This document shows positions 1-64,000 of a stretch of 64,000 nucleotides of DNA, in pieces. Both the position numbers and the translations under genes were made by a program. A model generated the notes under the pieces. It saw nothing but the letters and a program-made list of their open reading frames with translations, made no database searches and had not been told where the DNA came from. Each line of letters starts with the position of its first letter. Position 1 is the first letter of the stretch. The stretch is from Halopenitus malekzadehii (GTDB lineage: Archaea > Halobacteriota > Halobacteria > Halobacteriales > Haloferacaceae): the NCBI RefSeq assembly GCF_900108505.1, contig NZ_FNWU01000001.1, positions 620,001 to 684,000 on the forward strand. The letters run 5' to 3'.

Positions 1-1
1 C

Positions 2-397
2 TCCTCGTTACAGATCGCGGCGAGCCGGGCACGGACGCCGATGGAGGCGACGACGTTCGTAACGCTGCACAAGAGCGGCGACGTCGACGAGGACCTCGCG
101 CGGTTGCGGGATGACGTCGGTGACCGACATCTGCTGGTGCTTCCCCGCCCGTTCGATCTGATGCCCGAAGACGTCGCGGCGGACCTCCTTGAGACGGCCG
201 ACGCCGATCCGTCGCTCGAGGCCCTCGTTCTCGAGCGGCTCACTCATCCGGACGAGCAGATCACCCGAACGACGCTCGGCGAACTCGCCGCCGCCCGAAC
301 CGATGGAAGCGCAGCGAGTGAAACCGGGGAGGAGGGAAGTGCCACCTCTACGTTCTCCGATCTCTCCGTCCTCGTGGTCCGGGCGCCGATCGGGTGA
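2..397 (+). CDS. cbiE: Cobalt-precorrin-7 C5-methyltransferase, 3' part (cut by left edge)
   Basis: The frame is open from base 2 to the stop at 395-397, so only the last 131 residues are seen and the start lies outside the window. The visible part begins SSLQIAASRARTPME and carries ERLTHPDEQITR followed by TLGELA. That is the C-terminal signature of the CbiE/CobL-N tetrapyrrole methylases (SAM-dependent methylation at C5 of the corrin ring in anaerobic cobalamin synthesis). An internal ATG at 41 is in frame but falls inside the conserved domain, so it is not the start. The next gene, cbiX, is in the same pathway and strand, which supports the call. The tail after about residue 105 (Ser/Thr/Glu rich) looks like a haloarchaeal linker. 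The S-adenosylmethionine site is not visible. Confidence 0.75.
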   Translation, partial: SSLQIAASRARTPMEATTFVTLHKSGDVDEDLARLRDDVGDRHLLVLPRPFDLMPEDVAADLLETADADPSLEALVLERLTHPDEQITRTTLGELAAARTDGSAASETGEEGSATSTFSDLSVLVVRAPIG

Positions 398-423
398 GGG
401 CCTCCTTCGAGCGTGGACCGTCG

Positions 424-488
424 TCCGGTTGATCCGTCCGGTTGATCCGTCCGGTCGACCCGTCCGGCTGACCGGTCCGGTCAACCTG
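424..488. repeat. Degenerate 13-bp tandem repeat between cbiE and cbiX
   Basis: Five head-to-tail copies of a 13-bp unit (consensus TCCGGTTGATCCG, later copies diverged) fill most of the cbiE-cbiX gap. The remaining gap, 489-576, is AT-rich for this genome and probably holds the cbiX promoter: TTTAGCAAG near 530 and GATAAAGTTAATTT near 553-566. No gene is seen in the gap. Confidence 0.7.
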
Positions 489-576
489 CCCGGCGCGACC
501 ACAACCTATTTGGGGTCCGTGACCCTCGCCTTTAGCAAGTTGAATTGGTGTAGATAAAGTTAATTTGTAGAAACCA

Positions 577-1545
577 ATGAGATCTGAAACACTTCTGCTC
601 ATCGGTCGTGACACGCGCGGTGCCCGCGAAACCTTCCGCGTACACGCCGATCGGCTCGCCGATCGCACCGGTATCGACGTCGAGATCGCCCGTTACGCCG
701 AGGAACCCGGGCGGGAACTCCGCGATCGGTTCCGTAACATCGACGCCGACGTGACGTACGCGGTCCCGATGTGTGCCGCTCATGGCTACGACACCGTCGA
801 CGCCATCCCGGCGGCGCTGTCCGCGATCCCCGGCGACGTCAGGTACTGTGACCCCGTCGGAACGAGCCCGGCAACGACGGACGTGATCGCGGCGCGCGCC
901 GACGCGGCACGATCGCGGGCGGGGGCATCGACCGCTGCAGGTCGCGGTTCCACGGACGCGCATTCGGACGCGGCTGCGGACCCGGACGTCTCGCTGGTGC
1001 TCGTGGCGTTCGGCAGCAGCTCGAAGCCACACGGACGCCGGATGGCGGAGTATCACGCGAACCGACTTCGCTCCCGATCGGCGTACGCCGAGGTCGTCCC
1101 CTGTTACCTCCTGCAGAATCCCGCCGTCGAGTGCGTGCGGTACGCCGTGACCGGCGATCACATCGTCGCCGTTCCGCTGTTCGTGAGCCGGTCGGCGGCG
1201 ACGGAGGACCGGATCCCGGCCGAGCTCGAACTCGATCGCGGCGGGATCGCCTACGGAGACCCCTTCGGCGACCATTCCCGATTCACCGACGCGATCTACG
1301 CCGAGGTCGAGAGACAGCGCGCGCTCACGGCACAGGATTCGGAGGATGCATCCACCGATCAACCCACCGATCAACCCACCGATCAACCCACCGATCAACC
1401 CACCGACGAGCCCAACCGATCGTCGATGCTCAGATCCTCGACGACGAAACCGCCGATCGTCACCGACGGTGAGGGCACGCGGGACTCCCGAACGCCCCCC
1501 GACTCCGAGGACCCATCGCGTTTCGGACCGGTCGATCGACGATAG
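577..1545 (+). CDS. cbiX: Sirohydrochlorin cobaltochelatase, CbiX family
   Basis: 322 aa. Two chelatase half-domains can be followed. The N-terminal half begins ETLLLIGRDTRGARE; the second half begins SLVLVAFGSSSKPHGRR and runs through VVPCYLLQNPAVECV and HIVAVPLFVSRS. Type II chelatases of this family insert Co2+ into sirohydrochlorin, the entry step of the cobalt-early B12 route, which fits the preceding cbiE. Residues 110-135 are an Ala/Ser/Asp linker. After about residue 245 there is an unusual tail with four TDQP repeats (DNA repeat at 1354-1401) and low-complexity Ser/Pro/Arg sequence, probably not part of the catalytic fold. The ATG at 577 lies just downstream of the only AT-rich stretch, so it is the likely start. 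The paralogous halo-specific CbiX numbering cannot be decided here. Confidence 0.85.
   Translation: MRSETLLLIGRDTRGARETFRVHADRLADRTGIDVEIARYAEEPGRELRDRFRNIDADVTYAVPMCAAHGYDTVDAIPAALSAIPGDVRYCDPVGTSPATTDVIAARADAARSRAGASTAAGRGSTDAHSDAAADPDVSLVLVAFGSSSKPHGRRMAEYHANRLRSRSAYAEVVPCYLLQNPAVECVRYAVTGDHIVAVPLFVSRSAATEDRIPAELELDRGGIAYGDPFGDHSRFTDAIYAEVERQRALTAQDSEDASTDQPTDQPTDQPTDQPTDEPNRSSMLRSSTTKPPIVTDGEGTRDSRTPPDSEDPSRFGPVDRR
1354..1401 (+). repeat. 12-bp tandem repeat inside cbiX
   Basis: Four perfect copies of the 12-bp unit ACCGATCAACCC plus a partial fifth encode (TDQP)4 near the cbiX C-terminus. The unit is a multiple of three, so copy-number slippage would lengthen or shorten the tail without a frameshift. 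Confidence 0.9.
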
Positions 1546-1546
1546 C

Positions 1547-1620
1547 GGTCCGTGTGGTCGTCGCGGTCGTTGTGGTCGTCGCGGTCGTTGCGGTCGTCGC
1601 GGTCGTGATCGACGGACCGT
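1547..1620. repeat. 9-bp repeat array flanked by an inverted repeat, between convergent genes
   Basis: CGGTCCGT at 1547-1554 is the reverse complement of ACGGACCG at 1613-1620. Between them lie several imperfect copies of a 9-bp unit (GTCGTCGCG/GTCGTTGTG). The element sits between the 3' ends of cbiX and the MFS gene, where a bidirectional terminator would be expected. That function is inference; no T-run follows the stem. Confidence 0.45.
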
Positions 1621-1683
1621 CCATAACGAGGATCGAGTCCCGGGTTCTCCACGGGCAAGACGATCTCTTCGTCGGATGTCCCC

Positions 1684-3066
1684 TCAGGCATACGCCTCGA
1701 ACTCCTCGCCGAAGACGAGGAAGTAACCGGTGCCGACCACTCCGATCGCGGCCGCGATCGTGAACGCGACCTCCGGGCTGACGAACTCCCAGAGAGTGCC
1801 CCCGAGCGCGGCGCTCGGGATCACGATCGTGTTCCGCAGGAGGTAGTACGTCCCGGTGACGCGCCCGCCGGAGCCCTGCTCGGCGGGACCGACGATCAGC
1901 GCCTTGTGCGAGGGCAAGCCCGCGAACCGAAGCCCGGAGAACGCGAAGACAAGCACCATTGCCCACTGGAGCGGGACGAGGGGTGCGAGCACCCCGGGCG
2001 CGCCGATGAGAATGACCGGAAAGAGCACGTAGACCGCAAATCCCAGCGCGACGACCGGCTTGAGCCCGACGCGCTCGGCCGCCTTGGCCGCCGGGATCAT
2101 CGAGCCGAGCGCGATCAACATCTCGACGCCGAGCAGATAGCCGAAGAAGGCGGCCGGCGAGAGATCGATCGCGTACGAAAAGCCGGCCAGCGAGACCGTC
2201 GTCTCGAACCCGACCGCGTAGAACCGCGTTATCACCAGCACGAAGAAGACGTACACCATCCCGTTCGCGAACCGGACGAGCGTGTCGCCCACGAGCAGCG
2301 GACGCAGCGGACCGGGCATTTCGCGCAGATCTCGCTGGATCCGCCCGATCCCCTCGAACGAACCGCCGATGGAATCCGCATCGGCCGCATAGAGAACGTG
2401 CTGGGCGACCGTGCCGACGACCCCGAAGACGACCGCCACGGCGAGGACGTACTGAAAGCTCACCGTGAACGCCGGATGGAAACCGATCAGCACGGCCGCG
2501 AGTACCGGTCCGACGAGGAACGCCGTCCGACGGAACGTCTCGGTGCTCGCGAACCCGGCAGCCAGCCGCGACGGATCGGTGGCCTGCTTGACGACCGCGA
2601 ACGTCGCACCGAGGCCGAATGACTTCCAGGCCTGTGCGAGGACCAGCCCGACGAAGATCCAGATCCACGGCTCGATCGTGACGCCGCCGACGCCGATCGG
2701 GCCGAGACCGGGCGCCACGAGCCAGACGAGAAAGCCGAGCGTCGACAGCAACCCGAACAGGGTCAACGCGTACCGTGACCCGATCCGGTCGGAGATCGCC
2801 CCGCCGGGATAGGGGTACACGGCCGAGATCACGTTCCCGAAGGTTCCGAACAGTCCCACGACGAAGCCGCTCGCGCCCAGCGCGACCATGTACTCCGGGA
2901 GGTACCGGTTCGTCATCTGGAACCCGAGACTGAAGGCGAACATCGCCAGCGACAACACGAGCACGTCCCGCTCGAGGGCGAGAAATCGACGGAACGGTCC
3001 GAACGCATCGGACCACCCCTCGTCCCGAGTGGTCTCGTCGTCAGGGGAACCCCCGTCGCGTGTCAC
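1684..3066 (-). CDS. Major facilitator superfamily transporter
   Basis: 460 aa. About 12 hydrophobic segments begin with LVLSLAMFAFSLGFQM near residue 38. A motif-A-like cytoplasmic loop GGAISDRIGSRYA follows the first membrane helices, as in the DHA-type MFS exporters. A second basic loop (AAKAAERVGLKPVVALG) starts the C-terminal half. The start is GTG (3064-3066), preceded by ACCGTATAGTGG about 20 nt upstream. The first 30 residues are hydrophilic and acidic, typical of haloarchaeal membrane proteins. The substrate cannot be told from sequence; drug efflux or sugar/organic acid export are both possible. It converges on cbiX and is divergent from nothing obvious: purB lies upstream on the same strand, 142 bp away. 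Confidence 0.8.
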   Translation of the reverse strand: MTRDGGSPDDETTRDEGWSDAFGPFRRFLALERDVLVLSLAMFAFSLGFQMTNRYLPEYMVALGASGFVVGLFGTFGNVISAVYPYPGGAISDRIGSRYALTLFGLLSTLGFLVWLVAPGLGPIGVGGVTIEPWIWIFVGLVLAQAWKSFGLGATFAVVKQATDPSRLAAGFASTETFRRTAFLVGPVLAAVLIGFHPAFTVSFQYVLAVAVVFGVVGTVAQHVLYAADADSIGGSFEGIGRIQRDLREMPGPLRPLLVGDTLVRFANGMVYVFFVLVITRFYAVGFETTVSLAGFSYAIDLSPAAFFGYLLGVEMLIALGSMIPAAKAAERVGLKPVVALGFAVYVLFPVILIGAPGVLAPLVPLQWAMVLVFAFSGLRFAGLPSHKALIVGPAEQGSGGRVTGTYYLLRNTIVIPSAALGGTLWEFVSPEVAFTIAAAIGVVGTGYFLVFGEEFEAYA

Positions 3067-3208
3067 CGTGTTCCTCCCACTATACGGTCAGTTCGCGGAT
3101 GGGGGGTAAAAGCGTCACGCCGATCGGACACCCGAATTGTCCCGGAGTTTTCGGTCTTCCGAACGATCCGTGATTCGCTATCGTCGTGTACGGTTTATCT
3201 CCGGAGCG

Positions 3209-4732
3209 TCACTCGCGGACGTCCGCGTCGACCTCGTCCACGAGGTCCGCGCCGAGGCCGACGTACCCGGCCGGTGTCAGGGCGTTCAGCTCCTCGCGGA
3301 CGGACTCGTCGACGTCGAGGTCCGCGAACAGGTCCCGGAAGTCCGCGAGCGTGACCGTCTTCCCGCGGGTGAGTTCCTTGACGCGCTCGTACGCGTCCGT
3401 GTCCCCTTCCCGCCGGAGGATCGTCTGGACCGCCTCGCCGATGATCGCCGGCGTCGCCTCGAGCTCCTCGCGCATCACCTGCTCGTTCGGAACCACCTTT
3501 CCCAGTCCGTCGGCGGCCTTCGAGTAGCCGATCAGGCTGTGGGCGAGGGCCGCGCCGACGTTGCGTTTGACCGTGGAGTCCGAGAGGTCACGCTGGAGCC
3601 GGGACGTGGTGACGTAGTCGGCGAGGAACGTGAGGTCGGCGTTGGCCTTCGAGAGGTTCCCCTCGCTGTTCTCGAAGTCGATCGGGTTCACCTTGTGGGG
3701 CATCGTCGAGGACCCGGTCTCGCCCGCGACGGTCTCCTGGCCGAGATAGCGGTCGGAGACGTAGAGCCAGGCATCCAGATCGAGGTCCCGAAGGACGTTG
3801 TTCACTCCGCGGATCGCGTCGAAGACGGCCGCGATGTCGTCACAGGGGTTGACCTGGGTCGCGAGCGGGACGTGTTCGAGCCCGAGATCCGCCACGAACG
3901 TCCGGGAGAACGCTCGCCAGTCGACGTCCGGGTAGGCCGCCTCGTGGGCGGCGTAGGTTCCCGAGGCACCGGCCAGCTTGCCGGCGATCGCGTCCGTCTC
4001 GCGCCGGAGCCGACCGAGCGCCCGCCCGAGCCGCGCCGCGTAGACCGCCATCTCCTTGCCGAAGGTCGTGGGCGTAGCCGGCTGGCCGTGGGTGCGCGCG
4101 AGCATCGGAACGTCCCGGTACTCGTGGGCCAGATCGACGAGCTCGTCGCGAACCTCGCGGATCGCCGGCACGAGCACGTTCTCGACGGCGGGTTTCACGA
4201 GCAGCCGATGTGCGAGGTTGTTGACGTCCTCGCTGGTCAGCCCGAAGTGGATCCACGGGAAGAGCGTCTCGGCGTCGTCGATCGGGGGATCTCCGGCTTC
4301 ACCGTCAGTCGATGCCGCATCCACCGCACCCACCGCATCCGTCGCCTCGGTCAGTCGGATCCGGAGGAAGTACTCGACCGCCTTCACGTCGTGGTTCGTG
4401 GCGTCGTATCCCCTCGCACCCCGGACCTCGAGGTTCTTGATGAGTCGAGCGTCGTCGGCGTCGAACGTCCGGTACGTCGCCCGGATCGCGGCACGGGCGT
4501 CGGCGTCGAGATCGATCGGCGTCGCCTCGAGGTCGGCCAGCGCGATCAGGTACTCCGCCTCGACCCGCGTTCGAGCCCGCATCAGCGCCGCCTCGCTCGC
4601 GTACGGCGAGAGCGGTTCGGTTCGGCGCGCGTATCGTCCGTCGAGCGGCGAGACGGCGGCGAGGGGGTCCTCGCGGGACAGTCCCGCGATCCCTCGATCG
4701 TCGTCCGTCGCCGACCGAGACTCGTCGGTCAT
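3209..4732 (-). CDS. purB: Adenylosuccinate lyase
   Basis: 507 aa from the ATG at 4732 (protein begins MTDESRSATDDD); an in-frame upstream start at 4759 would add only nine basic residues and is less likely. The family signature loop GSSTMPHKVNPIDFEN, which covers the active site in fumarase/ASL enzymes, is intact, as are the N-terminal SPLDGRYARRTEPLSPY and HFGLTSEDVNN. ASL acts twice in purine synthesis: it forms AICAR from SAICAR and AMP from adenylosuccinate. It is divergent from purNH across a 165-bp gap rich in ATATCC/GGATA elements that probably controls both genes. An acidic insertion (residues about 140-160, DAASTDGEAGDPP) is a haloarchaeal feature. Confidence 0.95.
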   Translation of the reverse strand: MTDESRSATDDDRGIAGLSREDPLAAVSPLDGRYARRTEPLSPYASEAALMRARTRVEAEYLIALADLEATPIDLDADARAAIRATYRTFDADDARLIKNLEVRGARGYDATNHDVKAVEYFLRIRLTEATDAVGAVDAASTDGEAGDPPIDDAETLFPWIHFGLTSEDVNNLAHRLLVKPAVENVLVPAIREVRDELVDLAHEYRDVPMLARTHGQPATPTTFGKEMAVYAARLGRALGRLRRETDAIAGKLAGASGTYAAHEAAYPDVDWRAFSRTFVADLGLEHVPLATQVNPCDDIAAVFDAIRGVNNVLRDLDLDAWLYVSDRYLGQETVAGETGSSTMPHKVNPIDFENSEGNLSKANADLTFLADYVTTSRLQRDLSDSTVKRNVGAALAHSLIGYSKAADGLGKVVPNEQVMREELEATPAIIGEAVQTILRREGDTDAYERVKELTRGKTVTLADFRDLFADLDVDESVREELNALTPAGYVGLGADLVDEVDADVRE

Positions 4733-4787
4733 ACCCGTTGCTGTCCGGGGACGGCGCAAAAGCGTGTCGATGGTCGTGCACGGGTGT

Positions 4788-4876
4788 GGATATATCCGGC
4801 CACCACAGCGCTGTCGATGCCCAAATATATCCGTGTTCGTGGATACATACCGACAGCGGACCGCAATTCATATACT
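4788..4876. promoter_or_regulatory. Divergent purB/purNH control region with repeated GGATAYAT half-sites
   Basis: Seen directly: a perfect palindrome GGATATATCC at 4788-4797, then ATATATCC at 4825-4832 facing GGATACAT at 4841-4848 (8-nt spacer, one mismatch), then the likely purNH TATA box TTCATATA at 4867-4874, 24-31 nt before the ATG at 4898. The repeated half-site suggests an operator for a purine-responsive regulator acting on both genes. That is inference from position and symmetry only. Confidence 0.5.
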
Positions 4877-4897
4877 CCATCGCGCGGACCCTCGCGT

Positions 4898-6490
4898 ATG
4901 AAGATCGCCGGGTTAGCGAGCAATCGCGGACGGAACTTGCTGCACATCGACGACGTGGCGCCGGGTGGCGCCGAGCTGTCCGTCGCGTTGACCAACCAGG
5001 AGGGCGCGCCGATCGTCGAAGCGGCCGCCGAGCGGGGGAGCCCGACCGAGGTCGTCGTCCGGGCGGACGACGAGTCGCGGGCCGACCACGAACGGCGCAT
5101 CCTTGATCGGCTCGGGAACTACGACGTCGACCTCGTCTGTCTGGACGGCTATATGCGAGTGCTGACCGAGACGTTCCTCGAGAACGCGCCGACGACGATC
5201 AACGTGCACCCGTCCCTGCTGCCGGCCTTCCCCGGATCGGACGCGCACGAGCAGGTCCTCGAGGCGGGCGTTCGGACGACCGGGTGCACCGTCCACGTGG
5301 CGACCGAGGACGTCGACGCCGGTCCGATCCTCACCCAGGAACCGGTTCCCGTCTACGAGGACGACGACGCGGCGAGCTTAAAGCAAAGAGTGCTATATGA
5401 ATCCGAGTTTACGGCCTACCCGCGGGTCGTTCGGTGGTTCGCGGAGGGACGCGTCGACATCGACCACGAGGCCGAGACCGTCTCGATCGAGGGCGACACC
5501 GGCGGTGACTTCCCGACGCGCCGGCTCGTCTCCGAGGATCGGGGCGAGCAGCTCCGGTACGGCGAGAACCCCCATCAGGACGCCGCGCTGTACGTCGACG
5601 ACGCCTGCGAGGAGGCATCGGTCGTCGGCGCCCCCCAGCTGAACGAGGGCGCGAAGGGAATGGGGTATAACAACTACAACGACGCCGACGCCGCGCTTTC
5701 GCTCGTCAAGGAGTTCGACGAGCCGGCGGCGGCGGTGATCAAACACACGAATCCGGCGGGCTGTGCCACGAGCGACACGCTCGCGGACGCCTACGACCGG
5801 GCGCTGCGAACGGACGCGAAGTCGGCGTTCGGCGGGATCGTCGCGCTCAATCGCGAGTGTGACGCCGAGACGGCCACCGCGATCACCGATTCCTTCAAGG
5901 AGGTCGTCGTCGCGCCCGGCTACACCGACGCCGCGCTCGACGTGCTCCGGGAGTCGGAGAACCTGCGCGTGCTCGACGTCGGACCACTCGGGGAGGGAGA
6001 GGACCGGTTCAGCGAACCGTTGACCGAAAAGCCGCTCGTTGGCGGTCGACTCGTGCAGGAACGTGACCATCAATCGCCGACCGCCGACGATCTGGAGATC
6101 GTTACTGAACGTGAGCCCACCGACGCGGAGATCGAGACGATGCTGTTTGCCTGGAAGACGCTCAAACACGTCAAATCGAACGGGATTCTCTTTGCGACCG
6201 GCACCGAGACGGTCGGGGTCGGGATGGGGCAGGTCTCCCGCGTCGACGCCGTCACGCTCGCCGCGATGAAGGCCGAAAAGGACGCGGACGGGAAGTCCGC
6301 CGACGGAGCCGTGATGGCCTCGGACGCGTTCTTCCCGTTCCCGGACGGGATCGACGAGGCGGCCGATGCCGGGATCGAGGCCGTGATCCAGCCCGGCGGG
6401 TCGGTCAACGACGAGGACGTCATCGAGGCGGCCAACGACCACGGGATGGCGATGGCGTTCACCGGATCCCGGAGCTTCCGGCACGACTGA
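4898..6490 (+). CDS. purNH: Fused phosphoribosylglycinamide formyltransferase / AICAR formyltransferase
   Basis: 530 aa, two enzymes in one chain. Residues 1-195 are a PurN-type GAR formyltransferase: INVHPSLLPAFPG supplies Asn102 and His104 and EDVDAGPI supplies Asp140, the same spacing as the E. coli catalytic Asn106-His108-Asp144. Residues about 205-530 are the AICAR formyltransferase half of PurH: RYGENPHQ, NEGAKGMGYNNYNDADAA, IKHTNP with the catalytic Lys282-His283 pair, and the C-terminal QPGGSVND/GSRSFRH. The IMP cyclohydrolase half of bacterial PurH is absent; archaea use PurO instead. Both reactions use 10-formyl-THF-type donors, so fusion joins the two formyl-transfer steps. The ATG at 4898 fits the TATA box; in-frame open sequence further upstream is antisense to purB and not coding. 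Confidence 0.95.
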   Translation: MKIAGLASNRGRNLLHIDDVAPGGAELSVALTNQEGAPIVEAAAERGSPTEVVVRADDESRADHERRILDRLGNYDVDLVCLDGYMRVLTETFLENAPTTINVHPSLLPAFPGSDAHEQVLEAGVRTTGCTVHVATEDVDAGPILTQEPVPVYEDDDAASLKQRVLYESEFTAYPRVVRWFAEGRVDIDHEAETVSIEGDTGGDFPTRRLVSEDRGEQLRYGENPHQDAALYVDDACEEASVVGAPQLNEGAKGMGYNNYNDADAALSLVKEFDEPAAAVIKHTNPAGCATSDTLADAYDRALRTDAKSAFGGIVALNRECDAETATAITDSFKEVVVAPGYTDAALDVLRESENLRVLDVGPLGEGEDRFSEPLTEKPLVGGRLVQERDHQSPTADDLEIVTEREPTDAEIETMLFAWKTLKHVKSNGILFATGTETVGVGMGQVSRVDAVTLAAMKAEKDADGKSADGAVMASDAFFPFPDGIDEAADAGIEAVIQPGGSVNDEDVIEAANDHGMAMAFTGSRSFRHD

Positions 6491-6598
6491 CCGGACTGAC
6501 GTCGGTGTTCGGGCTGCAGTCGTGGCGGAGCGGGAACACGGTGGTGCCGATTCGAACCGGAACACAAGAATTGTAACCTCGCACACGGACCCTCGGGT

Positions 6599-8533
6599 AT
6601 GTCGCCACCGGAGCACCGGGACGGAGTCGATCAGACCGATCGGACCGATCGGACTGGTCGTGCCGACGCCGCGGGGCGACGTACGCTCGGGGCACTCGCG
6701 GCCGTCACGATCCTCTCGCTCGTGCTCCGGCTGTACGATCTCGGCGGGCGGGTCTTCCACTGGGACGAGGGGCGCGTTGGGTACTGGACGCTCCGGTACG
6801 TCGAAAGCGGCCATCTGGAGTACGAGCCGATCATCCACGGCCCGTTCCTCCGGATCGTCAACGCGGCCGTCTTCGGCGTCCTGCCGCCGACTGATGCGTC
6901 AGCACGGCTGGTCGTGGCCCTCGTCGGCGGCCTCCTCCCGCTTTCGGTCTGGCTGTTCCGGGCGCACCTCGATCGGTGGGAGCTCGTTTCGGTCGCCGGG
7001 CTGCTGGCGTGTTCTCCCCTGTTGGTCTACTACTCGCGGTTTATGCGCAACGACGTCCTCGTGGGCGGATTCGCGTTCGTCGCGCTCGGGTTCACGGTTC
7101 GGGCGATCGACACCCGCCGTGCCCGGTACCTGTACCCCGGTGCGGTTGCGCTGTCGCTGTCGCTCGCGACCAAGGCGAACACGATCCTCTACGTCCTCTG
7201 TTTTCTGGGAGCGGGCGCGCTGATCGCGGATCATCGGATCGTCCGCCGCGTCATAGAGAACGTCGGCGCCGACGGCGAGGTGGGCTCGGCGTCCGGGAAC
7301 GGCCCGACCGCTGGGAACGGATCGGTGTCCGGGAACGGACCGGCCGCTGGGACCGATCGCGGCCGGGCGATTCGACGTGACGTGGCGGCCTGGATCCGTG
7401 CGCGGTGGCGTGGCGTTGCGACCGTTTCCGGACGGTGGCATCCGGTCGGCTATCTGCTGGGTCACGCCGTCGGCGTCGTCGTCGCCTTTCTCGCCGTCAC
7501 GGTGTTCTTCTACGCGCCGCGGCCGCTCCTTCACGAAGCGGTCGGATCGCCGGGTCTCTGGCCGACCGTTCTCCACGAGGCCACGGTGGGGTCAGCCGAG
7601 AAACTGGCCGACCTCTGGCTCACCGGCGAGATGCAGGATAATCCCTACCTGCAGTTCCTCCACCACGAGCTCGAGACGCTCACGTACACGGCACCGGTCA
7701 CGCTCGCCTTCGCGGTCGTCGGATTCCTCGTCGACGGCCACGTTCGTGGTCGCGGGAGGGTCCCCGCCGGTCGCCGTCGCGCGCTCGTCGCCTTCGCGAC
7801 CTACTGGGGACTCGCGAGCCTGGTCGGCTATCCGGCCGCGACCGACATCAACGCACCCTGGTCGGCCGTCCACATCGTGCTCCCGTTGACGATTCCCGCG
7901 GGCGTGGGCCTCGCGTACGTCGCCCGGGAGGGGTGGGCGGCGGTCGAGCGACCGTCGACGCCGTGGTCCGCTCCGCGGGTCATCGATCGGGAGACGGCGA
8001 TCCTCGCGGTGTTCGTCCTGCTGGCCGCGACCGCCGGCGTGATCGCGCCGACGGCGACCTACTGGAACTCCACGAACCCCGACCACACCGCGGCGGTCCA
8101 GTGGGCCCAACCGCACAACGATGCGCGATCGACGATCGCGGACGTCGAGGCGGTCGCGGCGGCTCACGACGACGGGGTCGATATTCTGTTCGTCGGGACG
8201 CACACCTCGGACCGGGAGAACGTGATGTACGTCGGCAACGAGTCGGCAGCCGATCGGGACGGTGCGCCCGGCGGGTGGTACGACCGGCTTCCGTTGCCGT
8301 GGTACTACGAGCGCGCGGGCGCGACCGTCGACAGCGTGAGCGCCGACGCCGACCGGGCTACGGCGTTGGCGGATCCGCCGCCGGTCGTGATCGTTCACGA
8401 ATCGGGCCGGGCCGCCGTGGCCCCCCATCTCGAGGGCTATCGCGTCACCGCCCACGAGTTCCGGCTGTGGAACTTTCGGCTCGTCTTCTTCATCGAGGAG
8501 GCGGCACTCCGTGAGGCCGGTCGGCTCGAGTGA
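6599..8533 (+). CDS. Agl23-like membrane glycosyltransferase (flippase-associated, TIGR03663-type)
   Basis: 644 aa with about 11 hydrophobic segments. The first membrane helix is followed by RVFHWDEGRVGYWTL, where the acidic residues sit in the first extracellular loop as in GT-C/PMT-type enzymes that use dolichyl-phosphate sugars. A later loop (EMQDNPYLQFLHHELETL) and a soluble C-terminal domain with VDILFVGTHTSDREN and WYYERAGATVDS fit the haloarchaeal family annotated as flippase activity-associated protein Agl23. The likely role is in S-layer or lipid-linked glycan export on the outer face of the membrane; this rests on family recall. A Gly/Asn-rich spacer (GNGPTAGNGSVSGNGPAAG, residues about 235-255) is low complexity. 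It sits between purNH and purK on the same strand but is unlikely to be a purine gene. Confidence 0.75.
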   Translation: MSPPEHRDGVDQTDRTDRTGRADAAGRRTLGALAAVTILSLVLRLYDLGGRVFHWDEGRVGYWTLRYVESGHLEYEPIIHGPFLRIVNAAVFGVLPPTDASARLVVALVGGLLPLSVWLFRAHLDRWELVSVAGLLACSPLLVYYSRFMRNDVLVGGFAFVALGFTVRAIDTRRARYLYPGAVALSLSLATKANTILYVLCFLGAGALIADHRIVRRVIENVGADGEVGSASGNGPTAGNGSVSGNGPAAGTDRGRAIRRDVAAWIRARWRGVATVSGRWHPVGYLLGHAVGVVVAFLAVTVFFYAPRPLLHEAVGSPGLWPTVLHEATVGSAEKLADLWLTGEMQDNPYLQFLHHELETLTYTAPVTLAFAVVGFLVDGHVRGRGRVPAGRRRALVAFATYWGLASLVGYPAATDINAPWSAVHIVLPLTIPAGVGLAYVAREGWAAVERPSTPWSAPRVIDRETAILAVFVLLAATAGVIAPTATYWNSTNPDHTAAVQWAQPHNDARSTIADVEAVAAAHDDGVDILFVGTHTSDRENVMYVGNESAADRDGAPGGWYDRLPLPWYYERAGATVDSVSADADRATALADPPPVVIVHESGRAAVAPHLEGYRVTAHEFRLWNFRLVFFIEEAALREAGRLE

Positions 8534-8564
8534 TCGGTCCGCATATCGACGTGTCTCGAATACG

Positions 8565-8608
8565 CTGACCGGTCGGCGTACCGACTTGTCTGACCGGTCG
8601 GCGTACCG
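8565..8608. repeat. 19-bp direct repeat before purK
   Basis: CTGACCGGTCGGCGTACCG occurs at 8565-8583 and 8590-8608 (25-bp period) in the gap after the Agl23-like gene. The rest of the gap (8609-8719) carries a T-run, ATTTTTTCCCC near 8634-8644, that could end the upstream transcript, and CTTATG near 8691, a weak TATA-like box for purK. No gene is seen. Confidence 0.7.
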
Positions 8609-8719
8609 CGTGTGATCGATCCACAGGAGTGATCATTTTTTCCCCGAATTCGGGACGATCGATCCAGCTATTCGGCGTATGTGGTAATCCTTATGCGGTC
8701 CCGTTCGAAAGCCCCGCGC

Positions 8720-9919
8720 GTGACAGTCACGCTACCAGGACCGACGATCGGGATCGTCGGCGGCGGACAGCTCGGGCGGATGATCGGCGAGGCCGTCGCC
8801 CGCCGCGGGATCGAGGTCGTCGTACTCGACCCGACGCCGGAGTGTCCCGCGGCGCCGGTGGTCTCCGAGCAGATCGTCGGTGCCTTCGACGACGAGGCGG
8901 CGATCCGGGAGCTCGCCGATCGGGCGGACGTGCTCACCTACGAGATCGAGCTGGCCGACCCGGACGTGCTCGAGACGGTTGCGGCGGAGCACGACCTGCC
9001 GGTCCATCCCGATCCCGACACCCTTCGGACGATCCAGGACAAACTCGTCCAGAAGTCGGCGCTGGCGGACGCCGGGATCCCGGTCCCGCCGTTCGAGGCG
9101 GTCTCCTCGGCGGCCGACCTGGAGTCCGCGCTCGACCGGTTCGGTGAGGTGATGCTCAAGGCCCGCACGGGCGGGTACGACGGGCGCGGGAACCGCCCCG
9201 TGACGGAGGTCGGAGCGATCGATGCGGCGCTCGAGGAACTCGGCACGAACGCGATGGCGGAGGCGTTCGTTCCCTTCGAACGCGAACTCTCGGTCATCGG
9301 CGTCGTGGGCGCCGACGACGTTCGGACCTACCCGGTGACGGAGACGATCCACCGCGAGGAGATCCTTCGGGAGAGCGTGACGCCGGCACGGACCGACGAC
9401 GGCGTCATCGATCGGGCGGAGACGGTCGCTCACGACGTGCTCGAGTTCCTGGACGGGCGCGGCGTCTACGGCATCGAACTCTTCGAGACGCCGGACGGGG
9501 AGATCCTCGTCAACGAGATCGCGCCGCGGCCGCACAACTCCGGCCACTGGACGATCGAGGGCGCGCGAACGTCCCAGTTCGAGAACCACGCCCGCGCGGT
9601 TCTCGGCTGGCCGCTCGGACCGACGGACCTACGCGAGCCGACGGTCACCGCGAACGTCCTCGGTGACGTCGACGGAACGGGGCCGGCACGGCTTCGCGGC
9701 GTCGACACGGTCCTCGAGGCGCCGGACGTCGACCTTCACTGGTACGGCAAGGACGACGTCCGCCCGCTCCGGAAGATGGGTCATCTGACCGTGACGGGCG
9801 TTCCGGGATCACGCGTCGACGCCGACGCGATCTCAGCTCGCTCGGAGCGACTGGATCGCGCACGCGACCTCCGTAACGCTGTGACGTTCGCATCCGTCGA
9901 CACACCTGATACCGAGTGA
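8720..9919 (+). CDS. purK: 5-(carboxyamino)imidazole ribonucleotide synthase (ATP-grasp)
   Basis: 399 aa from the GTG at 8720 (protein MTVTLPGPTIGIVGGGQLGRM). In-frame starts at 8681 (GTG) and 8693 (ATG) would add basic residues not seen in the family and would overlap the TATA-like box, so 8720 is preferred. The Rossmann-like GIVGGGQLGRM, the ATP-grasp segment KARTGGYDGRGNRPV and the metal-binding NEIAPRPHNSGHWTIEG are all intact. PurK carboxylates AIR with bicarbonate and ATP to N5-CAIR, the substrate of PurE, which follows 76 bp downstream on the same strand; the two are probably co-transcribed. Confidence 0.93.
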   Translation: MTVTLPGPTIGIVGGGQLGRMIGEAVARRGIEVVVLDPTPECPAAPVVSEQIVGAFDDEAAIRELADRADVLTYEIELADPDVLETVAAEHDLPVHPDPDTLRTIQDKLVQKSALADAGIPVPPFEAVSSAADLESALDRFGEVMLKARTGGYDGRGNRPVTEVGAIDAALEELGTNAMAEAFVPFERELSVIGVVGADDVRTYPVTETIHREEILRESVTPARTDDGVIDRAETVAHDVLEFLDGRGVYGIELFETPDGEILVNEIAPRPHNSGHWTIEGARTSQFENHARAVLGWPLGPTDLREPTVTANVLGDVDGTGPARLRGVDTVLEAPDVDLHWYGKDDVRPLRKMGHLTVTGVPGSRVDADAISARSERLDRARDLRNAVTFASVDTPDTE

Positions 9920-9995
9920 TCGACGACACCCGATACCGAGTGACCGACCGCGAACACCAACCGACCGCGAAACCGATCGACGCCGACCCGACACA

Positions 9996-10610
9996 ATGAC
10001 GACCCCACAGGACCTCATCGACCGACTCGAGACGGAGGCTGCACAGGACGCCGACCCGGAGACGACCCCGGACGTCGGCATTATCATGGGATCGGATTCG
10101 GATCTGCCCACGATGGAGGGGGCCTACGAGGCTCTCAACACCCTCGGGTTCGCCGAACAGACCGACTTCTCGGACCCGCCGTCGAGCCGCTTCACCTACG
10201 AATCGTACGTCGTTTCGGCCCACCGGACGCCGGAGCTAATGTATGCGTACGGGGAGACCGCCCGTGATCGGGACCTCGACGTCATCATCGCGGGTGCCGG
10301 CGGCAAGTCCGCCGACCTGCCGAACATGACCGCCTCGATAGCCTACCCGATCCCCGTGATCGGCGTGCCCATCCAGGAGAAGTCTGTCGACTCGGTCATC
10401 GGGATGCCGACCGGCGCGCCGATCGTCGCCGTCGACGCCGGCAAATCGTTCAACGCGGCTCTCTCGGCCGCACAGGTGCTCGCACGTGAGCACGACGCCA
10501 TCGAGGATCGGCTCATCGAGTACCACGAGGATCTCACTACCGACGTCGCGGACGTCTCGATGGCTCTCCACGACCTCGGGATCGACGGCTTCCGCGATCG
10601 GGACGCCTGA
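9996..10610 (+). CDS. purE: N5-CAIR mutase (class I PurE)
   Basis: 204 aa. The flavodoxin-like PurE core shows GIIMGSDSDLPTM with the substrate-binding Ser-Asp, then YVVSAHRTPELM with the catalytic histidine, then IAGAGGKSADLPNMTA and IGVPI. It rearranges N5-CAIR to CAIR in de novo purine synthesis and works directly after PurK. The N-terminal extension of about 25 acidic residues and a spacer SDPPSSRF after the first helix are longer than in bacterial PurE (about 165 aa) but leave all motifs intact. Short tandem copies of ACCGAGTGA-type sequence lie in the purK-purE gap. Confidence 0.95.
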   Translation: MTTPQDLIDRLETEAAQDADPETTPDVGIIMGSDSDLPTMEGAYEALNTLGFAEQTDFSDPPSSRFTYESYVVSAHRTPELMYAYGETARDRDLDVIIAGAGGKSADLPNMTASIAYPIPVIGVPIQEKSVDSVIGMPTGAPIVAVDAGKSFNAALSAAQVLAREHDAIEDRLIEYHEDLTTDVADVSMALHDLGIDGFRDRDA

Positions 10611-10750
10611 CCGCTCCGGAGATCAGGACGTCCGACCGTTCCGGCGATCGAGTGCGGATCGATCAAGGGGTGGACGACGATCGAACGGGCGACGATCGAA
10701 CACGCCAGCCCGTGAACCTGCGTCTCACACCCGCGCGTACGAGAATCAAC

Positions 10751-10758
10751 GCTTATGT
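10751..10758 (+). promoter_or_regulatory. Probable TATA box of the nuo operon
   Basis: GCTTATGT lies 39-46 nt before the nuoA ATG and is the only TATA-like stretch in the 186-bp gap after purE. It would give a short leader of roughly 10-15 nt. Otherwise the gap contains only a repeated GACGATCGAAC at about 10676 and 10690. Confidence 0.4.
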
Positions 10759-10796
10759 AGGGTCCAACCAAACCCACGCACGTTACGGAGACCTGT

Positions 10797-11213
10797 ATGA
10801 GTGATTGGATAGCTATCGGCGCATTGGCGGTTGTCGGGATCGGCATCCCGCTGGGGATGATGGGGGTCTCGGCGTTGCTCCGTCCAAGCGTGCCGGAACA
10901 AGGCAAACGAACCATCTACGAGTCCGGGGAGGTACCGACCGGCAGCGCGCACATCCGGTTCAACATCCAGTACTATATGGTCGCGCTGTTGTTCCTCGTG
11001 TTCGACATCGAGACGGTCCTGCTGTTCCCGTGGGTCGTCATCTATCGTCCCGCGCTCGAGGCGGGGATCCCGATGGCACGGCTGCTGGCACCGATGTTGG
11101 CATTCGTCGGCATCCTTACCGTCGGACTCGTGTGGGCGTGGCGCAACGGCGCGGTCGAATGGATGCGCAGTCCCCGTGCAACGCGCCGAAAGACGAAACG
11201 TAACCAACCATGA
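10797..11213 (+). CDS. nuoA: Complex I subunit NuoA
   Basis: 138 aa with three membrane helices: residues 4-26, about 60-82 and about 95-118. The conserved loop after helix 1 (YESGEVPTGSAHIRFNIQYYMVALLFLVFDIETVLLFPW) carries the family signature around FDIETV. NuoA sits at the junction between the membrane arm and the quinone-binding peripheral arm. It is the first gene of an eleven-gene operon and overlaps nuoB by 4 bp. Confidence 0.95.
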   Translation: MSDWIAIGALAVVGIGIPLGMMGVSALLRPSVPEQGKRTIYESGEVPTGSAHIRFNIQYYMVALLFLVFDIETVLLFPWVVIYRPALEAGIPMARLLAPMLAFVGILTVGLVWAWRNGAVEWMRSPRATRRKTKRNQP

Positions 11214-11911
11214 GCAGCGATCAACCATTTATCACGGACGATTCCGCGGTGGTGACAGAGACCCGCGACGCTCGGATGGGCGAGGGCCGCGGCGACCGAT
11301 TCAACTCGCGGCTTCGGGAGGCGTTCGGCTCCTCGCCGTTCATCCTCACGAAGTTCGACAAGTTCCTCAACTGGGCCCGTGGGTCATCGATGTTCATGCT
11401 GCAGTTCGGGATCGCCTGCTGCAGCATCGAGATGATGCACACCTACGCGGTCAAACACGACCTGGACCGGTTCGGGTCCGGCGTCCCCCGCGCGTCGCCG
11501 CGGCAGGCGGACGTGATGATCGTCCCTGGGACGATCGTCTCCAAGTTCGCCCCGCGAATGAAGCGCGTCTACGACCAGATGCCCGAGCCGAAGTTCGTCG
11601 TTGGGATGGGCTCGTGTACCATCTCCGGCGGCCCGTTCCAGGAGGGCTACAACGTGATCAAGGGTGCCGAGGAGGTCATCCCGGTCGACATCCACGTCCC
11701 GGGTTGTCCCCCGCGTCCGGAGGCGCTCGTCTACGGCGTCGCCAAGCTCCAGGAGCGTATCGCCAACGGCGAGGCAAGCCCGGTCACGGTCAAACCCTAC
11801 GAGCTCGAGCAGTTCTCCGACCTCGAACAGGACGAGCTCGTCGAGCATCTGACCGACCAGATCGACGAGGACGACCTCGTGATGCGATACAACTTCGCTG
11901 ATTCGCCATGA
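11210..11911 (+). CDS. nuoB: Complex I subunit NuoB (N2 iron-sulfur cluster subunit)
   Basis: 233 aa. The N2 cluster ligands are visible: the adjacent cysteines in FGIACCSIEMM, then the cysteine in VGMGSCTISGGPF and the one in HVPGCPPRPEAL, as required for the last Fe-S cluster before quinone. The N-terminal 45 residues are a hydrophilic haloarchaeal extension and the C-terminal 35 an acidic tail. The ATG overlaps the nuoA stop and the stop overlaps the nuoCD start, so translation is probably coupled. Confidence 0.96.
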   Translation: MSSDQPFITDDSAVVTETRDARMGEGRGDRFNSRLREAFGSSPFILTKFDKFLNWARGSSMFMLQFGIACCSIEMMHTYAVKHDLDRFGSGVPRASPRQADVMIVPGTIVSKFAPRMKRVYDQMPEPKFVVGMGSCTISGGPFQEGYNVIKGAEEVIPVDIHVPGCPPRPEALVYGVAKLQERIANGEASPVTVKPYELEQFSDLEQDELVEHLTDQIDEDDLVMRYNFADSP

Positions 11912-13590
11912 GCTTACAGAACCCCGACGGGGACCTCGATCCGGCCGACGAGGCGTCGGTCGTCGCCCAACGAGACCCCGACGAACTCGCCGAACTCCTG
12001 GGCGATGCGGTCATCGGCCGCGAGGAGCACCTCAACGCACCCGGCTTCGTGATCCGCCCCGATGCGGTCCAGGACGTCCTCTCGACGCTCAAGGAGGCGG
12101 CCGGCTACGACCACCTCTCGGTCGTCACCGCCCAGGAGTACGAGAACCGCTATGAGTCGATCTACCACCTGAAGAAGTTCGCCGACCCGACCCAGGAGGT
12201 CAGCGTCGTCGTGCCCGCGGACAAGGAGGACCCGGTTTCACAGTCCGCCGAACCGGTCTTCCGGACCGCCGACTGGCACGAGCGAGAGGCGTATGACCTC
12301 GTCGGGATCGAGTACGACGACCACCCGGACCTGCGACGCATCCTCCTGCCGGAGACCTGGCAGGGGCATCCGATGTCGATGGACTACGACAAGGACCAGC
12401 CGCAGGTCGTTTCGCTGCGTGAACACGCCAACCCGCTGCAGGCGGACCACCGGGAGGACGAGTCGGACACGATGTTCATCAACATCGGTCCTCACCACCC
12501 GGCGACCCACGGCGTGTTGCACCTCAAGACGACCCTCGACGGCGAGCAGGTCGCCGATGTCGAATCCGACATCGGCTACCTCCACCGCTCGGAGGAGCAG
12601 ATGGCCCAAAGTGGCACCTACCGGCACCAGATTATGCCGTACCCGGACCGCTGGGACTACATCTCGGCTGGGCTGTTGAACGAGTGGGCCTACGCCCGAG
12701 CCGCCGAGGACCTCGCGGACATCGACGTGCCGGAGTACGCGCAGGTCATCCGGACGATGGGTGCCGAGCTGTGCCGGATCGCCGCGCATATGCTCGCGGT
12801 CGCCACGTTCGCGTTGGACATCAACGGCGACTTCACCGCGACGTTTATGTACGCGATCAACGATCGCGAGCAGGCGCAAAGCATCCTCGAGGACCTGACC
12901 GGTCAGCGGATGATGTTCAACTACTTCCGGCTCGGCGGCGTCGTCTGGGATCTCCCCGAGCCCCGCGAGGAGTTCTTCGAGAAGACGCGCGCCTTCCTCG
13001 ATCAGCTTCCCGGGTCCGTCGAGGAGTACCACGACCTGTTGACCGCCAACGAGATCCTCCAGATGCGAACGATCGACACGGGGATCCTCCCGCCGGAGGT
13101 CGCGAAGGACTACGGCGCGACCGGTCCGGTCGTGCGTGGCTCCGGCGTCGATTACGACCTGCGCCGCGACGATCCCTATGGCTACTACGACGAGCTCGAC
13201 TGGGACGTCATCACCGAGGACGGCTGTGACAACTACAGCCGGCTGCTCGTGCGGCTCCAGGAGGTCGAGGAGTCCGCGAAGATCATCGAACAGTGCATCG
13301 ACCTGCTCGAGGACTGGCCCGAGGAGGACCGCACCATCCAGTCGAACGTGCCGCGCACGCTCAAACCCGAGGACGACACGGAGATCTACCGCGCCGTCGA
13401 AGGGGCGAAAGGCGAACTCGGGGTCTACATCCGGGCCGATGGAACCGACAAGCCCGCCCGGTTCAAGATCCGGTCGCCGTGCTTCTCGAACCTCCAGACG
13501 CTGCCCGAGATGGCCAACGGGGAGTACGTCCCCGACATGGTCGCCGCGCTCGGCAGCCTCGACATCGTGCTCGGGGAGGTGGACCGCTGA
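11908..13590 (+). CDS. nuoCD: Fused complex I subunits NuoC and NuoD
   Basis: 560 aa. Residues about 60-185 are the 30-kDa NuoC domain, ending in the signature WHEREAYDLVGIEYDDHPDLRRILLPE. Residues about 195-560 are the 49-kDa NuoD domain, beginning NIGPHHPATHGVLHL (quinone-site histidines) and containing GYLHRSEEQMAQ and MRTIDTGILPPE. The two subunits are separate in most bacteria but fused in E. coli and in haloarchaea. Together they form the quinone pocket with NuoB. It overlaps nuoB by 4 bp and its stop shares one base with the nuoH start. Confidence 0.96.
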   Translation: MSLQNPDGDLDPADEASVVAQRDPDELAELLGDAVIGREEHLNAPGFVIRPDAVQDVLSTLKEAAGYDHLSVVTAQEYENRYESIYHLKKFADPTQEVSVVVPADKEDPVSQSAEPVFRTADWHEREAYDLVGIEYDDHPDLRRILLPETWQGHPMSMDYDKDQPQVVSLREHANPLQADHREDESDTMFINIGPHHPATHGVLHLKTTLDGEQVADVESDIGYLHRSEEQMAQSGTYRHQIMPYPDRWDYISAGLLNEWAYARAAEDLADIDVPEYAQVIRTMGAELCRIAAHMLAVATFALDINGDFTATFMYAINDREQAQSILEDLTGQRMMFNYFRLGGVVWDLPEPREEFFEKTRAFLDQLPGSVEEYHDLLTANEILQMRTIDTGILPPEVAKDYGATGPVVRGSGVDYDLRRDDPYGYYDELDWDVITEDGCDNYSRLLVRLQEVEESAKIIEQCIDLLEDWPEEDRTIQSNVPRTLKPEDDTEIYRAVEGAKGELGVYIRADGTDKPARFKIRSPCFSNLQTLPEMANGEYVPDMVAALGSLDIVLGEVDR

Positions 13591-14684
13591 TGGCGGCCGG
13601 TTCCCTCCTCGACGTGGCCCCTGCACAACTGTTCCCCGAACAGGTGACGAACGCGCTCGGCCTCCCCGGCGTCATCGGCGAGGCCGTCGGCGCGCTCATC
13701 GCGGCCTTCCTTGTCGGGAACATTATGCTCGCGTTCACCGGCGTCGCCGGTCCGTGGGCGAAACGGAAGATCACCGCCGCGTTCACCGACCGGATCGCGG
13801 TCGACCGCATCGGCCCGTTCGGGCTGCTCATCATCCCGGCGGCGGCGGTACAGCTGCTTGCCAAGGAGCTCATCATCCCTGAGGGCGCGGACCGACCGTC
13901 CTACGACCTCGCGCCGCTCGTTCTCCCGGCATCAGCGATGCTCGGGTTTTCCGTGATCCCGATGGGACAGCTCGGGCCCCTCAACCTGCAGCTTGCGGAC
14001 CCCGAAGTCGGCTTCGCGTTGACGTTCGCGTTCGCGTCGATCGCCTCCATCTCGCTGGTGATGGCCGGCTACGCGTCGAACAACAAGTACTCGCTGCTCG
14101 GCGGCCTTCGCGCCGTCGCCCAGAACCTCGCGTACGAGATTCCGCTCATCGTGACTGCGATGTCGGTCGTGATCTTCACCGGTAGCCTCCGGACGAGCGA
14201 GATCGTCGCCGCCCAGCAGCAGGCACTGTTCACGGTGGCCGGCGTTACGGTTCCGTCGTGGTTCGCCATCGTGAACCCCTTCGCATTCGGGCTGTTCGTC
14301 GTGGCCAACCTGGCGGAGATCGGTCGCAATCCCTTCGACATTCCGGAGGCCCCGACCGAGATCGTCGCCGGGTACCAGACCGAGTACTCCTCGTCGTACT
14401 TCGTGTTGTTCTACCTCGGAGAGTTCCTCCACATCTTCCTCGGCGGCGCGATCCTGACTCTCGCCTTCCTCGGCGGCGCCTCGGGCCCCGGACCCGCAAG
14501 CATCGGGTTCGTCTGGTTCGTGGTGAAGGTCTGGGCGTTCTTCCTGTTCACCCAGTGGTGCCGCTCGGCGCTGCCGCGGGTCCGTATCGACCAGCTGATC
14601 GAGATCGGCTGGAAGGGAATGCTGGTGTTGTCGTTCGCGAACCTGATCCTCACGGCGGTGCTCGTGGGGGTGATCGCCTCATGA
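13590..14684 (+). CDS. nuoH: Complex I subunit NuoH
   Basis: 364 aa from the ATG at 13590, which overlaps the nuoCD TGA by one base; longer in-frame starts run antisense through nuoCD and are rejected. Eight hydrophobic segments, with the family motifs MGQLGPLNLQ, ASIASISLVMAGYASNNKYSLLGGLRAVAQNLAYEIPL (split here for description) and the loop NPFDIPEAPTEIVAGYQTEYS, whose acidic residues face the quinone channel. NuoH anchors the peripheral arm in the membrane. It is followed by nuoI with a 4-bp overlap. Confidence 0.95.
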   Translation: MAAGSLLDVAPAQLFPEQVTNALGLPGVIGEAVGALIAAFLVGNIMLAFTGVAGPWAKRKITAAFTDRIAVDRIGPFGLLIIPAAAVQLLAKELIIPEGADRPSYDLAPLVLPASAMLGFSVIPMGQLGPLNLQLADPEVGFALTFAFASIASISLVMAGYASNNKYSLLGGLRAVAQNLAYEIPLIVTAMSVVIFTGSLRTSEIVAAQQQALFTVAGVTVPSWFAIVNPFAFGLFVVANLAEIGRNPFDIPEAPTEIVAGYQTEYSSSYFVLFYLGEFLHIFLGGAILTLAFLGGASGPGPASIGFVWFVVKVWAFFLFTQWCRSALPRVRIDQLIEIGWKGMLVLSFANLILTAVLVGVIAS

Positions 14685-15142
14685 TCGGATTGTTAAAATC
14701 GATGGCGACCACGATGAAACACGCGCTCGACGGGACGACGTTCACGGTGGAGTATCCGGACGTCGCCCCCGACGTGAGCCCGCGGTTCCGTGGCGTCCAC
14801 AAGTTCAGTCAGGAGCGGTGTATCTGGTGTCGACAGTGCGAAAACGTCTGTCCGAACGACACGATCCAGATCGTCCAGGACGACCAGCGCAACGGCGAAG
14901 AGTACAACCTCCACATCGGCCAGTGCATCTACTGCCGACTGTGTGAGGAGGTCTGTCCCGTCGACGCGATCCTGTTGACCCAGAACTTCGAGTTCACCGC
15001 GGACACGAAGGACGACTTCGTGTACAACAAAGAACAGCTCAAGAACGTCCCGTGGTACAAGGGGATCGACCCGCTCAACTCCCGGAATCCCGACCGTGGT
15101 GCATGGGTCGGAGAGGGAGACGGGGAGGTCGATTACCAGTAG
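14681..15142 (+). CDS. nuoI: Complex I subunit NuoI (two 4Fe-4S ferredoxin)
   Basis: 153 aa from the ATG at 14681 (overlap ATGA with the nuoH stop). Two complete 4Fe-4S motifs are seen, CIWCRQCENVCP and CIYCRLCEEVCP, which hold clusters N6a and N6b. In complexes lacking NuoEFG, as here, NuoI is the expected electron entry point for the unknown donor. The 64-bp gap to the next gene contains TAGGAGTCA before the nuoJ1 ATG, one of the few ribosome-site-like sequences in the operon. Confidence 0.96.
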   Translation: MIGLLKSMATTMKHALDGTTFTVEYPDVAPDVSPRFRGVHKFSQERCIWCRQCENVCPNDTIQIVQDDQRNGEEYNLHIGQCIYCRLCEEVCPVDAILLTQNFEFTADTKDDFVYNKEQLKNVPWYKGIDPLNSRNPDRGAWVGEGDGEVDYQ

Positions 15143-15206
15143 CCGCGGAGCGACGGCGGAGTCGCTCTCGAAATCTACAAAAGGTATCTCATAGGAGTCA
15201 CACACA

Positions 15207-15470
15207 ATGGTCCTTGACACCATCGCGTTCGCGCTGTTCGCCCTGGTTACGTTGGCGTGCAGCCTGGGCGTCGTCCTCGCACGGGACGTCTTTCACGCGT
15301 CCCTGCTTTTGGGCGCCGCCCTGTTGAGCGTCGCGGTGCATTACGTGATGTTGCAGGCGGAGTTCATCGCTGCGATGCAGGTCCTCGTCTACGTCGGCGG
15401 GGTCCTCATCCTCATCACGTTCGCCGTGATGCTCACGCGTACCGACGACCCGGAGGTGAGTAGCGTATGA
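15207..15470 (+). CDS. nuoJ1: Complex I subunit NuoJ, N-terminal half
   Basis: 87 aa with three membrane helices. It contains the highly conserved NuoJ segment with AALLSVAVHYVML and LVYVGGVLILITFAVML, corresponding to the first half of bacterial NuoJ. The chain ends after the third helix and the rest of NuoJ is encoded by the next gene, which overlaps it by 4 bp. It is the only member of the operon, with nuoK, preceded by a visible gap, so a secondary promoter (TCTACAAAAGG near 15171-15181) is possible. Confidence 0.88.
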   Translation: MVLDTIAFALFALVTLACSLGVVLARDVFHASLLLGAALLSVAVHYVMLQAEFIAAMQVLVYVGGVLILITFAVMLTRTDDPEVSSV

Positions 15471-15859
15471 GTGATAACCCGGACACACGCGAACGTGGCG
15501 GGCCCGACGAGTACGACGTTGCAGACCGGGGGCTCGTCCCCGGCCTGGCGTCGCTGCTGTTGTTCGGCGTCCTCGCCGTGACGATCCTGAACGCCGACTT
15601 CGGCACACCCGCCGGTCTGGAGGCCGGCGACTACGGGATCACCCACGGCATCGGATTCGCACTCTTCAACATCGACCTCGGGGCGTTTGCGGGGTCGACC
15701 GAGGGATTCCTCGCGGCCTTCTTCATCGTCGCGATCACCCTCGATGTCGCGATCGACGGCGCGTTGTACCTCGCGAAGCGCGAGTCCGACGGCTCGATCG
15801 TCTCGGCCGTCGGCGGCGCGTTCTCCCGCGGCCGCAAGGCCGGGGAGGGAGGTGACTGA
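15467..15859 (+). CDS. nuoJ2: Complex I NuoJ, C-terminal-half-like subunit
   Basis: 130 aa with two membrane helices (about residues 27-45 and 80-98) around a loop ending THGIGFALFNIDLGAF. The position between nuoJ1 and nuoK and the 4-bp overlap with nuoJ1 indicate it supplies the C-terminal part of NuoJ, which is split into two genes in haloarchaea. Sequence similarity to bacterial NuoJ is weak by eye, so the identity rests mainly on context. The hydrophilic N-terminus (NPDTRERGGPDEYD) is cytoplasmic-looking. Confidence 0.75.
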   Translation: MSDNPDTRERGGPDEYDVADRGLVPGLASLLLFGVLAVTILNADFGTPAGLEAGDYGITHGIGFALFNIDLGAFAGSTEGFLAAFFIVAITLDVAIDGALYLAKRESDGSIVSAVGGAFSRGRKAGEGGD

Positions 15860-15861
15860 CC

Positions 15862-16164
15862 GTGGTCGCCCCCGAATACTACCTGCTGTTGGCCGCTGCC
15901 GTGTTCTGTATCGGCCTGTTCGGCGTCCTTACCCGCCGGAACGCCCTGTACTTCCTGATGAGCGTCGAGTTAATGCTGAACGCGGCAAACATCAACTTCG
16001 TCGCGTTCTCCTCGTACTACGGCGACCTCACGGGACAGGTGTTCGCGCTGTTCGTGATCGCGCTCGCGGCCGCGGAGGTCGCGATCGGGATCGGCATCAT
16101 CCTGGTGTTGTACCGCAACTTCGGCGTGACCGACGTCACTGTTCCGCGGGAGATGAGGTGGTAA
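15862..16164 (+). CDS. nuoK: Complex I subunit NuoK
   Basis: 100 aa starting at GTG 15862, two bases after the nuoJ2 stop. Three membrane helices, with the NuoK glutamates visible in SVELMLNAANIN (helix 2) and in AAAEVAIGIGI (helix 3). These glutamates belong to the proton channel that links the quinone site to the antiporter-like subunits. Length equals the family norm. nuoL follows after one base. Confidence 0.94.
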   Translation: MVAPEYYLLLAAAVFCIGLFGVLTRRNALYFLMSVELMLNAANINFVAFSSYYGDLTGQVFALFVIALAAAEVAIGIGIILVLYRNFGVTDVTVPREMRW

Positions 16165-16165
16165 G

Positions 16166-18217
16166 ATGGTAGATGCCTTCGCCTACGTTCCAGCGATCGT
16201 CGTATTGCCGTTCGTCTCGTTCCTGGTCGCGCTCGCGTTCGGGAAGTATCTCCCCAAAGGCGGCGCATTCGGCGGGATCGCGGCGACGGCGGGGTCGTTC
16301 CTGCTGTCGCTGTGGGTGCTCGCCACCGTCGCCGGCGGCGGCCAGCACACCGAGACGCTGTACACCTGGGTCTCGACCGACGGGATCGCCGCCGGGATCG
16401 GGCCCCAGGAGATCGAACTCACCTTCGGCGTCCTGATCGACCCGCTGTCGGCGCTGATGCTCGTCATCGTGACGCTCATCGCCACCCTCGTCCACGTGTT
16501 CTCGCTCGGGTATATGAACGACGAGGGCGAGCGGGATCTCCCGCGCTACTACGCCGGACTCGGGCTGTTCACGGCGTCGATGCTCGGGTTCGTCGTCGCG
16601 GACAACCTGCTGATGGCGTTCATGTTCTTCGAGCTGGTCGGCCTCTGTTCGTACCTGCTCATCGGCTTCCACTTCCGGGAGCCGGGACCGCCGTCGGCGG
16701 CGAAGAAGGCGTTCCTGGTCACCAGGTTCGGTGACTACTTCTTCCTGATCGGCGTCGTTGCCGTGTTCGCGACGTTCGGAACCGCCTCATTCGTCGGATC
16801 GGAGTCGTTCCCCGTTCTCGCCGAGCACGCGCTCAACGGGGAGTTCGATGCGTGGACGCCGTTCGGGCTCGACGTCGGGACGTGGTTCACCGCCGTCGGT
16901 CTGCTCGTGCTGGGCGGCGCGATCGGCAAGTCCGCGCAGTTCCCGCTGCACACGTGGCTGCCCGACGCGATGGAGGGTCCGACGCCGGTCTCCGCGCTCA
17001 TCCACGCCGCGACGATGGTCGCTGCCGGCGTCTACCTCGTCGCTCGGATGTACGGCTTCTACGTGCTGACGCCGACGACGATGGCGATCATCGCGTTCGT
17101 CGGCGGCTTCACCGCGCTGTTCGCCGCGACGATGGGGCTCGTCAAGGAGGAGCTCAAGCAGGTGCTCGCGTACTCCACCATCTCCCAGTACGGGTATATG
17201 ATGCTCGCGCTGGGCGCTGGCGGGTACGTGGCCGCGGTCTTCCACCTGATGACCCACGCCTTCTTCAAGGCCCTGCTGTTCCTGGGCGCCGGCGCGGTCA
17301 TCATCGCGATGCACCACGAGGAGAACATGTGGGAGATGGGCGGCCTCAAGGAGAAGCTTCCCGTCACCTACTGGACGTTCGTCGCCGGCTCGCTCGCGCT
17401 CGCGGGGATCTTCCCGTTCGCCGGTTTCTGGTCGAAGGACGAGATCCTCTATGAGGCGCTGGTTCACGGCCTGAACGAGCCGCTGCTTCTGGGCGCGTGG
17501 GCGATGGGACTGCTCGCGGTCCCCGTCACCGCCTTCTACACGTTCCGGATGGTCTTCCTCACCTTCCACGGCGAACCGCGGACGGACACCGCGCGTGACC
17601 CGCACCCGATTCGATGGAACGTCAAGGGACCGCTCACGGTCCTCGGCGTGCTCGCGGTCGTCTCGGGCGCGGTCAACATGGTGCCGGTCCAGAAGGTGCT
17701 TGGTCTCGAGGGGATCGACTTCCTCCACTTGTGGCTCGACGGCCACTACGGCGGCTTCTCGGAGCTCACCTCCCACCACTACGCGGATCTGGGGCCCTAC
17801 AGCTCCGGATACATCGCCGGGGGAGAGATCCCGACCGTGCTGATCGGCGCGGGCGTCTCGCTCGCGCTGGCGCTGGGCGGGCTCGGACTCGCCTGGAAGC
17901 TTTACAACGTTCCGGAGCCGGCCGAGCACACAGCCGCCCTCGGCGGCATCAAGACCGTACTGTACAACAACTACTACCAGGACGAGCTGCAGGTCCGGAT
18001 CGCCCAGGTGACCGCCGGCGTCGCAAGCGTCGCGGACACGTTCGACCAGGGTGTCATCGACGGCGTCGTCAACGGCGTCTCCTCGGTGAGTCTGGTCTCC
18101 GGTGACCGGATCCGCCGCGTGCAGACCGGCGTCGTCACCCACTACGCCGCGCTGCTCACGCTCGGTGTGACCGGGCTGATTCTCGTCCTCGGCGTTCTCG
18201 GAGGGTGGTTCCTGTGA
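16166..18217 (+). CDS. nuoL: Complex I subunit NuoL (antiporter-like)
   Basis: 683 aa, about 15 membrane helices. The Mrp/complex I core motifs are present: MAFMFFELVGLCSYLLIGF with the essential glutamate, HTWLPDAMEGPTPVSALIHAATMV, and the lysine/histidine-rich EELKQVLAYSTISQYGYMM. The C-terminal part contains the amphipathic lateral-helix region after residue about 530 that spans the membrane arm. It is the most distal proton-pumping subunit. Its stop overlaps the GTG start of nuoM. Confidence 0.95.
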   Translation: MVDAFAYVPAIVVLPFVSFLVALAFGKYLPKGGAFGGIAATAGSFLLSLWVLATVAGGGQHTETLYTWVSTDGIAAGIGPQEIELTFGVLIDPLSALMLVIVTLIATLVHVFSLGYMNDEGERDLPRYYAGLGLFTASMLGFVVADNLLMAFMFFELVGLCSYLLIGFHFREPGPPSAAKKAFLVTRFGDYFFLIGVVAVFATFGTASFVGSESFPVLAEHALNGEFDAWTPFGLDVGTWFTAVGLLVLGGAIGKSAQFPLHTWLPDAMEGPTPVSALIHAATMVAAGVYLVARMYGFYVLTPTTMAIIAFVGGFTALFAATMGLVKEELKQVLAYSTISQYGYMMLALGAGGYVAAVFHLMTHAFFKALLFLGAGAVIIAMHHEENMWEMGGLKEKLPVTYWTFVAGSLALAGIFPFAGFWSKDEILYEALVHGLNEPLLLGAWAMGLLAVPVTAFYTFRMVFLTFHGEPRTDTARDPHPIRWNVKGPLTVLGVLAVVSGAVNMVPVQKVLGLEGIDFLHLWLDGHYGGFSELTSHHYADLGPYSSGYIAGGEIPTVLIGAGVSLALALGGLGLAWKLYNVPEPAEHTAALGGIKTVLYNNYYQDELQVRIAQVTAGVASVADTFDQGVIDGVVNGVSSVSLVSGDRIRRVQTGVVTHYAALLTLGVTGLILVLGVLGGWFL

Positions 18218-19737
18218 TCATCGAAGCACTCATCGCATTCACGTTCGTGAGCGCGATGGCGGTGCTGCTCGCTCCCGACGAGTGGGCCGGCCGCCTCGCG
18301 TTCGCGCTCAGTCTGGTTCCCTTCCTCGGGAGCCTCTTCCTGTGGGCACGGTTCGACGGGAGCGGCAACGCCCTCACCGGCGGCGAGCTCGCGTTTGAGA
18401 CACAGATCGACTGGATCGACGTCGGCGGCTACACGATCCAGTGGTTCGTCGGCCTCGACGGGATCAGCCTCCCGCTCGTCGTCCTGACGGCGTTCCTGGT
18501 GCCGCTGGCGATCGTCTCGGCGTGGACGCCGATCGACGAGCGTCAGAGCCAGTTCTACGGGCTTATCCTCTTTATGGAGGCGAACCTGATCGGCGTGTTC
18601 GCCGCGCTGGACTTCTTCGCGTGGTTCGTCTTCTGGGAGGCCGTCCTGCTTCCGATGTACTTCCTCATCGGGGTCTGGGGCGGTCCGCGCCGCAAGTACG
18701 CCGCGATCAAGTTCTTCGTGTACACGAACGCGGCGTCGCTCGTGATGTTCCTCGGGTTCATGGCGCTCGTGTTCAGCCTGCCGGTCGAGACGTTCGGCCT
18801 TCCCGAGGTCACGCAGTCGATCGCGGCCGGCGAGCTCGGATCCTTCTACGGGATTCCGGCGGAGACGATCGGGCTCGTCTCGTTCGTCGCGATGTTCGCC
18901 GGCTTCGCGGTGAAGGTCCCGATGGTGCCGGTTCACACCTGGCTGCCGGACGCCCACGTCGAGGCGCCGACGCCCGCGTCGGTGCTTTTGGCTGGCGTCC
19001 TCCTGAAGATGGGGACCTATGCGCTGCTCCGGTTCAACTTCACGATGTTGCCCGAACAGGCGAGCGCGCTCGCGGTCCCGATCGCCGCGCTCGCGGTGAT
19101 CTCGGTGATCTACGGCGCGATGCTCGCGTTGGCCCAACAGGACCTCAAGCGGATCGTCGCGTACTCCTCCGTCTCCTCGATGGGGTACGTCATCCTCGGA
19201 TTGATCGCCTTCACCGTCTACGGCGTCGGCGGCGCGACCTTCCAGATGGTCGCTCACGGGCTCATCTCCGGGTTGATGTTTATGGCGGTCGGCGTCATCT
19301 ACAACGCGACCCACACCCGGATGGTGACGGACATGTCCGGACTCGCCGACCGGATGCCGGTCGCGGTGTGGATCCTCGTCGCCGGCGCGTTCGCGTACAT
19401 GGGGCTGCCGCTGATGGCCGGCTTCGCCGGCGAGTTCTACGTCTTCGTGGGCTCGTTCGGCTCGCCGGTCGCGAACGGGCTGATGCCGGTCTTCACGGCG
19501 CTTGCGATGTTCGGCATCGTGATCGTCGCCGGCTACCTGCTGTTCGCGATGCAGCGGACGCTGTTCGGCCCCTTCCGGCTCGACACCGACTACGAACTGG
19601 GCCGGGCCCCGCGTCGGGAGACGCTCCCGCTCGCGGCGCTGCTCGTCGCCATCATCGTCCTCGGCATCGCCCCGGATCTGTTCTTCGAGATGATCCGTGA
19701 GGCGGTCGTTCCCGTGGTCGAAGGAGGTGTCAACTGA
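18214..19737 (+). CDS. nuoM: Complex I subunit NuoM (antiporter-like)
   Basis: 507 aa from the GTG at 18214, which overlaps the nuoL TGA (GTGA); a GTG three codons earlier is possible but less well placed. About 14 membrane helices. Core motifs are FFAWFVFWEAVLLPMYFLIG, VHTWLPDAHVEAPTPASVLLAGVLLKMG and QQDLKRIVAYSSVSSMGYV, including the channel Glu, Lys and the HTWLPDAH loop. The nuoN ATG shares a base with its stop. Confidence 0.95.
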   Translation: MIIEALIAFTFVSAMAVLLAPDEWAGRLAFALSLVPFLGSLFLWARFDGSGNALTGGELAFETQIDWIDVGGYTIQWFVGLDGISLPLVVLTAFLVPLAIVSAWTPIDERQSQFYGLILFMEANLIGVFAALDFFAWFVFWEAVLLPMYFLIGVWGGPRRKYAAIKFFVYTNAASLVMFLGFMALVFSLPVETFGLPEVTQSIAAGELGSFYGIPAETIGLVSFVAMFAGFAVKVPMVPVHTWLPDAHVEAPTPASVLLAGVLLKMGTYALLRFNFTMLPEQASALAVPIAALAVISVIYGAMLALAQQDLKRIVAYSSVSSMGYVILGLIAFTVYGVGGATFQMVAHGLISGLMFMAVGVIYNATHTRMVTDMSGLADRMPVAVWILVAGAFAYMGLPLMAGFAGEFYVFVGSFGSPVANGLMPVFTALAMFGIVIVAGYLLFAMQRTLFGPFRLDTDYELGRAPRRETLPLAALLVAIIVLGIAPDLFFEMIREAVVPVVEGGVN

Positions 19738-21302
19738 TGAGCATCATACAGTCGTCGACGCTCGAACCGCTCGCGGCCCTGCCCGCACAGACAGGCGGGG
19801 CGCCGCTTCCCGAGTGGACGGCACTCGGCCCGATCCTTGCCCTCGTCGCGACGGGGCTGCTCCTGCTGGGCTGGGACACCGTCTTCCCGAACCGGCGGAC
19901 GAACACCGAGCTCTCGGTCATCGCGGCGGTCGGCGCGCTGGTCACGCTGGCGCTATCCGGCTGGTATCTCGCGGCCGGAACCGGCCGTCCCGCAACCGGT
20001 GGTGCGATCACGCTGTTCGCGGAGGCGATCACGATCGACGGGCTCGCGCTGTTCTTCACCGCGATCGTGGCCGTCGTGACGGCGCTCGTCGCCGTCGCCA
20101 GCCGCGATTACCTGGACGACCACGAGACGCCGGGCGAGTTCTACTCGCTCGTCGTCCTCGCGGCGGCAGGGATGGCGCTGTTGGCGTCCGCGAGCTCGCT
20201 GGCGACGATCTTCGTCGCGCTCGAGATGGTCTCGCTGCCCTCCTACGCGCTCGTCGCGTACCTCAAGGAGGACCGAGGCAGCGTCGAGGCCGGGATGAAG
20301 TACTTCCTCGTCGGAGCCGTCTCCTCGGCGATCTTCGTCTTCGGCATCTCGCTCGTCTACGCCGCGACCGGCTCGCTGGTCCTGAGCGACGTCGCCGCCG
20401 CGTTCGGCGACCTCGACGATCTCGCCGGCGTTGCCGGCGTCGGCGTGGTGATGATGATCGGCGGGTTCGCGTTCAAGACCGCCTCCGTCCCCGTCCACTT
20501 CTGGGCGCCGGAGGTCTACGAGGGCGCGCCCGCACCCGTGAGCGCGTTCCTCTCGTCGGCCTCGAAGGCGGCCGGCTTCGCGGTCGCCTTCCGGGTGTTC
20601 ACCGAGGCGTTCCCGATCGCGGACGCCGTGGCGGTCGGCATCGACTGGCCGCTCGTCTTCGCCGTGCTCGCGGTCCTCACGATGACGCTCGGCAACTTCG
20701 CGGCGGCCGTTCAGACCGAGGTCAAGCGGATGCTGGCGTACTCCTCGATCGGCCACGCCGGCTACGCGCTTATCGGCCTCGCCGCGCTGTCGGCCGGCGG
20801 CAGCCACAACGGCGCCGTGATGGGTGCCTCGATGGCGCACCTGTTCGTCTACGGCTTCATGAACACCGGTGCGTTCCTGTTCATCGCGATGGTCGAAAGC
20901 TGGGGCGTTGGTCGGACCTTCGAGGACTACGCTGGCCTCGGTTCGGTGGCCCCGATGGCCTCCGTGGCGATGACGGTGTTCATGTTCTCGCTTGCGGGGC
21001 TGCCCCCGTTCGGCGGGTTCTTCTCGAAGTACTTCCTGTTCGCCGGCGCCGTCTTCAACGGCTTCTGGTGGCTCGCCGCGATCGGCGCGCTCAACAGCGT
21101 ACTCTCGCTGTACTACTACAGCCGCGTCGTGAAGGCGCTCTGGATCGAGGAGCCGACGGACGCACTGTCGGCGGTGGACTCGCGACCGACCGCGCTTTAC
21201 GGCGCCGTGATCGTCGCCGCGGTCGCGACCGTGGTCGTGCTGCCCGGCTTCGGGCCGGTCATCGAGACCGCTGAGGCCGCCGCAACGGCGCTGTTCGGCT
21301 GA
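19737..21302 (+). CDS. nuoN: Complex I subunit NuoN (antiporter-like)
   Basis: 521 aa, about 14 membrane helices. The third antiporter-like subunit, with FVALEMVSLPSYALVAYL (channel Glu), FKTASVPVHFWAPEVYEGAPAPVSAFLSSASKAAGF (key VHFWAPEVYEG) and TEVKRMLAYSSIGHAGYAL. Unlike NuoL and NuoM it has HFWAPEVY in place of HTWLPDA, which is diagnostic for NuoN. It closes the operon; a short hairpin follows at 21310. Confidence 0.95.
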   Translation: MSIIQSSTLEPLAALPAQTGGAPLPEWTALGPILALVATGLLLLGWDTVFPNRRTNTELSVIAAVGALVTLALSGWYLAAGTGRPATGGAITLFAEAITIDGLALFFTAIVAVVTALVAVASRDYLDDHETPGEFYSLVVLAAAGMALLASASSLATIFVALEMVSLPSYALVAYLKEDRGSVEAGMKYFLVGAVSSAIFVFGISLVYAATGSLVLSDVAAAFGDLDDLAGVAGVGVVMMIGGFAFKTASVPVHFWAPEVYEGAPAPVSAFLSSASKAAGFAVAFRVFTEAFPIADAVAVGIDWPLVFAVLAVLTMTLGNFAAAVQTEVKRMLAYSSIGHAGYALIGLAALSAGGSHNGAVMGASMAHLFVYGFMNTGAFLFIAMVESWGVGRTFEDYAGLGSVAPMASVAMTVFMFSLAGLPPFGGFFSKYFLFAGAVFNGFWWLAAIGALNSVLSLYYYSRVVKALWIEEPTDALSAVDSRPTALYGAVIVAAVATVVVLPGFGPVIETAEAAATALFG

Positions 21303-21309
21303 GCTGACA

Positions 21310-21333
21310 GCCGTCCTCCATCTCCCGGACGGC
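21310..21333 (+). terminator. Possible terminator after the nuo operon
   Basis: GCCGTCC at 21310-21316 pairs with GGACGGC at 21327-21333 (7-bp stem, 10-nt loop), followed by ACGTTTC. A second GGACGGC follows at 21345. The T-rich GTTTTATC at 21352-21359 is better read as the TATA box of the next gene, 26 nt before its ATG. Confidence 0.35.
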
Positions 21334-21384
21334 ACGTTTCTCGGACGGCACCGTTTTATCTGCGGGCCCCACAGAACCGGTGTA

Positions 21385-22977
21385 ATGGTTCGGCGCCTCG
21401 TGTTGGGTTGTAGCGGCGTCGGGCACACGCTCATCGAACATGCCCGGCAACGCCGCGGCGACGTCTACGTCATCACCGACGACACCGGCTGGGTGACGAC
21501 GCTTCGGGAGTCGAACGTGCCGGCGACGGAAGCCGATCCCGCCGACGCGACGGCCTATCCCGAGCGAGCCGACGTCGTGGTGTGTGCGGCTGACGACGTC
21601 GATCGGAACCTGGCGGCCGCCCGCACCGCACGCCGAGCATATCCGGCGGCAACCCTGATCGCGTACGTGGGTGGCGAGGCCGACGCCGCAACCCGTGAGT
21701 CGATCGCGGCGACCGTCGATCGCTGCATCGATCCCGTGTCGTCGCTCACCCAGCGCGTGTTGGAGGCTGTCGATGCGGACGCCGACGAACGCATCGTCTC
21801 GCTCGTCGAGACCGTCCGGTCGCTGTCGGGGCCGCTCGCGGTGGTCACACACGACAACCCCGATCCCGACGCCATCGCGGCGGCGATCGGCCTCACACGC
21901 GTCGCCGACGCCGTGGGCGTGGACGCCGACGCCTGCTACGGCGGTGAGATATCCCACCAGGAGAACCGCGCGCTCGTCAACTTGCTCGACATCCGGTTGC
22001 GGCACCTTGAATCGGTGGCCCTCGCCGATTACGGTGGGGTCGCACTCGTCGACCATTCGCGTCCGGGGATCAACGATAGCCTTCCGACGGACACCGATGT
22101 CGACATCGTGATCGACCACCATCCCCCCCGGGGGCCAGTCGAGGCGCGGTACATCGATGTCCGGCCGGACCTCGGCGCGACGAGCACGCAGATCGCCCAG
22201 TATCTCGACCGGCTCGGGATCGAGCCCGATGAACGGATCGCGACCGCGCTGCTGTACGGGATCCGGATCGATACGCGGGACTTCACGCGGGAGGTGGCGA
22301 TCGCGGACATCGAGGCCGCCGCGGCGATCCTCGGGGCGGCCAACGTCGAGACGCTCGAACGCGTCGAGACGCCGACGGTGAGCCCCGAGACGTTCGAGAC
22401 GCTCGCGCGGGCGATCCGCGAACGCGAACTCGAGGGGTCGGTCGTCGCCTCCTGTGTCGGCGAGATCGCCGACCGGGACACGCTCGCGCAGGCCGCCGAA
22501 CGGCTCCTCGATATGGAGGGCGTCACCGTCACCTTCGTCTACGGCTTCCTCGACGACACGATCTACGCCTCCGCGCGAGCCCGCGGGGCCGACGTCGATC
22601 TGGGTGAGACCCTTCGGGACGCACTCGGCCAGATCGGGTCGGCCGGCGGCCACGCGGATATGGCCGGCGCACAGATCCCGCTTGGCATCCTCGGGGCGGT
22701 GGAGGGCGACTCGACCGACTCGCTCGTCGACGTCGTTCGCGAGAGCATCTCCGGTCGATTCTTCGAGACGATCGCCGACGCTCCGACCCCGCCGACGGCG
22801 GACGTCGACCTCGCCAGGGTGCCGGCACCCGCCGATGAAGGCGGGGAGCACGGAGATTCTGATGCGGAGACCGCCGTCGTCGGGGATGGAAGTGAGGACG
22901 GTGCCGACGAGGATGCGAACGTCGATGGCGGGAATTCGGACGTGGACGGCGAGAATTCGGACGCCGACTCGGAGTGA
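21385..22977 (+). CDS. TrkA-N / DHH-DHHA1 phosphoesterase
   Basis: 530 aa. Residues 1-130 are a Rossmann fold of the TrkA-N/RCK type (LVLGCSGVGHTLIEHA; VVVCAADDVDRNLAAA). Residues about 150-300 are a DHH phosphoesterase domain: THDNPDPDAIAAAIGL supplies the first metal-binding Asp pair, VDHSRPG and IDHHPPRG the DHH signature, and LLYGIRIDTRDF a further Asp. Residues about 370-465 are the DHHA1 substrate domain with GSAGGHADMAGAQIP. Family members hydrolyse short oligonucleotides or cyclic dinucleotides; which one applies here is unknown. The last 60 residues are an acidic Gly/Asn/Asp tail with repeats (DGGNSDVDGENSD). TATA-like GTTTTATC precedes the ATG by 26 nt, so it is probably leaderless. 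Confidence 0.85.
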   Translation: MVRRLVLGCSGVGHTLIEHARQRRGDVYVITDDTGWVTTLRESNVPATEADPADATAYPERADVVVCAADDVDRNLAAARTARRAYPAATLIAYVGGEADAATRESIAATVDRCIDPVSSLTQRVLEAVDADADERIVSLVETVRSLSGPLAVVTHDNPDPDAIAAAIGLTRVADAVGVDADACYGGEISHQENRALVNLLDIRLRHLESVALADYGGVALVDHSRPGINDSLPTDTDVDIVIDHHPPRGPVEARYIDVRPDLGATSTQIAQYLDRLGIEPDERIATALLYGIRIDTRDFTREVAIADIEAAAAILGAANVETLERVETPTVSPETFETLARAIRERELEGSVVASCVGEIADRDTLAQAAERLLDMEGVTVTFVYGFLDDTIYASARARGADVDLGETLRDALGQIGSAGGHADMAGAQIPLGILGAVEGDSTDSLVDVVRESISGRFFETIADAPTPPTADVDLARVPAPADEGGEHGDSDAETAVVGDGSEDGADEDANVDGGNSDVDGENSDADSE

Positions 22978-23010
22978 TCCGCCCCGAGTGATTCGGTTCC
23001 GCGGTGGTCG

Positions 23011-23364
23011 TCAGTACTCCTCGTAGGCGAGGTTCATCATCCACTGGGAGAACGCGTCGGACTGGGGGTCGATCTCCTCCTCACCGATGAACGGGGAGAG
23101 TATATCGCCCGCCATCAACAACGAGAAATCGAGATCGCGCGCGCTCGGCTCGAGGAAGTAGGTGTTGTGTCCATCATAGACCGTCTCCTCACGCTCGATG
23201 AGGTCTGCTTCCGCCAGCGCTTCGGCGATGCGGCTGCCCTTTCGCGAGGAGACGTCGAGTTCCTTCCAGAAGTCGCTCTGATGGATGCCGCCGGTCTCGC
23301 GGATGAGCTCGAGTCCGGCGCGTTCATCCGCCGAGAGATCGGCCTCGAGTTCGGACACGCTCAT
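23011..23364 (-). CDS. Winged-helix transcription regulator (MarR/Lrp-like)
   Basis: 117 aa from the ATG at 23364. A TATA box CTTTAAG lies about 26-32 nt upstream, so translation is leaderless; longer in-frame reading upstream overlaps the NRDE gene and is rejected. Residues 13-65 form a winged helix with IRETGGIHQSDFWKELDVSSRKGSRIAEALAEADLIEREE as helix-turn-helix and wing. The remaining 50 residues end FSQWMMNLAYEEY and look like a short dimer or regulatory tail. This class is common in haloarchaea; the effector and targets are unknown. It is co-oriented with, and just downstream of, the NRDE gene. Confidence 0.75.
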   Translation of the reverse strand: MSVSELEADLSADERAGLELIRETGGIHQSDFWKELDVSSRKGSRIAEALAEADLIEREETVYDGHNTYFLEPSARDLDFSLLMAGDILSPFIGEEEIDPQSDAFSQWMMNLAYEEY

Positions 23365-23389
23365 ACCCGTCCGTGGGCCCGCGACTCGC

Positions 23390-24193
23390 TTAAAGGTGGC
23401 TTTCGCCGCCGGCGTTCGCGGTCGCCGCGGCGAACCCCGGCGGAACGGCGATCGGATCGTAGGCGGCCGTACACGGCGGGCCGTCCGCATACCGGAACGC
23501 CGGATCGTCCCCAGTTCGGACGAGGGTACTCGATCGAGTACCGAACGTCTCGCCGTGTATGCAGACGTCGACGTCGTGGTCGCCGAGCGTCTCGCCGAGC
23601 CGATCGAGCCATACGGCCGCCGACTCGCCGGGCTCGGGGCGGGCCCGCTCGGCCATCGCACGCGCCGACGTCCGCTGTCGGGTTCCGGCGTCCGATCGTC
23701 GGTCTGGGATCGCGAACCGTGGGCGCCCGTTGATCACGCCGCCGACGTTGCGGAGGACGTGCACCCCGGGATCGAGCCGCCTCACGCGCAGCCGGCCGTC
23801 GTTGACGAGGAGGAACGCGGCGGTCGAGTCGGCAAGAACCAGCGAGAAGCCGGCGTATGACCGGCCGTGATCCTCGATCTCGGCACGAACGTGGGAAACC
23901 GCCTCCCGGGCCGTGGCACGGTCGAGGCAGTCGTCGACCAACAGCCCTCTGGACCGGTCCCCGTCGATCGGTGTCGCGAGCCAGCGGTTGGTGAGCAGGA
24001 CGTACAGGCCCGTCTCAGTCAGCCCCATCCACGTGCCGCCAGCCTCCCGATCCCGCGGCGCGATGACCGCCGGCGACCGGTCGGGGCGGAGCTGTGGCGG
24101 CTCGGCGGGACGGTCCAGCTGCTCGTCCCTGTTCGCCCCGACAGCGATCGGCGTTCCCGGGAAGACGTGCCAGGCGAGTGCGAGCGTACACAC
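23390..24193 (-). CDS. NRDE family (TANGO2-like) protein
   Basis: 267 aa from the GTG at 24191-24193. The choice of start is made by family knowledge: the protein then begins M-C-T-L-A, placing the conserved cysteine at position 2 as in Ntn-hydrolase-like NRDE proteins. The longer reading from 24328 adds 45 basic, unrelated residues. The name motif is present as ANRDEQLDRPAEPP, followed by REAGGTWMGLTETGLYVLLTNR and the C-terminal TRSSTLVRTGD. TANGO2 homologues have been linked to heme handling or general housekeeping roles in eukaryotes; the archaeal role is unknown. Residues 170-190 are a basic/Ser-rich variable linker. Confidence 0.82.
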   Translation of the reverse strand: MCTLALAWHVFPGTPIAVGANRDEQLDRPAEPPQLRPDRSPAVIAPRDREAGGTWMGLTETGLYVLLTNRWLATPIDGDRSRGLLVDDCLDRATAREAVSHVRAEIEDHGRSYAGFSLVLADSTAAFLLVNDGRLRVRRLDPGVHVLRNVGGVINGRPRFAIPDRRSDAGTRQRTSARAMAERARPEPGESAAVWLDRLGETLGDHDVDVCIHGETFGTRSSTLVRTGDDPAFRYADGPPCTAAYDPIAVPPGFAAATANAGGESHL

Positions 24194-24440
24194 GTCGTGT
24201 CCTCGACGGGCAACCGGCAAAAACCGTCCGGTGGTCCCGGTCGATTCGTCCGGTTCCCGGGGCGCGGCGTGGCATCGCGCGACATCACGTGTCGTTGGGT
24301 GTCGTTGTGTAGTTTCGTCGACCGCCATACGGACGGTCCGTCGATCGGGATGCTACCGGAGTTCTCAACGGCGACGGACGGGTTGTGTACCGGTAGTCGA
24401 CAGCGCAACCCCTTTGGCTCACGGCGACGTACTCGGCAGT

Positions 24441-24785
24441 ATGACGTTCACACCCGACAGCGAGGCCACGAGCGAGGAGGTCGAATCCCGCGTCGCCGAG
24501 GCGATCGCGGACAACGACGTCGTGCTCTTCATGAAGGGAAACCGATTGATGCCCCAGTGTGGGTACTCCAAGCGCGCCGTCGCGCTGATCGCCGACCACG
24601 TCGACGAGTTCGAGACGGTCGACGTCCTGCCGGCGCTGCCGGAATACCGGGCGGCGCTGTCGGAGCACAGCGAGTGGGAGACGATCCCCCAGACGTTCGT
24701 CGACGGCGAGTTCGTCGGCGGCAGCGACGTGCTCGCCGAGCTCGAGGAGCGCGGTGAACTCGCCGATGCGCTGACGACGACGTAG
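24441..24785 (+). CDS. Monothiol glutaredoxin (Grx4/PICOT-like)
   Basis: 114 aa. DVVLFMKGNRLMPQCGYSKRAV carries the CGYS-type site (a single active cysteine in the CGFS class) preceded by the FMKG lysine typical of this class. WETIPQTFVDGEFVGGSDVLAEL supplies the cis-Pro TIPQ and the GGSD glutathione-binding loop. Such proteins carry [2Fe-2S] clusters for iron-sulfur assembly, which would suit a chromosome with a large complex I; the specific partner is not shown by the sequence. The ATG at 24441 follows CGGCAGT closely, with no ribosome site, so it is probably leaderless. Confidence 0.88.
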   Translation: MTFTPDSEATSEEVESRVAEAIADNDVVLFMKGNRLMPQCGYSKRAVALIADHVDEFETVDVLPALPEYRAALSEHSEWETIPQTFVDGEFVGGSDVLAELEERGELADALTTT

Positions 24786-24963
24786 TTCGACGCCCGCCGA
24801 GATTCGATCGTGGTGAGTAGTCACCGTGGTACCTCTCCATCCCGCTGCAGTCCCCGGATCCAGCAAAGGGTAGACCCTATAAGGCTCGGTCCCCTACCGA
24901 TCAGCAGGTACAGTCGCAGTGTCGGCGCTGTGACGAACCATCATCCATTCCCCCATTTCAATC

Positions 24964-25533
24964 ATGTCAGGCTGCGTGTTCCGACTCCATTCGACGCTCG
25001 AACTGCCACTCGAGGACGTAGAGGATCACTTCGACAGCGATCCGGAGCTGCCCCCGGAGATCGACGATGTCGAGATCACTCGCCGCAACAACACGCTGAT
25101 ACTCAAGGCGGTCTCCGACGACGAGAGCATCAGCAAGTACACGCCGACCGCCCAGCTCAAGGCGTCGGTCACCGAGACACGGGTCTACGAGGAGGAACCG
25201 CCGCGGGCCGGCGGTCCCCAGTGGATGGACGATGAGGAGGAGGAGATCCCCTCCGAACTCGTCGAGTTCGCCTGTTTCAAAGGCGACCGCGAGACGGTGT
25301 TACAGAACACGGCGCTGCAGTATCCGATGTTCCTCGTGTTGCGTGACATCGCGCTGAAGGCCGAAAAGGGCACGCTCACGGCGATCACCAACACCGATGA
25401 CGAACTCCACGCGACGCGGATCGTCGAGGGCGAGGAACGCCCCGCCACCGTCGAGGTCGTCGAGAACCCGCAGGGCAACGGCGAGGGCAGCGGCGGCGTC
25501 AACTGGCGCGACAACGAGTTCATCTCCGAGTAG
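24964..25533 (+). CDS. Conserved haloarchaeal protein of unknown function
   Basis: 189 aa, acidic. It begins MSGCVFRLHSTLELPLEDV and contains VEITRRNNTLILKAV and KYTPTAQLKASVTE, then a DDEEEEIPSELVEFACFKGDRETVLQNT region. I recall this as a haloarchaea-only conserved family (a DUF7110-like protein, unverified). No catalytic motif or membrane segment is visible. The TATA-like CCTATAAGG at 24875-24883 lies about 80 nt before the ATG, so unlike its neighbours this gene may have a leader of about 55 nt that includes AATCATG at the start. Confidence 0.7.
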   Translation: MSGCVFRLHSTLELPLEDVEDHFDSDPELPPEIDDVEITRRNNTLILKAVSDDESISKYTPTAQLKASVTETRVYEEEPPRAGGPQWMDDEEEEIPSELVEFACFKGDRETVLQNTALQYPMFLVLRDIALKAEKGTLTAITNTDDELHATRIVEGEERPATVEVVENPQGNGEGSGGVNWRDNEFISE

Positions 25534-25703
25534 CGATCCCGAAACCGCGGTGTCGCCGTCGGTTCGTCCGCTCCGTCCACCGACTCACAGCCCCGGTCTC
25601 CGTCCACCGAGTACGGCCACGGTACTCCGATCGTCGTCAGTCTCTGGACTCTTTCGTCACCGAGGGAGTCGCGTCTCCGGAACGGTCGCCTCCCCGAAAC
25701 GCC

Positions 25704-26720
25704 TCACACGAGTCCAGCGATCCCGAGCGCCTCGAGGAGCGGCACGCCGGCGGCGATCGACCCGAGCACGTAGCCGCCGATGGCGCCGCCGTTCAACAGC
25801 GGGAGGCCGGCGTGCGCCCGGCCGCGCAGCACCCACCGGAGCAACACGAACAGCCCGAGGAAGACCCCGCCCATCGCGAAGAGGGCTGGAAGGTTGAGGC
25901 CGAGAACCGGCACGTTCAGGCTCGGCGCCGGCGAGAACGTCGCCGCGCTGGCAACCAACACCGCCGGAATGACCGCATCGCCCAAGCCGATGAAGAAGGC
26001 GTCGCGGCCGTCGTCGTCGGTGGCGGTATCGCCGGCATCGGTGGCGTCGGCGTCGCGATCGATGTCGGCATCGACTTCGGCGTCGGCGTCGGTCTCGTCG
26101 ACCGTGTCCCCGTCGTCGTGAACGTCCGCCGCGCCGGAGAAATCGTCCGCGAGCAACGAGTAGGACAGCGACAGCGGGATCACGAGGATGACGGGGATCC
26201 GAAGGTCCATCACCCCTTCCGCCAGCGAGAGCATGTGCTCGGTCCCGTAGACCGAGATCGCGTCGTAGACGGCCAGCACGCTCAACAGCAACAGGGCCGG
26301 CAGGATGCCGAAGGAGATGCCGAACAGCCCCGCCGCGCCGGCGCCCATCAACACGCCGGCGGTATCGATCACGTACCACTCGGGGTGGACGAGCAGCGCG
26401 ATCGACACCGCCGCCGACAGGCCGATCGCAAGCAGCGGGGACACGAGCGCGGCGAAGACGTACCACGCCAACAGGCCGGCGCTGCCGACGATCACGTATC
26501 GGACCAGCTGGTCGAGATCGAAACGGAACGCCGCAAGCATCAGTCCGGTCGCGACCAGGATCGCGGCGATGTACGCGAGGGAGTTCGTCGGATCCTGGGG
26601 GTTCTCGACGGGTTGGTAGCCCTGTTCGACGAACTCGGGGACGAGCACGAGCGCCCCGAGCTGCACGAGGAGGAACAGGAGGCCGGCCACCGCCATCCCG
26701 CGGAGCTCGCGTGGCGTCAT
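25704..26720 (-). CDS. Presenilin/signal-peptide-peptidase homologue (GxGD intramembrane aspartyl protease)
   Basis: 338 aa with nine hydrophobic segments. The two catalytic aspartates are visible: Asp153 in SVLAVYDAISVYGTEH (YD motif) and Asp248 in FIGLGDAVIP (GxGD motif). The C-terminal LPLLNGGAIGGY stands where presenilins have PAL. A 40-residue loop of almost pure Asp/Ala/Thr (about 195-235) separates the two halves. Archaeal members cleave within membrane helices. It overlaps gar1 by 4 bp and lies in the same transcript as srp19, an unusual link to membrane-protein targeting. Length fits archaeal PSH proteins once the acidic loop is discounted. Confidence 0.88.
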   Translation of the reverse strand: MTPRELRGMAVAGLLFLLVQLGALVLVPEFVEQGYQPVENPQDPTNSLAYIAAILVATGLMLAAFRFDLDQLVRYVIVGSAGLLAWYVFAALVSPLLAIGLSAAVSIALLVHPEWYVIDTAGVLMGAGAAGLFGISFGILPALLLLSVLAVYDAISVYGTEHMLSLAEGVMDLRIPVILVIPLSLSYSLLADDFSGAADVHDDGDTVDETDADAEVDADIDRDADATDAGDTATDDDGRDAFFIGLGDAVIPAVLVASAATFSPAPSLNVPVLGLNLPALFAMGGVFLGLFVLLRWVLRGRAHAGLPLLNGGAIGGYVLGSIAAGVPLLEALGIAGLV

Positions 26721-26947
26721 CGGGCGTACAGCGTCCCCCCGACGAGCGCGGCGAGCGTGATCCCGTCGTTCGGCGTCACCGCCACGTAGGGGCGGTCGAC
26801 CGGGCCGAACACGTCCACCACGCGCCCGACGGTCGACAGCGAATCGTCGATCACGACCTCGCCGATCGACGGCGGGGCCTCGCCGTCCCCGCCGCGGGCG
26901 ATCGCCAGCCCCTGCGCCGTTCGCACGACGCTGCCGACGCGTTTCAC
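26717..26947 (-). CDS. gar1: H/ACA ribonucleoprotein subunit GAR1
   Basis: 76 aa. A single small beta-barrel: [51 protein letters not shown]. The segment [16 protein letters not shown] is the GAR1 core that contacts Cbf5 in the pseudouridylation guide complex. It lacks the Gly/Arg tails of eukaryotic GAR1, as expected for archaea. It overlaps srp19 upstream and the presenilin homologue downstream by 4 bp each. Confidence 0.92.
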
Positions 26948-27228
26948 GAGTCGTCCCGCAGGAGGCCGGCGTAGGCGGCGACGGCCTGCACGAGGTCGTT
27001 CTTCGTCGTGTCCTCGGTGCCCTGCGCGAGGACCCGCCCGCGCGGTTCGTACTCGCGGGAGTAGGTGACGTCGCGTTCGATCACGGCGTCGTAGCCGATC
27101 TGCTGGACCGCCTGAGCGATTTCGTCGACGGTCGGGTTCGACAGCGCCTCCTCGGCGGCGACGCGGCGGCCCTCCGAGCGGGACAGCTCCGCGTCGAGAT
27201 AGGCGGGATAGATGACGTTCTCGACCAT
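26944..27228 (-). CDS. srp19: Signal recognition particle subunit SRP19
   Basis: 94 aa. [31 protein letters not shown] contains the family pattern for RNA helix 6/8 recognition (YPAYLD and GRRV), followed by [26 protein letters not shown]19 helps SRP54 load onto 7S RNA. It is the first gene of the srp19-gar1-presenilin-homologue run. The 98-bp gap to btuF's stop contains no other gene. Confidence 0.93.
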
Positions 27229-27326
27229 ATCGATCCGCCGGGCCCGGCCCGTAAGGTCGTTTCGACTGCCGAGATGGAACGGGACGAGGAGGCGGTCGTG
27301 GAACGAAAGGTGCGACCCGCGCGGCG

Positions 27327-28487
27327 CTACGACCGTCGTCGGCCGCTCTGCAGGCGCGCGACGAGCGCCGTCACGAGCAGCGCGATCGCGGCGACGGCCG
27401 GCCCGAAGCCGGGTGCACCGACCCCCGAGCTGCCCCCCTCGTCGTCACCCTCGCCATCGTCCCCGGCGGTGGTCGTCGTGGCGTCGGTCGGCACTGCCGT
27501 AGCCTCGGTGGACACCGCCGATCCCTCCGTCTCGACCGGTTCCGACGTCGCCTCGGCTGCCTCCAGCTGCGCCGAAACGTTCTCGACCGTGTAGACGACG
27601 CTCCGCGGCGCCGGCTGGTTGACCCACTGAACGTCGACGTGGATCGTGTTCCCCTCTTGGCCGGCGGTCGTGCTCGCGTACGGCTCCTCGTCGACGATGT
27701 CGGTATCGCGGTCAGTGATGAGGATGTACTCGGGATCGAACTGCAGAACGACCTCCGGAGACAGCTGCGGGTATCCCGTGTGGTTCCGCGCCGCGACGTT
27801 CTCCGCGCCCGCCACCGAGAGCATCTCGTCGATGAAGGTGTCGCCGGCAGCGACGTACCCGCTGCCGAGCGGATAGAGGATCGTCGGCCGATCGCCGTCA
27901 TCGACCGACAGCTGCGCCTCCTCGACGCGCTCGTTCATCCAGACGTTGGTCGCGGCGGCACCCTCACAGTTCCCCGTGAGCCGCCCGATCGTGGTCGTCT
28001 TCGCCGCAATGTCCTCGATCGAGTGCGCGCGTGGGAGGTGAAAGACCGGGAGATTTTTGTCACGAAGATCTTCCAGTTGCTCCGCGTTAGTTGAGTTCGG
28101 AACCAAGACGAGGTCTGGCTGTGTACCCCTGACCTTTTCGATGCTGACGCCGAACTCCGAGGAGACGTCGGTTCGCGAATCGGCGCCCTTGAGGTACGAG
28201 GCGTACCGCGTCACCCCGACGACCTGCTCCCGGCCGCCGATCTCCCACATCGTCTGGGCGGCCGAGGGGTTCGTCGTCGTCACGCGCTCGGGACGCTCCT
28301 CGAGCCGGAGCGTCTCCCCGGAGGCGTCGGTCAGCTCGACGGGGAACGAACAGGCGTCCGCGGTGGCCGTCTGCTGCTGTGTCGTCCCGTCAACGGTCGG
28401 CGAACCCTGTGCCGCGACGGGCGCCGCGACCCCGGCACACAGGAGAACGGCGACGAGGCTCGCGACGAGTATCGATCGTGGTCGCAT
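27327..28487 (-). CDS. btuF: Vitamin B12 ABC transporter substrate-binding protein, PGF-CTERM anchored
   Basis: 386 aa. Signal peptide at residues 1-27 (hydrophobic core [21 protein letters not shown]). The periplasmic-binding-protein III fold follows: [37 protein letters not shown] and [18 protein letters not shown], typical of BtuF/FecB proteins. At the C-terminus a Thr/Asp/Gly linker leads to [17 protein letters not shown] and basic residues, the PGF-CTERM signal processed by archaeosortase. It is divergent from btuCD, with a shared palindromic TATA at 28511-28520, 24 nt upstream of this ATG. Cobalamin as substrate is inferred from the context and from the known Halobacterium locus; other corrinoids or siderophores are not excluded. 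Confidence 0.87.
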
Positions 28488-28510
28488 GGCGGTCCTCGGC
28501 CGTAGCCCAA

Positions 28511-28520
28511 TAAATATTTA
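28511..28520. promoter_or_regulatory. Shared palindromic TATA box between btuF and btuCD
   Basis: TAAATATTTA is a perfect 10-bp palindrome and the only AT-rich stretch in the 59-bp gap. It ends 27 nt before the btuC ATG and 24 nt before the btuF ATG, the right distance for leaderless starts in both directions. One TATA element therefore probably serves two divergent promoters. Confidence 0.7.
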
Positions 28521-28546
28521 CCTACTGCAAGCCGGTTTGAGAACGA

Positions 28547-29653
28547 ATGAGGATCGTGGCGCGGACGGCGAGCTGGTGTCTGGGACTGGCGGGGCTGCTC
28601 GCCGCCGCCGTCACCGTCAGCGCCGCGCTCGGCCCGGTTCGGGTTCCGCCCGTCGAGGTCACGAAGGTGCTGTTGAACGCGCTCGCCGTGCCGGTCGGCG
28701 CGGAGGTCGAGACGCGTTCGATGCCCGGCCCGCTGTTCGTGCCCGCGATCGAGTTGCGCTACGTCTCGCCGTTCGCGTATCCTGTCGCGGACCTCCACCG
28801 GCAGATCGTCGTTGCGATCCGCCTGCCCCGGATCCTGCTTGCGGCGGTCGTCGGCTTTGCGCTTGCGGCGGCGGGAACGGTGATGCAGGGGTTCTTCCGG
28901 AACCCGATGGCCGACCCGTCGATCATCGGCGTCTCATCGGGGGCCGCGGTCGGCGCCGTCGCCTTCATCGTCGCGCCGGCGATGCTCCCCGGGTGGCTCC
29001 ACTGGCTGGGACTACAGGGGATGGCGTTTCTCGGCGCGCTCGCGGCCGCCTTCGGCGTCTACGCGATCGCGACGCGGAACGGCCGCACCCCGGTCGCGAC
29101 CCTCCTGCTTGCGGGGGTGGCCGTCCAGACGTTCCTCGGCGCGGTGGTCTCGTACCTCCAGCTGCAGGCCGAGGAGAGCCTCCGGCAGGTCGTCGGGTGG
29201 CTGATGGGCCACCTCGCGGGCGCGAGTTGGGCGGAGGTACGCGTCACGCTCGTGGTCGTGCCGGTCCTGTTCGCGGTCCTGCTCGTGTACGCGCGCGACC
29301 TCAACGTCCTCCTGCTTGGCGAGGAGGAGGCACGCGGACTCGGGATCGCCGTCGAGCGCACGAAGCGGATCCTGCTGGGCGTCTCCGCGCTGATCACGGC
29401 GGCCGGCGTGGCCGTCACCGGCGTGATCGGCTTCGTCGGCCTGATCGTTCCCCATATGCTTCGGCTCGTCGTCGGACCCGACCACCGGATCCTCCTTCCG
29501 ACAGCCGCCCTGGCGGGGGGCTCCTTCCTCGTGATCGCGGACACGGTCGCCCGACTCGGCAGCGCCGAGATCCCGGTCGGCGTGGTGACCGCTGCGGTGG
29601 GCGCGCCCTTCTTCCTGTTCCTGCTCCGGAAGCGGGAGGTGCACGAGCTGTGA
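28547..29653 (+). CDS. btuC: Vitamin B12 ABC transporter permease (FecCD family)
   Basis: 368 aa, about 10 membrane helices. RLPRILLAAVVGFALAAAGTVMQGFFRNPMADPSIIGVSSGAA is the FecCD signature (RLPR, MQ, NPLA-type, G-x-S-x-GA; described in part). GEEEARGLGIAVERTKR is the coupling helix that contacts the ATPase, and GFVGLIVPHMLRL the conserved later loop. The long first periplasmic loop (VEVTKVLLNALAVPVGAEVETRSM) is an insertion typical of haloarchaea. The stop overlaps the btuD GTG start. Confidence 0.93.
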   Translation: MRIVARTASWCLGLAGLLAAAVTVSAALGPVRVPPVEVTKVLLNALAVPVGAEVETRSMPGPLFVPAIELRYVSPFAYPVADLHRQIVVAIRLPRILLAAVVGFALAAAGTVMQGFFRNPMADPSIIGVSSGAAVGAVAFIVAPAMLPGWLHWLGLQGMAFLGALAAAFGVYAIATRNGRTPVATLLLAGVAVQTFLGAVVSYLQLQAEESLRQVVGWLMGHLAGASWAEVRVTLVVVPVLFAVLLVYARDLNVLLLGEEEARGLGIAVERTKRILLGVSALITAAGVAVTGVIGFVGLIVPHMLRLVVGPDHRILLPTAALAGGSFLVIADTVARLGSAEIPVGVVTAAVGAPFFLFLLRKREVHEL

Positions 29654-31023
29654 GCCCGCCTCGCGACGCTCGGCTGATGGCGGACGACGAGGCGGAGGCC
29701 GGGACCGACACGTCGGCGACCGGCTCCACGGTCGATGCCGACGATGCGCGACCGTACCTCGAGGCGACCGACGTGACCGTCTCCATCGGCGGCACGACCG
29801 TGCTCGAGGGGGTCGATCTGGCGGTCGAGACGGGCTCGTTCCTCGGCGTGGTCGGGCCCAACGGCGCCGGCAAGACCACGCTTCTGCGCACGCTTCGGGG
29901 CAGCCTGGCGCCGGACCGCGGTCGCGTCCGCGTCGACGACGAGGACCTCACGACCCGCTCCGCCCGAGCGGTCGCCAGGCGCGTGGCATCGGTGCCACAG
30001 GACACGACCCTCTCGTTCGACTTTTCGGTCGAACAGGTCGTCGGGATGGGCCGAACCCCCCACCGATCGCGGTTCTCGACCGCGGACGCCGACGACCGCG
30101 AGGCCGTCACCGACGCGATGGCGACGACCGACACCGCGCGCTTTGCGGACCGCTCCGTCGGGACGCTCTCGGGCGGGGAGCGCCAGCGTGTGCTGGTGGC
30201 CCGCGCGCTCGCCCAGGAGACCCCCGTGCTCCTCCTTGACGAGCCCACCGGTAGCCTCGACGTCAACCACACCGTCGAGACCCTCGAGCTCGTCCGCGAT
30301 CTCGTCGAAGCGGGGAAGACGGTCGTCGCCGCGATCCACGACCTCAACGTCGCGGCACGGTACTGCGACGAGCTTCTGCTGCTTGCGGACGGACGCGTTC
30401 GGTCGGTCGGTACCCCCGAAACCGTCCTCTCCGAGCCCGCCCTGCGGGACGCCTTCGACGCCCGGACCGTCGTCACCGAACAGCCGGGATCGACCGCGCC
30501 GCTCGTCACCGCGCTTCCCGATCACGACCCGGACGCCGCAAGCCGCCGCGTTCACGTCGTCGGAACCGGACAGCGGGCGGCGACCGCGGTCGGCGTCCTC
30601 GTCGCGGCCGGCCACGAGGTAAGCGTCGGCGTCGTCCCGGCGGGCGATGCGGCCGCCGAACGCGCCCGCGAGATCGGCGCCGACCCGGTCACCGTTCCAC
30701 CCTTCGCCGGGGTGTCGGACGACGCCGCTGCGGCCGCCACCGACCGCGCCGCGGCGGCCGACGTGACGGTCGTGGTCGGATCTCCGTTCACCGACAACCG
30801 CCGGGTCGCGACTGCGCTCCCGGGATCGCGGCGCGTCGTGATCGACGCTTCCGGGATCGAGGGACGGGAGGCGACCCTCGAGGGACTCGGCGACGCCATC
30901 GAGCTGATCGGAGCAGGGAAGAAAAGCGGTGCAGGTGACGCGGATGAGGCGGATGGGGTTGAGAGGACGGACGGGATGGAGGAGGGAAAGGCGGATCAGG
31001 CGAACCGAACGAACGATCGATGA
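29650..31023 (+). CDS. btuD: Vitamin B12 ABC transporter ATP-binding protein with C-terminal extension
   Basis: 457 aa from the GTG at 29650, which overlaps the btuC TGA; an ATG at 29677 (MADDEAEAG) is an alternative. Residues about 38-285 are the ABC domain: GPNGAGKTTLL (Walker A), SVPQDTT (Q-loop), LSGGERQRVLVARAL (signature), VLLLDEPTG (Walker B) and AAIHDLNVAARYC (H-loop). Residues about 305-430 form an extra Rossmann-like domain beginning RRVHVVGTGQRAATAVGVLVAAGHEVSVGVVPAGD that plain BtuD proteins lack; its role is unknown. The tail is Gly/Asp/Glu rich. In-frame open sequence before 29650 is antisense or off-frame to btuF and btuC and not coding. Confidence 0.92.
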   Translation: MSPPRDARLMADDEAEAGTDTSATGSTVDADDARPYLEATDVTVSIGGTTVLEGVDLAVETGSFLGVVGPNGAGKTTLLRTLRGSLAPDRGRVRVDDEDLTTRSARAVARRVASVPQDTTLSFDFSVEQVVGMGRTPHRSRFSTADADDREAVTDAMATTDTARFADRSVGTLSGGERQRVLVARALAQETPVLLLDEPTGSLDVNHTVETLELVRDLVEAGKTVVAAIHDLNVAARYCDELLLLADGRVRSVGTPETVLSEPALRDAFDARTVVTEQPGSTAPLVTALPDHDPDAASRRVHVVGTGQRAATAVGVLVAAGHEVSVGVVPAGDAAAERAREIGADPVTVPPFAGVSDDAAAAATDRAAAADVTVVVGSPFTDNRRVATALPGSRRVVIDASGIEGREATLEGLGDAIELIGAGKKSGAGDADEADGVERTDGMEEGKADQANRTNDR

Positions 31024-31027
31024 CCCG

Positions 31028-31534
31028 TCACCGGATCGCTTCGTCGGGAACTGACGGTTGACCGTCAGTCCACTCGAGCGCATTGAGCAGGACGACGAGG
31101 TCATCGAGTCGCTGATCGAAGACGTTCAGCGGGTGTTCATCCCGGAACGTCGCCGTCGCTCGTTGGATCGTCTCATCACGATGGTCGATCTGAAAGTGGC
31201 ACGGACCCAGATCGGGATGGGTCTCGTCCTGGTGCCAGCCGATCAGCAGGTCTCGCTCCGACTCGATCCACTGGATCGCGTAGTAGTCGTGTTCGGCAGT
31301 CGCCGGGAAATCGAAAGACACCTGCAGTTCCACCGTGTCGATGGGATACGACTGGCCGAGGAACCCCGACGGGGAGAGGGCGGCTCGGACGCCGACCTTG
31401 TTTCCGGAGGAGGTGTGATACCACACCCGCTCGATCGGGGAGTCCGCTGCGGGAACCTGCGTCCGGAGTTGGTTGTGCAACCGGCCCAGAAGCGTCCGTT
31501 TGTCGAGGTTCGCCCGATTCGCGAGAAAGACCAT
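31028..31534 (-). CDS. Unknown protein, second gene of a two-gene cassette
   Basis: 168 aa from the ATG at 31534, eight bases after the stop of the upstream HTH gene. Features: KRTLLGRLHNQLRTQVPAADSPIERVWYHTSSGNKVG, then TVELQVSFDFPATAEHDYYAIQWIESERDLLIGWHQDETHPDLGPCHFQID. The run of a beta-rich core with an acidic/His segment LLIGWHQDETHPDLGPCHFQ loosely recalls TumE-type (DUF6516) toxins, whose core has a similar HxH region; this is by eye and weak. No membrane or signal segment. The pairing with an HTH protein suggests a toxin-antitoxin-like or regulatory module. Base composition is visibly less GC-rich than the btu genes upstream, consistent with acquisition. Confidence 0.6.
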   Translation of the reverse strand: MVFLANRANLDKRTLLGRLHNQLRTQVPAADSPIERVWYHTSSGNKVGVRAALSPSGFLGQSYPIDTVELQVSFDFPATAEHDYYAIQWIESERDLLIGWHQDETHPDLGPCHFQIDHRDETIQRATATFRDEHPLNVFDQRLDDLVVLLNALEWTDGQPSVPDEAIR

Positions 31535-31542
31535 CGATCTCC

Positions 31543-32106
31543 CTACTGTGAGAGCGAAACTGAGGTGTTCGAGGGACCGTCCCATTCGGGTGAAAGCGAG
31601 CGCGCATCGTCGTAGAGTTCGAGTGCGTGAGCAACCAAGCGCTTGTTGTCCGCATACCGCTCCCACTCGCGAAGCACGCGGTTGCGTTCACGGATCGATT
31701 CGCCGTCGAGGTCGGCGTCAGCATCGGCGATCGTCGCTTCCAACTCCGACCGGGAGCCGACGCCGTATTCGGCCTTCCACTCGTCGATCGCCGTCTGGAT
31801 AGCCGCGACCTCCTCACGGAGTTCCTCGCGGGTATGGTCGTTTATCAACTCCGTCACCGCCGTGAGATACCGTCGTTGGTAGTTCGGCGCGTACTTCGTA
31901 TGTCCGTCGTCTCCCTCGAAGGCGTGGATTTGCCCGAACTCGACGAGCATCTCCAGTTCGTCCTTCGCCGTTTGCCACGAGGAGACCTGGGCCTGATCGC
32001 GAATCCACTCCACGGACCGCGGTTGTGTAAGCGTCGTCGCGATCTTCCTGACACGCTCGCGGGCTGAGAGATCGTGGCTCCACGAGGTGAGGCCGGACTC
32101 GGGCAT
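31543..32106 (-). CDS. Winged-helix (HTH) protein, first gene of a two-gene cassette
   Basis: 187 aa. Residues 10-75 form an HTH: RVRKIATTLTQPRSVEWIRDQAQVSSWQTAKDELEMLVEFGQIHAFEGDDGHTKY (described in part), with a wing ending TKYAPNYQRRY. The C-terminal half is helical and charged (TREELREEVAAIQTAIDEWKAEYG; LREWERYADNKRLVAHALELY), probably a dimer or partner-binding arm. Such proteins are common in haloarchaeal accessory regions. The ATG follows a TATA box (GATATAATAG, RC of 32129-32138) by about 25 nt. It and the 168-aa gene run as one transcript. Direct function is not known. Confidence 0.7.
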   Translation of the reverse strand: MPESGLTSWSHDLSARERVRKIATTLTQPRSVEWIRDQAQVSSWQTAKDELEMLVEFGQIHAFEGDDGHTKYAPNYQRRYLTAVTELINDHTREELREEVAAIQTAIDEWKAEYGVGSRSELEATIADADADLDGESIRERNRVLREWERYADNKRLVAHALELYDDARSLSPEWDGPSNTSVSLSQ

Positions 32107-32214
32107 ACGTGCTGGTAGTCACCGGCATCTATTATATCTTTGGAGCGATCTCGAATATACGAGATTCAGGGTCGGAACACGGGTTGCTCCGTTCCTCGGC
32201 GCGACCGACCACGC

Positions 32215-32868
32215 TCACCGTCGCCGAACGCGGATCGACGTCGCGACCGACTCCGGGAGGCTCTGCTCGCCGTCCGGCGTCCGCACGGTGACCATCCCGA
32301 AGGGGGCGACGTCGATCACCTCGAGCTCGGTGTCGGGCGTGATCCCGGCGTCGGCGAGGTACTCGAGTTCGTCATCGTCTCGGTCGGACACGCGGGCGAC
32401 GACGACGGTCTCGCCGGCCTCGCAGTCGGCGAGACGGACCGAGTCGTCGGTGACCGGCTCGAGGTCGGCGCCGGGGATGGGGTCGCCGTGGGGGTCGACC
32501 GTCGGATCGTCGAGGGCCGCGGCCACCCGCCGCTCGAACGCCTCGGAGATGTGGTGTTCGAGCCGGTCGGCCTCCTCGTGGACCTCGCTCCAGTCGTAAT
32601 CGAGCTGCTCGGCGAGGAACGCCTCGATCAGGCGGTGATGACGGATCACCTCGAGCGCGACCGCCTCCCCCTCCGGTGTGAGTTCGACGCCGGTGTACGG
32701 TTCCCGCTCCAGGAGCCCGCGCTCGGCGAGCTTGCCGAGCATATCGGTGACCGTCGGCGCCGTTTTGTCGACCTCCGCGGCGATCGCCGAGGTGGACACC
32801 GGCGGACCGTCCTCGGTCTGGAGGACGTAGATCGCCTTCAGATAATCCTCCATCACGTCGCTGAGCAT
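32215..32868 (-). CDS. DtxR/MntR-family metal-dependent regulator
   Basis: 217 aa from the ATG at 32868; upstream in-frame sequence is built from the 15-bp repeat at 32911-32970 and is not coding. Residues 1-65 are the DtxR winged helix (MLSDVMEDYLKAIYVLQ, APTVTDMLGKLAERGLLERE), 65-140 the metal-binding dimer domain (EVIRHHRLIEAFLAEQLDYDWSEVHEEADRLEHHIS, which supplies Glu/His ligands), and 150-217 an SH3-like FeoA domain (SVRLADCEAGETVVVARVSD). It should repress metal-uptake or homeostasis genes with Fe2+ or Mn2+ bound. Targets are not seen in the window; the neighbouring cassette is divergent in function. Confidence 0.88.
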   Translation of the reverse strand: MLSDVMEDYLKAIYVLQTEDGPPVSTSAIAAEVDKTAPTVTDMLGKLAERGLLEREPYTGVELTPEGEAVALEVIRHHRLIEAFLAEQLDYDWSEVHEEADRLEHHISEAFERRVAAALDDPTVDPHGDPIPGADLEPVTDDSVRLADCEAGETVVVARVSDRDDDELEYLADAGITPDTELEVIDVAPFGMVTVRTPDGEQSLPESVATSIRVRRR

Positions 32869-32910
32869 CGATCCGGTGTTGCGGATCGGTGGGGAAATAG
32901 CTACGGATCC

Positions 32911-32970
32911 GTCCGTTCGGAATCGGTCCGTTCGGAATCGGTCCGGTCGGAATCGGTCCGGTCGGAGCCC
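32911..32970. repeat. 15-bp tandem repeat upstream of the DtxR-type gene
   Basis: Four copies of a 15-bp unit (GTCCGTTCGGAATCG, copies 3-4 with G for T at position 6) lie 43-102 bp before the DtxR-family ATG. The array could be a set of phased binding sites, but no palindrome is evident within a unit. Confidence 0.75.
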
Positions 32971-33008
32971 GCCGCGATTTCCCTCACTCGGCGACGACCG
33001 CAATCACC

Positions 33009-33054
33009 CTCACTCACTCACTCACTCACTCACTCACTCACTCACTCACTCACT
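33009..33054. repeat. (CACT)n microsatellite
   Basis: At least eleven uninterrupted CACT units lie between the DtxR-type gene's upstream repeat and the GGGP synthase 3' end. The stop codon of GGGP synthase (TGA, complement of 33050-33052) is formed by the first repeat unit, so repeat-length change does not alter the protein. Confidence 0.9.
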
Positions 33055-33760
33055 CCGCGTTCGCATCCCGAGCGCCCTCGACGGTCTCCCGAACCGCGTC
33101 ACAGCCCTCCTCGTGGAGGAGGTCGCCGACGACGACGACGTCGGCGTGGCTCCCCATCTCGTTGGCGGTCTCGTAGTCGTGGACACCGCCGCCGTAAAAG
33201 AGGGTGGCCGAATCGAGCGCGTCGGCCGCGGCGGCGACGGTTTCGGGGTCGCCGAAGGTGCCGGAGTACTCGAGGTAGACGATCTCCTGGCCGAACATCT
33301 TCTCGGCGATGCGGGCGTAGGCGGTCACGTCATCCGCCGTGAGATCACAGTCCGCGTCGGTGTACTCGGCGACGGACGCCTCCGGGTTCAACACGATGTA
33401 CGCCTCGGTGGTGGTACGGTCCCAGTCGAGGCCGTCCTCGATGCGCACCCACTCGGCGTGGGCGCCGACGATCCAGAAGGGGTCGGCGGCGTTGAACACG
33501 GTGGGGATGAGGTAGCCGTCCAGCGCCGGCGAGTCGACGACGACGGCCGGGTTCGACGGCTCCTGATACAGGGCGACGTCCTGGTCCGCGCAGGCGTCGA
33601 TCACGCGTTGCATCTTCTCCTCGGTCATCCCGAGGGTTCCCCCGATCTCGATCGCGTCCGTTCCGGTTACGGCGACGTCCTCGAACGTCTCGTCCCCGTA
33701 CAGCTCCTTGTCGGGGTCAACCTTCAGGACGTGATCCCACTCCGCCCACGGGTTCGTCAT
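33050..33760 (-). CDS. Geranylgeranylglyceryl phosphate synthase (PcrB family)
   Basis: 236 aa. TIM-barrel phosphate- and prenyl-binding motifs: [11 protein letters not shown] (N-terminal KVDPD), [49 protein letters not shown] and [16 protein letters not shown] (GGG phosphate loop). It joins geranylgeranyl-PP to sn-glycerol-1-phosphate, the first committed step of archaeal ether lipid synthesis. Length is normal for the haloarchaeal group. The ATG at 33760 follows GGGGCTAAAAAGGG (RC TTTTTAGCC box at about 33784-33792), 25 nt upstream, so it is leaderless. Confidence 0.93.
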
Positions 33761-33854
33761 TACACGGGACTGTGCCGTGGGGGGCTAAAAAGGGTGCGAT
33801 AGCCGGTATGGATCGGCGCGGATGGACGACGGATAACGGGCGAGGGACCGCGAC

Positions 33855-34414
33855 TCACGGCAGCTGCGGTCGGTCCGCGTCCGGAACCACCTCGACGGCG
33901 TTCAGCACGCAGGCGAGCATCGCGTAGTAGCCGATCGTCCCGGTGAGCTCCGTGATGCCCGTTTCGCCGTACCGGTCGCGTGCCGCCTCGAAGGTCGAGT
34001 CCGAGACGGCGTGCTCCTCGATGAGTTCGCGGACGTACGAGACGAGGCACGCCTCGCGAGCCGGGAGCTCGTCGACCGTCCCCGAGCCGAATCGGGGACG
34101 ACGTCGATCGTCGACCCGCTCACGCCCGCCTCGCGGGCGATCGGTTCGTGGACCGCCCACTCGAAGACACAGTCGAACGCCCGGGCGGTCGCGAGGATCG
34201 TCAACTCCCGGTCGGCGTCCGGGAGATCGCTTTCGAACCGAACGAACGCGCCGAGGTGCCCCACCCGGCCGGCGAGCTCGGGGCTGTTCAAAAGGATCGA
34301 GAAGGGTCCCCGCACGCCGCCGCGACTCTCCGCGATGGCGTCGTAGTGGTGGCGATGCTCCTCCGGAATCGTCTCCCGTGAGGGGTGGTACCGAGCGCGG
34401 TTCGAATCGGCCAT
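33855..34414 (-). pseudogene. Carboxymuconolactone decarboxylase-like gene, frameshifted
   Basis: The start at 34414 gives MADSNRARYHPSRETIPEEHRHHYDAIAESRGGVRGPFSILLNSPELAGRVG and continues through ILATARAFDCVFEWAVHEPIAREAGVSGSTIDVV (described in part), typical of AhpD/carboxymuconolactone-decarboxylase-like proteins. Then the frame breaks. The rest of the domain (SGTVDELPAREACLVSYVRELIEEH ... TELTGTIGYYAMLACVLNAVEVVPD) continues in another frame to the stop at 33855. The break lies at the G-run 34094-34097: adding one base (or losing two) restores a single frame of about 186 residues. It may be a true pseudogene or a sequencing error in a homopolymer. The usual CxxC of AhpD is absent; the only Cys here is in FDCVFE. 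Confidence 0.75.
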
Positions 34415-34449
34415 ACGACCAGAACCGCCATCGCGGTAATCAACGTTGT

Positions 34450-34497
34450 CATCCGGTTCGCGGCCGTCGTGTTGCCATCCGGTTCGCGGCCGTCGTG
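34450..34497. repeat. 22-bp direct repeat upstream of the frameshifted gene
   Basis: A 22-bp sequence (CATCCGGTTCGCGGCC then GTCGTG) occurs at 34450-34471 and again at 34476-34497, with a period of 26 bp. The surrounding 200-bp gap to topA's stop has no gene. Confidence 0.8.
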
Positions 34498-34615
34498 AAC
34501 GGATCGGCTCCGGTTCGCTCCGCGTTACTGCGCTTTTGCCTGCCAGTCACGAACCCGGCCCGGATACCGTCGCCGTCGGATGGACGCCACCGCAGATGGT
34601 CGATCTCGTCGTCAG

Positions 34616-37336
34616 CTACTGCCCGGTCACGTCCGAGACGATGTCCTCGAGGATCTCCTCCCCCTCGTCCGGGGCCGCTTCCGCCGCCTCCGCTTCGTCC
34701 TCACCGGCGTCGGCGTCGGAACCATCGGCTGCCGTCCCGACGTCGGGGTCCGCCTGCCACTCGCGAACCGTGTCGGCGCCGACGCCGTCGACGCGCTCGG
34801 CGAGGTCGTCCGCGTCGGCGGTTGCGAGCGCCTCGACGCCGTCGATACCGGCGTCGGACAGCTTCTCCGCGGTCTTCTCGCCGATCCCATCGATCGCCTG
34901 CAGTTCGGAGCCGTGTTCGCGGGCCTGGAACTCCCGGTAGTTGCAGATCGGACAGCCGAGTTCCCAGGGTTCGTCGTCGGCGTGAACGCGAAGGTGAGGC
35001 AGGTCGTGTTCCTCGCAGGTCTCGTCGGTGATCTCGATCTCACCGCGGCGGGGTAACGGCAGCGAGTACTCACAGTCGGGGTAGCGCGTACAGCCGACGA
35101 GTCGGGAGCCCGATCGGAGCTGCTTGATCGCGAGTTCCCCACCCTCGGTGTCCCCACACTCCGGACAATCACCGATGACCGTGTCCTCGGTCGCGTCCGC
35201 CTCGTCAGCCTGACACTGCGGGCAGCCGTGGACGAACGTCTTCCGCCCGGCGAGCATCTTCACATGGTGGAGGTCGTGATCCTCGCAGGTTTCATCGAGA
35301 ATGAGCGGTTTGCCGGTCGAGGGCAACGGGAGCGTGTACTCGCAGTCGGGGTAGCCGTCACACCCCACGAAGTGGGAGCCGTACCGGGACTTCCTGACGA
35401 GCAGGTCGGCGCCGCACTCGGGACACGGACCCAGCCGCTTGTCCGCCTTGAGCGACGTCCGGAGGTGGTCGCCGACCTCCTCGCGGGAGTCGCCGAGCTC
35501 CTCGAAGACGGCCGACAGCACCTCGCGTGATTCGGCGGTCACGTCCTCGTATTCGGCCTCGCCGGCGGCGATCGCCTGCATGTCCGCCTCGAGCTGGGCG
35601 GTCATCTCCTCGGAGACGATCCGGTCGGCGAACTCCTCGGCGGCCTCGACGACCGCCTCCGCGAGCTTGGTGGGACGTGGCGGATCGTTCTCGATGTAGC
35701 CGCGGTCGTAGAGCTTCTCGATCGTGTTATGTCGGGTCGCCTTGGTCCCGACGTCCCGAGACTCCATCTCCTCGATGAGCCGGGACTGGCCGTACCGCCG
35801 CGGGGGCTGTGTTTCCTTGCCCTCGAGCTCCCGGTCGGTTAACGCGAGCTCCTCGCCGGATTCCACGTCGGGAACGATCGTCTCGCTCGAGGACCGATAG
35901 GGGTAGACGTCGTGGTACCCCGGCTCGAGCAGGCGCTTACCGTTCGCCTTCAACCGAAGCCCGCCGTCGGCCGCCAGGGAGGGTTCCCGCCCCGACTCCG
36001 CCGCCTCGGGGTCCCGAAGGGCGGATCGGGAATCGGCCTCGGCGGCGATCGTGGTCGCCTCGCCGTTCGCGAGCGCGACCACGCGGAGGTGCTCCCAGGT
36101 GGCCGCCGGCGCGCAGGTGGCAAAGAAGCGGCGCACGACCAGCTCGTAGACCTCCCACTCGTCGTCGGAGAGGTCCGACGCCGCGGGGATCTCGCCGGTC
36201 GGATGGATCGGCGGGTGGTCGGTCGTCTCCTCGTCGCCCTCGGTCGGCTCGATCGCCTCCCGGTCGAGCAGCGCGTCGGCGTCGTCGCCGAACCCGGTGT
36301 CGAGGAAGGCTTCGAGCAGTTCGCGGGGGTCCAGGTCGTCGGGGTAGACGGTGTTGTCGGTCCGCGGGTAGGTGACGTACCCCGCGGTGTACAGGTCCTC
36401 GGCGATCGACATCGCGCGCTGGGCGCCGTACCCCAGGGACCCGGCGGCGCGGATAAACTGCGTCGTGTTGAACGGCACCGGCGGGTCGTCGGTGCGGGTT
36501 CGTCGTCGGATGTCGTCGACGACCGCACCGTCGGCCGCATCGAGCGCCTGCGAGAGAGTTTCGGCGACGTCCTCGTCCCAGATCCGGTCCGCCTCGTTGC
36601 TGTCGGCGTCCAGCAGGAAGTAGCTCGCCTCGAAGGGGTCGCCGCCGGATTTGGTGAGGTTCCCCGACAGCTCCCAGTAGGCTTCGGGGTCGAACGCCTG
36701 GATCTCGCGTTCCCGGTCGACGATCAGCTTGAGCGTCGGGCCCTGCACCCGGCCGACGGAGATGAAGTCGTCGCCGAGTTGGCCCGCCGACAGCGAGAGG
36801 AACCGGGTCAGCGCGGCACCCCACATCAGGTCGATCACCTGCCGGGCCTCGCCGGCGGCCGCCAGGTCGAAATCGAGCTCGTCGGGGTTCGCAAAGGCGT
36901 CTTTCACCTCGTTCTCGGTGATCGAGGAGAACCGAACGCGGTCGATCGGGGCGTCCTCGTTCACCTCGCGGACGAGCTCGTAGGCCTCCTTGCCGATCAG
37001 CTCGCCCTCGCGGTCGTAGTCGGTCGCGATGACCACCCGGGAGGCGTTTCGCGCGAGCCGCCGCAGGGCGGCGACGATGCCCTCCTGGGTCGGCTCCGTG
37101 CTGACCGGGGCGTCGATTAGCTCGACGGGCTCGACGTCGCGCCAGTTGCCGTACTCCGGGGGGAAGTCGACCCCGACGACGTGGCCAGACAGGCCGATAC
37201 AGCGCTTGCCGCCCCACTTGTAGACGTTCACGCCGTTCACCCGGTCGGATTCGGCGGACTCCCCGCTGAGGACGTCCGCGATCCGCCGGGCGGCGTTGTC
37301 CTTCTCCGTGATGATCAGTTCGGGGCCGCGACTCAT
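34616..37336 (-). CDS. topA: DNA topoisomerase I (type IA)
   Basis: 906 aa. TOPRIM domain at residues 5-145 (LIITEKDNAARRIADVL, VVIATDYDREGELIG with the acidic DxDxEG metal site). The catalytic core has SVGRVQGPTLKLI and the active tyrosine Tyr323 in AGYVTYPRTDNTVYP. Two C4 zinc ribbons follow at about residues 640-680 (CPECGADLL...CDGYPDCEYTLP) and 715-755 (CPECGDTEGG...CTRYPDCEYSLP), each trailed by a CxxHDL...CPxC element. Near the C-terminus is a helix-hairpin-helix ELQAIDGIGEKTAEKLSDAGIDGVEAL (described in part), then an acidic tail. It relaxes negative supercoils. The start codon follows a repeat array by about 85 bp. Confidence 0.95.
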   Translation of the reverse strand: MSRGPELIITEKDNAARRIADVLSGESAESDRVNGVNVYKWGGKRCIGLSGHVVGVDFPPEYGNWRDVEPVELIDAPVSTEPTQEGIVAALRRLARNASRVVIATDYDREGELIGKEAYELVREVNEDAPIDRVRFSSITENEVKDAFANPDELDFDLAAAGEARQVIDLMWGAALTRFLSLSAGQLGDDFISVGRVQGPTLKLIVDREREIQAFDPEAYWELSGNLTKSGGDPFEASYFLLDADSNEADRIWDEDVAETLSQALDAADGAVVDDIRRRTRTDDPPVPFNTTQFIRAAGSLGYGAQRAMSIAEDLYTAGYVTYPRTDNTVYPDDLDPRELLEAFLDTGFGDDADALLDREAIEPTEGDEETTDHPPIHPTGEIPAASDLSDDEWEVYELVVRRFFATCAPAATWEHLRVVALANGEATTIAAEADSRSALRDPEAAESGREPSLAADGGLRLKANGKRLLEPGYHDVYPYRSSSETIVPDVESGEELALTDRELEGKETQPPRRYGQSRLIEEMESRDVGTKATRHNTIEKLYDRGYIENDPPRPTKLAEAVVEAAEEFADRIVSEEMTAQLEADMQAIAAGEAEYEDVTAESREVLSAVFEELGDSREEVGDHLRTSLKADKRLGPCPECGADLLVRKSRYGSHFVGCDGYPDCEYTLPLPSTGKPLILDETCEDHDLHHVKMLAGRKTFVHGCPQCQADEADATEDTVIGDCPECGDTEGGELAIKQLRSGSRLVGCTRYPDCEYSLPLPRRGEIEITDETCEEHDLPHLRVHADDEPWELGCPICNYREFQAREHGSELQAIDGIGEKTAEKLSDAGIDGVEALATADADDLAERVDGVGADTVREWQADPDVGTAADGSDADAGEDEAEAAEAAPDEGEEILEDIVSDVTGQ

Positions 37337-37420
37337 TGCCGGCAGGTAGGCAACTGTCTCGCGTAAACCTTTCGTGCCGGTGGTGTCGGTGGTGGCCCGA
37401 TGGTGCCGATGGTGCCGATG

Positions 37421-37532
37421 GGGTCCGATGATGCTGATGGTGGTCCGATGATGCTGATGGTGGTCCGATGATGCTGATGGTGGTCCGATGATGCTGATGG
37501 TGGTCCGATGATGCTGATGGTGGTCCGGTGAC
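37421..37532. repeat. 20-bp tandem repeat array upstream of topA
   Basis: Five near-perfect copies of a 20-bp unit built on TGGTCCGATGATGCTGATGG (37421-37520) plus a partial sixth, preceded by degenerate GATGGTGCC copies from 37400. The array starts 85 bp upstream of the topA ATG. A period of 20 bp is close to two helical turns, so identical faces would recur; a role in topA control is speculation. The rest of the 234-bp gap has no gene. Confidence 0.9.
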
Positions 37533-37570
37533 GTGCCGGTTGTGGCGGTCGATCCGCGGACGGGGTCCCC

Positions 37571-38857
37571 TCAGATCCCCTGACCCATCAGGTGGCTACG
37601 CAACACGTCCGGCGTCTTGAGTCCGGCTTCGGTGTTGAGCAGGACCACAGTCTCATCGCCCGCGAAGAACCCGTCCTCGGCCAACTCCCAGGCACCAGCC
37701 GGGGCCGCGCCGCCGGCGGCACCCATCTCGAGGATCTCGTGTTGGGCGACCGCCACGGCGCTTTCGAGGACGTCGTCGTCGCCGGCGGTGACGCCGCGCC
37801 CGTCGCTCTCGCGGATGGCCTCGACCGCCCACGCGCCGCCCGCGGGGTCGGCTATCTCCAGCTCGCCGCAGATCGTGTCGGGCGTGTCCCACGGCTCCGG
37901 CTCGTCGATCCCGCGTTCGAGCGCGGCGGCGATCGGCGCACATCCCTCGGCCTGTGCCGCGACGAGCCGCGGTCGGTCCTCGATCAGGCCGAGCGTTTCG
38001 AGCTCCCGGAAGCCCTTGGCGATCCCCACGACGAACTCGCCGCTGCCGGTCGGGATGACGACCACGTCCGGAGCGGTCCAGCCGAGATCGGCGGCCAGCT
38101 CGTAGGCGGTCGTCTTCGCGCCCTCGTGGCGGAACGGCGTCGCGAACTCGGTCAGGTCGGTGTAGTCTGTCGCGAGCTGCTCGTCGACCGCCGCGACCGC
38201 GTCGGGATGGCGCCCCCCGACGACGCGCATCTCGCCGCCGTGGACGTTCGTCATCGCCTTGTTCGAGAAGGCACATCGCGAGGGGACGAACGCGTACGAC
38301 CGCAGCCCGGTCTGTCCCGCGTAGGCCGCCATCGACTGGCCCGCGTTCCCCGGGGAGGCACAGACGAGCGGCTCGATGACGCCGGCGTCACCCGCGTCCG
38401 TCGCGACATCGCCGCCGTCCGCGTCCAACTCCGAGACGGCAGTCATCGTCACCGACAGGCCACGGTCGAGGGCGGTCCCGGTCGGGTTGCGCGCCTCGTC
38501 CTTGATGAACACGTCCGCGACGTCGAGTTCGTCCGCCAACCGATCGGCCGCGACGAGCGGCGTACCGCCCTCCCGCGCCGACAGGGCCGATGTCGCCGGG
38601 AACGGGAGAAGCGCGTCGAACCGCCACATCCCGTCCGCGGTCGTCCCCGCATCCGCGGCGGTCCCCGCATCCGCGGCGGCGTCCCCGATCGCGGTCGGAT
38701 CGATGGCCGCCTCGACCGCGGCCGGATCGACGGCGTCGTAGTCGTAGGTCGGATCGAGCGGTCCGCCGCAGTCGGGACAGCGGGCCGCGGCCACGAGGTC
38801 GTGGTCGGCCCCGCAGTCGTGACAGGCGAGTCCCGTATAGGCGTCAGTCGTCTCCAT
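37571..38857 (-). CDS. Threonine-synthase-like protein lacking the PLP lysine
   Basis: 428 aa. The N-terminus has a zinc-ribbon pair (CHDCGADH ... CPDCGG). The fold-type II PLP core is recognisable: DVFIKDEARNPTGTALDRG, LVCASPGNAGQSMAAYAGQTG and VVVIPTGSGEFVVGIAKGF. In threonine synthases the first motif reads NPTGSFKDRG, with the Lys as Schiff base. Here it is Leu130 (codon CTC, complement of 38468-38470), so no internal aldimine can form at the usual place. Other PLP-site loops (SPGNAGQS, PTGSGEF) are altered as well. It may be a pseudoenzyme or a subfamily with another activity; I recall similar haloarchaeal proteins, unverified. It is not frameshifted and is otherwise full length. Confidence 0.7.
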   Translation of the reverse strand: METTDAYTGLACHDCGADHDLVAAARCPDCGGPLDPTYDYDAVDPAAVEAAIDPTAIGDAAADAGTAADAGTTADGMWRFDALLPFPATSALSAREGGTPLVAADRLADELDVADVFIKDEARNPTGTALDRGLSVTMTAVSELDADGGDVATDAGDAGVIEPLVCASPGNAGQSMAAYAGQTGLRSYAFVPSRCAFSNKAMTNVHGGEMRVVGGRHPDAVAAVDEQLATDYTDLTEFATPFRHEGAKTTAYELAADLGWTAPDVVVIPTGSGEFVVGIAKGFRELETLGLIEDRPRLVAAQAEGCAPIAAALERGIDEPEPWDTPDTICGELEIADPAGGAWAVEAIRESDGRGVTAGDDDVLESAVAVAQHEILEMGAAGGAAPAGAWELAEDGFFAGDETVVLLNTEAGLKTPDVLRSHLMGQGI

Positions 38858-38956
38858 AGGCGCCCTTGCTGGTGGGGCGACTAATCGCTTCCCGTCCGCG
38901 CCGCTCGTGGGGAGCGACCCGATCGATCCGGCGCAGGGTTACCGATACGCCGTCCC

Positions 38957-39757
38957 CTACCGATCCGGCAGCAGATCGGCCGGTGCATCGGCAAGGCCGG
39001 CCAACGCGTCGACCTCGACGTGGTGGAGGTCGCCGGGGATCACGAGCAGGTGGAGCGGGTCACCGAAGTCCCGGTCGGCCAGCGCGGAGAGGCGGTCGGC
39101 GGCCACGACCGCGTCGGGGCTGCCGGCGCGGGCGACGACGACGCCGAGGACGTCCGCCCAGTCGTCCGCGAGCATGGCGGCGGCGTGGTCTGCGGTCATA
39201 TACTCCTCGTGGTCCGGGTCGGGGCCCCGGGGGCCGATTCCGACCTTGATGTCGAGGTAGACGACCGTGTGGAGCCCGCGCTCGCGGTTGGCCTCGATCG
39301 TCTCGATCACGCTGTCGGGAACGCCGTCGCCGCCGTGGGCGTACGGGAACGGGAGCGTGACCGCCTTGCCGAACCGGTAGTTCTGCAGGCCGGTCAGCGA
39401 GGAGGCGGCCGACTGGGCGGTCACCCCGTGGATCACGCGCGTGTCGATCCCGCGTTCCTCGGCGCGAAGCCGGAGGTCGGTGTGGGTCGTCGAGACCATC
39501 GTGTCCCCGGCGGTCAGAAAGACCGCGTCGCCGGCCGCGGCCGCCTCCAGGATCGGGTCGGGGTCCTGCTCGACCCCGGCGCGGTCGCGCACCTCGATCG
39601 TCGTTCCGTGTGCCGCTTCGAGGTCGTCGACGTCCGCGCCGACGAGCCGGCTCGTGTAGAACTCCGCGAACGCGCGGTCGGCCGCCCGCAGCGCGTCCCG
39701 CCCCTCGACGGTGATCGACCGCTCGTCGTAGAGCCCGAGCCCGATGAACGTGAGCAT
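38957..39757 (-). CDS. dph5: Diphthine synthase
   Basis: 266 aa. Begins MLTFIGLGLYDERSITVEG, the signature of the Dph5/DphB tetrapyrrole-methylase-type fold. Also FLTAGDTMVSTTHTDLRLRAEERGIDTRVIHGVTAQSAASSLTGLQNYRFGKAV (described in part: GDTMVSTTHTDL and HGVTAQSAASS) and a GPRGPD loop. It trimethylates the modified histidine of elongation factor 2 using SAM. TATA GTTTATAAG (RC of 39780-39788) lies 24-32 nt upstream of the ATG. The IS1341-type element begins only about 10-40 bp further upstream, so this promoter was nearly hit. A partner in the pathway, dph6, is at 50958. Confidence 0.94.
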   Translation of the reverse strand: MLTFIGLGLYDERSITVEGRDALRAADRAFAEFYTSRLVGADVDDLEAAHGTTIEVRDRAGVEQDPDPILEAAAAGDAVFLTAGDTMVSTTHTDLRLRAEERGIDTRVIHGVTAQSAASSLTGLQNYRFGKAVTLPFPYAHGGDGVPDSVIETIEANRERGLHTVVYLDIKVGIGPRGPDPDHEEYMTADHAAAMLADDWADVLGVVVARAGSPDAVVAADRLSALADRDFGDPLHLLVIPGDLHHVEVDALAGLADAPADLLPDR

Positions 39758-39835
39758 ACCGACCCTCGACGGCGCGGACGCTTATAAACGCCGACCTGGA
39801 GATCCACCAGGAGATCAGCAAATTCGAGGTGGAGC

Positions 39836-39877
39836 CCCCGACCTCACAGAGCGAACCAGTGAGCGAGTAGGTCGGGG
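39836..39877 (+). other. Left-end hairpin of the IS1341-type element
   Basis: CCCCGACCT at 39836-39844 is perfectly complementary to AGGTCGGGG at 39869-39877, with a 24-nt loop (GAGCGA and GTGAGCGAGT). IS200/IS605-type left ends carry such subterminal hairpins, recognised by TnpA as single strands. Confidence 0.75.
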
Positions 39878-39963
39878 AGGAACCCGATATGGGACGACAC
39901 AACCGACAGACTGCGACCACTCGACTCCCAAACGTATAAATACCGTAAAATACACTCTGAAGT

Positions 39964-41214
39964 ATGGACGTGCGTCGAACTTCCGTCGTGAAACTCGCCG
40001 TTTCCGACGAGCAACGCGATGCACTCCACCGAACCGCCGACCAATACCTGTACTGCGCCAACCGAACCGCTGACTACTGTTGGTCCGAAGCAACATACAC
40101 GGAGTGCAAGACCAACAAGCGAGAGGTCCGCGACACACTCTACTCCGAACTCCGGGAGGAAACGGAGTTACAGGCACAACTCGTCCAAGCCGCGATTCGT
40201 CGCGCCGTCGAAGCCATCAAGGGCGTTGTCGAGCGATGGAAAAAGGGACAGCGCGTCTCTTGTCCCACGTTCACCGCCGAAACAATGGACTACGACGCGC
40301 GGAGCGCAACCATCTCCCGAAACAGGGTATCGCTGGCAACTGTTGAGGGCCGAGTCGAACCGTCGTTCGTTCTCCCAGCAGAGAGTCCGACACCCTACGA
40401 GCGGTACGTACTCTCCGAAGACTACGAGTTCCGCGAGAGTACCCTACGGTACGATGAGGCGACTGACGAGTTTTACCTCAATATTTCGACCCGGCGGACA
40501 GACGGTGACGACGCAGAGGGTCCTGCAGATACCGAGCACCCCGATCAAACGGTCCTCGGAATCGACCTCGGCGTCAACAATCTCGCTGTGTCCTCAACTG
40601 GCACGTTCTGGCAGGGGGACGACTACGACCACTGGTGTCGTGAGTTCGAGAAACGGCGCGGTGAGATGCAGCAGCGCGGCACGCAGGCCGCGCACAACGC
40701 CTTACTTCGACTCGGGAAACGCGAAGAAGCCTGGCGCACACAGTACATCCACACGATCGCCAACGAACTCGTCTCGGAAGCCGTCGAACACGATTGCGAT
40801 GTGATCGCGTTCGAGGAGTTAAGCGACATTCGAGAGCGGCTTCCACACGCGAAGTGGCACCACGTTTGGGCGTTCCGACGCCTGTTTGAATACGTTTCCT
40901 ACAAAGCCCCTGAACAGGACATCTCCGTGGAGAAAGTTGAGCCGAACCACACGTCCCAACGGTGTTCACGGACGGACTGTGGGTTCACGCACGAGGACAA
41001 CCGCCAGGGGGAACAGTTCGAGTGCCAGAAGTGCGGGTATGAGGTGAACGCGGATTACAACGCCGGAAAGAACATTGGCGTGCGGTACGCCCGAAAACGG
41101 ACACACAAACTCCGTTCCTCGCCCACGTCGGGGGGCGGAGACGCACTAGTAGACGTGCGTGTGAATGGTGGGATAGTGAACGGCAAGAGTCACCAGTCGA
41201 TTGCTGGCGACTGA
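39964..41214 (+). CDS. tnpB: TnpB, IS1341-type RNA-guided nuclease
   Basis: 416 aa. Split RuvC domain with all three acidic residues: Asp201 (VLGIDLGVNNLA), Glu284 (IAFEELSDIRERLP) and Asp364 (NADYNAGKNIG). Between the last two, a C4 zinc finger uses Cys334, Cys339, Cys354 and Cys357 (CSRTDC ... CQKC). The N-terminal part (VVKLAVSDEQRDALHRTADQYLYCANRTADYCWSE, described in part) is the usual OrfB helix-turn-helix-like region. Known TnpB proteins cleave DNA guided by an omega RNA from the right end of their element. TATA box TATAAATACC (39937-39946) is 18-27 nt before the ATG. GC is lower than that of neighbours, fitting a transferred element. No interruption is seen. Confidence 0.93.
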   Translation: MDVRRTSVVKLAVSDEQRDALHRTADQYLYCANRTADYCWSEATYTECKTNKREVRDTLYSELREETELQAQLVQAAIRRAVEAIKGVVERWKKGQRVSCPTFTAETMDYDARSATISRNRVSLATVEGRVEPSFVLPAESPTPYERYVLSEDYEFRESTLRYDEATDEFYLNISTRRTDGDDAEGPADTEHPDQTVLGIDLGVNNLAVSSTGTFWQGDDYDHWCREFEKRRGEMQQRGTQAAHNALLRLGKREEAWRTQYIHTIANELVSEAVEHDCDVIAFEELSDIRERLPHAKWHHVWAFRRLFEYVSYKAPEQDISVEKVEPNHTSQRCSRTDCGFTHEDNRQGEQFECQKCGYEVNADYNAGKNIGVRYARKRTHKLRSSPTSGGGDALVDVRVNGGIVNGKSHQSIAGD

Positions 41215-41310
41215 TTGCCGGGAGTCCACATCAAAGCCCTCCCCTCAAGGACCGAGGCGCGAAGCACCGAGGGAGTAGGGGAGGGTAGTTTACCCTTGGG
41301 ATGCGAACGA
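41150..41310 (+). ncRNA. Candidate omega RNA (reRNA) at the 3' end of tnpB
   Basis: The last part of tnpB and the sequence after it end in a perfect 9-bp stem, CCCTCCCCT (41237-41245) with AGGGGAGGG (41277-41285), enclosing a 31-nt loop containing GACCGAGG/CACCGAGGG. In characterised TnpB systems the guide RNA covers the tnpB 3' end and right end, and the guide is the flanking host sequence after the hairpin. Here that would begin near 41286 (TAGTTTACCCTTGGG). Boundaries are estimates from architecture, not measured. Confidence 0.5.
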
Positions 41311-41381
41311 CGACGGCGTCCGACGAACGCAAGACGTCGTCCGGGGCGCGGCGCCGATCCCGGCGGGATTCCCCGATACCT

Positions 41382-41400
41382 TTATTCAGTCGCAGAATAA
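41382..41400. promoter_or_regulatory. TTATTC-N7-GAATAA palindrome upstream of the coiled-coil gene
   Basis: TTATTC at 41382-41387 and GAATAA at 41395-41400 are perfect inverted repeats with a 7-nt spacer. The left half overlaps a TATA-like CCTTTATTC about 45 nt before the ATG at 41432. Half-site length and spacing equal those of the GTTACTC/GAGTAAC sites at 44814 and 50021 with one transition per half. Confidence 0.5.
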
Positions 41401-41431
41401 CATTCAGACGAACGACACGTACCGTGAGACG

Positions 41432-42577
41432 ATGGTCCCCACCCCCGATCAGATGACCGATCTACCTGCCGACGCCGAGCCGTTCGCCGACTGGGTCGCC
41501 GAGACGGCGGCAGCCCGCGGCGTCTCCGAACAGGAGCTGTTGAACCAGCTGGTGTCCGCCCTCTGGGTGCTCGACGAGCTCGACAACCTCCGTCGTGGAT
41601 CCGGGGACGGGTCCGACGGCGACGGCGAGGATCGATCCGGTTCGTCGACTGCTGAGGACTCGGTCGCCGTCCCGGGATTCGATTCGTCGGACGTCGGCAC
41701 CGAGGACGCCGACGCCGAGAAGTCGGCTGCCGAGACGGCGGAAACGGGCGTTGGGGACGACGATCGTGACCATACCACCGCTTCCGTCGCGGACGATGCT
41801 GTCAGCGATGCTGCCGAGGACGACGCCGACACTGATTCCACCGAGGACGACACCGCTGCCGGGATGGCCGGTGACCGCCAGGACGTCCTCGAGGCGCTCC
41901 TGGAGTCGGCCGACGTGGCGTCGGGATCGGGGTCGACCCCTGACACGCATCGCCTGGAACGCCATCTCCACGACCTCTCGCTCGACGTCGAGGACCAGCG
42001 CAAACGCCACGATCGATATACCGACCGGATCTCCGACGAGATCACGCGGATCAACGGCCGGGTCCGGTCGCTCGAGGAGTCCACCGAGCGGTTCCTGACC
42101 GCGGACGACCTCGATCCCTACGCCACCGAGACGGCGGTCGACCGGGAGATCGGCGATCTCGAGGACTGGATCGATTCGGAGTTCGACGACATCGAGGCGC
42201 TGTTCGAACACGTGCTCTCGATGGTCGACGACCTCGAGAGCCGGCTCGACGACCGCGAGGCGGCGATTCGGTCGGCGTTCGAGTCGGAGCTCGCGTCGAT
42301 CCGATCGCGGCTCGACGACCGCGACCGGCTTGCGGCGCTCAGACGAGAGGCGATGACGACCGGGATCCGGACGGCGGCGTGTGCCGACTGCGGCGAAACG
42401 GTCGATCTCGCGCTGCTCGAGGCGCCCCGCTGTCCCGACTGTACCGCGACGTTCCGGGCGGTCGAGCCGGCGGGCTGGAACCCCTTCGCGTCGGCGACGC
42501 TGCGAACCGGACCGACGGATCCCCCGGTCGACGCGTCCGACGGGGCCGACGACGATCCCCTCGACGGTGACGCGTGA
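41432..42577 (+). CDS. Acidic coiled-coil protein with C-terminal zinc ribbon
   Basis: 381 aa; an internal ATG at 41453 (MTDLPADAEPF) is an alternative start. Residues 8-55 look folded (FADWVAETAAARGVSEQELLNQLVSALWVLDEL, in part) and resemble a short CopG/ribbon-helix-type or dimer helix. Residues 55-160 are an Asp/Glu/Ser/Thr linker. Residues about 175-305 form a long coiled coil (HLHDLSLDVEDQRKRHDRYTDRISDEITRINGRVRSLEE, in part). A zinc ribbon follows: CADCGETVDLALLEAPRCPDC. The next gene, on the same strand 75 bp later, is an equally acidic protein with a RecA-like C-terminus. The two look like a functional pair, but I know no defined function. Confidence 0.8.
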   Translation: MVPTPDQMTDLPADAEPFADWVAETAAARGVSEQELLNQLVSALWVLDELDNLRRGSGDGSDGDGEDRSGSSTAEDSVAVPGFDSSDVGTEDADAEKSAAETAETGVGDDDRDHTTASVADDAVSDAAEDDADTDSTEDDTAAGMAGDRQDVLEALLESADVASGSGSTPDTHRLERHLHDLSLDVEDQRKRHDRYTDRISDEITRINGRVRSLEESTERFLTADDLDPYATETAVDREIGDLEDWIDSEFDDIEALFEHVLSMVDDLESRLDDREAAIRSAFESELASIRSRLDDRDRLAALRREAMTTGIRTAACADCGETVDLALLEAPRCPDCTATFRAVEPAGWNPFASATLRTGPTDPPVDASDGADDDPLDGDA

Positions 42578-42652
42578 GCCGGTCGCGTCGGGGGCGTGCC
42601 GACACGGGCGGGTGCGGGCCGTGTGGGTCATGATTCGGTTGGAGGTTCGGGG

Positions 42653-44428
42653 ATGACCGGCGACGCCGCTGATGCCGACGATCCGGACGGCGACTCCGCC
42701 GACTTGCGACGGCGCGGGCGGTTCGAGCAGCTCCGAGCCCGCTTGCGCGGCGAAACCGGGGACGAGACGGCCACGGAGACGCCGGACGAGGTGGCGGGCG
42801 ATGCGAGCCGTGAGGACGAGAATGCGAGCGAGGATGCGGGCGATACCGCACCCGACGACGTGGATGACCGGTGGCCAGCCGAGGTGGACCCGATTCCGAC
42901 CGAATCCACGACGCCCGCCTCACCATCCACCACGGGGACGGGATCGACGACAGAGAGCGATCCTGAAACGGCCGAGCAGACTGAGCAGACCGAGCAGACC
43001 GAGAGCGATCCCGGGGGGACTGATCGCGCCGAGACGATCGACGGAGCGAAGATGACGACTGGCGCCGATTCGGAGGACGATGCGGATTCCTGGGAATGGG
43101 TGCACGACGAGGGACCACCGGAGGCGGGGGAGACCGGCGACGGAGCGCCCGACCCGGAGTCGGATACGGAGCCGGCAACGGAAACCGACACTGCTGGGGA
43201 GCCGGGAGATGCCGACGATCGCGTCTGGTCCGCGGGGGAGACGGGGACGGACGCGACGGAGACGGACGCCGTCGAGACTCAAGGGGATGTCCCCGCAGAC
43301 GCCGGGGAGTCGGCGGATCGCACGTCAACGGGGCGGATATGGGACGACCCGACGTCGTCGATGTCGGCGACGACGGACACGGATTCGGCGACGACGGACA
43401 CGGATTCGGCGACGACGGACACGGACTCATCGCCGAGGGACACTCGCTCAGTCGAAACGGATGAACCGGCTGAGTCGGTTGAAGCGGATGAGCCCGCTGA
43501 GCTGGCTGAGTCGGCCAAGACTGGGTCATCAGACTCGCAGGAGGCGACGGCGGCATCCGCCATCGAGGCGACGTCCACCGACTCGGATGCGGCCGAATCG
43601 GGTTCGGCCGACTCGGGGACGGCCGGCAGGGAGTCGCCGACGCCGACGTCACCGGTGGGTGACCGGGATTCCGACATCGATCACCTCGGCGAATCACTGG
43701 CTGACGCAACCGATGCATCAGTGCCGACGGGACCCACGAACGAGCCACGATCGGAGTCGGTCCCCGAGCTTCCGACGTTCGACGCGATCGAGCCGGGATC
43801 GAGCGCGCTCGTGCTCAGCCCGTTGTCGGGGCCCCTTTCGACGGCGGCCTGCGGTCGACTGCTCGATGCCGGCGAGGGGGCGGCGGCCGACGCGGTCGGG
43901 TCCGGGCCGGCCGACGAGGATGCGCCGGCGGGACCTCGCGAGCGAAACGTGCTCCTGGTCGCGGTCGAAGCGTCGGCCGCCGAGCGGATCGACGTGTGTC
44001 ACCGGGCGGGCATCGACGCCGGCGAGATCGCAGCGATCGAGGTCGGCAGCCACGGCGGGTCGCGGTCGGTCGCCTCGGAGACGACCGGGGGCGGACAGTC
44101 GGTCTCGGTCACGCGCGTCTCCCGGCCCGGGAACCTCTCGAAGCTCGGCATCCTGATCACCAAACAGCTCTCCGAGTGGGAATCCGACGGGCGGCCGATC
44201 GTCTTCTGTCTGCATTCGTTGACGGCGCTGCAGCAGGCCGTCTCCGACGAGAAGCTGTTCCGGTTTCTCCACGTGTTGACCCGGCGGCTGGCCGCAAGCG
44301 GGTGTCGGGCGCATTTCCATATGGACCCCGACGCCCACCACGAGATGGTCGTCGGGACCGTTCGCCCCATCTTCGACGTCGTCGTCCGGATCGGTCCGAA
44401 CGGGGCCGTCGACGTCGACCGGGAGTGA
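42653..44428 (+). CDS. Large acidic protein with RecA-like C-terminal domain (DUF7504-like)
   Basis: 591 aa from the ATG at 42653. Residues 1-370 are almost entirely low complexity (Asp/Glu/Thr/Ser/Ala), including three copies of a 21-bp repeat encoding ATTDTDS (43364-43426). Residues about 375-591 form a domain: LPTFDAIEPGSSALVLSPLSGP, NVLLVAVEASAAERIDVCHRAG, SRPGNLSKLGILITKQLSEWESDGRPIVFCLHSLTALQQAVSDEKLFRFLHVLTRRL and AHFHMDPDAHHEMVVGTVRPIFDVVVRI (in part). The order of strands fits the RecA/KaiC-like fold, but where a P-loop should stand (SPLSGPLSTAA) no GxxxxGK is seen, so it is probably not an ATPase. I recall such P-loop-less proteins as common in haloarchaea. Start chosen at the first ATG after the linker GTGGGTCATGATTCGG. 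Confidence 0.72.
   Translation: MTGDAADADDPDGDSADLRRRGRFEQLRARLRGETGDETATETPDEVAGDASREDENASEDAGDTAPDDVDDRWPAEVDPIPTESTTPASPSTTGTGSTTESDPETAEQTEQTEQTESDPGGTDRAETIDGAKMTTGADSEDDADSWEWVHDEGPPEAGETGDGAPDPESDTEPATETDTAGEPGDADDRVWSAGETGTDATETDAVETQGDVPADAGESADRTSTGRIWDDPTSSMSATTDTDSATTDTDSATTDTDSSPRDTRSVETDEPAESVEADEPAELAESAKTGSSDSQEATAASAIEATSTDSDAAESGSADSGTAGRESPTPTSPVGDRDSDIDHLGESLADATDASVPTGPTNEPRSESVPELPTFDAIEPGSSALVLSPLSGPLSTAACGRLLDAGEGAAADAVGSGPADEDAPAGPRERNVLLVAVEASAAERIDVCHRAGIDAGEIAAIEVGSHGGSRSVASETTGGGQSVSVTRVSRPGNLSKLGILITKQLSEWESDGRPIVFCLHSLTALQQAVSDEKLFRFLHVLTRRLAASGCRAHFHMDPDAHHEMVVGTVRPIFDVVVRIGPNGAVDVDRE
43364..43426 (+). repeat. 21-bp tandem repeat coding for ATTDTDS
   Basis: Three consecutive copies of a 21-bp unit (each beginning TCGGCGACGACGGACACGGA) lie in frame within the acidic linker of the RecA-like protein. 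Because the unit is 7 codons, changes in copy number keep the frame. Confidence 0.9.
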
Positions 44429-44591
44429 GGGACAGGTTCGAAACGACGATCCCGAAAGCCCTCGGCTGCTCGACGTCCCGCGACCGCACGAGACTGCATC
44501 TCGTTGGCCCTCGTTCGCTTCGTCGCCGGCGCACAGCGCCGGCTTCCATCGGGACCGATCCCGCACAGGTCACGAGAATCCGCTGCGCGCC
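44429..44591. other. Gap after the RecA-like gene with a strong hairpin
   Basis: No gene is seen on either strand in this 163-bp piece of a 408-bp gap. It holds GCCGGCGC (44525-44532) and GCGCCGGC (44536-44543), a perfect 8-bp stem with a 3-nt loop. The flanking text (CGAAAGCCCTCGGCTGCTCG) resembles a sequence type I recall as dispersed between haloarchaeal genes; unverified. It could be a terminator or a repeat-element remnant. Confidence 0.4.
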
Positions 44592-44806
44592 TCAGACCTG
44601 GGGTGCTTGCGGGCCCGGGAACGTCACGGCGCTTTGCGACGTGAGATCGGGAGGCGTGGTCTCCCGGAGGTCCTCGCCGTCGAAGTCGAACGTCGCGATC
44701 GTCGAACGGGGCTTCTGGACGATCGGCCGTCCGACCGTCTCCGTGTGCTTGCACTCGACGATGATCGCGCGCCGTCTTCCCTCGGAGGCGACTCCACAAC
44801 CTTTTA
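44592..44806 (-). pseudogene. Possible remnant of an Mrr-like restriction endonuclease gene
   Basis: On the minus strand an open frame without any usable start encodes a peptide including ASEGRRRAIIVECKHTETVG, then RPIVQKPRSTIATFDFDGED, and stops at 44592. IIVECKHTETVGRPIVQ resembles the (D/E)xK core of Mrr-type restriction endonucleases (VECK...VQK). The frame is blocked upstream by TAG next to the promoter of the 44837 gene, so at best it is a 3' fragment. The match is by eye over about 20 residues. Confidence 0.35.
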
Positions 44807-44813
44807 CCCACTA

Positions 44814-44834
44814 GTTACTCAACTCCTGAGTAAC
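44814..44834 (+). promoter_or_regulatory. GTTACTC-N7-GAGTAAC operator before the sulfoquinovose-synthase-like gene
   Basis: GTTACTC at 44814-44820 is a perfect inverted repeat of GAGTAAC at 44828-44834, ending two bases before the ATG at 44837. It contains TACT-N8-GAGTA (44816-44832), the pattern reported for Halobacterium TrmB. A site overlapping the transcription start of a leaderless gene would fit repression. TATA-like CCTTTTACCC lies at 44800-44809. Confidence 0.65.
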
Positions 44835-44836
44835 CA

Positions 44837-46120
44837 ATGACGATCCTCGTCACGGGCGCCGACGGCTACATCGGCTGGCCCACCGCGCTGCGCATCGCGA
44901 CACGGACCGATGATCGCGTCCTGCTGACCGACACCTTCGGGCGCCGGGAGTGGGTTTCGGAGGTCGGCTCGACGTCGGCGATCCCGATCGCGTCGATGGC
45001 GGAGCGCCTCGACGCCGCCGAGGAGGTTCACGGCTGTGCAAACCTCTCGTTCGTCGAGGGCGACCTGACCGATCGGTCGTTCGTCGACGAGCTGCTGCAG
45101 GTCCACGAGCCGGAGACGGTCGTCCACACGGCCGCCCAGCCCTCCGCGCCCTACTCGCAGATCAACGGCGAGCGCGCGAACTTCACCCAGCACAACAACA
45201 TGCAGGCCACGCGCAACCTCGCGTGGGGGCTCCACGAGAACGACCTCTCGGACACCCACCTGATCGAGACGACGACGACCGGCGTCTACGGCGCCCCCGA
45301 GTTCCCCATCCCCGAGGGCGGCGCGACGATGGAACACGACGGCGAGCGCGACGACGTCCCCTTCCCCGCGATGGCTGGCAGCTGGTACCACCTCACTAAG
45401 AGTCACGACGCCGCCAACCTCCGGCTGGCTCACGAGCAGTTCGACATCCCTGTTTCGGACGTTCGGACCGCGATCACCTACGGGACCGGAACCGCCGAGA
45501 CCGCGGCGGACGACCGGCTCGCCACCCGGTTCGACTTCGACTACTACTTCGGCGTCGTCGCCCACCGCTTTGCCGCCCAGGCGGTCGCGGGCTACCCCAT
45601 CACGGTCTACGGAAAGGGCGAACAGCGCAAGCCCTTCGTCGCGCTCGAGGACGCCGTCGAGGGCCTCGCCCGCCTCGCGCTCGGCGACCCCGACGATCGG
45701 CCCGCCGATCACGCCGTCTACAACCAGGTCACCCGCCCGATCTCCATCGTCGAAATGGGCACCACGATCGCCGACGTCGCCGCCGAGTTCGATCTCGGCA
45801 CCGAGGTCGAACACTTCGAGAACCCCCGCGACGAGGACGAGACGCACAAGATGGCGATCGAAAACGACCGCTACCTCGACCTCATCGACGGCCAGTCGGT
45901 CACCTTCGAGGCGGGCATTCGCGACGTGATCGAGGCCCTCCTCGAGAACGCCGACACGATCGCCGCCCACGAGGACCGCTTCCTCCCCGGCGTGCTCGAG
46001 GACCGCCTCGCGGCGGAGGCGGAAACGGACGCTGACGCCGACGCCGCCGACGCAACTGACGCCGCCGACGCCACTGACACAACAGGCGACGACCAGGAGC
46101 CCGAGGTGGAGGCTCGGTGA
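44837..46120 (+). CDS. UDP-sulfoquinovose synthase-like (SQD1/Agl3) epimerase/dehydratase
   Basis: 427 aa. Extended SDR fold: ILVTGADGYIGWPTALRIATR (Rossmann), the SQD1-type substrate region SAPYSQINGERANFTQHNNMQATRNL, and SWYHLTKSHDAANL with the catalytic YxxxK. Plant SQD1 has the same APYS...RA.YTQHNN and FYHLSKVHDSHNI motifs, which ordinary GalE-type epimerases lack; it adds sulfite to UDP-glucose. Archaeal Agl3 makes sulfoquinovose for S-layer N-glycans, so a role in a sulfated glycan or lipid is likely. The C-terminal 25 residues are Ala/Asp/Thr repeats. An operator-like palindrome ends just before the ATG, and the next epimerase overlaps by 4 bp. Confidence 0.82.
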   Translation: MTILVTGADGYIGWPTALRIATRTDDRVLLTDTFGRREWVSEVGSTSAIPIASMAERLDAAEEVHGCANLSFVEGDLTDRSFVDELLQVHEPETVVHTAAQPSAPYSQINGERANFTQHNNMQATRNLAWGLHENDLSDTHLIETTTTGVYGAPEFPIPEGGATMEHDGERDDVPFPAMAGSWYHLTKSHDAANLRLAHEQFDIPVSDVRTAITYGTGTAETAADDRLATRFDFDYYFGVVAHRFAAQAVAGYPITVYGKGEQRKPFVALEDAVEGLARLALGDPDDRPADHAVYNQVTRPISIVEMGTTIADVAAEFDLGTEVEHFENPRDEDETHKMAIENDRYLDLIDGQSVTFEAGIRDVIEALLENADTIAAHEDRFLPGVLEDRLAAEAETDADADAADATDAADATDTTGDDQEPEVEAR

Positions 46121-47109
46121 CCACCACGACCACGACCACGACCGCCCCCCGACACGTCCTCGTCACCGGCGGCTGCGGCTACATCGGGAGCGCGCTCGTG
46201 CCACGTCTGCGCGCGGACGACCGCGTTGCGACCGTCACGGTCCTCGATGACCTCTCCGGGTCCTCCCCGCGAAACCTGCTCGCAAGCGGGCTCGCGACCG
46301 ACGACACGATCCGGTTCCGCCGCGGCGACGTCACGGAGTACGGCGACGTCGAGTCGGCGATGCGCCCGGCCGACACCGTGATCCACCTCGCAGCCATCAC
46401 GGGTGCGGCCTCGACCCACGACCGCCCCGCGGAGACCGCCCGCGTGAACTACGACGCGACCGAGCACGTCCTCCGGGCCGCCGGCAAGCTGGGCGTCTCC
46501 AACGTCGTCTTCGCCTCCTCGTGTAACGTCTACGGGCGGGCGGCCGCCGAGGACATCAACGAGACCGTCGATCCCGACCCGATCAACCCCTACGCCGAGA
46601 CGAAGCTCCGCGCCGAGGGCCTCCTCGAGGAGGCGATCGACGAGTACGACCTGACGGGCACGGCCCTCCGGATGAGCACGAACTACGGCTACGCCCCCGG
46701 CGTCCGGTTCAACCTCGTCGTCAACCACTTCGTCTTCCGCGCGCTCACCGACCGTCCCCTCACGGTCTACGGCGACGGGAGCAACTGGCGCCCGTTCATC
46801 CACGTGACCGACGCCGCCCGCGCGTACGCACACGCCGCCCTCGACCCCGAGAGCTGGGACCGCCTCGTCTACAACGTCGGCGACGACGCCGCCAACTACC
46901 GCATCGCGGAGATCGCCGAGGCCGTCCGCGAGGAACTCGACCGAGATCTCGACGTCACCTACCTCGAGGAGGAACATCCCGGCCCCTCCTACAACGTGAA
47001 CTTCGACCGCCTCGCGGAGACCGGCTTCGAGACGGAGCGCTCCCTCCGGGAGGGCATCCGCGATCTGGCCGACCGCTTCGGCGAGGACGCCCCGATCGCG
47101 ACGGCGTAG
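46117..47109 (+). CDS. NAD-dependent nucleotide-sugar epimerase/dehydratase
   Basis: 330 aa from the GTG at 46117, overlapping the stop of the SQD1-like gene (GTGA), so the two are translationally coupled. Extended SDR: HVLVTGGCGYIGSALVPRL (NAD site), DTVIHLAAITGAASTHDRP, SSCNVYG, and YAETKLRAEGL with the catalytic YxxxK. The C-terminal half has VYGDGSNWRPFIHVTDAARAY, typical of GalE/dTDP-glucose dehydratase relatives. The product is probably a 4-epimerised or 4-keto NDP-sugar; the exact substrate cannot be told. An N-terminal Thr run (TTTTTTTT) encoded by ACC/ACG/ACN codons is odd. Confidence 0.82.
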   Translation: MTTTTTTTTAPRHVLVTGGCGYIGSALVPRLRADDRVATVTVLDDLSGSSPRNLLASGLATDDTIRFRRGDVTEYGDVESAMRPADTVIHLAAITGAASTHDRPAETARVNYDATEHVLRAAGKLGVSNVVFASSCNVYGRAAAEDINETVDPDPINPYAETKLRAEGLLEEAIDEYDLTGTALRMSTNYGYAPGVRFNLVVNHFVFRALTDRPLTVYGDGSNWRPFIHVTDAARAYAHAALDPESWDRLVYNVGDDAANYRIAEIAEAVREELDRDLDVTYLEEEHPGPSYNVNFDRLAETGFETERSLREGIRDLADRFGEDAPIATA

Positions 47110-47312
47110 TGTCGCTCCCCCGCGATCGCATCCAGCATATCGGGTGGGACAGCGTTGCCGTTCACACCGATCGATCCGGCATCGTGCCACGGAGTGGCGC
47201 CGTATCACCCACCTCACGTCGTCGACGACTCACGCCGCTCTCCGGACCGACCCTCGACGACCCCCGTAGCCGAAACGTGGCCTATTTGCCGCCACGTCCC
47301 GCGACCCAGAGT

Positions 47313-48296
47313 ATGACGAGTCAGACGACCGTCGCCGTGACCGGCGCGGCCGGGTTCATCGGCAGCAAGGTGGTGCGCCTGCTTCGGGAGGCACACCCCG
47401 ACTGGGAGATCGTCGCCGTCGACAACTTCTACCTCGGCGACGTCCGCCGGATCGGCGACGTCGAGGTCGAACACGTCGACGTCCGGAACCGTGATCGGCT
47501 GGAGGACGCGCTCGCGGGCGCCGACGTCGTCTGCCACCTGGCGGCGATAAGCGGCGTCGACGACTGCGAGGACCACGCCGATCTCGCCTATGAGGTGAAC
47601 GTCCAGGGGACGACCAACGTCGCGTGGTGCTGCCGGAAGACCGGGGCCGCACTCGTGTTTCCGTTCAGCATGGCGGTGCTCGGCGACCCCGAGTCGTTCC
47701 CGATCACCGTCGACGACGCCCGCGACCCGATGAACTGGTACGGGCGCACGAAGGTGCTCGGCGAGCACGCGATCGAGGACCTCGCGGACGGCGCGTTCCC
47801 GGCCCACCTCTACCTCAAGTCGAACCTCTACGGCGAACACGAGATCGACGGCCGGCGCGTCTCGAAGGGGACGGTCATCAACTTCTTCGTCGGTCGCGTG
47901 CTTGCCGGCGAGCCCCTCACCGTCTATGAACCCGGGACGCAGGCGCGAAACTACGTCCACGTCACCGACGTCGCGCGGGCGTACGTCCGGAGCACGGAGC
48001 GACTCCTCGAGGCGCTCGATGCCGGCGAGACCGGCGTGCGGAAGTACGAGATCGCCTCCGAGGAGGACCCGAGCGTGATGTCGGTCGCGAAGCTGACCGC
48101 GTCGATCGCCCGCGAGGAGCTCGGCGTCGACCCCGAGGTGACGCTGCTTGAGAACCCCCGCGAGGAGACGCTCGTCGACGCCTTCGACGTCAACATCGAC
48201 GCCGCCCGGACCGATCTCGGGTGGGCACCCGAACACACCGTCGAGGACTCGATCCGTCGACTGCTCCGCGAACGCGCGGACGAGCTCGACGTCTGA
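47313..48296 (+). CDS. NAD-dependent nucleotide-sugar epimerase
   Basis: 327 aa from the ATG at 47313, with TATA-like CCTATTTGCC 23-32 nt upstream; in-frame codons back to 47109 are not coding. Extended SDR: VAVTGAAGFIGSKVVRLL, DVVCHLAAISGVDDCED, a Ser/Tyr catalytic set with WYGRTKVLGEHAIE (YxxxK) and VYEPGTQARNYVHVTDVARAY. It is close in type to UDP-glucose 4-epimerase or UDP-glucuronate epimerase families. It is the third sugar-nucleotide enzyme in a row, but has its own promoter and so may be regulated apart from the first two. The 203-bp gap before it has no gene. Confidence 0.82.
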   Translation: MTSQTTVAVTGAAGFIGSKVVRLLREAHPDWEIVAVDNFYLGDVRRIGDVEVEHVDVRNRDRLEDALAGADVVCHLAAISGVDDCEDHADLAYEVNVQGTTNVAWCCRKTGAALVFPFSMAVLGDPESFPITVDDARDPMNWYGRTKVLGEHAIEDLADGAFPAHLYLKSNLYGEHEIDGRRVSKGTVINFFVGRVLAGEPLTVYEPGTQARNYVHVTDVARAYVRSTERLLEALDAGETGVRKYEIASEEDPSVMSVAKLTASIAREELGVDPEVTLLENPREETLVDAFDVNIDAARTDLGWAPEHTVEDSIRRLLRERADELDV

Positions 48297-48370
48297 GACG
48301 AGTTACGAACGACGTCCCGGTCCGTCGTTTCACCATATACATTTACGTGTACGTGTACACGATATCGGGT

Positions 48371-48604
48371 ATGGCGACGAAAACGATCACCGTGACCGAG
48401 GAGGCCTACGAGCGGTTGCGGGAGATGAAGCGGGATGACGAGAGCTTCACCGACGTCCTCCTGCGGGTGACGGGAGATGAACGTGACGTGATGAAGGGGT
48501 TCGGGGCCTGGAAGGGGGCGGGACTCCGGGACGCGGTCGACGACGCGAGTGACGAGTTGGACGAGGACTTCAAGGACCGACAGAATGCACTGTTTAGGCG
48601 CTAA
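48371..48604 (+). CDS. vapB: VapB-type antitoxin (DUF217-like)
   Basis: 77 aa. MATKTITVTEEAYERLREMKRDDESFTDVLLRVTG is the typical archaeal VapB N-terminal ribbon-helix-helix-like DNA-binding part, and the rest (DAVDDASDELDEDFKDRQNALFRR) is an acidic toxin-binding tail. It overlaps vapC by 20 bp. AT-rich ATATACATTTACG at 48335-48347 supplies the promoter about 25-35 nt upstream. As for other VapBC pairs, autoregulation is expected. Confidence 0.85.
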   Translation: MATKTITVTEEAYERLREMKRDDESFTDVLLRVTGDERDVMKGFGAWKGAGLRDAVDDASDELDEDFKDRQNALFRR

Positions 48605-48971
48605 CGCGTTGATCGACTATCTCGAGGGGGAGCCGAAGATCGCCACGTTTCTCGAGGAGACCGATCGCCGTCCTCTGTTCGCATCCACGATCGCGCTGCA
48701 CGAGGTGTTCGTCGGCGCCGCGCGGCTGCGCGGGCGATCGGGGGTGGCGGACGCCCGTTCGGACCTCGACTGGGTCGAACCGCTGGAACTCTCGCCCGGC
48801 GGCGCGGCCGAGGCCGCCGTGATCGACGCGGAACTCCGGGACGCGGGAACGCCGATAGGGGCGATGGACACGATCATCGCAGGAACGGTCCGCGATGCGG
48901 GAGCGACGCTTGTCACGGCAGACGGCCACTTCGATGCGGTTCGCGACCTCGACGTCCGGCGGTATCGGTGA
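48585..48971 (+). CDS. vapC: VapC-type PIN toxin with first catalytic Asp replaced
   Basis: 128 aa from the ATG at 48585. The PIN domain starts MHCLGANALIDYLEGE, where VapC toxins have LDTN or LDAN with the first metal-binding aspartate. Here the codon is GGC, Gly5. The other acidic residues remain (Glu in STIALHEVFVGA, Asp in GAMDTIIAGT and in VTADGHFDAV). With one of four metal ligands lost the RNase is probably weak or inactive, though LID offers a nearby Asp. The antitoxin is intact. It converges on the TrmB-family gene. Confidence 0.85.
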   Translation: MHCLGANALIDYLEGEPKIATFLEETDRRPLFASTIALHEVFVGAARLRGRSGVADARSDLDWVEPLELSPGGAAEAAVIDAELRDAGTPIGAMDTIIAGTVRDAGATLVTADGHFDAVRDLDVRRYR

Positions 48972-49002
48972 GGTACGACGAGTCGGGACACGCCGAGATG
49001 AT

Positions 49003-49860
49003 TCACGAATACGGGTCGGCCGCGAGGGTGTCGTACTCCCAGGTGAGCTGGAAGTACCGTTCGAGCCCGGCCACGAACGACGGGTTCTCCGTGACCGCGG
49101 CCTGCCGTTTATGAAGGGGGATCTCCTCCTCCTCGACGAGCAACACGGCGCGACCGGAGTCGTACGCCATACTCGGGTCCGCGATCGTTCCGCGCCAGGG
49201 CAACCGCGTCGCGCTGAACCGGACCGCGACGTCGGGGTACTCCTCGCGGAGGCGCGCCACCGTTCGCTCCTGCACCGCGGCGTTCTCCGCGCTTAACAGC
49301 GATGGGTCCAGAAAGAGCACGCGGAGGTCCCGGCCGCGATCGATCGCGTCCGCGACGGTCGGCTCGACCGACTCCAAATACTCGAAACTCTTCGTGAGCA
49401 CGTCGACGCGCTCGGCCGCGCCCCGATACAGCGACCGCGTCTCGGCCTCGCTGGGGTCGCCGACGTCGACGACGTGGAACAGCTCCTCGGTCGGGGAGAT
49501 GTCCTCGCTCGCGCGCTCGTAGAGGGGCCCGAGCGTCTCCAGGAATTCCTCGCGAACCGACTCGATCTCAGCACGGTAGGATTCGTACGACTGCCGGCGG
49601 TTTTCGACGGCGCGATCGAGGATCGTCGCTGGCGGCTTCGGCTGGTACTGCTTGGGTCGTCCCGGAATGACCTTGATGTAGCCCGCGTCGGCCAGCTCGT
49701 CGAGCACGCCGTAAATACGGGCTTTCGGGATCCCCGTCGCTTCCGAGAGGTCCGGGGCGGTCGTGCGCCCGAGTTCCAGCAACCGCTCCAGCGCCCGCTC
49801 CTCGTACTCGGTGCGGTCGAGCGTCGCCAACAGATCGCTGGGATCGCGCTCGGTGGCCAT
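49003..49860 (-). CDS. TrmB-family transcription regulator
   Basis: 285 aa from the ATG at 49860. A TATA box ATTAAAGAC (RC of 49883-49891) is about 25 nt upstream, so leaderless; upstream frames are not coding. Residues 15-75 are the TrmB winged helix (TEYEERALERLLELGRTTAPDLSEATGIPKARIYGVLDELADAGYIKVI, in part). A coiled linker at 85-115 (AVENRRQSYESYRAEIESVREEF) and a phospholipase-D-like C-terminal half (RVDVLTKSFEYLESVEPTVADAIDRGRDLRVLFLDPS, in part) follow, as in the shorter TrmB group without the sugar-binding barrel of Thermococcus TrmB. It lies between two GTTACTC/GAGTAAC sites and next to nucleotide-sugar genes, so it is the natural candidate to bind them. Confidence 0.85.
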   Translation of the reverse strand: MATERDPSDLLATLDRTEYEERALERLLELGRTTAPDLSEATGIPKARIYGVLDELADAGYIKVIPGRPKQYQPKPPATILDRAVENRRQSYESYRAEIESVREEFLETLGPLYERASEDISPTEELFHVVDVGDPSEAETRSLYRGAAERVDVLTKSFEYLESVEPTVADAIDRGRDLRVLFLDPSLLSAENAAVQERTVARLREEYPDVAVRFSATRLPWRGTIADPSMAYDSGRAVLLVEEEEIPLHKRQAAVTENPSFVAGLERYFQLTWEYDTLAADPYS

Positions 49861-50020
49861 ATGCCGACCTGCGCCGCAAGCGTCTTTAATCCACAGTTTC
49901 CTGCGTCGACGTCGCCGACGAGTACCGTGCCTTCGTCCTGCACCGATTTCGCTCATCCCGAACGGATCCGAGATACCGGAACCGATGTCACCGACCCGAA
50001 GATTGATACCACGACGGATA

Positions 50021-50041
50021 GTTACTCGAAATATGAGTAAC
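50021..50041 (+). promoter_or_regulatory. GTTACTC-N7-GAGTAAC operator over the start of the 40-aa gene
   Basis: GTTACTC at 50021-50027 and GAGTAAC at 50035-50041 are perfect inverted repeats with a 7-nt spacer containing GAAATAT. The ATG of the small gene (50033-50035) lies inside the site. It contains TACT-N8-GAGTA at 50023-50039, identical in geometry to the site at 44814. Confidence 0.65.
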
Positions 50042-50155
50042 AAAGTCGTCGCCGACGACGAGCACCTTGCCGACGTCGAGGACGGAGCCGGCTGTACGGA
50101 GATCTGGGAAAAACTGAGCGCGCAACGAGCCGCGGCCGACGTCGACGAGGAGTGA
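50033..50155 (+). CDS. Conserved small acidic protein (40 aa)
   Basis: Protein MSNKVVADDEHLADVEDGAG followed by CTEIWEKLSAQRAAADVDEE. The start lies inside the operator palindrome and the gene is probably leaderless, with AT-rich GATTGATACC about 25-30 nt upstream. The pattern VEDGAGCTEIWEKLS is one I recall from small haloarchaeal proteins, which supports a real gene despite its size; it has a single cysteine. The frame after its stop could encode a hydrophobic stretch (VFPTSAVLFVFAAVAAGAAFVL) from 50170, but no start links them. Function unknown. Confidence 0.6.
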   Translation: MSNKVVADDEHLADVEDGAGCTEIWEKLSAQRAAADVDEE

Positions 50156-50297
50156 TCTCGCTCGGTACGAGGTATTCCCCACGAGCGCGGTCCTGTTCGT
50201 CTTCGCAGCCGTCGCGGCCGGTGCCGCGTTCGTCCTCTCGGATGAGCGACCCTCCTCTGACCCAGAACCACTCGACGCGAGCCGCCCCGATGTGGAG

Positions 50298-50738
50298 CTA
50301 CTCGGATCGGCCGCGTCGCACGACGAAGACGGGGATCGAGGCGTTGTCGACCACGCGCTCGGAGACGCTGCCGAGCGAGACGATCTTCTCCTTGGGCGTC
50401 TTCCCGTGGGCGCCGATGACGATCAGGTCGCAGTCCGCCTCGTCGGCGTACGCGAGGACCTCCTTCCAGGGCGTCCCCGTTCGGACCGCCTCGACCGTCT
50501 CGAGCCCCTCGGCGGCGGCCCGGTCGGCGACGTCCGCGACGGCGGCCTCGCCGTCCGCCTCCAGCGAGTCCCGGAGGTCGTCCGTGGCGTCGCCCTCGGC
50601 CGCCGTCACGAGGCGATTGTCGACGACGTAGAGGGCGTGTACCGTGGCGTCGTTATCGGCCGCGATCGACAGCGCGTGCGGGAGCGTCTGCTCGACCGTC
50701 TCGGTGCCGTCCGTGGGAACGAGTACGCGATCGTACAT
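50298..50738 (-). CDS. Universal stress protein (UspA family)
   Basis: 146 aa from the ATG at 50738 (MYDRVLVPTDGTE); the in-frame stretch before it encodes the 21-bp repeat and is not coding. Usp fold with ATP-binding elements: VLVPTDGTETVEQ (Asp after VP.DG), HALYVV, and the C-terminal GAHGKTPKEKIVSLGSVSERVVDNASIPVFVVR, matching the G-x-x-G-x-(9)-GS(V/T) nucleotide motif. These proteins respond to stress or energy state. It is divergent from dph6 and from the 40-aa gene. Confidence 0.88.
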   Translation of the reverse strand: MYDRVLVPTDGTETVEQTLPHALSIAADNDATVHALYVVDNRLVTAAEGDATDDLRDSLEADGEAAVADVADRAAAEGLETVEAVRTGTPWKEVLAYADEADCDLIVIGAHGKTPKEKIVSLGSVSERVVDNASIPVFVVRRGRSE

Positions 50739-50831
50739 CTCGATACCGAGTTGCACGCCCGCACTCATCAACGTCCCGACCGGTCCCCGACCACATCCGA
50801 CCCACACCCGGATCGCCGTTTCCCCCGTCCA

Positions 50832-50908
50832 CCACCCTGCAGTCATCCGCCTCCACCCTGTAGCCATCCGCCTCCACCCTGCAGTCATCCGCCTCCACCC
50901 TGCAGTCC
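50832..50908. repeat. 21-bp tandem repeat between the Usp gene and dph6
   Basis: Three and a half copies of a 21-bp unit (CACCCTGCAGTCATCCGCCTC minus its last base is CACCCTGCAGTCATCCGCCT) fill 50832-50908. The second copy has TAGC for CAGT changes. It sits upstream of both divergent genes. Confidence 0.85.
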
Positions 50909-50957
50909 TCACACCCGGACCGCTGCCGCTTTATCCGCGGGGCTCGCCGTCTCAAGT

Positions 50958-51728
50958 ATGACCGACGAGTGGGTGAGCCTCTTTTCGGGCGGCAAGGACT
51001 CCGCGTGGGCCCTCCATCGCGCCCTCGAGGCGGACCTCGACGTTGCCGCCCTCCTGACCGTCCATCCGACGGGGGATTCGTATATGTACCACACGCCGGC
51101 GACGGGGCTCGCCAGCCTCGCCGCCGAGAGCATCGGCATCGACCTCCTCGAGATCGAACCGGACGACTTCGACGCCGCCGGAGCCGAGGAGTCCGGCGCA
51201 CAGGGCGACGCCGAACTCGAACCGCTCGAGGCCGCCCTCGCGAGTCTCCAGCGCGGACCGGACACCGAGACGACCGTCGACCCCACCGACGCCCTGGCTC
51301 GCCGGCACGGCCCGATCGACCTGGCCGGCGTCACCGCCGGTGCCGTCGAAAGCGAGTTCCAGACGAGCCGGATCGAGGCGATGTGTGACCGGCTGGGGAT
51401 CGGCTTGTTCGCGCCGTTGTGGCAGCGCGACCCGGTCGCGCTCGCCGAGGCGATGATCGACGCCGGCTTCGAGATCCGGATCGTTCAGGTGGCTGCTTAC
51501 GGCCTCGATGAATCCTGGCTCGGCCGAACGCTGGATCACGACGCCCTCGCGGAGCTGCAGGCGCTCACTCAGAAGTACGGCGTCCACGTCCTCGGCGAGG
51601 GCGGCGAGTTCGAGACGATCGTCACCGACGGCCCGGAGATGGACCGCCCGATCCGGTTCGACGCCGAACCGGTCTGGGAGGGGTCACGCGGCCACCTGCG
51701 CATCGGAAAAAAAACGTGGCTTGAGTGA
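50958..51728 (+). CDS. dph6: Diphthine-ammonia ligase
   Basis: 256 aa. WVSLFSGGKDSAWALHRAL is the PP-loop (SGGKDS) of ATP pyrophosphatases in the Dph6/MJ0570 family. It is followed by AGVTAGAVESEFQTSRIEAMCDRLGIGLFAPLW (in part) and a GEGGEFETIVTDGP loop, which is the family signature. It amidates diphthine on EF2 to diphthamide, completing the pathway of dph5 (39757). Residues 75-115 are an acidic/Ala linker. TATA-like GCTTTATCC (50928-50936) lies 22-30 nt before the ATG. The TGA is followed by two direct copies of GGCTTGAGTGATCGTCGGA. Confidence 0.9.
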   Translation: MTDEWVSLFSGGKDSAWALHRALEADLDVAALLTVHPTGDSYMYHTPATGLASLAAESIGIDLLEIEPDDFDAAGAEESGAQGDAELEPLEAALASLQRGPDTETTVDPTDALARRHGPIDLAGVTAGAVESEFQTSRIEAMCDRLGIGLFAPLWQRDPVALAEAMIDAGFEIRIVQVAAYGLDESWLGRTLDHDALAELQALTQKYGVHVLGEGGEFETIVTDGPEMDRPIRFDAEPVWEGSRGHLRIGKKTWLE

Positions 51729-51849
51729 TCGTCGGACGCGTGGCTTGAGTGATCGTCGGACCCGTCAGCGGGACCGAGCCGCCGGTCGTCGCTAGAACTG
51801 GCGCCGACTGAGAACTGCCCGTCGACCGAGATCTGGCGCCGACCGCCGT

Positions 51850-52824
51850 CTAGAACTGTCCGCCATCGGTGATCGAGGTGTGGGCGCCGATGAGCGCGCC
51901 CGAGAGGTCGAAGTTCTCGATCGTCGTGCCGCGGTCGATGATCGACCCGCGGATCTCCGCGTTGCGGACGCTCGCGTTCGGAAAGACGACGGCCCGGTCG
52001 AGCGTCGCGTCCTCGACGGTCGCGTCCGCCATCACGTGGACGGTCTCACCGAGCCGCGAGTCGGTCACCGTCGCGTCCTCGTGGACGATCGTGCCGCCGT
52101 CGAGTGACCACTCGATGGCGTCGAGGTAGCTCTCGGGCGTCCCGATGTCGAACCAGGCGCCGTCGAAGGTGAACGCCCGCACCGTCCGGCGCTGTTGGAG
52201 CCACTGGATGAACCAGCCGGGCTCGTCGGGGTTCTCGCCCGCCTCGAGATAGGTCGACAGGTCCCCGAGCCGGTCGGCGGGGAACGCGTAACAGGCGATG
52301 GAGACGAGCGTGCTCTTGGGGTCGTCGGGCTTCTCCTGGAAGTCGACGACGCGATCCCCGTCGAGATCGACGAGGCCGTAGGACTTCGCCTTCTCGCGGG
52401 AGCCGACGTCGTAGGCGGCAAGTGCCGGCTCGCCGGTCTCCGCGAAGAAGTCGACGAAGTCGGCGATGTCGAAGCTGATGAGGTTGTCGCCGGCGACGAC
52501 GATCAGGTCGTCGTCGACGCCCTCCCGGTCGACGAGCTGGGCGAGCGCGCCGACGACGCCGAACTTCTCGGACTCGTCGGTCGTGTCCTCGATGGACAGC
52601 GTGGGCTTGTCGAAGTCGGCCTCCGCCAGGTACGTCTCGAACTCCCCGGCGAAGCGCTCGTTCGTGGAGACGAACACCTCGTCGATCCGGTCGTCGGCCT
52701 CGAGATCCGCGAAGATCTCGTCGATGACCGTGTGGTCGCCGATCGGGAGGAACATCTTCGGACGATCCTTCGTGATCGGCCACAGCCGCGTCGCGTACCC
52801 GCCGGCGAGGACAACCGCCTTCAT
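51850..52824 (-). CDS. Sugar nucleotidyltransferase (glucose-1-phosphate thymidylyltransferase type)
   Basis: 324 aa. GT-A nucleotidyltransferase with MKAVVLAGGYATRLWPITKDRPKMFLPIG (G-x-G-x-R and the K of KPM/KPK), VVAGDNLISFDI and WFDIGTPESYLDAI. After residue 235 a left-handed beta-helix tail (GGTIVHEDATVTDSRLGETVHVMADATVEDATLDRAVVF, in part) recalls GlmU/AglF-type enzymes. It activates a sugar phosphate with UTP or dTTP, and so could supply substrate to the epimerases at 44837-48296. The start is the ATG at 52824. Local promoter CATATAC/GAGTATATG (RC near 52821-52830) surrounds the start rather than preceding it. Confidence 0.87.
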   Translation of the reverse strand: MKAVVLAGGYATRLWPITKDRPKMFLPIGDHTVIDEIFADLEADDRIDEVFVSTNERFAGEFETYLAEADFDKPTLSIEDTTDESEKFGVVGALAQLVDREGVDDDLIVVAGDNLISFDIADFVDFFAETGEPALAAYDVGSREKAKSYGLVDLDGDRVVDFQEKPDDPKSTLVSIACYAFPADRLGDLSTYLEAGENPDEPGWFIQWLQQRRTVRAFTFDGAWFDIGTPESYLDAIEWSLDGGTIVHEDATVTDSRLGETVHVMADATVEDATLDRAVVFPNASVRNAEIRGSIIDRGTTIENFDLSGALIGAHTSITDGGQF

Positions 52825-52954
52825 ATACTCGCCCAGACGCGAGGGGGTCGTATCATTCTTTTCGTCTCGTGGCGACCCCTCGGCCGCGCCGGGGAAACCG
52901 CCACAACTCGGTGCGCCGGGACGTATTTATCCCGGAAGCGACGTACCCCCGCGT

Positions 52955-53263
52955 ATGTCCGTCCCCGACGACGACGACCGCACCACGCGCCAGCGGATCG
53001 CCGATCGACTTCGCGACGGCGCGGCCACCGCAAGCGGGCTTGCCGAGGAGTTCGCCGTGCCGGTGCCCGTCGTCTACGAGCATCTCGAACACGTCGCGGA
53101 GTCGGTCGAGTCCGACGAGCAGTTCCTCGCGGCACCGCCGACCTGTCCGGAGTGCGGGTTCGATCGGTTCGAGACGCTGCTGTCGCGACCCTCCCGGTGT
53201 CCGGAGTGTCGCTGTGAGCGTCTCGAGGAGCCCGCCTACCGGATCGACGGCGGAAACGGATAA
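52955..53263 (+). CDS. HTH regulator with zinc ribbon (COG3357-like)
   Basis: 102 aa. Residues 10-55 are an HTH (TRQRIADRLRDGAATASGLAEEFAVPVPVVYEHLEHV, in part) and residues 63-92 a zinc ribbon with CPECGFDRF and CPECRCERL, the usual CxxC pair. Such small predicted regulators are widespread in archaea. TATA GTATTTATC (52922-52930) is 25-33 nt before the ATG, so it is leaderless. It faces the same way as the histidine kinase 34 bp later. Confidence 0.85.
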   Translation: MSVPDDDDRTTRQRIADRLRDGAATASGLAEEFAVPVPVVYEHLEHVAESVESDEQFLAAPPTCPECGFDRFETLLSRPSRCPECRCERLEEPAYRIDGGNG

Positions 53264-53297
53264 ACACCTTTAGCGATCCCCGCCGTTAGGTCGGATC

Positions 53298-55004
53298 GTG
53301 CTCGCTCAGTCGCCCGGATCGGTTCTGTTCGCTCGATCGTCCGGATCGGTCGTACTCGTTCAGTCGTTCGGGTCGGGGTCGACGCTGCTGGCGGTCTACG
53401 TGCTCGCGTTCGCCGCGGCTGCGGTCGCGTGTTTCGTGAGCGTGCCCCGGGCACGGACGTTCGACGACCCCGACGTTCGCGCCGGCTTGGTCTCGCTGCT
53501 GGTCCTGAGCGGCCTCTGGGCGACCGCTCACGTCGGGTTCCTGCTTGCCCCGCCCGGAACGATCGCGCTCGTCCTCTACGTCGCCGGTCTGGTGGCCGGC
53601 TTTTCGACGATCGGCGCGTGGCTCTACTTCTGTTCGGCCTACACCGGACGAACGATCCACCGACAGCCGATCTACCGCCGCACCGCGATCGGCATCTTCG
53701 TGGTCGTCCTCGCGGTGAAGTTCACCAATCCGATACACGAGATGTATTTCGTCGCCGAGGCGAGCGCGACGCCGTTCCCCCACCTCGGCGTCCAACACCT
53801 CATCGGCCACTGGATCGCGATGGGGCTCGCCTACGCGCTCGCGACCGTGGGGATCTTTATGCTCGTCGAACAGTTCACGCAGGTCGGCGCCGACACCACC
53901 CCGCTTGCGGTGCTCGTCGGCATCACCGGGCTTCCGCTGGTGCTCGACATCGTCGGCTACCTGAACCCCGGGCTGATCGATATGACCTACGAGCCCCTCG
54001 GCGTCGCCGTCTTCGCGGTCGGCGTGCTGTTCATCTTCTTCGACCAGTTCCAGGCGACGCGTATCGCCCACGAGACCGACGACCCCGTGATCGTCCTCGA
54101 TGACGAGGATCGGGTCCGCGATTACAACGTCAGCGCGCGGCGATACCTCCCGGAGATCGCCGACCGCGCCGTTATCGGCGAGCCGCTCGCCGAGGCGCTT
54201 CCCGAACTCGCCGCCGCGATCGACTCCGACGACGACATCTGTCGGATCGACCGGGACGGCGAAACCCTGTATTACCGGATCTCCGTGGGGCCCTTTACCG
54301 CCGGGTCGCGTCACCTCGGCCGGCTGCTCACGATAGCCGACGTCACCGACCGCGAACGCTACCGGATGGAGCTCGAGCGGCAGAACGAGCGTCTCGACCG
54401 GTTCGCAAGCGTCGTCTCCCACGACCTTCGCAACCCGCTCAACGTCGCCCAGGGACGCGTCGATCTCGCCGTGGAGACCGGCGATGACGAGCATCTCGAG
54501 GCTGCCACGAACGCGCTCGACCGGATGGAGGAACTGATCGCCGACGTCCTCACGCTCGCCCGGCAGGGACAGCCGATCGGCGAAACCGAGTCCGTCCGGC
54601 TCGGGACGGTGTGTGAGGAGGCCTGGAGCGTGATCGATGCGGAACCGGCGACGCTCGAGGTGGATGCCGACGCCACGATCGACGCCGACGCCGACCGGCT
54701 CCAACAGCTGCTCGAGAACCTCTTCCGAAATTCGATCGAACACGGCGGGGAGGACGTGACCATCACCGTCGGCTTGCTTGCGGACGGGGCGGGATTTTAC
54801 GTCGCCGACGACGGGCCGGGGATCCCGCCCGAGAAACGCGAGGAGGTCTTCGAGTACGGCTACACGAGCGATCCTGAGGGAACCGGCTTCGGCCTCGCCA
54901 TCGTCTCGGAGATCGCGGAGGCACACGGCTGGACCGTTCGCGCGGTCGAGTCGGATTCCGGCGGCGCCCGGTTCGAGATCACCGGCGTTCGGCGTGTGGA
55001 GTGA
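53298..55004 (+). CDS. Histidine kinase with N-terminal 7TM sensor
   Basis: 568 aa from the GTG at 53298. Residues 30-250 hold about seven membrane helices of the His-kinase N-terminal 7TM type. Residues about 255-350 are a PAS-like domain (HETDDPVIVLDDEDRVRDYNVSARRYLPE). HisKA at 355-425 has FASVVSHDLRNPLNVAQG with phosphoacceptor His375. HATPase has LLENLFRNSIEHGGEDVTITV (N-box, in part), VADDGPGIPPEKREEVFEYGYTS and GTGFGLAIVSEIAEAHGW. It senses membrane or extracellular conditions; the cognate response regulator is not adjacent. The upstream 34 bp hold two imperfect copies of a CGGATCGGT/TGTTCGCTC type repeat that run into the coding start. Confidence 0.9.
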   Translation: MLAQSPGSVLFARSSGSVVLVQSFGSGSTLLAVYVLAFAAAAVACFVSVPRARTFDDPDVRAGLVSLLVLSGLWATAHVGFLLAPPGTIALVLYVAGLVAGFSTIGAWLYFCSAYTGRTIHRQPIYRRTAIGIFVVVLAVKFTNPIHEMYFVAEASATPFPHLGVQHLIGHWIAMGLAYALATVGIFMLVEQFTQVGADTTPLAVLVGITGLPLVLDIVGYLNPGLIDMTYEPLGVAVFAVGVLFIFFDQFQATRIAHETDDPVIVLDDEDRVRDYNVSARRYLPEIADRAVIGEPLAEALPELAAAIDSDDDICRIDRDGETLYYRISVGPFTAGSRHLGRLLTIADVTDRERYRMELERQNERLDRFASVVSHDLRNPLNVAQGRVDLAVETGDDEHLEAATNALDRMEELIADVLTLARQGQPIGETESVRLGTVCEEAWSVIDAEPATLEVDADATIDADADRLQQLLENLFRNSIEHGGEDVTITVGLLADGAGFYVADDGPGIPPEKREEVFEYGYTSDPEGTGFGLAIVSEIAEAHGWTVRAVESDSGGARFEITGVRRVE

Positions 55005-55088
55005 GCGCGGAGTCAACATCCACAGGCGGACCGTCGCCTGGATCCTCGGGTGGGCGATTGGTCCAGGCTCGGCGTCCCCGGAGTCACC

Positions 55089-55658
55089 TCACCCGTCGCC
55101 GTGGGCGTCGACGATGACGACCTCGCCGTCCTCGACGGTGACGTTGATGAGTGTCCGGACGGTGTAGTCCGTGTCCTCGAGTTCGGTCTCGCCGGCCTTC
55201 TTGATGACCGCGACGACGTCGACGACGTCCGCCCCGATGTCGTTGGTGAGCGCGTCGAGGATCGCCTTCATCGTGCCGCCCGTCGAGAGGACGTCGTCGA
55301 TCACGAGCACGCGGTCGCCGGGCTCGACGTCGTTGATGAACATCTCGGACTCGGAGTAGCCGGTCTCCTGAAACAGCGGGACCTCGCCCTCCAGGCCGTA
55401 CTTCCGCTTCCGGATGACGACGAGCGGGATGTCGGTCATCAGCGACAGCGCCGTCGAGATGTGGATCCCCATCGCGGCCGGGGTGACGATCTTGTCGACG
55501 TTCTCGAGTTCGGCCTTCCGGATGATCCGGATGACGATCTCCCGAAGCAGCTCGGGTTTCAACATCGGAACCCCGTCGCTTATCGGGTGGACGAAGTACT
55601 CGTAGTCACCTTTCTCGATGATCGGGGCGTCGAGGAGTGACTGCTCCAGCAGGTCCAT
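55089..55658 (-). CDS. hpt: Hypoxanthine/guanine phosphoribosyltransferase (PRTase)
   Basis: 189 aa from the ATG at 55658 ([21 protein letters not shown]). A TATA box GGCTTTATCC (RC of 55682-55691) lies about 25-33 nt upstream; the longer reading from 55724 passes through this promoter. PRPP site [17 protein letters not shown] is intact, and [16 protein letters not shown] with [11 protein letters not shown] fits the haloarchaeal HGPRTase-like group that resembles xanthine/adenine PRTases. It salvages purines, complementing the pur genes at 3-10 kb. Confidence 0.9.
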
Positions 55659-55790
55659 GCCGCCGGTACAGACCCGGTCGGATAAAGCCTGGCGGTTATC
55701 GGCGTGCGTGCGCCGGTCTCCCACCCGTGTGCGGAGAGTGGTGTGCGGAGGGTCGTGTGCAGGCTCGCGACCGCCCCGTTCGCCGATCCC

Positions 55791-56426
55791 TCAGTCATCG
55801 GCCGGGAGGCGCTCGACCACGCGCTCGCCGACACCCGAGAGGTACGCCTGTCCCCAGATACCGACGATCAACGCGCCGATCGAGTTGAACACCAGGTCCT
55901 TGACGGTGTCCTCGAGGCCGTGTTGGGCGAGCGGCATCGAGATGCCGGTTCGGGCCGAAAAGACGTCGAGGCCGAACTCGAACAGCTCCCAGACGACGCC
56001 GAACGCGAGCACGAACGCCACGAGGAAGACGACGAAGAACCGCCGCGGGAGGTGGATCTCCTCGTGGTGGGTGTCGACCGCCCGGACGGCGACGTAGCCG
56101 ATCGCGGCGACGACGGACGCCGACGTGGCGTGGGTGATGTGGTCCCACCACCCGAGGGAGGCGTAGAGGCCGGCCGACCCGAGCGTGTGGAGGAACACGC
56201 CCGTCGTCAACCAGAGCGCGAGGAACGGGTCGATCGCCACGCGGTAGTTCCGTTGGATGATCGCGGGCGCGAACGTGATCGCCAGCGCAGCGCTGCCGTT
56301 CGTCACGGCCTTCGGCTGGCCGATCCACAGGCCGTAGCCGATGAGGACCACGAGCAGGCCCTGCATCGTCCGCGCGAGACCGTGTTTGGTCGCGCTCGGG
56401 AGCGCCGCCCGAAGCCGGCGGATCAT
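55791..56426 (-). CDS. Integral membrane protein (YjdF/DUF2238-like)
   Basis: 211 aa with about six hydrophobic segments. Conserved features are LGWWDHITHATSASVVAA and FGVVWELFEFGLDVFS, then DTVKDLVFNSIGALIVG. WDHxTH and WE-x-FE with DTxxDLxxNxxGA are typical of the YjdF family of unknown function; the His, Glu and Asp residues in membrane positions suggest metal or proton handling. It overlaps the upstream membrane-protein gene by 4 bp. Confidence 0.8.
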   Translation of the reverse strand: MIRRLRAALPSATKHGLARTMQGLLVVLIGYGLWIGQPKAVTNGSAALAITFAPAIIQRNYRVAIDPFLALWLTTGVFLHTLGSAGLYASLGWWDHITHATSASVVAAIGYVAVRAVDTHHEEIHLPRRFFVVFLVAFVLAFGVVWELFEFGLDVFSARTGISMPLAQHGLEDTVKDLVFNSIGALIVGIWGQAYLSGVGERVVERLPADD

Positions 56427-57199
56427 CGGGACGCCCCTCCCTCGTCGTCACTGGTTCCGGAGGTCGATGCATCCCCGAGTTCCCGTTCGAGCCGTCGCGT
56501 GAGCGCGCGGTCGCGCCGGCGGAAGTACAGGTCGAACAGGAGGCCTGCGGCGACGCCGGCGATCGTTACCCAGAGGAACTCGATCATCAACGCCTCGTTG
56601 TCGGCGAGGTAGGCCGTCCCCATCGTTCGGTCCATCCCCCAGCGGGCGATCGTCCACAGCGCCGCCGCCGCAAGCGTCGCGACGACGACCAGCGCGACCG
56701 CGAACCAGTGGGTCACCCGCATCGGCGTGAACATGTCGAGCTCGACGACGACGAGCAACGCGAGCGCCGCGATCGCGAGATAGGTGGCGAAGGTCCCGAT
56801 CTCGAGGCTCGGTGCGAGCGCTCGTCCCACGAGCGGGAGCGCAGCGACCACGAGCAGCTCCCAAGGCAACATCACGCGCCAGTCACGTCGAGCCACCGCC
56901 GGGATCGCCATCACGACTGCGGTGACCGCCGAGACGATGAGCCATTGGAGATCGAGCCCGACGAGGCTCTCGATGAAGACGAGTCCGACGAGGAGGACGA
57001 GCACCCAGCCGATCGTCGCGTTGCGTCGCGTATCGCGAAACAACGAGGCGAGGAGGTCTCGTGTCTCGTCGGTGGGGCCCTGCCTCCGTGTCCCGTCGGT
57101 CCGGTCCGGCCGTCGTCGGTCATCGGTCGAGTCCTGCCGTTCCTCCTCGTTGGAGTCGTGAGTCTCCCCGGTGGTCTGGGAACGGTTCTCGTCAGTCAT
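56423..57199 (-). CDS. Membrane protein with hydrophilic N-terminus
   Basis: 258 aa. The first 50 residues are highly polar (Asp/Glu/Arg/Thr). Then about seven hydrophobic segments follow from residue 60 (ATIGWVLVLLVGLVFIES) to 230, ending with a basic/acidic tail (RRRDRALTRRLERELGD). MTPMRVTHWFAVALVVV and ADNEALMIEFLWVTIAG are features of unclear meaning. It forms an operon with the YjdF-like protein (4-bp overlap). No family is recognised with confidence; a haloarchaeal conserved membrane protein. Confidence 0.72.
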   Translation of the reverse strand: MTDENRSQTTGETHDSNEEERQDSTDDRRRPDRTDGTRRQGPTDETRDLLASLFRDTRRNATIGWVLVLLVGLVFIESLVGLDLQWLIVSAVTAVVMAIPAVARRDWRVMLPWELLVVAALPLVGRALAPSLEIGTFATYLAIAALALLVVVELDMFTPMRVTHWFAVALVVVATLAAAALWTIARWGMDRTMGTAYLADNEALMIEFLWVTIAGVAAGLLFDLYFRRRDRALTRRLERELGDASTSGTSDDEGGASR

Positions 57200-57401
57200 T
57201 GTCTCCCCACCGATGTCTGATCGGCCAGGGCGGGGTCGGTGTGTGTTGAATCATCGGCGTATTCGTCGTGTTGATCGGCGGTCTCGTCCAGTGTAGGGCT
57301 TACGCGGGCGGGACGCCGAACGTTCCGGACGGCCTCGCCGTGCCGGGTCGATCGCCGTCGACGACGTCGCTCGGACCGGAGTAACGGTGCGGTCCGAGGT
57401 A

Positions 57402-57440
57402 GCGGTACCGTGGTACCGCAGTACCGTGGTAGCGGTACCG
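57402..57440. repeat. Nested KpnI-type palindromes (GGTACC) in the 268-bp gap
   Basis: GCGGTACC (57402-57409) and GGTACCGC (57412-57419) are perfect inverted repeats around GT, and GTAGCGGTACCG recurs at 57400-57411 and 57429-57440 (as AGCGGTACC). They lie between the NUDIX stop and the upstream membrane-protein operon, with a TATA-like CTATAAGG at 57444-57451. No gene is seen in the gap. Confidence 0.6.
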
Positions 57441-57467
57441 GTCTATAAGGTGTGGGCCCGCCGGTGG

Positions 57468-57914
57468 TTAGTGATACCGGTCGTCGTCCTCGGCTTTGAT
57501 CTCGTCGAGGTACTCGTGGGCCTCCTCGAAGATCTCGCGGGGGCCGTCCTGGGTGATCGTGTTGATCGCCTGGTCGTAATCGCGCCACTGCAGGTCGCGG
57601 TGTTCCTTCGAGAGCTCGGCGCTCGCCTCGAACGAGCGCGCGATGAACAGGTGGACCGTCTTGTGGATGGTCTCGCCGTTCGCCTCGAAGACGTAGTCGT
57701 ACTCCCTGCGGAAGCCGTCGATGAGGCGGAAATCCGCGATCCCCGCCTCCTCCTCGACCTCCCTGATCGCCGTTTGCTGGAGCTCCTCGTCCCCCTCGAC
57801 CCCGCCTTTGGGGAACTCCCAGTCCCCCGGACGGCTCTTCAGGAGTAAATACTCCCGGTGGCCGCGGGTATCGCGGAAGAGGATGGCTCCAGCACTCGTC
57901 GCTTCGACCGTCAT
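57468..57914 (-). CDS. NUDIX hydrolase (diadenosine tetraphosphatase-like)
   Basis: 148 aa. The NUDIX box GGVEGDEELQQTAIREVEEEAGI fits GX5EX7REUXEEXGU, with the catalytic acidic set. GDWEFPKGGV before it and IHKTVHLFIA after it point to the bis(5'-nucleosyl)-tetraphosphatase group, though other NDP-X substrates are possible. TATA CTCTTTAGC (RC of 57941-57949) is 27-35 nt before the ATG, so leaderless. Confidence 0.85.
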   Translation of the reverse strand: MTVEATSAGAILFRDTRGHREYLLLKSRPGDWEFPKGGVEGDEELQQTAIREVEEEAGIADFRLIDGFRREYDYVFEANGETIHKTVHLFIARSFEASAELSKEHRDLQWRDYDQAINTITQDGPREIFEEAHEYLDEIKAEDDDRYH

Positions 57915-57984
57915 TGCGGCGTTCTACTTGGTCGCCGCTAAAGAGGGTGTCGGACGCGACACCCGCATCACGTCGTTCCGTTCC

Positions 57985-58046
57985 GTGTGGTTCGTCGTCC
58001 ACATTGTGTGGTTCGTCATCCACTTGTGTGATTCGTCGTCCACGTT
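57985..58046. repeat. 20/21-bp tandem repeat upstream of the NUDIX gene
   Basis: Three diverged copies of about 21 bp (each GTGTGGTTCGTCGTCCAC-like, the third GTGTGATTCG) at 57985-58005, 58006-58025 and 58026-58046. They lie between divergent NUDIX and S10-like genes. The remainder of the gap (58047-58170) has TTTTTACCC as a TATA-like box of the next gene at 58132-58140. Confidence 0.75.
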
Positions 58047-58170
58047 CCGTGTTGAGTTTTCGTCTCGTTTCCGCCGGGCGATCCGTTTGTGACGTGTTCC
58101 CGTTCCCTCCGGAAACCGGATGTAGGTGCGTTTTTACCCGTCGGCGCCCCACGATCGGTATCCCCCAGCG

Positions 58171-58503
58171 ATGACCTTCGTCACCAAACTCTCGTTCGAA
58201 TCCGGTGATCGGCGCGTCCTCGAGGAGACCGTCGACGATCTCCACCGGACGATCGAACGCAAGGGCGTAGAGTGTAAGGGTCCCCACGCCTTTTCGCCCG
58301 AACGAACCCGCGTCCAGCTCTATAAACAGCTCCGTCCGGGCGACCAGTTCTCACCGTGGGAGTACACGGTGTACGCGCGCAAACTGGAGATCCACGGCGC
58401 CGACGACATCGCCCGCGAGATGGTCGGTCGCGAGTTCCCCGACTCCGTCCACGTCGAGGTCGAGGTCGACCGGAAGAAGCCGCTCGGCCACGGTCGGGAG
58501 TGA
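58171..58503 (+). CDS. uS10-like (S10/mL48 family) protein
   Basis: 110 aa. MTFVTKLSFESGDRRVLEETVDDLHRTIERKGVECKGPH (in part) and LYKQLRPGDQFSPWEYTVYARKLEIHGADD fit the S10 fold, with a short strand-helix-strand order. The segment around the wide loop is replaced by the acidic halophilic form. It is a paralogue-like member, not the ribosomal rpsJ of the str operon (which would be linked to tuf); role unknown. TATA TTTTTACCC about 30-38 nt upstream. dnaK follows 183 bp later, and that gap has an AT-rich TAACCTTTAACC (58649-58660) as the dnaK promoter. Confidence 0.8.
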   Translation: MTFVTKLSFESGDRRVLEETVDDLHRTIERKGVECKGPHAFSPERTRVQLYKQLRPGDQFSPWEYTVYARKLEIHGADDIAREMVGREFPDSVHVEVEVDRKKPLGHGRE

Positions 58504-58686
58504 CACGAAGCGCGCGACGCCTGCCCACGAGCGTGAGCGTCGGTTGAAATGTGGATCTGTATAAATACACCGAACACGGGAACACGCCGATCGACGAAAC
58601 CGCACGACTGCGACGGGTTCGTTTGAACCGCCGATCGGTCCCGTCTAGTAACCTTTAACCGACGCAAGCCGGTATTTCCTCCCAAG

Positions 58687-60636
58687 ATGGCGAGCAACAA
58701 GATCCTCGGTATCGACCTCGGTACCACGAACTCAGCGTTCGCGGTGATGGAGGGTGGCGACCCGGAGATCATCGCGAACGCCGAAGGCGACCGGACGACG
58801 CCGTCGATCGTCGCGTTTTCCGACGACGGCGAGCGGCTGGTCGGCAAACCCGCCAAGAACCAGGCGATTCAGAACCCCGACCGAACGATCCAGTCCATCA
58901 AGCGGCACATGGGCGAGGAGGACTACACCGTCGAGATAGAGGGCGAGGAATACACGCCCGAGCAGGTCTCGGCGATGATCCTCCAGAAGATCAAGCGCGA
59001 CGCCGAGGAGTACCTCGGCGACGACGTCGAAAAGGCGGTCATCACCGTCCCGGCCTACTTCAACGACAAGCAGCGACAGGCGACCAAGGACGCCGGCGAG
59101 ATCGCCGGCTTCGAGGTCGACCGGATCGTCAACGAGCCCACGGCGGCCGCGATGGCCTACGGCCTCGACGACGAGTCCGACCAGACCGTCCTCGTCTACG
59201 ACCTGGGCGGCGGCACCTTCGACGTCTCCATCCTCGACCTGGGCGGCGGCGTCTACGAGGTCGTCGCGACCAACGGAGACAACGACCTCGGCGGCGACGA
59301 CTGGGACGAGGCGATCATCGACCACCTCGCCGAGGAGTTCCAGAACGACCACGGCATCGACCTCCGCGAGGACCGGCAGGCCCTCCAGCGGCTCACCGAA
59401 GCCGCCGAGGAGGCGAAGATCGAGCTGTCGAACAAGAAGGAGACGACGGTCAATCTGCCGTTCATCACGGCGACTGACTCCGGCCCGGTCCACCTCGAGC
59501 AGTCGATCACGCGGGCCACCTTCGAGTCGCTGACCGGTGACCTCCTCGGGCGAACCGTCGGACCGACCGAGCAGGCGCTTGAGGACGCGGGCTACGCGAA
59601 GGACGACATCGACGAGGTCATCCTCGTCGGCGGATCCACCCGGATGCCGCAGGTCCAGGAGAAGGTCGAGGAGCTCGTCGGTCAGGAGCCGAAGAAGAAC
59701 GTCAACCCCGACGAGGCCGTCGCGCTGGGCGCGGCCGTTCAGGGCGGCGTGCTCTCGGGTGACGTCGACGACATCGTCCTGCTCGACGTGACGCCCCTTT
59801 CGCTGGGCATCGAGGTGAAGGGCGGCCTCTTCGAGCGGCTCATCGAGAAGAACACGACGATCCCGACGGAGGCCTCGAAGGTCTTCACGACCGCCGCGGA
59901 CAACCAGACCTCCGTCAACGTCCGCGTCTTCCAGGGCGAACGAGAGATCGCCGAGGAGAACGAGCTGCTGGGCGCCTTCCAGCTCACCGGCATCCCGCCG
60001 GCGCCGGCCGGAACGCCGCAGATCGAGGTCTCGTTCAACATCGACGAGAACGGGATCGTCAACGTCGAGGCCGAGGACCAGGGCTCGGGCAACGCCGAGT
60101 CGATCACCATCGAGGGCGGCGCCGGCCTCTCGGACGAGGAGATCGAGCAGATGCAGGAGGAGGCCGAACAGCACGCCGAGGAGGACGAGCAGCGCCGCGA
60201 GCTGATCGAGGCCCGCAACGAGGCCGAGTCGACGGTTCAGCGCGCGGAGACCCTCATCGACGAGAACGAGGAGGAGGTCGACGACGACGTGATCGCCGAC
60301 ATCGAGGACGCGATGGCGGACGTCGAGGAGGTCCTCGAGGACGAGGACGCCGATATCGACGCGATCGAGTCGGTCACCGAGGACCTCGCCGAGCAGCTCC
60401 AGGAGATCGGCAAGCAGATGTACCAGGAGCAGGCGGCTCAGGCCGGAGCTGCCGGCGGCGCCGGCGCCGCGGGAGCCGGTCCCGGCGGAATGGGCGGCGC
60501 TGGCCCCGGCGGGATGGGCGGTGCGGCCGGTCCCGGCGGCGCGGCCGGCAACGGTGCTGCCGAGCCCGGCGACGACGAGTACGTCGACGCCGACTTCGAG
60601 GACGTGGACGGGGATGAGAGCGAGGACGACGAGTAG
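58687..60636 (+). CDS. dnaK: Hsp70 chaperone DnaK
   Basis: 649 aa. [17 protein letters not shown] (phosphate 1), [14 protein letters not shown] (phosphate 2) and [13 protein letters not shown] (adenosine motif) mark the ATPase domain; [15 protein letters not shown] precedes the peptide-binding domain at about residue 385, followed by the lid ([24 protein letters not shown]). The C-terminal tail is Gly/Met/Ala rich ([13 protein letters not shown]), then [15 protein letters not shown]-type acidic end. TATA-like ACCTTTAACC lies 27-36 nt before the ATG. grpE, normally linked, is not upstream here. dnaJ follows 150 bp downstream. The long antisense open frame is not a gene. Confidence 0.96.
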
Positions 60637-60658
60637 TCGTCCTCGGCGACCGGCACAC

Positions 60659-60673
60659 GCCGGCGCTGCCGGC
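60659..60673 (+). terminator. Weak hairpin after dnaK
   Basis: GCCGGC (60659-60664) and GCCGGC (60668-60673) can pair (6-bp, 3-nt loop) 23 nt after the dnaK stop. No T-run follows, so termination is uncertain; read-through into dnaJ is also possible. Confidence 0.25.
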
Positions 60674-60786
60674 TGAACCGACGACACAGGGCGGATCGAT
60701 GCTTTCGGTATCGTTGTGCCGCGTCCTGGGTCACGCTTTTCAAGTAGCCCGACGAATTACGACGCCACAAGACTACCACACCACGT

Positions 60787-61950
60787 ATGAGCGAGGACTT
60801 CTACGACGTACTCGGGGTCTCACGGGACGCCGACGCCGACGACATCAAACAGGCGTATCGAAAGAAGGCGGCCGAATACCATCCCGACGTCAGCGACCAC
60901 GACGACGCCGAGGAGAAGTTCAAGACGATCAAGAAGGCCAAGGAGGTCCTCACCGACGAGGAGACGCGCCGCCAGTACGACCAGCTCGGTCACGATCGGT
61001 TCGTCGAGGCCGAAAAGCGCGGTGCGACCGGATCCGGTGCCGGTGGCGCGGGCGGGGGTGCGGGCGGCCCCTTCGGCGGCGGTGCCGGCGGCGCGGGCGG
61101 CTTCGAGGACATCTTCAACCAGTTCTTCGGCGGTGGCGGCCGCGGTCGCGGCGGCGATCCGAATCGCCCGCGGCAGGGCCAGGACCTCCGGACGGGCGTG
61201 ACGATCGATCTGGAGGAGGCCTTCGAGGGCGTCACCAAGCAGTTCACCGTCACCCGCCCCGAGACGTGTGACACCTGTGACGGCGCCGGCCATCCCCCGG
61301 ACGCGGACGTCTCGACGTGTCGACAGTGCAGCGGCCAGGGACAGGTGACCCAGGTACAACAGACGCCGCTCGGGCGCGTCCAGCAGACGACCACCTGTCC
61401 CCGGTGTGAGGGAACCGGCGAGACCTACAGCGAGCGATGTTCGGACTGCGGCGGCGACGGGGTTGTCCGCAACGAGGCGACGCTGTCGGTCGAGATCCCC
61501 GCGGGGATCCGGTCGGGACAGAGCCTCCGGATGGAGGGCGAGGGCGCGCCCGGCGAGAACGGCGGGCCGAACGGCGATCTCCTCATCGAGGTCGACGTCG
61601 ACGTCGGCGACCGGTTCGAACGCGACGGCGCCGACCTCCACGTCCACGAGGCGGTCTCGTTCCCGCAGGCCGTTTTCGGCGACACGGTGCAGATCGAGGC
61701 CGTCGACGGCACCGTCGAGATGGACGTGCCGGCCGGAACCCAAAGCGGCGAGACGTTCCGGCTCTCCGGCAAGGGAATGCCCCGACTGCGCGGTCGAGGT
61801 CGCGGCGACCTCTACGTCCAGGCGCAGGTCGTCGTCCCCGACTCGCTCAACGACGAGCAGCGTGAGGCGCTCGAGGCGTTCGCCGAGGCCGGCGGCGAGG
61901 AGATCGACGTCGAGCAGGGCTTCTTCGAGAAGCTGAAGCGATCCTTCTGA
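60787..61950 (+). CDS. dnaJ: Chaperone co-factor DnaJ (type I Hsp40)
   Basis: 387 aa. J-domain at 4-65 (DFYDVLGVSRDADADDIKQAYRKKAAEYHPDVSDHDD) with the HPD motif; a Gly-rich region at 75-115; four CxxCxGxG zinc repeats: CDTCDGAG, CRQCSGQG, CPRCEGTG, CSDCGGDG; then the substrate-binding C-terminal domain (IPAGIRSGQSLRMEGEGAPGENGG, in part). It feeds substrates to the adjacent DnaK. AT-rich CGAATTACGACG 30 nt upstream gives its own promoter. Full length. Confidence 0.96.
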   Translation: MSEDFYDVLGVSRDADADDIKQAYRKKAAEYHPDVSDHDDAEEKFKTIKKAKEVLTDEETRRQYDQLGHDRFVEAEKRGATGSGAGGAGGGAGGPFGGGAGGAGGFEDIFNQFFGGGGRGRGGDPNRPRQGQDLRTGVTIDLEEAFEGVTKQFTVTRPETCDTCDGAGHPPDADVSTCRQCSGQGQVTQVQQTPLGRVQQTTTCPRCEGTGETYSERCSDCGGDGVVRNEATLSVEIPAGIRSGQSLRMEGEGAPGENGGPNGDLLIEVDVDVGDRFERDGADLHVHEAVSFPQAVFGDTVQIEAVDGTVEMDVPAGTQSGETFRLSGKGMPRLRGRGRGDLYVQAQVVVPDSLNDEQREALEAFAEAGGEEIDVEQGFFEKLKRSF

Positions 61951-61990
61951 CACCACCCCGATACCGAACGTCCGCACCCTGACGCCGATC

Positions 61991-62045
61991 GTCCGCACCG
62001 CGCTCCCCGCTTGTCCGCACCGCGCTCCCCGCTTGTCCGCACCGC
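61991..62045. repeat. 22-bp tandem repeat after dnaJ
   Basis: Two full copies of a 22-bp unit (GTCCGCACCGCGCTCCCCGC then TT) at 61991-62012 and 62013-62034 plus a partial third. The gap after dnaJ has no gene; TTTTTGAGCC at 62109-62118 is the likely TATA of the next gene. Confidence 0.8.
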
Positions 62046-62138
62046 TCGTTCGTGTCGCTCGTCTCAACCGCCCGTCCCAACCCCCCGTTCGCACCGCTCG
62101 AGAGGGACGTTTTTGAGCCTCTCGGCCGGAGTCGACGT

Positions 62139-62873
62139 ATGGAGACTCTCGCGGACCCGCTCGCCCGTGATCGACGAAGCGACGACCCCGCACTCGTGAC
62201 GCCCGACGGTCGGGAGCGCAGCCGCCACGACCTGATCACGAACGCGTACAAGGCCGGTAACGCGCTCCGTCACGAGGGCGTCCGGCGGGGTGCCGCGGTC
62301 GGAACCGCGCCGGTTCCGGACCTGCCGTTCGTTCTCGCGTTCCTCGGCGCCGGCCTCCTGGGCGCTCGCGTCAGGTTCGACGTGGACGCGAGCCTCGCGT
62401 CCGGCGCGCAAGCGATCGTCGTTCCAGCCGCCGACGTTCCGGACGTCACGGCGGACGCGGGGCCGGGAACGCGCGTGGTCGCCGTCGGGGAGGATCCGGC
62501 AGACCCCACCGTCACCCACTGGGAGGAAACCGTCTGGAGCGAGAATCCGGCGTTCCCGTCGCCGACGATCGAGCCGGCGGATCCGCTGCTGTGCTCGCCC
62601 GGCGGCTATCCCATCACTCACGGCGACGCGATCGACGCCGCGGTCGGCGTCGCTGACCGATACGATCTCGCCCCCGGCCGTCGGGTCGTCCTCCAAGCTT
62701 CGCTCGCGCACCCGGGTGCGGTCGTGGCCGGCGTGCTCGCGCCGCTGTGTGGCGGCGGAGTGACGGTGTTGTCGCGTCCGGATGCCGAGTCCGCGGTCGC
62801 CCCGGAGGACCTGGTCGTAACCGCCGACGGCGACGACCCGAACGCGATCCGCCCTGACGACGTTCGGATCTGA
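62139..62873 (+). CDS. Stand-alone AMP-binding/acyl-CoA-synthetase-like N-terminal half
   Basis: 244 aa from the ATG at 62139, TATA-like TTTTTGAGCC 21-30 nt upstream. It starts METLADPLARDRRSDDPALV and continues TPDGRERSRHDLITNAYKAG, NALRHEGVRRGAAVG, then LPFVLAFLGAGLLGARVRFD, the order of the N-terminal subdomain of adenylate-forming enzymes (open-ended N-terminus, GARV-type strand). But the P-loop SGTTGxPKG and all later motifs are missing; the chain stops after a second subdomain (GGYPITHGDAIDAAVGVADRYDLAPGRRVVLQ, in part). So it is a half-protein, not a frameshift remnant as far as I can see. A binding or partner role is possible. It converges on an acyl-CoA synthetase whose C-terminal part is seen. 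Confidence 0.65.
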   Translation: METLADPLARDRRSDDPALVTPDGRERSRHDLITNAYKAGNALRHEGVRRGAAVGTAPVPDLPFVLAFLGAGLLGARVRFDVDASLASGAQAIVVPAADVPDVTADAGPGTRVVAVGEDPADPTVTHWEETVWSENPAFPSPTIEPADPLLCSPGGYPITHGDAIDAAVGVADRYDLAPGRRVVLQASLAHPGAVVAGVLAPLCGGGVTVLSRPDAESAVAPEDLVVTADGDDPNAIRPDDVRI

Positions 62874-63022
62874 CCGTCCGGGGACGTGCTCGTCTCCCGG
62901 CTCCGTCGCCTGGTTCCCTCTCCCGGTTCCGTCTCTTGGTTCAGTCTCTCGACCCCGCCTTTCGGTTCCGCCTCCCGGCTCCCGCTGCCCATCGTCCATC
63001 GCCCACCGTGGCAAGCGGTGAC

Positions 63023-64000
63023 TCACTGCAGCTCGCGGATCCGCACGATCGCCTCGGGATTCTCGATCGACGAGCGATCGCCCGGGTCCTCCCCGCGGTG
63101 GGCTGCCGCGATGGCGCGGCGAACGACCTTCCCCGACTGCGTCTCGGGGAATTCGGGCACGAATCGGATCGCACGCGGTCGGAAGGGCTTGCCGTGCTGC
63201 TCGCCGACCAGCGCCCGCAGCTCGGAGCGGAGCGCGTCGGTCGGTTCCGCGTCGGGATCGAGGATGACGTAGCAGACGACCGCGGTCCCCGTCGTCTCGT
63301 CGGGAACGCCGATCGCGGCCGCCTGTGTCACCGCGGGATGCTCGACCAGGACGCCTTCGATCTCGGCGGGGCCGACCGTCCGGCCCGCGACGTTCAACGT
63401 GTCGTCGGCGCGACCGTGGAGGAACCAGAACCCGTCCGCGTCGACCTGTGCGAAATCGCCGTGGTTCCACAGGTCCTCCCACCGTGACCAATACTCCGCG
63501 AGGTATCGATCGTCGCCCGACCAGAGGCTCTTGGTCATCGAGGGACAGGAGTCGCGCGCGACCAGGTAGCCCCGCTCGCCGGCCTCCCGAACGGACTCGC
63601 CGGTCTCGTCGACGACGTCCACGCACATCCCGAGACCGGGTCCACCAAGCGTGCACGGTTTCAGCGGCTGGTCGGGCATCGGCATCAGGAAACAGCCGCA
63701 GATCTCGGTCCCGCCGGAGATATTAATGATCGGACACTCGCCGTTCCCCACCGTCTCGTGGAACCAGCGCCAGGACTCCGGATCCCACGGCTCTCCGGTT
63801 GCTCCGAGCAGCCGCAGGCTCGAGAGGTCGTGTCGGTTGACCCAGTCGTCGCCGTGTTCTCGCAACGCCCGGATCGCCGTCGGGGAGACTCCGAAGGTCG
63901 TCACGCCGTGCGTCTCGATCAGCTCCCAGAATCGGTCGGGGTCCGGGTAGTCAGGGGCGCCCTCATAGAGGACGACCGTGCCGCCGAAGGCGTGGTTGCC
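63023..64000 (-). CDS. Acyl-CoA (acetyl-CoA-like) synthetase, 3' part cut by right edge
   Basis: 326 residues are visible; the gene starts outside the window. The visible part begins GNHAFGGTVVLYEGAPDYPDPDRFWELIETHGVTTFGVSPT (in part), the mid-domain of acetyl-CoA-synthetase-type ligases, then GGTEICGCF (ATP-site), SRWEDLWNHGDFAQVDADGFWFLHGRADDTLNVAGRTVGPAEIE (GD and GR..D hinge region, in part) and the C-terminal ETQSGKVVRRAI with the catalytic Lys of PxTxSGK. It adenylates a carboxylic acid and loads CoA. GTG codons at 63902-63904 are internal. The substrate (acetate, propionate or longer) is not shown. Confidence 0.88.
   Translation of the reverse strand, partial: GNHAFGGTVVLYEGAPDYPDPDRFWELIETHGVTTFGVSPTAIRALREHGDDWVNRHDLSSLRLLGATGEPWDPESWRWFHETVGNGECPIINISGGTEICGCFLMPMPDQPLKPCTLGGPGLGMCVDVVDETGESVREAGERGYLVARDSCPSMTKSLWSGDDRYLAEYWSRWEDLWNHGDFAQVDADGFWFLHGRADDTLNVAGRTVGPAEIEGVLVEHPAVTQAAAIGVPDETTGTAVVCYVILDPDAEPTDALRSELRALVGEQHGKPFRPRAIRFVPEFPETQSGKVVRRAIAAAHRGEDPGDRSSIENPEAIVRIRELQ

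What the first reader, a model, noticed from the sequence alone, without database searches (positions are those of the whole stretch)
38440..38500. Threonine-synthase-like protein with leucine in place of the PLP-binding lysine
The canonical NPTGSFKDRG is read here as NPTGTALDRG with Leu130 (CTC). The rest of the protein is full length, has an N-terminal zinc ribbon and no frameshift, so the change is not simply decay. It may be a pseudoenzyme or a subfamily with another chemistry.
Basis: partly seen in the sequence, partly recalled or inferred. Interest (0 to 1): 0.6.

Follow-up and report, generated by a model that had tools for sequence, protein, structure and literature searches.

The report
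Threonine-synthase look-alike without its catalytic lysine
A gene that looks like the vitamin-B6-dependent enzyme threonine synthase has lost the enzyme's essential lysine about five or more separate times in salt-loving archaea, yet it stays intact and under ordinary purifying selection, so its maintained job is probably something other than the textbook reaction.

Summary
The ORF at 37571-38857(-) (428 aa) reads NPTGTALDRG, with Leu130 (CTC, 38468-38470) in place of the PLP lysine. It is neither an error nor a one-strain oddity. Every Haloferacaceae orthologue inspected (over 20 genera) lacks the lysine, and other haloarchaeal families have A, T, V, R, D, E, G or Q there. The genome has a separate canonical ThrC.

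Close relatives in the same syntenic locus keep the lysine and a complete PLP pocket. With pocket columns removed, the tree needs 6-8 changes of state (at least 5 on well-supported branches), and a single lysine-less clade is rejected (AU p=0.004). So the lysine was lost repeatedly, in place. Other pocket residues decay with it: F129, A169, phosphate loop G272/V274, partly N171 and T409. No lysine is gained elsewhere.

The protein is still constrained: median dN/dS 0.19, equal to lysine-bearing relatives; a confident threonine-synthase fold; and an almost invariant C-terminal tail RSHLMGQGI shared with lysine-bearing orthologues but absent from true ThrC.

Best reading: a recurrently evolved pseudoenzyme keeping a non-catalytic function. 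That function is inferred and its identity unknown. "Another chemistry" is not excluded but is disfavoured.

The parts
37571..38857 (-). Lysine-less threonine-synthase-like (PALP, fold-type II) protein, 428 aa, ATG start
38459..38488 (-). NPTGTALDRG (residues 124-133), the altered NPTG[ST]FKDRG PLP-lysine motif
38468..38470 (-). Leu130 codon CTC at the position of the PLP-binding lysine
   Evidence: alignment
38768..38824 (-). N-terminal zinc ribbon, Cys12-x2-Cys15...Cys27-x2-Cys30 (kept here; lost in about half of lysine-less relatives)
38336..38356 (-). SPGNAGQ (residues 168-174), the Asn loop of the PLP pocket; A169 of lysine-bearing relatives is P here, N171 is kept
   Evidence: residue roles from established knowledge of threonine synthase structures
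38033..38050 (-). TGSGEF (residues 270-275), counterpart of the PLP-phosphate loop, TGGGVG in lysine-bearing relatives; acidic E274 here
37616..37636 (-). NTEAGLK (residues 408-414), loop with the Thr (T409) that normally contacts the pyridine nitrogen; kept here, variable in other lysine-less proteins
37574..37609 (-). C-terminal tail DVLRSHLMGQGI (residues 417-428), near-invariant in lysine-less and lysine-bearing orthologues, absent from canonical ThrC and secondary paralogues

Best explanation
It is a pseudoenzyme derived from a haloarchaeal threonine-synthase-like PLP enzyme (a paralogue of the true ThrC). Shown: the lysine and other PLP-pocket residues were lost several times independently, in the same chromosomal gene, while the reading frame, the fold, a subset of invariant residues and a conserved C-terminal tail were kept under purifying selection equal to that on lysine-bearing relatives. 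Inferred: the ancestral protein already had a second, non-catalytic function (binding a partner or a ligand through the tail and conserved surface). Once its PLP reaction became dispensable, with canonical ThrC and in many genomes a second lysine-bearing paralogue present, the catalytic site was free to decay and the other function was kept. The partner is unknown. The best genomic lead is a single-copy FAD-dependent oxidoreductase (PF01593) encoded divergently beside the gene in about half to three quarters of genomes, whether or not the lysine is present. It is not linked in the window's own genome.
For: Lysine absent in all f1/Haloferacaceae orthologues inspected and in many of f2, f3, f4, f5, f7, f8, f10; residue at the site L, A, T, V, Y, R, I, D, H, E, G, F or Q. 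Both states occur inside five genera: g26, g30, g41, g50, g65. Independent loss: 7 changes on the tree, 6-8 over bootstraps, at least 5 forced by starred branches, 0% of bootstrap trees with one origin; AU test rejects one lysine-less clade, p=0.0039. Same locus for both states. Co-decay of the pocket: G272 kept in 100% of lysine-bearing versus 7% of lysine-less rows, Y268 100/20, A169 96/16, F129 96/17, N171 96/73. Constraint: median dN/dS 0.194 versus 0.193. Tail R, S, L, M kept at 97-99%. Fold intact: pLDDT 92.7, 6nmx Z 46.2. No compensating lysine: positions 119, 200, 248, 281, 414 only, all shared with lysine-bearing relatives. Canonical ThrC present.
Against: No partner, ligand or phenotype is known, so the non-catalytic function is an inference from constraint. 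N171 and T409 are kept in the window protein, so some non-covalent cofactor binding is conceivable. Three lysine-less copies look broken (L115, L127, L199), so the gene is dispensable in some strains. The divergent neighbour is not adjacent in Halopenitus.
Confidence: 0.7

Rival explanations
1. It is still an enzyme, with altered chemistry: PLP is bound non-covalently, or the pocket now holds another cofactor or substrate and catalyses a reaction that needs no aldimine lysine.
For: N171, T409, R243, D131-R132, Q302 and other pocket or near-pocket residues are kept. Fold-type II K-to-A or K-to-T mutants in the PDB still bind PLP adducts, for example the OASS K41A and TrpB K87T entries listed.
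Against: The residue at the lysine site is not fixed to any new one, as a new chemistry would require. The phosphate loop is broken (TGGGVG to TG[STH]GE, and acidic). Loss happened repeatedly with different replacements.
Confidence: 0.15
2. Relaxed selection and slow decay: the gene is on its way to loss in all these lineages.
For: Several copies are frameshifted or carry stops (L115, L127, L199). The zinc-ribbon cysteines are lost in about half of lysine-less proteins.
Against: dN/dS is the same as in lysine-bearing relatives. The reading frame is kept across an entire family of genera, in what is inferred to be one old loss. About 20 positions are invariant over 112 lysine-less sequences, and the tail is near-invariant.
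Confidence: 0.07
3. One ancient loss followed by spread through gene transfer or homologous replacement, rather than several losses.
For: The full-length tree with pocket columns included puts almost all lysine-less proteins in one clade (SH-aLRT 98). Homologous replacement is common in haloarchaea (general knowledge).
Against: With pocket columns removed the clade is rejected. L214/L215 and L213 sit inside lysine-bearing sister groups and share their flanking residues (HALAVSA, QTVAMTA), so no pocket was imported. The single clade is therefore largely convergence.
Confidence: 0.08

Closest known systems
Threonine synthase ThrC (PLP fold-type II, EC 4.2.3.1; PDB 1v7c, 6nmx, 2d1f, 2c2b)
   Same: Whole fold (Z 43-48), zinc ribbon plus PALP domain order, NPTG..DRG frame, about 30% identity.
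   Different: No PLP lysine, phosphate loop and Asn-loop changed, an extra conserved C-terminal tail; fails both NCBIfam threonine synthase cut-offs. Canonical ThrC is a separate gene in the same genome.
Lysine-bearing haloarchaeal orthologues (NCBIfam NF006050/PRK08197 'threonine synthase', e.g. L186, 374 bits against 303)
   Same: Same locus, same tail, same zinc ribbon, 50-55% identity, same selection pressure.
   Different: They keep NPTG[ST]FKDRG, SAGNAGQ and TGGGVGLVG. Their own reaction is unproven.
Ssd1/Dis3L2 pseudonucleases of fungi (PMC8097288)
   Same: Catalytic site lost at least four times independently while other regions stay conserved; the authors propose a bifunctional ancestor.
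   Different: Different fold, kingdom and chemistry; there the non-catalytic function (RNA binding) is known.
LCB1 subunit of serine palmitoyltransferase (PMC3794620) and Rv3778c of M. tuberculosis (PMC12910592)
   Same: PLP-family proteins that lack the PLP lysine and are presumed non-catalytic.
   Different: LCB1 is a homologue of its catalytic partner (established knowledge: fold type I) and works as its heterodimer subunit; Rv3778c is related to cysteine desulfurases. No such repeated loss was described for them in the passages read.

Membership tests
PLP fold-type II (PALP, PF00291) | Sequence match above the curated cut-off and the two-domain fold | tested here: met
   194.8 bits against 35; AF2 model pLDDT 92.7, threonine synthases Z 43-48
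Threonine synthase (catalytic) | PLP-binding lysine in NPTG[ST]FKDRG | tested here: not met
   Leu130, CTC
Threonine synthase (catalytic) | Curated threonine synthase models reach cut-off | tested here: not met
   PRK08197 250.7 against 303; TIGR00260 128.7 against 167.1
Threonine synthase (catalytic) | PLP phosphate loop and the other pocket residues conserved | tested here: not met
   A169P, G272S, V274E and F129A relative to lysine-bearing orthologues; N171 and T409 kept
Threonine synthase (catalytic) | Converts O-phosphohomoserine to threonine | not testable with these tools
   needs purified protein or complementation
Pseudoenzyme | Essential catalytic residue missing in an otherwise intact fold | tested here: met
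Pseudoenzyme | Maintained by purifying selection | tested here: met
   median dN/dS 0.194 over 329 lysine-less pairs against 0.193 over 71 lysine-bearing pairs (pairs are not independent)
Pseudoenzyme | Demonstrated lack of activity and a demonstrated non-catalytic role | not testable with these tools
   no experiment available
Decaying pseudogene | Disrupted frame or dN/dS near 1 | tested here: not met
   open frame; dN/dS 0.14-0.19 among the three Halopenitus copies

The most novel reading that the evidence does not exclude
The whole haloarchaeal family, lysine-bearing members annotated as threonine synthases included, has an ancestral second function carried by the RSHLMGQGI tail and a conserved surface. 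PLP catalysis is the dispensable half and has been shed at least five times in parallel: a bifunctional enzyme caught in repeated conversion to a pure binding or regulatory protein, with intermediates such as L116/L247, which keep the lysine but have lost the rest of the pocket.
Probability: 0.4. Interest if true: 0.72.

Novelty: new variant of a known kind. Interest (0 to 1): 0.58.

Why it matters
Pseudoenzymes are known, but repeated parallel loss of the PLP lysine in one chromosomal gene, with lysine-bearing sister species in the same locus, makes a natural series of before-and-after pairs (for example L226 versus L214 in genus g41, L233 versus L213 in g26, L218 versus L108 in g50). It makes testable which function of an enzyme is kept when catalysis goes. 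It also warns that hundreds of haloarchaeal genes likely to be annotated 'threonine synthase' probably do not make threonine.

Tried and rejected
Sequencing error or single-strain change: rejected by orthologues in dozens of genomes. One lysine-less clade: suggested by the first tree, then rejected when pocket columns were removed; the first result is kept as an example of convergence misleading a tree. Conserved operon partner in the window (topA, dph5): linked only in Halopenitus, so not informative. An obligate pair with a second lysine-bearing paralogue: rejected, because the window's genome and several others have none. Independent-contrast sign tests of co-decay: all in the expected direction but only five usable pairs, too few for significance. 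Literature: no paper found on this gene; H. volcanii thrC3 (HVO_2969) mutants needing Gly/Ser/Thr (PMC4300041) could not be matched to a paralogue because the named genome could not be read here.

Full report
Observation. The gene at 37571-38857(-) encodes 428 residues without interruption. It has a Cys12/15/27/30 ribbon and a PALP domain (PF00291, 194.8 bits). The motif NPTGTALDRG aligns without gaps to NPTGSFKDRG of solved threonine synthases. Codon 130 is CTC, Leu, at 38468-38470.

Is there a canonical thrC? The genome holds 11 PALP proteins. One of them, L005 at C21:203662, has NPTGSFKDRG and passes TIGR00260 thrC (296 bits, cut-off 167). The window protein passes neither TIGR00260 (128.7) nor PRK08197 (250.7 against 303).

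How widespread is it? 383 of 391 sampled haloarchaeal genomes have a relative at E below 1e-60. Reading the motif in fetched loci shows that every Haloferacaceae member (family f1, over 20 genera) lacks the lysine. In the other families both states occur. Within five genera (g26, g30, g41, g50, g65) some species keep NPTG[ST]FKDRG and others have R, A, T, L, E or V at the site. The replaced residue is not constrained: L, A, T, V, Y, R, I, D, H, E, G, F and Q are all seen.

Same gene, same place. Lysine-less and lysine-bearing proteins sit in the same ancestral locus, among a metallophosphoesterase, a divergent FAD oxidoreductase, a DtxR-type regulator, a TMEM165-like protein and a LysE-like protein. 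In family f4 both states share a second arrangement. The loss therefore happened in place. Halopenitus, the window's genus, has an unusual local order with dph5 and topA.

How many losses? A first tree on all columns put nearly all lysine-less proteins in one clade. After removal of the zinc ribbon, the pocket and neighbouring conserved columns, lysine-less proteins of f8, f2, f4 and g50 fell among their lysine-bearing relatives. One lysine-less clade is rejected (AU p=0.0039, difference in log-likelihood 118). A careful tree needs 7 changes (6-8 over bootstraps, at least 5 forced by starred branches, 0% of bootstrap trees with one). The direction of change is inferred: the lysine-bearing state has the whole pocket and is shared with the outgroups. 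L116/L247 have a lysine with an otherwise broken pocket, so they may be remnants or reversions. Some of the seven changes could be of that kind.

What else changes? Lysine-bearing orthologues are near-uniform at F129, A169, N171, Y268, G272, V274, G275 and T409. In lysine-less proteins G272 falls to 7%, A169 to 16%, F129 to 17%, Y268 to 20% and N171 to 73%, and T409 to 44%. The roles of these residues (Asn to PLP O3', glycine loop to phosphate, Thr to pyridine nitrogen) rest on established knowledge of threonine synthase and related structures, not on a measurement here. In the window protein N171 and T409 remain, but A169 is P, G272 is S, V274 is E and F129 is A. There is no new lysine anywhere.

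What stays? The fold: AF2 pLDDT 92.7, best PDB matches all threonine synthases (2c2b Z 47.6, 6nmx 46.2). The lysine-bearing L186 behaves the same. About 20 positions are invariant in 112 lysine-less sequences, among them R132, R194, R216, Q302, E334, D360 and R420. The C-terminus DVLRSHLMGQGI is near-invariant in lysine-less and lysine-bearing orthologues but absent in canonical ThrC and in the secondary lysine-bearing paralogues. Pairwise dN/dS has medians of 0.194 and 0.193 for the two states (pairs share branches, so this is descriptive).

Neighbour. An FAD-dependent oxidoreductase (PF01593, below cut-off for every named NCBIfam model) was detected in 80 of 104 lysine-less and 24 of 34 lysine-bearing loci. 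In 50 and 19 of these it is divergent within 600 bases of the gene's start. It is single-copy at the threshold used in all 14 genomes tested. In the window's genome it lies about 138 kb away. This is a lead for a functional link, not evidence of one.

Interpretation. The data show repeated, in-place loss of the PLP site from a protein that stays under selection. The simplest account is that the selected function of this gene is not PLP catalysis, or was always double. This parallels the fungal Dis3L2/Ssd1 case, where nuclease activity was lost at least four times and a second function was kept (PMC8097288). Lysine-less PLP-family proteins are known (LCB1, PMC3794620; Rv3778c, PMC12910592). I found no report of this one among the papers searched, but subscription journals are largely not covered. 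The non-catalytic function itself is inferred, and nothing here identifies it.

Noticed in passing
39964-41214 (+): TnpB/IS605-type ORF with a Cas12f1-like TNB domain (PF07282, PF01385) directly upstream of dph5 and the finding; no TnpA was looked for.
   Followed up: partly
L116:7001-8173 and L247:6710-7879: Two relatives with NPTGTVKDRG: lysine present but N171 is D, the phosphate loop is broken and the zinc-ribbon cysteines are lost. Possible intermediate or reversion.
   Followed up: partly
L115:5998-7232, L199:7001-8181, L127:7007-7996: Lysine-less copies interrupted by a frame change or stops (genomes G038, G340, G316); L135 is a similarly interrupted lysine-bearing copy.
   Followed up: no
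L026 (438 aa ORF upstream), G000:C27:518655-520025: Uncharacterised haloarchaeal FAD oxidoreductase of the HpnE/phytoene-desaturase superfamily, divergently paired with this gene in many genomes whatever the lysine state.
   Followed up: partly
L008 (own genome, C27:358155): A further ThrC-like paralogue with NPTGSFKDRG on a very long branch (2.36); its function is unclear.
   Followed up: no
L207, L208, L209, L133, L134, L204: A separate ThrC-like group with NPTNTFKDRG (Asn in place of Gly before the Ser/Thr), sister to the family studied here.
   Followed up: no
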